Below, in pieces: positions 1-23,343 of a stretch of DNA of 23,343 bases. How positions within the stretch are numbered: the first letter of the stretch is position 1; each line of letters opens with the position of its first letter. Position numbers and translations under genes: made by a program. Source of the stretch: a virus; the IMG/VR virus record IMGVR_UViG_3300046792_000132, positions 1 through 23,343 of that record, one strand, 5' to 3'. The notes under the pieces are model-generated. The model searched no databases. It was not told the origin of the DNA and saw nothing but the letters and a program-made list of their open reading frames with translations.

Positions 1-1626
1 CGTCAGGCCAGTGGCTCCAGTGGCACCCGTCACGCCGCCACTCGGTCCCGTCGCACCCGTCGCGCCCGTAAGCCCGCCGGTGTTCATGATGCGGACGCTG
101 ATCTTGCCGGGTTGTCCCGTCGCCCCCGCGGTGCCGCTGCCCTTGCCTGCCCCCGGTGTTCCCGGCGACACGTCGACCGTCATCCGCAGCGCCCAGTCGG
201 CGTCGTCGGTCATCATGGAGATCGTGCCGCCGCCGCCGGGACCACCGCCCCCGCCGTTCACGTTCGCTGCAACGGGGGTCGCGCCGTTGCCGCCGCGCGA
301 GCGGACGGTGAGGATGCCCGCGATGTGACGTGCATTGATCGACACGGGCGAGCCGCCGCCGCCGCCGCCACCGCCAGAGCCTGTCGCATCGCCGCGACCG
401 CCAGCGCCGCCACCGCCACTGTTCATCGTGGTGTTGGCGTTGTTCCGCAGGCCGTACATGATCGGCGGCCAATAAAACATCTGGTCGCCGCCGCTGTTGC
501 CAGCGCCGTTGTTGTACGCGCCGCAAGTACCACCAGCACCCGATGGGCTTGAGCCGCCGTCGCCGCCCTTGCCACCCCATGCCGTCGCGTTGGCGGCGAC
601 ATTGGTCACCGCGCCGGTCAGTGAGCCATTGGTTCCTTGAGTGCCGACGCCGTACAGGTTGGACGACGACGCATTCGGCCCGCCGCTCGACGCACCGGAT
701 GCATTCGTCCCGCTGCCGTCGATGATCGACGTGGCGTCGACACCGGTCAGCGTGCCGTAAACGGAATGGTGCCAAGCGTTCGGATTGAACGTGATCCCGC
801 TGTTGATCGTCAGGTTGTTGATCAACGTGTTGCGGGTCGCCGTGTAGACGCTGCCCGCGCGCGTCGCCCATACTGGCGTCGTCACCCCGTCAAGGACCGT
901 GTCGCCGTCCTCGCCATTGCCGTACCACGCATCAGCGACGTTGCCGCCGAGCGTGCCGGTCGCGCCTGCTACACCGGTAGCTCCAGTTGCACCGGTAGAT
1001 CCAGTTGCACCGGTACTACCGGCTCCAGTAGCCCCTGTATTTCCAGTTGCACCGTTGGCGCCGGGAGTACCCGCGCCGGTGTTGCCAGTCCCTCCAGTCG
1101 CGCCTGTGCCGCCAGTTGCGCCTGTCGCACCCGCTGCTCCCGCGACTCCAGCCCCGGTAGCTCCAGTAACTCCAGTGTTTCCCGTTCCACCTGTCGCCCC
1201 CGTTCCGCCAGCACCTGGCGCACCCGTCGCGCCAGTAGCACCTGCGCCCGTGGCTCCGGTCGCACCCGTCGCACCGGTGACGCCGGTTGCCCCGAGCGAG
1301 AACGACTGGAACACCGCGGCGTTCGCGCGCACGTCGAGCAGGTCGCCCGCGTTGAAATCCTGCGGGTTGGTGTTGTCCTGCCCACGCACTACCGTGAAGG
1401 AGGTGCCTCCAGCCACGTACGGCCCGAGCACCTTGACGATCTCGAACTGGTTCGGGTTCCCGAGTGCGTCGAATCCAGCGGAGAGCGAGACGAGCGTGGC
1501 GTAGAAGAAGTCAGCCGCGGCGAGCGAGGGGAAATCCGAGCCATCAACGATGACGATCGTGGTCTGGCCCGGAGCGATGTTGGCTCCAAGGTAACTCCAC
1601 GCGTTATTGATGAACCGAATCGCCAT
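1..1626 (-). CDS. Collagen-like tail fibre protein, partial (C-terminus beyond window)
   Basis: The frame is open from an ATG at 1626 to the window edge, 542 codons without a stop. Residues 1-110 form a non-repetitive domain (starts [10 protein letters not shown]) closely matching the N-terminus of the fibre gene at 2326-3813, including the shared LGNPN, FEIV, GPY and RGQD motifs. Residues about 111-222 are collagen-like Gly-X-Thr triplets. A non-collagen segment follows (about 223-320), then a glycine-rich segment, and collagen-like triplets resume near residue 517. The start codon directly abuts the stop of the upstream gene (TAA then ATG). Known of the family: Gly-X-Y repeats in phage proteins form trimeric shafts. 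Inferred: the N-terminal domain anchors the fibre to the virion and the distal part contacts the host. The C-terminal tip cannot be seen. Confidence 0.82.
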
Positions 1627-3813
<2,187 letters not shown>

Positions 3814-3814
3814 G

Positions 3815-4111
3815 TCAGTCGATGGAGTTGTAGTTGATCGAGGAGCCGTTGATCGATCGCCCAGTGCCGAACCCCACCTGCGCCTTCTGCGGCGGCGGCT
3901 TCGGACGCGTCCACGGCGGCGGCTTCGGGTCTGCCACCGGACGCACCAACTCCTGCGGATGCCGCGGCTCCCAGCACTTCTCGCACACCATCAGGCCATC
4001 CCACTCCTTGCGGAGTTCCTTGGCCTTCCGGGTCAACCCGCAACGATCACAGACTGCGTTCCAGTCGCCGATGTCGGGGTAGTTGCGGGACCCTTTGGTG
4101 ATCCCGGTCAC
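3815..4111 (-). CDS. Zinc-ribbon-like phage protein (98 aa)
   Basis: A small protein with a clear four-cysteine metal site: C21 and C24 in VCDRCG, C43 and C46 in VCEKCW, followed by [10 protein letters not shown]. The C-terminal half is proline-rich and ends [13 protein letters not shown]. Proteins with a DWNxxCDxCG ... WDGLxVC ... EPRHPQ pattern are frequent in phage structural clusters but have no established function, so only zinc binding is suggested. GTG at 4111 was chosen because it lies 2 bases after the stop of the preceding gene; the longer in-frame extension upstream would lie inside that gene. It sits between an unknown probable virion protein and the fibre genes, so a role in virion assembly or fibre attachment is possible. 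Confidence 0.75.
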
Positions 4112-4113
4112 GG

Positions 4114-4524
4114 CTAATTGCCCTTGCCGAGATAGATCAGTACCGAGCCGACCAACGTACCCGACACCCAGCCTGTGGTCGTTGCCACAAGCTGGCCGTT
4201 CGAGCCAGGATTGCCGACCGTGTTGTTCTTGATCGGCGCCGCGTTCATGAAGTTCATCTCTTCGGACTGGATGCACGTCCACGCAATGAGGTTCTGCGTG
4301 GCCTTCCATTGCAGCACCAGCGCACCAGGCTCCTGAATCGAGTACTTGAGCTTCTTGATGAACAGTTGATTCGGCTTGACGCTGTAACCCTGATCGATCA
4401 TCAGCGTTGCCGGATCAGCAACGATCTGCTCCGACAGGTTTGCCGTGTCGATCGTGTAGTCGAGCTTGATCACCGCATCGCCGGGGCCGTCCTCGAGAAT
4501 TGCGACGGTTGCAAGATTCGCCAT
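4114..4524 (-). CDS. Unknown probable virion protein (136 aa)
   Basis: No family recognised. The protein starts MANLATVAILEDGPGDAV and is mostly beta-prone with little charge. A C-terminal stretch rich in Gly, Thr and Ser ends in LVGSVLIYLGKGN. There is no signal peptide or clear transmembrane helix. The start ATG at 4524 has GGAGAG a few bases upstream. It lies 12 bases after the preceding gene in the structural transcript and 2 bases before the zinc-ribbon gene. Its position between capsid and fibre genes suggests a head-tail or virion surface component, which is inferred from context only. Confidence 0.72.
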   Translation of the reverse strand: MANLATVAILEDGPGDAVIKLDYTIDTANLSEQIVADPATLMIDQGYSVKPNQLFIKKLKYSIQEPGALVLQWKATQNLIAWTCIQSEEMNFMNAAPIKNNTVGNPGSNGQLVATTTGWVSGTLVGSVLIYLGKGN

Positions 4525-4536
4525 CTCGCTCTCCGG

Positions 4537-5274
4537 TTACGCGCGATTGATATCGGAAGCCGCGAGCACGTAGTCCGTGTTGAGCGTCTTGATCGCAGCC
4601 GGAGTGGCCCGCAGTCCGAAGCCTGCTTGCAGCACCGACACCGGCAGGTTCCCCAGCAACTGGGTTCCCGCAACCATATATCCGCCCGACACGCGCGGCT
4701 GGCCGAACGCCGACTGCGGCGGGACCGGGGTCGAGGAGAAGATCTGGATCGTCGGCGTGGCCGCGCCGTCGAAGTAGAAACCGAGCGCGGTGTCGACCAG
4801 CGGCGCCATCGTGGTGACGGCCGGGAGCGTCGTGACACCGGCGCCGGTCTTGATGTTGAACGTGACGCCGTCCTGCGCCGTCAGCTTCTCGAAGAACACG
4901 CCGTCGGTCGGGGCGAACGGGGTGCCGCCCGAGAACATGCCGACCCGCACGTCGCTCGCGTTGTCGTTGACCTGGCCCATCCACACGAACCAGAACGGAG
5001 CGCCGGGGGAGATCAGCGCGTGCGCGGGAGTCTTGCGGTTGAACTGGATGTCGCCCGCCGCGGCGATCGTGGACTGCACCAGCCGTCCACCGTTGCCGAT
5101 CGCCAGCGCCGAACCACCGGCCACGCCGGTGACCAGCCACTCGGCCGCGATGTACTGGAAGAAATCGGTAAAGGCGATCGCCGCGTTCGCCGGGGACGGC
5201 GACGGGAAATTGCCGAACATCGTGTCCTTCGGCGCAGTTGCAATGCCATTGGGGTAACGAACGGGGACGCCCAT
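4537..5274 (-). CDS. Unknown probable virion structural protein (245 aa)
   Basis: Function not recognised. The sequence starts MGVPVRYPNGIATAPKDTMFGNFP and is rich in Ala, Gly, Thr, Val and Phe, with alternating hydrophobic residues (for example FWFVWMGQVND and ALGFYFDGAATPTIQIF) that suggest a beta-sandwich. No transmembrane or signal segment is obvious. The start ATG at 5274 is preceded by AGAAGGAAAGACA, a good ribosome-binding site lying just outside the folded element at 5288-5336. The gene follows the capsid gene in the late transcript, so an abundant virion component such as a head fibre or decoration protein is plausible. Confidence 0.75.
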   Translation of the reverse strand: MGVPVRYPNGIATAPKDTMFGNFPSPSPANAAIAFTDFFQYIAAEWLVTGVAGGSALAIGNGGRLVQSTIAAAGDIQFNRKTPAHALISPGAPFWFVWMGQVNDNASDVRVGMFSGGTPFAPTDGVFFEKLTAQDGVTFNIKTGAGVTTLPAVTTMAPLVDTALGFYFDGAATPTIQIFSSTPVPPQSAFGQPRVSGGYMVAGTQLLGNLPVSVLQAGFGLRATPAAIKTLNTDYVLAASDINRA

Positions 5275-5287
5275 TGTCTTTCCTTCT

Positions 5288-5336
5288 CGTAACGCTACTT
5301 GGAAAGTAGCGTCCCCACTTGCGCAGGGACGTTACG
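5288..5336 (-). other. Compact three-way-junction RNA/DNA element
   Basis: Three stems tile this 49-base segment with no unpaired bases between them. The outer stem pairs CGTAAC (5288-5293) with GTTACG (5331-5336). Hairpin one pairs GCTACTT (5294-5300) with AAGTAGC (5304-5310) around a GGA loop. Hairpin two pairs GTCCC (5311-5315) with GGGAC (5326-5330) around a 10-base loop. In the minus-strand transcript it lies 3 bases after the stop of the 35-residue gene and just upstream of the ribosome-binding site of the next gene. The pairing is seen directly. A role as processing signal, mRNA stabiliser or translation control is inference. Confidence 0.5.
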
Positions 5337-5339
5337 CGT

Positions 5340-5447
5340 TCACTTCTTCGTCTTCACCGCGGGCGGCGCAGACGTCTTGCCCTTCTTGGTGCTGCCGAAG
5401 GGCTGCGGCTTGTACATGCCCTTGCGGATTTTCGAGACTGCACCCAC
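5340..5447 (-). CDS. Small basic protein (35 aa)
   Basis: A short reading frame from GTG at 5447 to TGA at 5340, with AAAGGCGG seven bases before the start. The product begins MGAVSKIRKG and is very basic, with Lys/Arg clustered near the start and in its TKKGKTS and KTKK segments. Codons end mostly in G or C, like the neighbours. It sits just after the terminator behind the capsid gene and just before the three-way-junction element. Function is unknown; nucleic acid binding or a minor head protein would fit the charge. Its small size leaves some doubt that it is translated. Confidence 0.55.
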   Translation of the reverse strand: MGAVSKIRKGMYKPQPFGSTKKGKTSAPPAVKTKK

Positions 5448-5464
5448 AGGATCACCGCCTTTCT

Positions 5465-5494
5465 GCAAAACAGGGGGCACCGGTGGGTGCCCCC
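5465..5494 (-). terminator. Intrinsic terminator after the major capsid gene
   Basis: A perfect 9-bp stem pairs GGGGGCACC (5473-5481) with GGTGCCCCC (5486-5494) around a 4-base loop. On the minus-strand transcript it is followed by TGTTTTG, a short U-rich tract. It begins 44 bases after the stop of the major capsid gene. Late genes continue beyond it, so it probably acts as a partial terminator that raises capsid mRNA relative to the distal fibre genes. Confidence 0.75.
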
Positions 5495-5537
5495 TAACGC
5501 TCAGACAGGAGAGAGTGCCGGAGCGGGTCCTACGCCA

Positions 5538-6461
5538 TTACGGTGCGTTGACTGCGAGGATCGCGCGAGCGTCCCCCCAGCCGACTTGGTAACGCTCGAC
5601 CGAGGCGGCAGCGACGTTCTTGGTGCTGAACTCGTTGTCCTGGTCGAACTGGACGCCCATCCGTTCCTGATAGATCAGGCCGTTCCCCACGTCCACGCCG
5701 GTCGAGCGGATGAACCACGGCCGCGCAGCCGAGAAGTAGTGGTTGACCTTGATCCCTTCGGGGAACATGCCCGTCGTCTTCAGCGCATTGACGTCGTTGT
5801 TCCCCGTGCCCGACTGGTAGTCGGAGTCGAGGATGCGAGTCGCGTTGAAGAGTTCCGAGCGGGAGATGTGCAGCGAACGCGGCATGAACGCAGCGGCCAG
5901 TCCACGGTCGTCCTGGAAGCCCATGATCTGGATGCACCCGTCTTCCAACGAGGCTTCCGACAGGTCTGCCGGGACTGCGGGGACGTTCGAGTACACGCCG
6001 CCGAACACCAGCGGATGCGCGTTGGAGCCGAGGGTCACGCCATCGCCACCGGTGTAGCCCGCCGTGAACGCGCGGTTGTACAGGTTGGCGACGATGTATT
6101 CCTTCGTCAGGCGCATCGAACGGGCATTGGCGGAAGCACGCCGCTTCGACACCTTCTCGTACAGGTCGTCTTGCAGTTCTTCCATCGTCACGATGTAACC
6201 GAGCGCGTAGGTGATGTTCACCAGGCGCGTGATTGCACCTTGTTGCTCGATGTCGTACTCGATCGCAGCACCTTGATTCTTGATCTGCGCGAATCCGAAA
6301 CCGGCAACCTGGACGTACTCTTCGTAGTTCTTGTCGCTCGTCACCGAGTCAACGAGGTCGGTGTACTCCGTCCGCCACTCGTTGTAGATGTACCCCCAGA
6401 TGCCCTTGATTCCGGGCCAGAGGAGTTTCGGATGCGAGCCAGTGTTGATAATGCCAGGCAT
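5538..6461 (-). CDS. Major capsid protein (307 aa)
   Basis: Called major head protein from context and composition: it lies downstream of portal, scaffold and a probable decoration protein, is soluble, lacks signal or membrane segments, and is followed at once by a strong terminator, a common arrangement for capsid genes. The N-terminus is MPGIINTGSHPKLLWPGIK. The middle contains a charged helical stretch (EELQDDLYEKVSKRRASANA, about residues 94-113) and conserved-looking HPLVFGG and ISRSELFNA segments; the C-terminus is AILAVNAP. The length suits a compact HK97-fold subunit, though the fold is inferred. ATG at 6461 is preceded by GGGGAGACGAAA, a strong ribosome-binding site. Confidence 0.82.
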   Translation of the reverse strand: MPGIINTGSHPKLLWPGIKGIWGYIYNEWRTEYTDLVDSVTSDKNYEEYVQVAGFGFAQIKNQGAAIEYDIEQQGAITRLVNITYALGYIVTMEELQDDLYEKVSKRRASANARSMRLTKEYIVANLYNRAFTAGYTGGDGVTLGSNAHPLVFGGVYSNVPAVPADLSEASLEDGCIQIMGFQDDRGLAAAFMPRSLHISRSELFNATRILDSDYQSGTGNNDVNALKTTGMFPEGIKVNHYFSAARPWFIRSTGVDVGNGLIYQERMGVQFDQDNEFSTKNVAAASVERYQVGWGDARAILAVNAP

Positions 6462-6473
6462 TTTCGTCTCCCC

Positions 6474-7091
6474 TTAGATGCCGACCGTGGGGCCGTTGAA
6501 ATCGTGAAGATTCGGACGGCATACCCAGATCGCGAAGGGGCCGAATGTGTTGCTTCCCCCGCCAGCAACGGCGGGCATTGGTGCGAGGCCGACCAGCTTG
6601 AAGTTCAGCCCCGCGCCGACGGCGAATGACGCCGACGTCAGCACCGATGCCGACAACTGATACGGCTGCGCCGGAACCGCGACCGTCAGCGAGGCGTTCA
6701 GGTTCGCGCTGGCGGCAACGAGGTTTGCACCCGTGACGCCATCGTCCTGCGCCATGCAGAAGATGTCGGGCTGGTCCGCAACGAGCACGTAGTAATCGCG
6801 CTGCTTGGAGGCCGGGATGCTGACGACGGTTTGGTCGAGCGTGACGCCGCGAATTGACGGCGTGTTGATGGACGGGTTCTCGATGCCGACGAGGAAGCCG
6901 CGGATCGAGGCGACACCGCTGTTTTTCTGGACGTTGGGAACGCCGTTGAGATCGGCACCGGCCACCTGTGCAAGCGTGTCACCGATGTAGTACGCCGAGC
7001 CGTCGGTCGAGGGGACGCGATAACGCGTAACGCGATGCGTTTGCGCCTGCCCCAGGACCAGCGGCGTGACGCCGAATGGCCGGTTGAGCAT
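6474..7091 (-). CDS. Probable head decoration / virion protein (205 aa)
   Basis: The protein starts MLNRPFGVTPLVLGQ and is beta-prone with few charged residues. It contains RDYYVLVADQPDIFCMAQDDG in the middle and a glycine-containing C-terminal region ending FNGPTVGI. No enzymatic motif is seen. It is encoded just before the major capsid gene, 12 bases from it, a position where decoration or capsid-stabilising proteins commonly lie. The ribosome-binding site AGGAG lies 6 bases before ATG 7091. The decoration role is inferred from position and composition and would need structure prediction to confirm. Confidence 0.72.
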   Translation of the reverse strand: MLNRPFGVTPLVLGQAQTHRVTRYRVPSTDGSAYYIGDTLAQVAGADLNGVPNVQKNSGVASIRGFLVGIENPSINTPSIRGVTLDQTVVSIPASKQRDYYVLVADQPDIFCMAQDDGVTGANLVAASANLNASLTVAVPAQPYQLSASVLTSASFAVGAGLNFKLVGLAPMPAVAGGGSNTFGPFAIWVCRPNLHDFNGPTVGI

Positions 7092-7094
7092 GTT

Positions 7095-7655
7095 TTACTC
7101 CTGACGAGACACGTAGTTCTTCGGTTTGTTGGGTTCGTAGCTGATCCCAACCTGTTTCGGAACGTAAACCGTAGATTGCTGATCCGTGTCTTGAGCGTCG
7201 TGGAGCTTCGCAGCCCTGATCCCCTTGTCAACACGCTCGTTGACTTCCTCCCGAGCCAACATGTCGTCGGCGTGAATCAGGTCGGGGATCTTCATCAGGT
7301 ACGCGTACAGCGGGTTGCCATCCTTCGCAGTCCCTACCGTAAAGCGCACCCGATCACCGGGGTCATTGTTATAGCTTACGACGTTGGCATTTGCGCTGTC
7401 AATCTCACGCTTCGAGACGAACGCATAGCCGTGCGCCACCGCCTCGGTCAGCCGGTTGCCTTCGTCGTTCAGGATCTTCAGCGTCCAGCCGGGGAGTTCG
7501 GCGTAAACCTCGAGTTTCCGGGTGAATCCCCCCAGCACCCGATGCCGTTCCCCCGCCTCCCGCTCGCGCCGGATGCGGAGTGCGGCCTCCTCGGCCGTTT
7601 CCGGGGCAATTGACTGCACCAACTCCTCGAGTCCGCTCTTCAGGTCCGTGCTCAT
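7095..7655 (-). CDS. Unknown morphogenesis-cluster protein (186 aa)
   Basis: No family recognised with confidence. The first 40 residues are helical and charged (ELVQSIAPETAEEAALRIRR), followed by a mixed segment with ELPGWTLKILNDEGNRL and a lysine- and proline-rich end, KPKNYVSRQE. ATG at 7655 overlaps the scaffold stop as ATGA, and this decides the start over the ATG four codons upstream. The ribosome-binding site is weak, so translation is probably coupled to scaffold. Its place between scaffold and decoration genes suggests a head assembly or head-completion role. Confidence 0.72.
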   Translation of the reverse strand: MSTDLKSGLEELVQSIAPETAEEAALRIRREREAGERHRVLGGFTRKLEVYAELPGWTLKILNDEGNRLTEAVAHGYAFVSKREIDSANANVVSYNNDPGDRVRFTVGTAKDGNPLYAYLMKIPDLIHADDMLAREEVNERVDKGIRAAKLHDAQDTDQQSTVYVPKQVGISYEPNKPKNYVSRQE

Positions 7656-8494
7656 TTTGCATCCCAATCGTAGTTGGAAGCGTACGTTTCGCGGGCTTTC
7701 TTCTGGTCTTTACCCAGGTATCCGCTCTTGAAGAAGCGATCGCACGCATCTTTCGCATCTTGCGGCAGGTTCTCGAATGTGCGGCCGCGCCCGTTCATAG
7801 CCGTGCCGCCCCCGCTGCCGTTCTCGGTCCTGGCAGAGGAGGAACGCCGCTTTGCGAAGCGTTCCGGGTACGCCTTCAACAGGCGCTTATCGAGTTCTTC
7901 CAGCCACTCGGCCGTCCTGCTGATCAATTCGGGCACTTCCTTGCGCATCCGGTTCGCCACCACCGTCGCCAGCGCCGTCTTCTCGTCGTCGGTGCCGTAC
8001 CACGGGTTGGCCGCGCCCCAGTCCTTGAGGATGGTGACCGTCGCGGCATCGACCTCGGGCGCCTTCGCCGGTGCCTTGTCGCGCTCCTTCTCCAGCTTGT
8101 CGATCTCGGAGTCGGCCTTGTCGAAGCGTTCGCTGTCGCCGTCGGTCACGGCTACCGCGCGCTCCGCGCGGAGCGCCTTGATCTGGATGTCGAGTTCGCG
8201 CTCATGCTGCTTGCGCAGGTGCTCCGCGAACTCGGCGTTGCCCGTCTTCAGTTCCTGGATCTCCTTGCGCAGCGACTCGTTCGACTTGTTGAGCACGCGA
8301 TTGATCTGCCGCGCCTTGGTCGCGAACACATCGGCCGGTTCCCAGGTGCCCTCGGGACCGTCGTACTCCTCGCGCGGCCTCCAGCCCGCGGACTCGGCAA
8401 AGGCGATGTCGGCGTCGGTCGCCGTGCCGTACTGGTCGTCGCCGCCGGTCGGAGCCGGGGTGTTGGTGTCGGGTGTTCCGTTCGCTTCAGCCAT
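7652..8494 (-). CDS. Capsid scaffolding protein (280 aa)
   Basis: A highly charged, mostly helical protein with the features of phage scaffolds: an acidic Gly/Thr/Pro-rich N-terminus (about residues 1-30), a long coiled-coil-like Lys/Glu/Arg-rich centre (about 60-140, for example RKEIQELKTGNAEFAEHLRK), a low-complexity Ser/Gly linker near 220, and a basic C-terminal segment with KKARETYASNYDWDAK. Scaffolds of many phages bind the coat through a basic C-terminal helix-turn-helix. It lies between portal/GroES genes and the capsid gene. ATG 8494 is preceded by GGAGTGAGAC. No protease gene is seen nearby, so proteolytic removal of the scaffold is not indicated. Confidence 0.82.
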   Translation of the reverse strand: MAEANGTPDTNTPAPTGGDDQYGTATDADIAFAESAGWRPREEYDGPEGTWEPADVFATKARQINRVLNKSNESLRKEIQELKTGNAEFAEHLRKQHERELDIQIKALRAERAVAVTDGDSERFDKADSEIDKLEKERDKAPAKAPEVDAATVTILKDWGAANPWYGTDDEKTALATVVANRMRKEVPELISRTAEWLEELDKRLLKAYPERFAKRRSSSARTENGSGGGTAMNGRGRTFENLPQDAKDACDRFFKSGYLGKDQKKARETYASNYDWDAK

Positions 8495-8497
8495 GTC

Positions 8498-8863
8498 TCA
8501 CTCCGTGGTTACGCTGGACGGCATCGGGATGCTGCCGCGGAAACTCTTGTCGTGCATTTCGTTGGTGCGGCCGACGATGTCGCTCATCCGCATGATGCGG
8601 TAGAGCACCCCGTCGGCACCGCGGTAGGTGAGTCCCGCGAACTTCGCGTGGATCACCATGTCGCCGACCTTGATGCCCTTCATCTCCTGCGCCACCTCGG
8701 CCACCGGACCCATCGCCATCAGGATGCCGTGGACTTGCGCCTGGTTCTCCTTGTCCTGCGTCGAGGCGGCGATGACGATGCCGCCGATCGACTTCTCCTC
8801 GATCGGGATGGTGCGGATCAGCACCCGATCGAAATTGGGGTAGATGCCTACGTCGTAGTCCAT
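8498..8863 (-). CDS. GroES-like co-chaperonin (121 aa)
   Basis: The sequence matches the Cpn10/GroES family along residues 8-98: YPNFDRVLIRTI at the start of the fold, the mobile-loop segment KSIGGIVIAAS (about 24-34) with the GGIV plus hydrophobic residue used to bind GroEL, the VHGILMAMGP strand, KVGDMVIHAKFAG and the closing MRMSDIVG. About 20 extra residues follow. Known role: GroES caps the GroEL folding chamber, and T4 gp31 replaces it for capsid folding. Inferred here: helps fold the phage coat or portal with host GroEL. ATG 8863 overlaps the previous stop as TAATG; the longer upstream in-frame start lies inside the preceding gene. It is flanked by portal-linked and scaffold genes. Confidence 0.88.
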   Translation of the reverse strand: MDYDVGIYPNFDRVLIRTIPIEEKSIGGIVIAASTQDKENQAQVHGILMAMGPVAEVAQEMKGIKVGDMVIHAKFAGLTYRGADGVLYRIMRMSDIVGRTNEMHDKSFRGSIPMPSSVTTE

Positions 8864-9105
8864 TACACCGTTTCCTCTTTGTCCCGTATCCATTCCTCGA
8901 CCTTCTCGAGTGCCTTGACCGAGGCGATCGCTGCCGTGTTCAACCGTGCGTCGGTGTGCGCGTCATTGCTGACGAACGCACCGTCAGCCCATTGCTGCTT
9001 GATCTCCTCCCGTTCCTGCTCCAGCCGCCGTAAAAAGACCTGTGTCACCGGATGGGAGAGCCATGCCTCCTTCTCCGCCTCCGTTATCCCCACTTGTTGC
9101 AGCAT
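8863..9105 (-). CDS. Unknown helical protein overlapping the portal 3' end (80 aa)
   Basis: A small charged helical protein, MLQQVGITEAEKEAWLSHPV at the start and KALEKVEEWIRDKEETV at the end. ATG at 9105 has CGGAG eight bases upstream. Its first 122 bases overlap the end of the portal gene in another frame, so either both frames are used or the portal ends earlier than it appears; the strong ribosome-binding site favours genuine overlap. Its stop TAA shares a base with the GroES start. Small helical proteins often follow portal genes, but the function is unknown. Confidence 0.72.
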   Translation of the reverse strand: MLQQVGITEAEKEAWLSHPVTQVFLRRLEQEREEIKQQWADGAFVSNDAHTDARLNTAAIASVKALEKVEEWIRDKEETV

Positions 9106-11194
9106 TCTTTTTCTCCGTGTTCTGCTTGTCCGCCGTAAGCAAATGGTCGACCCACTTCAAGATCCCGTCCATCCGCGTCTTGTAGGCGCCGATGGCGGTG
9201 TTGAGCAGTTCGATTTGCGGCCACTTCTTCTCGCCTTCCGCTTGTGCGAGGAAATTCTCGGCTTGCGCCAGCAGGTTGGTCACCTTCGCGGACATCTCCT
9301 GCAACTCGCCCTGCAACCGCGCCAGCATGATCTTCGTCTCGATCTGCTGCGTGGTCGCGTCGAGCTTCATCTGCTGCGACTCGAGTTGCAACTTGCCCTG
9401 CTTCACCTGCACCTCGAGCATCTTCGCATCCGGCGGCGACGGCAGATCCCCCGGCGAGCCGTCCTTGTTCGGCGGCGGCGGCGGGAAGATCTCGTCGATC
9501 CCCGGCACCCGCTGCGCCTCGAGGTAACGGCGCACACTCTGGTAGCGGTTGAATCCCGGCACCTTGAACGCGAGCGCCATCATCGCTTCCGACTGCTTCA
9601 GCCGCTGCACGTCCGAGATCACGTTCGGGTCTGCCGCGGGCCGGATCGCCGTCGAGGGCGAGTCGTAGTCGTTCGGCATGATCATGCCGCCGGGACCGAC
9701 GAGGTCGTCGTAGAGCGGGTCCGCGGTGAGGAAATAGCGATTGAGTTGGTAGAGCGCGCTGAACTCGGCCTTGAACGCGCGCCAGTCGCGCTTGTAAATC
9801 GCGCTGAACACGCGCTGGCCGTTCATGTTCATCGTCTCGGCGGTTTGCGCCGGGGTGTTCTGCCCGATGTTCTCCCCGACCTGGAGGTCGTTGGCGGAGG
9901 CGATGCGCTCCGCGTACTGCACCAGGAAGCCCATCAACTGGAACAGCGTCTGGCTTGGCTCCCTGACGGGGAGAGGCACGATGTTGTCGCGCAGCGAGGA
10001 GCCGATCACGTCGATCTGCTTCCACTCCATCGGGCGGAACATGTGAGAGCCGCTCTTCATCTTCGCGCCGCGGCCGACGAAGCCACCGGCCTGGGTCGCC
10101 ATCGCCCCGGCGTCGATCATCTGGTTGAGCGCGGTGTCCACCGAGGCGTTGATCGGCCCCAGCATCCGGCCGAAGCCGAGGTCGTAGTAGGAGCCATCGG
10201 GCGACGGGATGAAGCCGAACTTGATGTAGACGACGTCGGGCTGGATCTTGATGATGTCGCCGTCCTTGGTGCGGAACACGCCGTCGCTCGACCAGCGCGC
10301 GACGATGCGGCGCAACCGCCCCGATCCCGTCTCGACGGTGACGAAGTACGGCTCGAGGTAGCCGTCGTCGTCGAGGTCGTACCAGCACATCTGCTCGATC
10401 ATCTCGACCGGGGTCGCATCGTCCATCGGCGGGCGGTGCATCTTGTCCGCCTTGTCCTGCTCCGCGGTGAACTCGTCCTGCATCGGCTCCCGGTCGGAGC
10501 GGATCGCGCGGTTGGCGTAGGTCGAGTCGTCGTCCACCTCGCCGTGGTTGCACCACACCCCGCGCGTCACGCGCTCATGGATGGTGTTGCGGCTGATGGA
10601 GAGGATGTGCGAGGCGCGCGGTGCATCGTTGATGTCGCACTTGGTCCAGTAGTTGATCACCAGGTCCTTCGGCGACACCACCTCGGAGTTGTTGCGCTTG
10701 AACACCGGATCGAAGGTGACCTTCTTGAAGAACATGCCGAGGATCGGCTGGATCAGGAGTCCCTTGTCGGTCTCCGATTCCCAGTTCGGCATCTGCTCCA
10801 TGCACTGCCACGTCATGTGGGCGCCGATGCGCTGGCAGCGCGCGGTCTTCTCGCCCTTCGGGTCTGGCCCGAACACCTTGGCCTTGACGAGGTCGTTGTC
10901 GTTGATGAGCATCGCGTAGGCCCGCGCGTGGAAGTGCAGCGCAGCTACGGTGACCAGCGGGAACTTGACGTTCGAGCACCCGACCCACGGCTCCGACTTC
11001 TCTTCCACGACTTGGAGGGCCAATTTAAACGCATCGGCGTTGGCGATTTCCCACTCCGAGCGCGACGATCGATCCTTGCGGTAGCCGTCGATCACCTGGT
11101 TCGCGATCTGCTGGCAATGCTCCGGCTCCAGCATGTCCGCGATGTTGGGTGACGTCATCGCCGCGTCGAGGTTGTACTTGACCCGCGTGTCCAT
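8984..11194 (-). CDS. Portal protein (736 aa)
   Basis: A large soluble protein immediately after the large terminase gene. The N-terminal part contains SEPWVGCSNVKFPLVTVAAL, then TFDPVFKRNN and SPKDLVINYW near residues 155-185, typical of P22-type portal wing regions. Residues about 590-700 are a long Gln/Lys/Glu-rich helical stretch, as expected for the P22 C-terminal barrel, and P22 portal is of similar length (725 residues). The last 40 residues are Gly/Ala-rich. Known role: a dodecameric ring at one capsid vertex through which DNA is packaged and ejected. ATG 11194 was chosen because it is one base after the terminase stop; the 49 residues upstream in frame lie within terL. The ribosome-binding site is weak, so translation is probably coupled. 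Confidence 0.88.
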   Translation of the reverse strand: MDTRVKYNLDAAMTSPNIADMLEPEHCQQIANQVIDGYRKDRSSRSEWEIANADAFKLALQVVEEKSEPWVGCSNVKFPLVTVAALHFHARAYAMLINDNDLVKAKVFGPDPKGEKTARCQRIGAHMTWQCMEQMPNWESETDKGLLIQPILGMFFKKVTFDPVFKRNNSEVVSPKDLVINYWTKCDINDAPRASHILSISRNTIHERVTRGVWCNHGEVDDDSTYANRAIRSDREPMQDEFTAEQDKADKMHRPPMDDATPVEMIEQMCWYDLDDDGYLEPYFVTVETGSGRLRRIVARWSSDGVFRTKDGDIIKIQPDVVYIKFGFIPSPDGSYYDLGFGRMLGPINASVDTALNQMIDAGAMATQAGGFVGRGAKMKSGSHMFRPMEWKQIDVIGSSLRDNIVPLPVREPSQTLFQLMGFLVQYAERIASANDLQVGENIGQNTPAQTAETMNMNGQRVFSAIYKRDWRAFKAEFSALYQLNRYFLTADPLYDDLVGPGGMIMPNDYDSPSTAIRPAADPNVISDVQRLKQSEAMMALAFKVPGFNRYQSVRRYLEAQRVPGIDEIFPPPPPNKDGSPGDLPSPPDAKMLEVQVKQGKLQLESQQMKLDATTQQIETKIMLARLQGELQEMSAKVTNLLAQAENFLAQAEGEKKWPQIELLNTAIGAYKTRMDGILKWVDHLLTADKQNTEKKNAATSGDNGGGEGGMALPSGDTGLFTAAGAGTGGDQAAMG

Positions 11195-11195
11195 G

Positions 11196-12794
11196 TCAGT
11201 AGCCTGTGTGTTTGTTGCGTCCGCCGCTGTAGGGGCCGCTACCCTGCCTGCGGCGCTCTTCCCACTCCTCCTCCAACTCCTCCTGCGGAGTGGACGGGGT
11301 GACCATCTTGTCGAGGCCGAGCGCGAGTGTAGCAAACGCATCCGGCACGTCGTCGTTAAGTCCCCGCGGGAACTCCAGGATCTCCTGCTGCACGTCGGGG
11401 AACCAGTCCGCCTCGGTGTCCCACTTTACACGCTTGCCCCGCATCATGCGCTGGAAGCCCCGCGCGCGGGTCATCTTGTCATCGACGGGGGTCAGTTCCT
11501 CGATCAGCAGCATCAGGTCTTTCCCCTTGCGCCGCTGTTCATGCGCCTCCGCGTCGATCCCGGCCTTCAGCCCCTTCAGGATCGTACCGTCCTCGAGGAA
11601 CCACACCTGCGGGTTGAACGTCTCCTCCATCGCGTAGAGTTCGTCGATGATCTCCTTGCCGTCCATCCGCGCGCGGCGCACGAACTCGACGTACCAGGTC
11701 CCGTCGTAGTCGATGGAGACGATCGGCAGCACGGTGTAGTCCCGCCGCGCCTTCTTGCTGATGGCGAAGTCCCCCGACGCGTAGAAGATCCGCTTGGCCC
11801 TGGCTTTAGGATCTTTGTCCGCCTCGGTCATCGGCAGGAACTCGCTCAACTGGAAGTAGCCGGAGGAGGTGTCGACCGCCTTGTTCCGGTACTCCATGTT
11901 GTAGTTCTCGAGCCGCCCCTGCCGGATGTAGTTCTGCCGCAGCCGCAGCAGTTTCTCCCGGCTGTACCGCTCCGGCCAGAGGATGTTCTCGAAGTTGTCG
12001 TCGTGCGCGGCCCATACGCGAGACAACCAGTTTTCCTCGTCGTTGATCAGGTTCTGCAAAATACTGTCAACGTGGAGGATGGTTCCCACCACACGAATCA
12101 AGCCGGTGGGCGACATGGCGGGCATCAGTGCAGACAACAACCACGACATGGCTTTTTCCCGCCGATCCTGCGACATCACCTGCTCGTCGTCCTCGGCATC
12201 GTCCATCATCACCAGGCCGGGGCGGCGCGTGCCCCAGTTCAAACCACGAACTGAAGTGCCGAAGCCGATCGACGTAACGCGAAACTGGTAACCGGAGTCG
12301 AGCGTGCATATGAAGTCGTCCTGTGAATCCTTCTCTGTAAAGTCGCGCACCTTGAAGTGGTGGCGGATGGACTCGTTGCCCATCAACGAGTCTTTCAGGT
12401 TCCGCACGAACTCGATGGCTTTATTTCTTGTATTACTGACGACGACGGCATACGGCGTGGCGCGGAACAGCAGCATGGCGAGCACGTAGGCGAGCGTGAT
12501 GGCCGTGGATTTAGCGTGCCCGCGCGGCGCCGCCAGGGCGACCTGTGGATGGTCGGAGGTGACCATCTCCCACGCCTCATGGTGGAACGGCGGGGAGACG
12601 GTGGGGGTGTCGAGCGTCCCGAGCAGGAAGGTGTCGAGGAACCCCGCCATCATGTCGGCGGTGAGGTGAATCCGGGGTGGGAGAGGATCTGGTGCAGGCG
12701 CGGCCGCAGGGGCGTAGACGGGCGCTGGGGGCCGCAGCCACGGGGAAGGCTCCATGACCACCGCCTCGTCCAGCGGATCGCCCCACGGGTCCAT
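11196..12794 (-). CDS. terL: Terminase large subunit (532 aa)
   Basis: The packaging motor ATPase and headful or site-specific nuclease. Visible motifs: Walker A APRGHAKST at residues 89-97, Walker B LVMMDDAED at 194-202 and coupling motif VVGT at 235-238 make up the N-terminal ATPase. The C-terminal RNase H-like nuclease shows D342 in ASGDFAIS, acidic residues near 401-402 (FLEDG) and D482/D485 in LNDDVPDAFA. The first 40 residues are proline/alanine-rich and unlike the core. Length is normal for the family. ATG 12794 overlaps the terS stop as TGATG and is preceded by AGGAAGACTG. It works with the small subunit and the portal encoded on either side. Confidence 0.95.
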   Translation of the reverse strand: MDPWGDPLDEAVVMEPSPWLRPPAPVYAPAAAPAPDPLPPRIHLTADMMAGFLDTFLLGTLDTPTVSPPFHHEAWEMVTSDHPQVALAAPRGHAKSTAITLAYVLAMLLFRATPYAVVVSNTRNKAIEFVRNLKDSLMGNESIRHHFKVRDFTEKDSQDDFICTLDSGYQFRVTSIGFGTSVRGLNWGTRRPGLVMMDDAEDDEQVMSQDRREKAMSWLLSALMPAMSPTGLIRVVGTILHVDSILQNLINDEENWLSRVWAAHDDNFENILWPERYSREKLLRLRQNYIRQGRLENYNMEYRNKAVDTSSGYFQLSEFLPMTEADKDPKARAKRIFYASGDFAISKKARRDYTVLPIVSIDYDGTWYVEFVRRARMDGKEIIDELYAMEETFNPQVWFLEDGTILKGLKAGIDAEAHEQRRKGKDLMLLIEELTPVDDKMTRARGFQRMMRGKRVKWDTEADWFPDVQQEILEFPRGLNDDVPDAFATLALGLDKMVTPSTPQEELEEEWEERRRQGSGPYSGGRNKHTGY

Positions 12795-13378
12795 CAGTCT
12801 TCCTGCGACATCACGAACACGTCAACGGCATTTTTAGGGGGGTCGGCCGCGGGGTCGGCCGGGGCGGCGGGAATGGCGTTGATCTCCTTGGCCGCGCTGA
12901 AGCGTTTCAGCCGGTTGGCGATCTCGAACAGTTCGGCCATCGAGTCATCGGTTTTCTCCTCCCGCCCGTCCACCACCCGCAGGGCCTGCGCCCGCCGGTC
13001 CATGAGGGAGGAGGCGATCCGGGCGAGGTCCACCGCGGGCACCGCCTTGTAGACCTTGGACCCATCCTTGAGGACGTGCTCGTCGCCGAGGATCAGGCGC
13101 TCGCCAAGCTGGCGCAGCGCCTTGTGCGCCAGGTGGCTTAAAACGCCCGCCTCGACCTCCGCCACCTCTTTCCGGTAGGTAGCCGCCATCCGGCCCCATT
13201 CCGGCGTTCCTACGAGCCGCAGGACGGTCGCACGGGGCACGCCGAGGATGTCCGCGGCAGTCTGGGAGTCCTTGCCGCGCAGCCACGCCTGCACGGCCTC
13301 GCGGAACGTCTCGTCGGAGATCCGGTCGGGGAGGGACGGGGGGCGGGCCAGCCGCAGCGGCTTCGGATAGAGGGGCAT
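12794..13378 (-). CDS. terS: Terminase small subunit (194 aa)
   Basis: Recognises phage DNA and presents it to the large subunit. Residues about 37-57 (DSQTAADILGVPRATVLRLV) form a helix-turn-helix, followed by helical oligomerisation segments rich in Ala/Leu/Arg/Glu (about 65-165) and an Ala/Pro-rich tail before VDVFVMSQED. Size and place directly before terL are typical. ATG 13378 overlaps the preceding stop as TAATG. An upstream in-frame extension of 54 residues exists but is Arg/Pro-rich, lies over the neighbouring gene and has no matching signal, so the short form is preferred. Confidence 0.85.
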   Translation of the reverse strand: MPLYPKPLRLARPPSLPDRISDETFREAVQAWLRGKDSQTAADILGVPRATVLRLVGTPEWGRMAATYRKEVAEVEAGVLSHLAHKALRQLGERLILGDEHVLKDGSKVYKAVPAVDLARIASSLMDRRAQALRVVDGREEKTDDSMAELFEIANRLKRFSAAKEINAIPAAPADPAADPPKNAVDVFVMSQED

Positions 13379-13560
13379 TACGGCTTCTTCTCCACCGGCT
13401 CCACCTTTTTGTTCACCGAGGTGTCGGCCCGGACGCCCGTTGCCTTGTCGGCGGAGGGGTAATCGCCGATTTGGACCGTGATCGACTGGCAGGAGGTGAA
13501 AAACAGCACGACGAGGCAGAGCAACAGGGCAATTGCGCACGCAATCGCGGCGCCAGCCAC
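13378..13560 (-). CDS. Small lipoprotein-like membrane protein (60 aa)
   Basis: After the start come about 20 hydrophobic residues (AIALLLCLVVLFFTSC), then a soluble tail ending VNKKVEPVEKKP. The FTSC sequence at about residues 21-24 resembles a lipobox, so the protein may be acylated and cleaved, or may simply stay as a single-span membrane protein; there are no basic residues before the hydrophobic stretch. GTG 13560 is preceded by GGAGGAAAAA, a textbook ribosome-binding site, and is preferred over the ATG eight codons upstream, which lacks one. It could be a spanin-like or lysis-associated lipoprotein, but no partner gene is visible. Function unknown. Confidence 0.68.
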   Translation of the reverse strand: MAGAAIACAIALLLCLVVLFFTSCQSITVQIGDYPSADKATGVRADTSVNKKVEPVEKKP

Positions 13561-13600
13561 TTTTTCCTCCGCCTGGGGGTCCATCGCGGGGAGTATACGA

Positions 13601-13626
13601 CTGCGCCCCCAGTCAAGGGGGCGCAG
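13601..13626. terminator. Strong GC hairpin, possible terminator or mRNA stabiliser
   Basis: A perfect 10-bp stem pairs CTGCGCCCCC (13601-13610) with GGGGGCGCAG (13617-13626) around a 6-base loop. It lies between the first late gene (stop at 13687) and the lipoprotein-like gene. No T-run follows on either strand, so classic intrinsic termination is uncertain; pausing or mRNA 3'-end protection is equally possible. Confidence 0.45.
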
Positions 13627-13686
13627 AAGGTGGATTGCCGTCCACTTAGCAGTTGCCCTCGTAGCGAATTCGGGGGCATGGGTAGT

Positions 13687-14079
13687 TTACGTCAACGCCG
13701 GCGCCTTGGTGTCGATGGTGCCGTCGGCGCGGGTGTAGAAGACGATGGTGTTGCCGTGGCCTTCCTTCACCTGGCTGCCATCCAGCGAAACGGTGTTTCC
13801 GGCGTTGAATCCGGTGAGCCAGGCGTCGAAAGCGGCACGGTCGGGGAAGTTGTCGGCCGCGGCACCCTCGCCCTCGCGGGGTCCCATCTTGTCCACCGCT
13901 TCGCCCAGTTCGGCGCCCTTGTCGTGCAGGGCCTCGGCGAACTTCAGGATGGTTTCGGAAGGGGCGTCGGCGTTCTCGGCGAGGAACTGGGCCACGCCGT
14001 AGGTCAGCGAGGCGACCGCTGCACCGGGGGTCTTCGACTTCACGACATCCTTGACGATCTTGGCGACGGCGTCGGTCAT
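13687..14079 (-). CDS. Unknown first gene of the leftward unit (130 aa)
   Basis: No family recognised. Starts MTDAVAKIVKDVVKSKTPG, has helical Ala/Glu-rich segments (ETILKFAEALHDKGAELGEA), then FPDRAAFDAWLTGFNAGNTV and a C-terminal strand-like end with NTIVFYTRADGTID. No membrane or signal segment is clear. ATG 14079 is chosen because GAGGAGACCCCC precedes it; eleven codons more are open upstream without such a site. As the first gene leftward of the divergent control region it may be expressed before or together with packaging genes. The 3' end carries a TAGTTTAC sequence at 13683-13690. Confidence 0.7.
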   Translation of the reverse strand: MTDAVAKIVKDVVKSKTPGAAVASLTYGVAQFLAENADAPSETILKFAEALHDKGAELGEAVDKMGPREGEGAAADNFPDRAAFDAWLTGFNAGNTVSLDGSQVKEGHGNTIVFYTRADGTIDTKAPALT

Positions 14080-14431
14080 GGGGGTCTCCTCGAGAAGGAA
14101 GGAGGGTAGCACAGGGGAGTTTACAAAAGCAAGGGGGCGGAAAATGGGGGGATTTTAACGTGCGGGGGTGTCAAAACTTGGCCCCGCGCGAATTTGCCCC
14201 CCGCCCCCTTACGCGCGCGTGACGCGAAACGCGGGCATGTGCCGCGCGTCCAGGTTAGGCACGCTACTTGCATGGCCTACGCTGGGCGGCACAAAGTGAC
14301 GGACGCCTAGCGGCACATTGCCGCAGTGTAAACTAATGAACAAATGATAACTAGTTTACAATCAAGCTCTTACCTGGCTGGCACGCTCGATGCATGTATA
14401 GCAGCGCAGTCAATCACACAAGGTGCACACA
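14080..14431. promoter_or_regulatory. Divergent intergenic control region
   Basis: This 352-base gene-free stretch separates leftward late genes from rightward early genes. It contains AGTTTACAA at 14118-14126, homopolymer-rich G tracts near 14131-14151, a GC-rich section with repeated ACGCG words near 14210-14250, and an AT-rich section from about 14325 with the inverted repeat described separately. A TTGACA hexamer reads leftward at 14172-14177, but no -10 element lies at a normal spacing, so the late promoter is not pinned down. Confidence 0.6.
14325..14362. promoter_or_regulatory. Inverted repeat with outward -10-like hexamers (operator/promoter)
   Basis: GTAAACTA at 14328-14335 and TAGTTTAC at 14352-14359 form a perfect 8-bp inverted repeat with a 16-base spacer. 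Extended outward, the arms read TAGTTTACACT leftward and TAGTTTACAAT rightward, giving -10-like hexamers TACACT and TACAAT facing the two transcription units. No good -35 is seen for either. The rightward hexamer lies 70 bases before the first plus-strand start. A dual promoter with overlapping operator half-sites is inferred. Confidence 0.5.
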
Positions 14432-14530
14432 ATGAATCCTGAAATCCTGATCTACATTGGCCTATGGGTTGCAGTCTTCGCGGTGCCGTTGGCCGTCTCG
14501 CTGTTCGACAATCGAAAGGATAAGCAATGA
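14432..14530 (+). CDS. Membrane microprotein (32 aa)
   Basis: First plus-strand reading frame after the control region. The product starts MNPEILIYIGLW, continues hydrophobic to LAVSLF near residue 25 and ends in charged DNRKDKQ: one transmembrane helix with a charged cytoplasmic tail. AAGG lies 8 bases before the ATG. The stop overlaps the next start as ATGA. Function unknown; small early phage membrane proteins can act in exclusion or as lysis regulators, but nothing here shows which. Confidence 0.6.
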   Translation: MNPEILIYIGLWVAVFAVPLAVSLFDNRKDKQ

Positions 14531-14694
14531 ACCATAAACTCCAAACGCGTATCGCCACGCTACGCGCCAAACAGCAAACCATTCTCGCGCTCGCGTCGCG
14601 CCCCGGTACTAGCACGATGGCATTTCGCGATTGCATTAGGCGTGCAAGTGACATCGACCAGCGCATTAAGGCAATGCATAGGGGCGCAAAGTGA
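14527..14694 (+). CDS. Small basic helical protein (55 aa)
   Basis: Starts MNHKLQTRIATLRAKQQTIL and ends IKAMHRGAK: basic and helical with no metal-binding motif. ATG 14527 is preceded by AAAGGATAAGC. It overlaps the previous gene as ATGA and the next as GTGA, so the three are translated as a unit. Function is not recognised; basic charge would allow nucleic acid binding. Confidence 0.62.
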   Translation: MNHKLQTRIATLRAKQQTILALASRPGTSTMAFRDCIRRASDIDQRIKAMHRGAK

Positions 14695-15377
14695 ATTATC
14701 ACCTGACAATGAAATCGAGCAATGCGAAAACGGGGCCGATTCCCGTTAGCACTAGCACGGCCGCCACATGCCCCGATGCATGCCCGTTCAAGCGCGACAC
14801 CACGGTAAACGGATGCTACGCGGATGGGGGGCCACTGGGAATGCACTGGGCCAAGGTAACCGAAGGGAAACGCGGTACAGACTGGGAAGCATTCCTGTCG
14901 GCCGTGCGCGGTATCGATAGCGGCGCATTGTGGCGCCACAATCAAGCCGGGGATTTGCCGGGGATTAATGATGCGCTGGACGTCGGCGCATTGGCGCAGC
15001 TAGTCGATGCGGCGCATGGAACGCGCGGCTTTACATATACCCATAAACCGCTAGGTTCTAGCGTTGAACGCGACGCGATACGCGCTAGCAACGATGCAGG
15101 ATTCACGATTAACCTGTCGGCCAACAATCTGCGCCATGCAGATGCATTGCTCGCCCTGAATATCGGCCCAGTGGCTGTGGTTCTACCGTCGGACCAAACC
15201 GAAAACTGCACCACGCCTAATGGCGCAAAGGTAATTGTCTGTCCCGCAACCCAGCGCGACGATGTCACATGCCTAGATTGTCAGGCATGCGCCAATCCGA
15301 AGCGTACCGTGGTAATTGGATTCCCCGCGCATGGCGCGAGCCACAAGCGCGCCACGATCATCGTCAAGAGGATTTGA
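14691..15377 (+). CDS. Cysteine-rich DUF7227-type phage protein (228 aa)
   Basis: Recognised by its N-terminal SSNAKTGPIPVS followed by TCPDACPF and GCYADGGPLGMHW, then WRHNQAGDLPG, GFTYTHKPLG, TINLSANNL and a C-terminal cysteine cluster. This pattern matches an uncharacterised family (DUF7227) spread through phages and mobile elements. Seven cysteines stand out: C27, C31, C42, C184, C194, C197 and C200, suggesting one or two metal or iron-sulfur sites. No biochemical function is established as far as I know. GTG 14691 has AGGGG six bases upstream and overlaps the previous stop; the family N-terminus usually extends a few residues before SSNAKTG, supporting this start over the internal ATG. 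Codons are less GC-biased than in the structural genes. Confidence 0.82.
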   Translation: MNYHLTMKSSNAKTGPIPVSTSTAATCPDACPFKRDTTVNGCYADGGPLGMHWAKVTEGKRGTDWEAFLSAVRGIDSGALWRHNQAGDLPGINDALDVGALAQLVDAAHGTRGFTYTHKPLGSSVERDAIRASNDAGFTINLSANNLRHADALLALNIGPVAVVLPSDQTENCTTPNGAKVIVCPATQRDDVTCLDCQACANPKRTVVIGFPAHGASHKRATIIVKRI

Positions 15378-15378
15378 A

Positions 15379-15543
15379 ATGAACCTGCAACCCATTAAAC
15401 CGGCACCCGTCGGCCCCTTTTTCTTTCACTGCATTGTGTGCGGAAACCGCTGCAATAGCGCTGCGGGTTTCGCTGACCTAGATGACGAGCCTTTTATTTA
15501 CTGGTGCGCCGCTTGCGCCGCCTATCACTTGAAAAAGGATTGA
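15379..15543 (+). CDS. Zinc-finger-like small protein (54 aa)
   Basis: Starts MNLQPIKPAPVGPFFFHC. Two cysteine pairs, CIVCGNRC (about residues 18-25) and WCAACAAYH (about 43-49), form a likely zinc knuckle. ATG 15379 is preceded by AGAGGATTTGAA and starts 2 bases after the DUF7227 stop; the longer upstream frame lies inside that gene and is rejected. Two-pair zinc modules of this size can bind nucleic acid or proteins; the actual role is unknown. Confidence 0.68.
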   Translation: MNLQPIKPAPVGPFFFHCIVCGNRCNSAAGFADLDDEPFIYWCAACAAYHLKKD

Positions 15544-15545
15544 AC

Positions 15546-15833
15546 ATGAAACCCTGTCCCATCTGCAATCGTCGCGTGCGCCGTCCTAACGGCAAGTGTG
15601 CCCAATGCGGTTTCGACCGTACCTCAATCGATCCCGGTACGCCGGAACAAATGCTACAGGAGCAACAAGGGGCAATGCTGCGGTTCCATGTCCCCACTGC
15701 ATTGCAATCGGCTTTCCTGGTGGCGCTCGCCGCGGGGCGGATTCGCTTTGATCCGGCCACGGACTGCTTCGTGCATCCCGAGGCAATCGAGCATGGTTAC
15801 GGCGAGTACATGATGCCGGGAGAGTATCAATGA
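15546..15833 (+). CDS. Zinc-ribbon protein (95 aa)
   Basis: N-terminal zinc ribbon MKPCPICNRRVRRPNGKCAQ with a second pair CAQC (C4/C7 and C18/C21), followed by a helical middle (TPEQMLQEQQGAMLRF) and a C-terminal part ending EYMMPGEYQ. ATG 15546 follows AAAAAGGATTGAAC, two bases after the preceding stop. It overlaps the next gene by ATGA. Zinc ribbons of the CPxC type are common in small phage regulators, but no target can be named. Confidence 0.7.
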   Translation: MKPCPICNRRVRRPNGKCAQCGFDRTSIDPGTPEQMLQEQQGAMLRFHVPTALQSAFLVALAAGRIRFDPATDCFVHPEAIEHGYGEYMMPGEYQ

Positions 15834-16033
15834 AGCCGCCCTTTGACATCGTCTTGACTGACTGCGACCAATGGGCCTCAGTCACTGCCAATGGGGACGC
15901 GGCAGAGGCTTGGCTTGAGGCTTGGATGATCGAGTCCGGCCGCGACGTCCAGGTCGCGTGGTCTATCTACTGGGGCGAGGTTTCGCCACTAGCGAATGAC
16001 GCGATCAGGGCCGGATTCACGATCGACATGTGA
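15830..16033 (+). CDS. Unknown small acidic protein (67 aa)
   Basis: Starts MKPPFDIVLTDCDQWASV and ends AIRAGFTIDM; acidic, Trp-rich (five Trp), with mixed helix and strand. ATG 15830 overlaps the previous stop as ATGA and has GGGAGAGTATCA before it. It is the last gene before the hairpin at 16041-16069, so it closes this operon. No family recognised. Confidence 0.66.
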   Translation: MKPPFDIVLTDCDQWASVTANGDAAEAWLEAWMIESGRDVQVAWSIYWGEVSPLANDAIRAGFTIDM

Positions 16034-16040
16034 TAGGGAA

Positions 16041-16069
16041 AAGCTATCAGCCCTTCGGGGCTGATAGTT
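16041..16069 (+). terminator. UUCG-tetraloop hairpin terminator
   Basis: A perfect 10-bp stem pairs CTATCAGCCC (16044-16053) with GGGCTGATAG (16058-16067) around a TTCG tetraloop, and two further pairs including a wobble extend it. It starts 8 bases after the stop of the preceding gene. Only TT follows the stem, so termination may be inefficient, but the form is typical of bacterial terminators. Confidence 0.68.
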
Positions 16070-16410
16070 CGATAGTTCGCAAAACCTGGACTGTCGTCAG
16101 GATGACAGTTTAGAAGTCGATTGTTTAGGGCTAAACTATCAAAAGTGGGTTTTTTATGCGATTGTCATATGCCCCAATTGAATCAATGCACTGCACCAGG
16201 TTCCGCCTTTTTAATCGACTATCAATAGCCTCCGGGGTTCGGCTACTTTCCCAATTCCATCGTAAACCATTGATCCCAATCGCTTCAATTACCATCACTT
16301 ATATACATTGGTAGATTAGTATATATATGGATACACACACTATGACAATTCTATATATAAAGCCTAACCCGCACATGTGCGCGTACGTGATGTAATACAA
16401 TAGATGAGTC

Positions 16411-16435
16411 TATATATATATATATATATATATAT
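16411..16435. repeat. (TA)12 dinucleotide tract
   Basis: Uninterrupted TA alternation for 25 bases followed by TTTTTC. It is self-complementary and easily melted. Other TA-rich words (GTATATATATGG near 16319, CTATATATAAAG near 16351) lie just upstream. Such a tract is unusual in a GC-rich phage and would be length-unstable. Confidence 0.9.
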
Positions 16436-16476
16436 TTTTCAGGCGTTTTGAGACACTTTTTTCTTACGCTTTGTTG

Positions 16477-16505
16477 TTGACAGTGGTTTTTCAATGCCTT
16501 ACATT
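16477..16505 (+). promoter_or_regulatory. Sigma70-type promoter for the HTH gene
   Basis: A consensus -35 TTGACA (16477-16482) is followed after 17 bases by TACATT (16500-16505), a 4-of-6 match to the -10 consensus. Transcription would start near 16512, leaving a leader of about 60 bases before the HTH gene at 16575. Confidence 0.7.
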
Positions 16506-16574
16506 CATCCTGCAATAGTAGCCAACCTCCCACCACAATCAACTTCAGCCCATTCCTCACACAAAGGATACGTA

Positions 16575-16880
16575 ATGCTCACATTCCCCCCATTTCGGGA
16601 CGAGGTTCCGACCCCCGATCAAATCAAAACCGCTCGCAATGATTATGGTCTGACGCAAGCCGAAGCCGCATGGGTGATGGGCGTCGATCAACAAACCTGG
16701 CAATCGTGGGAGTCCGGGCGTGCGCCGATGCGCCCCGGCTTCTGGGATTATTGGCGCGTGAAGATGGCGCTGGCGACAAAGAAGCGGATCAATATCCAGA
16801 TTGAGTTCGAGGCGGCGAAGCTGGTGGCGTCCCGCACGGCAGCCGCGCCGAAGGCTTTGTGGGGGTCCAATGCCTCTTAG
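16575..16880 (+). CDS. Xre-like helix-turn-helix regulator (101 aa)
   Basis: Residues about 15-51 (QIKTARNDYGLTQAEAAWVM, then GVDQQTWQSWESGRA) form a helix-turn-helix of the Xre/Cro type with the usual LTQAEAA first helix and a WxxWExGR end. The rest (WRVKMALATKKRIN onward) is helical and may dimerise. ATG 16575 is preceded by AAAGGATACGTA; upstream in-frame starts lack such a site. A near-consensus promoter drives it. It is the only clear transcription-factor candidate in the window and lies just before the promoter at 17094 with its dyad, so it may be an early repressor or Cro-like switch. It lacks a peptidase or oligomerisation domain typical of CI-type repressors. Confidence 0.8.
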   Translation: MLTFPPFRDEVPTPDQIKTARNDYGLTQAEAAWVMGVDQQTWQSWESGRAPMRPGFWDYWRVKMALATKKRINIQIEFEAAKLVASRTAAAPKALWGSNAS

Positions 16881-17079
16881 GGTCTGGACGTGGGAGCGGG
16901 ACAAAAACGATGCCGCCCTGCATCGGCGGCGGACCAATCTGGAGCCTTGCTGGTTCTGCGGGGCCGACTGGTACACGCGAGAGTATGCCCGCGACGGCAC
17001 GCCTGTCGGCGTGTTCTGCGACCGGCGTTGTCTCCACCAGTGGGAGGCGGGCGCTCGCAACATCTACTCTAAAAAATAA
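16870..17079 (+). CDS. Four-cysteine zinc-finger protein (69 aa)
   Basis: Starts MPLRVWTWERDKNDAALHRR. Cysteines C27, C30, C50 and C54 (PCWFCG and VFCDRRCLHQW) form a likely zinc site of CxxC-x19-CxxxC spacing. It overlaps the end of the HTH gene by 11 bases in another frame. A G-run (GGGGG) precedes the ATG. The TAA stop leads into an AT-rich spacer with the next promoter. Function unknown; co-expression with the HTH regulator suggests a regulatory or DNA-binding job, inferred only from position. Confidence 0.7.
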   Translation: MPLRVWTWERDKNDAALHRRRTNLEPCWFCGADWYTREYARDGTPVGVFCDRRCLHQWEAGARNIYSKK

Positions 17080-17093
17080 TTCACTGGACCCCC

Positions 17094-17121
17094 TTGCAAT
17101 CCCCGTAAACTACTTTACAAT
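17094..17121 (+). promoter_or_regulatory. Promoter with embedded dyad for the early small-gene cassette
   Basis: TTGCAA (17094-17099) and TACAAT (17116-17121) are separated by 16 bases, a fair sigma70 promoter. Between and over the -10 lies GTAAA-CTAC-TTTAC (17105-17118), an inverted repeat; GTAAACTA here is identical to the left arm of the inverted repeat in the divergent control region. Repressor binding would block the promoter. AGGAGA at 17145-17150 then precedes the ATG at 17155. Confidence 0.62.
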
Positions 17122-17154
17122 GCACAACAGCAGCACCTAACAACAGGAGACACC

Positions 17155-17358
17155 ATGTACACCGACATAAACTTCAAGTCGAAGAAGGCACTCAAAGAGG
17201 CACTCGCGGCGGGCAAGCAACTCACCTGCTATTCACCGGGGCCGTTCCCCTGCCCCACCGAGGGCCGCGTCTCGCTGGAGGGGCCGCACTATCCCGAGGC
17301 GCACAAGTGGTACGCCAGTGCCACGCTCAAAAACGGCGTCATCGTAGAGGTGAAGTGA
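17155..17358 (+). CDS. Unknown small early protein (67 aa)
   Basis: Starts MYTDINFKSKKALKEALAAG and ends SATLKNGVIVEVK. A basic helical N-terminus is followed by QLTCYSPGPFPCPTEGRVSL and a strand-like end. AGGAGACACC directly precedes the ATG. It is the first gene behind the promoter at 17094-17121 and shares one base with the next start (TGATG). Short phage proteins of this make-up occur widely without known function. Confidence 0.72.
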   Translation: MYTDINFKSKKALKEALAAGKQLTCYSPGPFPCPTEGRVSLEGPHYPEAHKWYASATLKNGVIVEVK

Positions 17359-17561
17359 TGGCACACACATACGCATTCGTGCAACAGCTATGCCTGATCG
17401 GGGAGCAGTGGGAAACCGTGGGCGTGGAGGAAGGGACCACCGACTTTTTCCCGACTCGCGCCGAGGCACAGGCGGACCTGGACGACATGTTCGCCGGGAT
17501 GAAGGAACAAGGGATGGACTTCCGCAAGGGCGACTGGCGCATCCGCAGGGTGAAGCAATGA
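17358..17561 (+). CDS. Unknown small early protein (67 aa)
   Basis: Starts MAHTYAFVQQLCLIGEQWET, has an acidic helical middle (TRAEAQADLDDMFAGMKEQG) and ends DWRIRRVKQ. ATG 17358 overlaps the upstream stop as TGATG, and this decides the start over a longer upstream frame. Its stop overlaps the following start as ATGA. No motif recognised; it looks like a compact alpha/beta protein. Confidence 0.7.
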   Translation: MAHTYAFVQQLCLIGEQWETVGVEEGTTDFFPTRAEAQADLDDMFAGMKEQGMDFRKGDWRIRRVKQ

Positions 17562-18046
17562 GCCTCCAATGGGAGGACACTTCCACCGGTGGCGGATGCA
17601 CTGCATTGATCGCGTACCGGCGCGTGATGTACGTCATCACCTGTCCCGATGACCCGTCGACCCCGGAGCCGGGGGAGGCAGCCTACCTCGGCATCTACCC
17701 GCATCACGATACGTGGGGTCAGGGCGAGTCGCTGCATGAGCAGGAGTTCCCGAGCACCGAGGCGGCACAGGCGTTTGCCGAGGCGTACGTGGTCCCGGCC
17801 GCAGTGCCGGGATCGGTGGACGAGGCCCTGCGCCAATGCACGCTCGACCCCGCGCCGTTCCTCGCCAGCGACGTTCTCGCTGTCCCCGCCGACACTGTCG
17901 TCGGGCAGATGTGCGTGACGTGGTGGGTGTCATTCAGCAGCATGCTGGACTCTTTCACGCCTTATGGCATGGCGCTGGAGAATTCGACCGTGATCACGAT
18001 GGCGCAAGCCATTGCCCGCAACTGTGACATTGCATTGAGGGGATAG
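17558..18046 (+). CDS. Unknown early protein (162 aa)
   Basis: Starts MSLQWEDTSTGGGCTALIAY. It has a mixed first half with TCPDDPSTPEPGEAAYLGIY and an Ala-rich helical middle (STEAAQAFAEAYVV); the last third includes CVTWWVSFSSMLDSFTPY. No recognised domain and no clear membrane helix. ATG 17558 forms ATGA with the preceding stop. It is one of the longer genes in the cassette. Function not assignable. Confidence 0.68.
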   Translation: MSLQWEDTSTGGGCTALIAYRRVMYVITCPDDPSTPEPGEAAYLGIYPHHDTWGQGESLHEQEFPSTEAAQAFAEAYVVPAAVPGSVDEALRQCTLDPAPFLASDVLAVPADTVVGQMCVTWWVSFSSMLDSFTPYGMALENSTVITMAQAIARNCDIALRG

Positions 18047-18048
18047 GC

Positions 18049-18435
18049 ATGAGGCATCTAAAGCGGTTCGAGTTGATCTACGCCAATCATGACGGCGCGG
18101 GCGTGTCGGTGAACGTCTACTCGCCCTCCTACAACGATGGCGAGTTCATCCGGCAGTACGAGGACATGGACAAGGCGATTTACGCGTGCTGCCGCGAGGC
18201 CCAGGACCTCGACAACGCGCAGGCCATCGTGGACCTCGGCAACATCTACAGTCTGCCGTCGGTGACGCTGGTGGCCCGCCGGGAGGAGGCCACGCCCGAG
18301 GAGATTCAGGCCGCGCGGAGCAAGTACGGAAGTCACGAGGTCCAGGTCGACAATGACGCCGAGGTGTCCTCCACCGAGGATGGGGCGTGGGTGTCGGCAT
18401 GGGTGTGGGTCGACCGCGAACAGGTGGAGCAATGA
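18049..18435 (+). CDS. Unknown acidic early protein (128 aa)
   Basis: Starts MRHLKRFELIYANHDGAGVS and has a strand-rich first half, then a helical acidic segment (EEATPEEIQAARSKYGSHEV) and a Trp-rich end with AWVSAWVWVDREQVEQ. AGGGG lies a few bases before the ATG. It starts 2 bases after the previous stop and ends with an ATGA overlap into the next gene. No family recognised. Confidence 0.7.
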   Translation: MRHLKRFELIYANHDGAGVSVNVYSPSYNDGEFIRQYEDMDKAIYACCREAQDLDNAQAIVDLGNIYSLPSVTLVARREEATPEEIQAARSKYGSHEVQVDNDAEVSSTEDGAWVSAWVWVDREQVEQ

Positions 18436-18632
18436 GGCTCGGGCGGTGGGAGGTGGAGGCGGGCGATATCGTCACCATCAAGACGCCCACGGGTTGGCGC
18501 ACCGGACGCGTTTCGCCGTTGCTCATGTTCCCGTCGCATGTGGTGCTTAACTGCGGCGGGCCGCATGGCACGCCCGCGGTGGCGGATGAATGGAACATTG
18601 TCGAGGTGCGGATGCCGAGGTGGGGGAAATAA
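18432..18632 (+). CDS. Small beta-rich early protein (66 aa)
   Basis: Starts MRLGRWEVEAGDIVTIKTPT and continues GWRTGRVSPL; the alternating hydrophobic/charged pattern suggests a small beta-barrel (SH3- or KOW-like), which is inference. It ends EWNIVEVRMPRWGK. ATG 18432 overlaps the upstream stop as ATGA; its own stop overlaps the next start as TAATG. Function unknown. Confidence 0.68.
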   Translation: MRLGRWEVEAGDIVTIKTPTGWRTGRVSPLLMFPSHVVLNCGGPHGTPAVADEWNIVEVRMPRWGK

Positions 18633-18826
18633 TGAACGTGACCAACGAGAAACTCGAGAAAATCATCACCGACTTGATCGACCTGCGCGAGTGGGCCGAC
18701 GCCGACGTGGCCGCATTCGACGGGCAAACGGACTGGAACACGGCAGCCCTGCGCCGTCAGGCGTTCCGCCGCGCGACCGACATCCGCACCGCGCTCCTGA
18801 CACTGCAACGGGTGGAGGGACGATGA
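18632..18826 (+). CDS. Small helical early protein (64 aa)
   Basis: Starts MNVTNEKLEKIITDLIDLRE and ends IRTALLTLQRVEGR, with almost continuous amphipathic helix content. It may form a helical hairpin or dimer. ATG 18632 is in a TAATG junction, and the stop overlaps the next start as ATGA. No family recognised. Confidence 0.68.
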   Translation: MNVTNEKLEKIITDLIDLREWADADVAAFDGQTDWNTAALRRQAFRRATDIRTALLTLQRVEGR

Positions 18827-18960
18827 GAGACGATTACCAGCCATTCAAATTCCCCGACGCACGCCAGGTCGAGGACAAGGGCCATTCACTGGTCGCCGGA
18901 GTGGGACTCTTCGGCGCCTTCATCCTGTTGCTGCTGGTTCTTTTCGAGGTGTTCAAATGA
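18823..18960 (+). CDS. Single-span membrane microprotein (45 aa)
   Basis: Starts MRDDYQPFKFPDARQVEDKG, followed by SLVAGVGLFGAFILLLLVLF and EVFK: one C-terminal transmembrane helix with a soluble N-terminus. It is in frame with a longer upstream frame that runs through its neighbour and is rejected because ATG 18823 forms the ATGA junction. Early phage microproteins of this type can target host membrane functions; no specific role is shown. Confidence 0.65.
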   Translation: MRDDYQPFKFPDARQVEDKGHSLVAGVGLFGAFILLLLVLFEVFK

Positions 18961-19169
18961 CAACGCTAGCGACACTGAAACGGCACGCGCAACGCCTGAC
19001 CACCCGCCGGGGACACCGGATGCGCTGGGCGGGCAACTGCGGCGTCTGCCGCGACTGCCGGATGGACGTGCAGTTGCTGGTCCGCCCGCGCCCCAACGAG
19101 GTTGACATCAGCGGCCCCGCTATCGCACGCGAGTGCAACGCATGGGCCAAGGAGGAATCGACATGCTAG
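18957..19169 (+). CDS. Basic cysteine-containing early protein (70 aa)
   Basis: Starts MTTLATLKRHAQRLTTRRGH, strongly basic, then NCGVCRDCRM with C28, C31 and C34; further cysteines are C59 and C70 at the very end. A zinc site is possible but the spacing is irregular. ATG 18957 overlaps the previous stop as ATGA, and the end overlaps the next gene by 7 bases, which carries that gene's ribosome-binding site. Function unknown; nucleic acid binding would suit the charge. Confidence 0.68.
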   Translation: MTTLATLKRHAQRLTTRRGHRMRWAGNCGVCRDCRMDVQLLVRPRPNEVDISGPAIARECNAWAKEESTC

Positions 19170-19561
19170 CTGCTTGCCAGAACTGCGACTGGACCGGTTC
19201 CGAAATCTACGTCAAAACCGACATCCCGCACCTGTCGGAGCGCGTGGCTCCCGGTGAACCGATGCCGCTGGGCGAATGCCCGGAGTGCGGCGCACTGTGC
19301 CATCCGCAGTCCCCGCCGGTCACCCTCGACCTCGACCTGGTGCAGCGGCGCCTGATCGGGATCGGGTTTGGCTTCCATGAGGGGGTCGATGACGATGACC
19401 CGGATACGCTGGGCAAGTGGTGGTGGACGTGGCAGGGGCCTGGTGACCGCTGGGACATCGAGTGCGGGCAGTACTGCGACTCGCTCGAAGCGGCAGTGGT
19501 CGACGCGTTCGACCACGGGTTGATCAGCTACGCAATCGAGTGCGCGTCGGGGGAAGAATAA
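19163..19561 (+). CDS. Zinc-ribbon early protein (132 aa)
   Basis: The N-terminal 45 residues hold a zinc ribbon: CQNCDWTG (C5, C8) and ECPECGALC (C39, C42). The remainder is acidic with a WWWTWQGPGD segment and a helical end ISYAIECASGEE. ATG 19163 is preceded by AAGGAGGAATCGAC, one of the best ribosome-binding sites in the cassette, suggesting high expression. Its TAA overlaps the next ATG. The family is not recognised. Confidence 0.74.
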   Translation: MLAACQNCDWTGSEIYVKTDIPHLSERVAPGEPMPLGECPECGALCHPQSPPVTLDLDLVQRRLIGIGFGFHEGVDDDDPDTLGKWWWTWQGPGDRWDIECGQYCDSLEAAVVDAFDHGLISYAIECASGEE

Positions 19562-19728
19562 TGGACCGACAGTTTACAATCCGGCCGGAGCAGATGTATG
19601 CTGCCCCCACCCTGCAAGCGAAGTACGTCGAAGCCGTGGAGTTCCTGCGGCAGCAGACCCCATCGAGGTGGATCATGGACGCGCAGTCGGTGCGGCCGAC
19701 GTGGACGTGTCACCTGGAGGAGCAATGA
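19561..19728 (+). CDS. Small early protein (55 aa) with AGTTTACAA motif in its start
   Basis: Starts MDRQFTIRPEQMYAAPTLQA and ends TCHLEEQ; helical in the middle (YVEAVEFLRQQT). ATG 19561 forms TAATG with the upstream stop. The codons just after the start contain AGTTTACAAT (19571-19580), the sequence recurring in both control regions. Function unknown. Confidence 0.64.
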   Translation: MDRQFTIRPEQMYAAPTLQAKYVEAVEFLRQQTPSRWIMDAQSVRPTWTCHLEEQ

Positions 19729-19994
19729 GCCAGCACTACAGCGGCCCCAGCGAGGCCGAGATCTATGCCGACGACCACCGTCGGGACGATGACCGGGACG
19801 AGGCCGAGGACCGCGAGGCCAGCGACAGTCTCTGGGTAGAGGTCGAGGAGCGGGTCAACGACTTGCTCATCGAGTGCGGGCTCGAGGACACGCCACAGAA
19901 TCGCAATGAGTTGCGGGACCAGGCGTGGCAGGAGGTGACCGAGGCCATCGAGGAGGAGCGGTACAAGGAGATCGAGCGGAGGCGGGCGCCGTGA
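19725..19994 (+). CDS. Highly charged helical early protein (89 aa)
   Basis: Starts MSQHYSGPSEAEIYADDHRR followed by an Asp/Glu/Arg-rich run, then EVEERVNDLLIECGLEDTPQ and a C-terminal helix (EAIEEERYKEIERRRAP). Very acidic overall, with basic clusters at the end. ATG 19725 overlaps the previous stop as ATGA, and the stop overlaps the next start as GTGA. Similar low-complexity acidic phage proteins include DNA mimics and inhibitors, but nothing specific supports that here. Confidence 0.68.
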   Translation: MSQHYSGPSEAEIYADDHRRDDDRDEAEDREASDSLWVEVEERVNDLLIECGLEDTPQNRNELRDQAWQEVTEAIEEERYKEIERRRAP

Positions 19995-20116
19995 GCCTCC
20001 CCCCGGACCCGCGCAACACCGACTGGACGCGGGTGAGAGTCGTTGTGCTCTGTGTGCTCGCCCCGTGGCTCGCCGTTGGCGGGCTTTACCTTTTGTGGAG
20101 GGTGTTCAGTGGCTGA
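19991..20116 (+). CDS. Single-span membrane microprotein (41 aa)
   Basis: GTG start at 19991 (GTGA overlap). Starts MSLPPDPRNTDWTRVRVVVL and continues CVLAPWLAVGGLYLLW to end RVFSG: a soluble N-terminus followed by one C-terminal membrane helix. It overlaps the next gene by 8 bases, and its 3' end carries that gene's GGAGG. This is the third single-span microprotein of the plus-strand units in the window. Confidence 0.62.
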   Translation: MSLPPDPRNTDWTRVRVVVLCVLAPWLAVGGLYLLWRVFSG

Positions 20117-20741
20117 CCCGATGAAGTGGCAGTACGAAGAAGAACTCGCTTGGCAGTACGAAGAAGCACTCACCGCCCTGCGTGTGGAGAATGAGCGGTT
20201 GCGGAAGGATGTGATCTATCTCGGCAACCGGATCGCACAACTGCGCGGCATTTCTGGCGATGACGCCGCGCTAGGCAGCCAGCCCGAAGGAACCTGCGGT
20301 CAATGTCCGCATCCGAAGGAGTGCGCGGCGGCGAAGTGGTGTGACCGCAACGAGGCTATCCAGCCCGAAGGGTCGCAGGTAGCGCCGGGAGCCTATGTGC
20401 CGAAGGTTTCTGTGCGCGGAAACTCGACGTTGGTTGAGTACGTTCCAGAGGTAGCGCCGGGAGCGGATGAACTCACGACGTTGCGGAGGCGGTGGGCGTG
20501 GATTCGCGCGAAGGTTCGGCTGATGAACATCTACGGGCGGGGCCAGAACGTCTGGTACATCGACGGCCAAGAGCTTGCGCGGACAACTGGCGAGACAGAG
20601 TTTGAGGAAGCCGTAGACGCCGCCCTCCAATCCGAGCAACCGAAGGAAGGGGTGCGCCACCTGACCACGGACGAGCAGCAGATGCTCAAACGCGCCCTGT
20701 TCGCCTCGACCAAACGCATTGAGCCGAAGGAAGGGGGCTGA
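20109..20741 (+). CDS. Repeat-containing coiled-coil early protein (210 aa)
   Basis: GTG 20109 is preceded by GGAGGGTGTTCA and starts MADPMKW. Residues about 7-22 are two copies of WQYEEELA/WQYEEALT, then a coiled-coil stretch (LRVENERLRKDVIYLGNRIA). The middle has a cysteine cluster TCGQCPHPKECAAAKWCDR that may bind zinc, and two related QPEG / VAPGA repeats. The C-terminal 100 residues are charged and helical and end TKRIEPKEGG. No family recognised. The modular, repeat-built sequence suggests rapid evolution, perhaps as an adaptor protein. Confidence 0.7.
   Translation: MADPMKWQYEEELAWQYEEALTALRVENERLRKDVIYLGNRIAQLRGISGDDAALGSQPEGTCGQCPHPKECAAAKWCDRNEAIQPEGSQVAPGAYVPKVSVRGNSTLVEYVPEVAPGADELTTLRRRWAWIRAKVRLMNIYGRGQNVWYIDGQELARTTGETEFEEAVDAALQSEQPKEGVRHLTTDEQQMLKRALFASTKRIEPKEGG
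20127..20174 (+). repeat. 24-bp tandem repeat within the coiled-coil gene
   Basis: Two adjacent 24-base units (20127-20150 and 20151-20174) agree at 21 positions and encode an eight-residue repeat beginning WQYEE. A second in-frame repeat, 16 identical bases AGGTAGCGCCGGGAGC, occurs at 20377-20392 and 20449-20464. Both keep the reading frame. Confidence 0.85.
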
Positions 20742-20742
20742 C

Positions 20743-20982
20743 ATGACCTACGAGCGTGACGTGTATGCGGTGTTCGACGAGAGCGGAAGCGTGGTCGATG
20801 CGTGGAATGATCCTGACGCTGCCCGACGATCACTCGGACATGGGAACGCCTTCTATTGCCGCATGGTCGATGCACGGCGGCTGGAAGCAGCCGAACTCGC
20901 CTCCGAGCAGTACCGCTTCGCCCTGATGGAAGCCCGTGGCGTCATTTCAAAGGCCCTGCTCAATGAACCTCCGAAAGTTTGA
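20743..20982 (+). CDS. Unknown early protein (79 aa)
   Basis: Starts MTYERDVYAVFDESGSVVDA, a strand pair followed by a helical half (RRLEAAELASEQYRFALMEA) and NEPPKV. ATG 20743 is preceded by AAGGGGGCTGAC and starts one base after the preceding stop. It overlaps the HicA-like gene by 20 bases. No motif recognised. Confidence 0.7.
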   Translation: MTYERDVYAVFDESGSVVDAWNDPDAARRSLGHGNAFYCRMVDARRLEAAELASEQYRFALMEARGVISKALLNEPPKV

Positions 20983-21190
20983 CTCCCGACTACAACCGCT
21001 GCTACGGGCGGCGCTCGATGCGGGCTGCTCGATGCACCGGGGCGGCAACAATCACTACATACTGAAACTGCCGTCCGGTCGCAACCTGGTGTATGCCTGC
21101 ACCTCCCGCTCCAACAGCGGGATTCTGAACTCACTCACCCTTACCCGACGCACGCTGCGTGCCGAGGGGATACTCACGGAGCAGAAATGA
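20963..21190 (+). CDS. HicA-like small protein (75 aa)
   Basis: Residues 9-66 resemble the HicA double-stranded RNA-binding-like fold: an initial helix (LQPLLRAALDAGC), then HRGGNNHYILKLPSGRNLVY with H31 in the place of the HicA catalytic His of its GSHH-type motif, and a C-terminal helix LTLTRRTLRA. HicA proteins are mRNA interferases normally paired with HicB. No HicB-like gene follows, so this may be an orphan toxin-like or RNA-binding protein. The match is by eye and moderate. ATG 20963 was chosen over upstream in-frame starts because it follows AAAGG and keeps the compact fold; the stop overlaps the next start as ATGA. Confidence 0.62.
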   Translation: MNLRKFDSRLQPLLRAALDAGCSMHRGGNNHYILKLPSGRNLVYACTSRSNSGILNSLTLTRRTLRAEGILTEQK

Positions 21191-21378
21191 AAATTCCAGC
21201 ATCCACCGTAGCTGATGCCGTCCCCCTCGGACAGGCCCTCACCGTGCGCCAGGGAATCGCCCTGCAAATCTTCTGTGCGCTGACGGCCAACGGCACCCAC
21301 CCGTCGGTGGATCTTCGCGCCAAGCGATCCTGGGAGATGGCCGACCTGTGGATGGCGTCCGAAACGGAGAAGGGATGA
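21187..21378 (+). CDS. Unknown small early protein (63 aa)
   Basis: Starts MKIPASTVADAVPLGQALTV and has a helical centre around LTVRQGIALQIFCALTANGT, ending EMADLWMASETEKG. The LTVRQ ... A...A.L ... A..MAD pattern recalls a widespread group of short uncharacterised phage proteins (often LTLRDYFA...). ATG 21187 overlaps the previous stop as ATGA; the stop overlaps the HNH start as ATGA. Function unknown. Confidence 0.68.
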   Translation: MKIPASTVADAVPLGQALTVRQGIALQIFCALTANGTHPSVDLRAKRSWEMADLWMASETEKG

Positions 21379-21794
21379 AGGCCGAGGAATTCTGGTCCAA
21401 GGTCATGCAGCGCGGCCCCCACGATTGCTGGAACTGGACACGGGGCAGGACCTACAACGGGTTCGCCCGCCTCCACGCCGACGGCAAGCAGCGTTACGCG
21501 CGCGACATGGCGTGGTTCTTCACGCACGGCCGGTTGCCGCGCGGGTTCATCGTCCACACCTGCGGCAACCGCATGTGCTGCAATCCGGCGCACCTCTACG
21601 CCAGCGAGAAGGACACGCGGCCGTGGACCAGGTTCCGTGGCGGCGCGCACGCCAATGCGAAACTGACCGACGCGCAGGCGGCGGAAATTCGTAGCCGCTG
21701 GCAGAGGGGTGGGAAGCAGGTGCATCTGGCGAAGGAGTTCGGCGTCAGCCGCACGACGATTGCGCGGGTGGTGAACGAAGAGGGGTACAAATGA
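21375..21794 (+). CDS. HNH endonuclease with C-terminal helix-turn-helix (139 aa)
   Basis: The HNH_3-type core is at residues 18-75: CWNWTRG, YARDMAWFFTHG, then VHTCGNRMCCNPAHLY with H61, N70 and H73 as the predicted catalytic set and C63/C69 nearby. Residues about 97-134 (LTDAQAAEIRSRW ... FGVSRTTIARVVN) are a helix-turn-helix DNA-binding domain. This architecture is typical of free-standing phage homing endonucleases. It lies two genes before the polymerase gene, a common homing target, though no intron is visible. ATG 21375 is preceded by GGAGAAGGG and forms ATGA with the previous stop. Confidence 0.88.
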   Translation: MKAEEFWSKVMQRGPHDCWNWTRGRTYNGFARLHADGKQRYARDMAWFFTHGRLPRGFIVHTCGNRMCCNPAHLYASEKDTRPWTRFRGGAHANAKLTDAQAAEIRSRWQRGGKQVHLAKEFGVSRTTIARVVNEEGYK

Positions 21795-21967
21795 AGACGT
21801 GGAAGGAACGTCGCCGGTTCATGGAGGAGACTGAAGCGCAGGCGCGCATCGTGAGGTGGGAGCAGTGGTACGCCCACCTCAATCGCCCCATCACTGACGT
21901 CGCCATCGACCCTTCGTTCCTCGACCGGCTCCGCAGTTTCGACCCACCCAAGAACGAAGACAAATAA
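21791..21967 (+). CDS. Small charged helical protein (58 aa)
   Basis: Starts MKTWKERRRFMEETEAQARI and continues with VRWEQWYAHLNRP; it ends FDPPKNEDK. Mostly one long charged helix and a short loop region. GAGGGGTACAA precedes the ATG, which overlaps the HNH stop (ATGA); its TAA overlaps the polymerase ATG (TAATG). Function unknown; possibly a polymerase-linked accessory given strict translational coupling, which is inference. Confidence 0.68.
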   Translation: MKTWKERRRFMEETEAQARIVRWEQWYAHLNRPITDVAIDPSFLDRLRSFDPPKNEDK

Positions 21968-23343
21968 TGGACATCGTAGGGATCGATTGGGAGACGTTCT
22001 ACGACCCCAAGCAGGGGTACTCATTGACGACGATGAGCACCCTCGACTACATCCGCGACCCGCGCTTCCGGGCGTTGGGGTTCAGCCTCAAGGTGAACAG
22101 CAAGCCCACCGTCTACGTCCCCGAGAGCAAGGTGGCCGCGGCGATGAAGCACCTGAAGCCGCAGATCGAGGCGTCGGGTGTGTACATGCACAACGCGATG
22201 TTCGACGCCGCCATCATGAACTGGCACTACGGCGTGCGACCGCAGATGATCTTCGACACGCTGTCGATGGCGCGGGCGCGCGGGCTGCAGCACCCCGACA
22301 AGGCCGGGGGCCTGTCGCTCGCCAAACTCGCCGCGTACTACGGCCTCGGGGAGAAGGCGTGGCTGTCGCCGGAGTCGAGCGCGTGGGAGTTGGAGGTGAG
22401 GGCGAAGCAGGACGCCGACCTGACGCTGGGCGTGTTCATGCGCCTGTTGCCGTTCCCCAAGAACGAACTCGAGTTGATCGACTGGACCATCCGCTGCTTC
22501 ACCGAGCCCAAGATCTGGGCGGACCAGGACATGCTGCAGGAACTGCTCGATGAGCGGGCGGCGCGGCTGGCCGACCTGTTCGGTCCCGGCGGGCGCACCG
22601 GCTACAACATCGAGGACATGCGCTCCCCCGCCATGTTCGCCAGCGTGCTCGAGCGTTTCGGCGTCGAGGTGCCGATGAAGTGGAGCGCCAAGCAGGAGTG
22701 CGAGACGTGGGCCTTCGCCAAGACCGACGAGGGCATGGTCGCATTGCTGGAGTCGGAGGATGACGACGTCGCCCTGCTGGCGCAGGCGCGGCTGGAATCG
22801 AAGGCTGCCGGGGACGGCGATCGCGCGGAGCGCCTGCTGCGTGCGGCCCAGCACGGGCCGGTGCCGATCCCGCTGGGCTATTGCGCCACGCACACCACAC
22901 GGTGGAACGGCGCCGACGGCCTCAATCCGCAGAATTTCAAGCGCGGTGGCGTCATCCGCGAGTCGCTGCGGGCGCCGAACGGGAGGCTCTTTGTGGTGGG
23001 GGATAGCGGCCAGGTCGAGGCGCGGGGGACGGCGTGGATCTCCGGCCAGCAGGACCTGGTGGACCTCTTCGCATCGGGGACCGACGTCTACAGCGCGTTC
23101 GGCACGCGCGCGTTCGGCTATGCCGTCAGCAAGGCCACCGAGTATGAGAGGTTCAGTAGTAAAACTACGGTCCTCGGCGCAGGCTTCGGCGCCAGCGGCG
23201 AGACGCTCGCCAAGCAGGCGCAGGCGGAGATCCGCAAGCGGAACCTCAAGCTGCAGCCGCCGACGCAGGAGACGTTCGACGCGCTTGTAAACTCCTATCG
23301 CCAGGACTATGCTGAAGTGCCGAAGAAGTGGCGCGAACTGGAG
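21967..23343 (+). CDS. Family A DNA polymerase with 3'-5' exonuclease, partial (first 459 aa)
   Basis: The open frame from ATG 21967 runs to the window end. The N-terminal exonuclease shows ExoI D7/E9 (GIDWETF), ExoII D80 (HNAMFD) and an ExoIII-like KQDADLT near 147-153. Polymerase motif A is GDSGQVEARG with D346 and E351. Motif B (O-helix) is R395, K399, L403, F407 in ERFSSKTTVLGAGFG. These match E. coli R754, K758, F762 and Y766, so the F762 place is Leu and the Y766 place is Phe. Motif C lies beyond the window. It is the phage replicative polymerase, coupled to the preceding small gene by TAATG. An AGTTTACAA motif lies antisense at 23285-23293 inside the gene. Confidence 0.93.
   Translation, partial: MDIVGIDWETFYDPKQGYSLTTMSTLDYIRDPRFRALGFSLKVNSKPTVYVPESKVAAAMKHLKPQIEASGVYMHNAMFDAAIMNWHYGVRPQMIFDTLSMARARGLQHPDKAGGLSLAKLAAYYGLGEKAWLSPESSAWELEVRAKQDADLTLGVFMRLLPFPKNELELIDWTIRCFTEPKIWADQDMLQELLDERAARLADLFGPGGRTGYNIEDMRSPAMFASVLERFGVEVPMKWSAKQECETWAFAKTDEGMVALLESEDDDVALLAQARLESKAAGDGDRAERLLRAAQHGPVPIPLGYCATHTTRWNGADGLNPQNFKRGGVIRESLRAPNGRLFVVGDSGQVEARGTAWISGQQDLVDLFASGTDVYSAFGTRAFGYAVSKATEYERFSSKTTVLGAGFGASGETLAKQAQAEIRKRNLKLQPPTQETFDALVNSYRQDYAEVPKKWRELE

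Follow-up and report, generated by a model that had tools for sequence, protein, structure and literature searches.

The intergenic control region

How are two opposed blocks of phage genes controlled from the single intergenic stretch that separates them? The question arises in the viral record IMGVR_UViG_3300046792_000132 of IMG/VR, the whole 23,343-nucleotide stretch of which is called the window here. The intergenic stretch runs from a leftward ATG at 14079 (minus strand) to a rightward ATG at 14432 (plus strand) and contains an inverted repeat, at which the initial annotation had placed a divergent phage switch with mirrored -10-like elements, so that one bound protein might control both units. 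The setting that it described is confirmed, with genes for terminase, portal and a gpT-like head protein on the minus strand and those for DUF7227 and a family-A DNA polymerase on the plus strand. Our essential contention, however, is that the control region serves as a rightward phage promoter for the host sigma-54 (RpoN) RNA polymerase, a reading of the sequence to which we attach a probability of roughly 0.75. The elements on which it is built, their order, their phased spacing and a matching module in the nearest relative are computed features of the DNA. The features of the region and its flanks are as follows.

13687-14079, minus strand: first leftward gene, with no family match; GAGGAGA precedes its ATG at 14079
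14117-14126, no strand assigned: third half-site, GAGTTTACAA, which precedes the leftward ATG by about 40 nt
14257-14272, plus strand: second sigma-54-like element, AGGCACGCTACTTGCA, 11/12 consensus positions, no IHF consensus nearby
14286-14324, no strand assigned: candidate enhancer, GCGGCACA at 14286 and 14310, with GCGGCA-CAT-TGCCGC at 14310-14324; about -81 to -119 from the predicted start
14327-14360, no strand assigned: extended inverted repeat, arms TGTAAACTA/TAGTTTACA in a 34-bp palindrome; candidate regulator site
14360-14372, plus strand: perfect IHF consensus, AATCAAGCTCTTA (WATCAANNNNTTR), the sole perfect one in the window
14379-14394, plus strand: sigma-54 -24/-12 element, TGGCACGCTCGATGCA, 11/12 consensus positions; predicted start about 14405
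14432-14530, plus strand: first rightward reading frame, 32 amino acids, membrane-peptide-like; its ATG lies 27 nt past the predicted start
14691-15377, plus strand: DUF7227 gene, a member of the rightward block (PF23872, E 1.7e-89)

The DUF7227 family (PF23872) is very widely spread: matches to it comprise at least 597 stretches of viral contigs, together with 186 annotated phage records.

IHF and sigma-54 elements

On the plus strand the CGGCA repeats (14286-14324), the inverted repeat, the IHF consensus, the -24/-12 element, the predicted start and the ATG at 14432 follow one another in that order. Both the consensus and the order of enhancer, IHF site and promoter match published sigma-54 promoters (PMC3224663, PMC7962754, PMC6528607), and by its sequence and spacing the control region looks like a member of this class. 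A perfect IHF consensus would be expected 0.005 times in the intergenic region and 0.115 times in the window. The sigma-54 consensus was scored as TGGCACG-N4-TTGC(W) over 12 positions, a motif family chosen after the sequence had been read; the only two sites in the window that reach 11/12 are both intergenic and both on the plus strand, where shuffles give 0.16. The element at 14379 contains the GG-N10-GC core (GGCACGCTCGATGC, 14380-14393, with ten nucleotides separating GG and GC) and lies 6 nt from the IHF consensus, a gap inside the peaks at 3-8 and 13-18 of the bacterial and phage sets described below. The joint IHF/sigma-54 module occurred in none of 2000 shuffled windows.

Promoters of the sigma-54/IHF kind are well known in bacteria, where they are normally used by, for example, pilus and flagellum genes; an IHF site placed between enhancer and promoter in helical phase is common among them, though not universal. 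In the mechanism that we propose, the sigma-54 holoenzyme would occupy the -24/-12 element (14379-14394) as a closed complex, IHF would bend the DNA at 14360-14372, and a host AAA+ enhancer-binding protein bound upstream would be brought round to open the promoter, with transcription running from near 14405 into the operon of replication-side genes that starts at the ATG at 14432. What we infer from the computed elements is the dependence on sigma-54, the activator, where transcription starts and whatever role the repeat may have.

The best candidate for the activator site would be the CGGCA repeats, and the second the inverted repeat. Against enhancer distances of about -80 to -150, the former lie at about -81 to -119 and the latter spans about -45 to -78 relative to the predicted start; the typical distance is quoted as 100-140 bp (PMC7962754), and the inverted repeat is nearer the start than this. 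Neither candidate was identified with a known enhancer. A third, inverted copy of GCGGCACA stands at 14238, so that 14238-14317 holds three of the window's six copies of this 8-mer. Upstream of the IHF site the window contains neither the flagellar, ftr-like enhancer CGGCA-N5-TGCCG, in place of which CGGCA-N3-TGCCG is found at 14311, nor the PilR-type TGAC-N7-GTCA, the window's sole match to which is at 6627. No gene for a sigma-54 enhancer-binding protein was found in 20 records, the window and 19 related ones, and the activator would therefore have to be supplied by the host.

The inverted repeat

The repeats GTAAACTA (14328-14335) and TAGTTTAC (14352-14359) stand exactly where they were first annotated, but each perfect arm extends one base further outward, giving 9 nt (TGTAAACTA at 14327-14335 and TAGTTTACA at 14352-14360) around a 16-nt spacer. 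The whole 34 bp form an imperfect palindrome with 16-nt arms, 2 nt between them and 13 of 16 positions paired. Palindromes with at least 13/16 pairs arise in 0.8% of dinucleotide shuffles of the intergenic region (P 0.008), and a perfect 9-bp inverted repeat in 6%; since the window has comparable 8-bp inverted repeats at other places, the inverted repeat on its own is only modestly unusual.

The hexamers taken for mirrored -10 elements are present on both strands, TACAAT (plus, 14357-14362) agreeing with TATAAT at 5/6 positions and TACACT (minus, 14325-14330) at 4/6, but neither has a -35 partner: 17 nt upstream stand TAATGA on the plus and TAGTTA on the minus strand. A consensus scan of 13000-16000 found no sigma-70-like site, and no -35/-10 pair spaced by 16-18 nt on either strand. 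Of the proposed switch, what survives is a genuine dyad between opposed blocks, which is probably a protein-binding site; two sigma-70 promoters facing away from it are unsupported. The initial annotation had named loss of the repeat in close relatives as grounds for abandoning a switch, and the repeat is indeed absent from relatives in collections that had no terminase relative above about 45% identity, which speaks against conservation of such a switch. The control region offered no recognisable leftward promoter of whatever class, and a search of viral contigs for TGTAAACTA-N14-18-TAGTTTACA gave one match, about chance level, in an unrelated AT-rich contig (L082).

An HTH_31-type protein is encoded at 16575-16880, 2.2 kb downstream of the inverted repeat. 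Directly 5' of its gene, at 16477-16505, is the sigma-70 match TTGACA-17-TACATT, which is better than either TACAAT or TACACT and suggests that the phage may use sigma-70 promoters elsewhere. The same neighbourhood contains a hairpin scored as a minus-strand terminator (16044-16067) and, 5' of the sigma-70-like site and the HTH_31 gene, a (TA)n tract at about 16411-16435 within an AT-rich stretch; TA-rich tracts likewise lie between gene blocks in MW202796 and OK172329.

The inverted repeat abuts the IHF consensus (14360-14372), and the upstream half of the IHF footprint would presumably fall on it. This overlap makes an operator or a second activator site its most likely role: a regulator probably binds here, across part of the IHF footprint, and either helps or competes with IHF. 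Alternatively, its AT-richness and symmetry may partly reflect the A/T-rich flank of the IHF site itself. The half-site at 14117-14126, near the leftward start, keeps open room for one protein touching both units.

Two readings place a phage protein on the repeat. It could be the operator at which a phage regulator, the HTH protein for example, would exclude IHF and so shut the sigma-54 promoter; the position of the repeat against the IHF consensus and across the expected upstream footprint, the palindrome at P 0.008 and an HTH gene 2.2 kb downstream all suit this proposal, which we regard as possible but somewhat doubtful, as the repeat does not recur near the promoter of the HTH gene itself and the half-site centres are 25 bp apart, an unusual spacing for a small HTH dimer. 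That the repeat instead carries back-to-back sigma-70 promoters, with one protein, perhaps the same HTH protein, switching both units, is very unlikely: it would account for a real dyad separating divergent blocks, for the 5/6 agreement of TACAAT with the -10 consensus, for the third half-site near the leftward start and for the HTH_31-type protein encoded nearby, but the missing -35 partners, the lack of any sigma-70-like site in 13000-16000 and the absence of the repeat from relatives argue against it, and it leaves the adjoining IHF and sigma-54 elements unexplained. Two known boxes were tried on the repeat and rejected. The TyrR/PhhR box is TGTAAA-N6-TTTACA, a half-site spacing that does not fit; the NifA box, TGT-N10-ACA, fits one 16-bp unit, but it is a weak motif and lies too close.

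Relatives of the window

Searches by DNA returned as close relatives only matches to the DUF7227 gene in phages, and single-protein searches with the first leftward gene and with the terminase returned none, so a terminase alignment was used to gather relatives; 80 were fetched, with 32-43% identity in the best segment and 859 kb of DNA. The exact module occurs once in these 859 kb, in the relative with the best terminase E-value (L144). Here AATCAATAGGTTA-N16-TGGCATGCTTGCTGCA lies in the homologous region and is directed away from the terminase, as in the window, with AGTGTAAGACACT-type repeats upstream and a gap of 16, one helical turn longer than the window's 6. Sigma-54-like sites preceded by tandem TGAC-N6/7-GTCA palindromes occur in three further terminase relatives (L163, L164 and L165), and in L163 three of the sites score 12/12. 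Most of the 80 lack the module, which thus recurs in the group without being universal there. The parts of MW202796 and OK172329 that were read contain no clear module.

In L163 two identical 12/12 sites, TGGCACGAGTCTTGCT, stand face to face and 46 nt apart (5089-5166) upstream of the terminase operon, and the third, at 4626, is directed to a leftward gene.

Among carriers of DUF7227, one contig (L058) has a 12/12 sigma-54 site 63 nt before the DUF7227 start (region 729-792) and another (L222) has a complete module about 2.3 kb upstream of the gene (region about 484-3450), while the DUF7227 Pseudomonas phages XD2 and NoPa have no module within about 6 kb on either side of it. The two contigs are unrelated phages, both with a sigma-54-like site or module 5' of the DUF7227 gene. 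When the control region, a consensus module and one phage module were compared by BLAST with annotated phages, only chance-level matches appeared, and these searches thus yielded no cultured phage that carries the module. A possible extension of the motif, TATAGC after the -12 box (TGGCAYGN5TGCATNTATAGC), was found in six stretches, some of them promoter-like, but this is not clearly above chance and it was not used as evidence.

The module in phage contigs and bacterial genomes

The pattern of an IHF site, a gap of 3 to 33 and a sigma-54 element was scanned over viral contigs, with the reversed order in the same collection as control and the forward pattern over bacterial genomes as positive control. 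All three scans were sampled as the matches listed, and the comparison is of gap distributions, not of raw counts of forward and reversed modules. Among the matches listed, a gap of 3-8 or 13-18 was found in 36 of 45 non-coding-like phage matches (Rayleigh p 2e-5) and 28 of 33 bacterial ones (p 7e-8), against 4/31 in the reversed-order control and 14/48 coding-like phage matches, the open-frame measure behind the non-coding calls being crude in GC-rich DNA, where coding-like bacterial matches are also phased. Peaks about one helical turn apart are as expected if IHF and polymerase need defined faces of the helix. Intergenic, helically phased modules are carried by dozens of apparently unrelated phage contigs (L172-L291) among the matches listed.

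Within 150 nt upstream of the IHF site, TGAC-N5-8-GTCA accompanies 21 of 60 phased phage modules among the matches listed, often in tandem, where 0.2 would be expected by chance and 2/46 unphased matches listed have it. In the bacterial set the same palindrome precedes type IV pilin genes, identified by Pfam Pilin, in L489 and L525, a gene encoding a pilin-like methylation motif in L461 and a sigma-70-family gene in L496. Its position before bacterial pilin genes leads us to read TGAC-N7-GTCA as a putative PilR-type enhancer. CGGCA boxes precede the flagellar operons of L511, where Pfam identifies flgE and flgK, and of L471, where FlgB/C/D/E-like reading frames were judged by eye; the half-sites are separated by N3 in the window and by N5 in these two, and the flagellar likeness is therefore a lead only.

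Two explanations would deprive these matches of any promoter function. In an AT-rich island of a 63% GC genome, chance may yield a dyad and IHF-like and sigma-54-like matches that do nothing; the motifs are short, they were noticed after inspection and 8-bp inverted repeats of similar quality occur elsewhere in the window, but the empty shuffles, the phased gap and the presence of the module in the nearest relative as well make this unlikely. The phage TGGCACG-N4-TTGC sites could also belong to repeated palindromic elements or be bound by a different DNA-binding protein, as is brought to mind by L267 and L346/L351, which have many symmetric units with an internal hairpin and sites facing one another. 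No such unit is present in the window or in L144, however, between the boxes any base is tolerated at the four positions while those of the sigma-54 consensus are fixed, and among the matches listed IHF is phased just as in bacterial promoters, pilin and flagellar ones included; we consider this explanation highly improbable.

Comparison with known systems and significance

The closest analogues of the control region, if it is a sigma-54 promoter, are bacterial. In the RpoN/IHF/activator pilin promoters, such as pilE of commensal Neisseria with Nps-Npa (PMC6528607) and pilA with PilS-PilR, the GG-N10-GC core is as in the window, an IHF site likewise lies between activator site and promoter, and an upstream activator is needed. 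The TGAC-N7-GTCA of the L489 and L525 pilin genes is shared with other phage modules but not with the window, which further differs in driving phage genes and in having an inverted repeat that touches the IHF site. The flagellar sigma-54/IHF promoters (L511 flgE-flgK, L471) resemble the window in the order and phase of their elements and in their upstream CGGCA/TGCCG palindromes, whereas in the window the half-sites (N3 rather than N5) lie closer to the IHF site and phage genes follow. With a lambda-type divergent operator/promoter switch the window has in common divergent blocks, a central dyad and an HTH gene not far away, but it has no recognisable back-to-back sigma-70 promoters, and no integrase was among the proteins scanned.

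The transcription of phage early genes is usually ascribed to the housekeeping sigma factor or to factors that the phage encodes. A promoter needing RpoN, IHF and an enhancer-binding protein would instead tie infection to a nutrient or appendage circuit of the host. We tentatively suggest, as an idea more apt to be wrong than right, that many environmental phages, that of the window included, place their early genes under promoters modelled on sigma-54/IHF promoters of host appendages, reading the regulator of the pilus (TGAC-N7-GTCA) or flagellum (CGGCA) and so tuning infection to appendage production; were this true, the regulated pilus or flagellum might double as the phage receptor. In the open-access literature searched we found no report of phage control regions of sigma-54/IHF build, which is not proof of absence. 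Phased modules in dozens of phage contigs, about a third of them with pilin-type enhancers among the matches listed, suggest a widespread and overlooked form of control.

Arrays of near-perfect TGGCAYG-N4-TTGCW sites were seen in five phage contigs (L267, L346, L351, L192 and L248), and in L267 and L346/L351 many copies lie in symmetric units whose internal hairpin reads GTAAGTC..TTGATATTCAA..GACTTAC.
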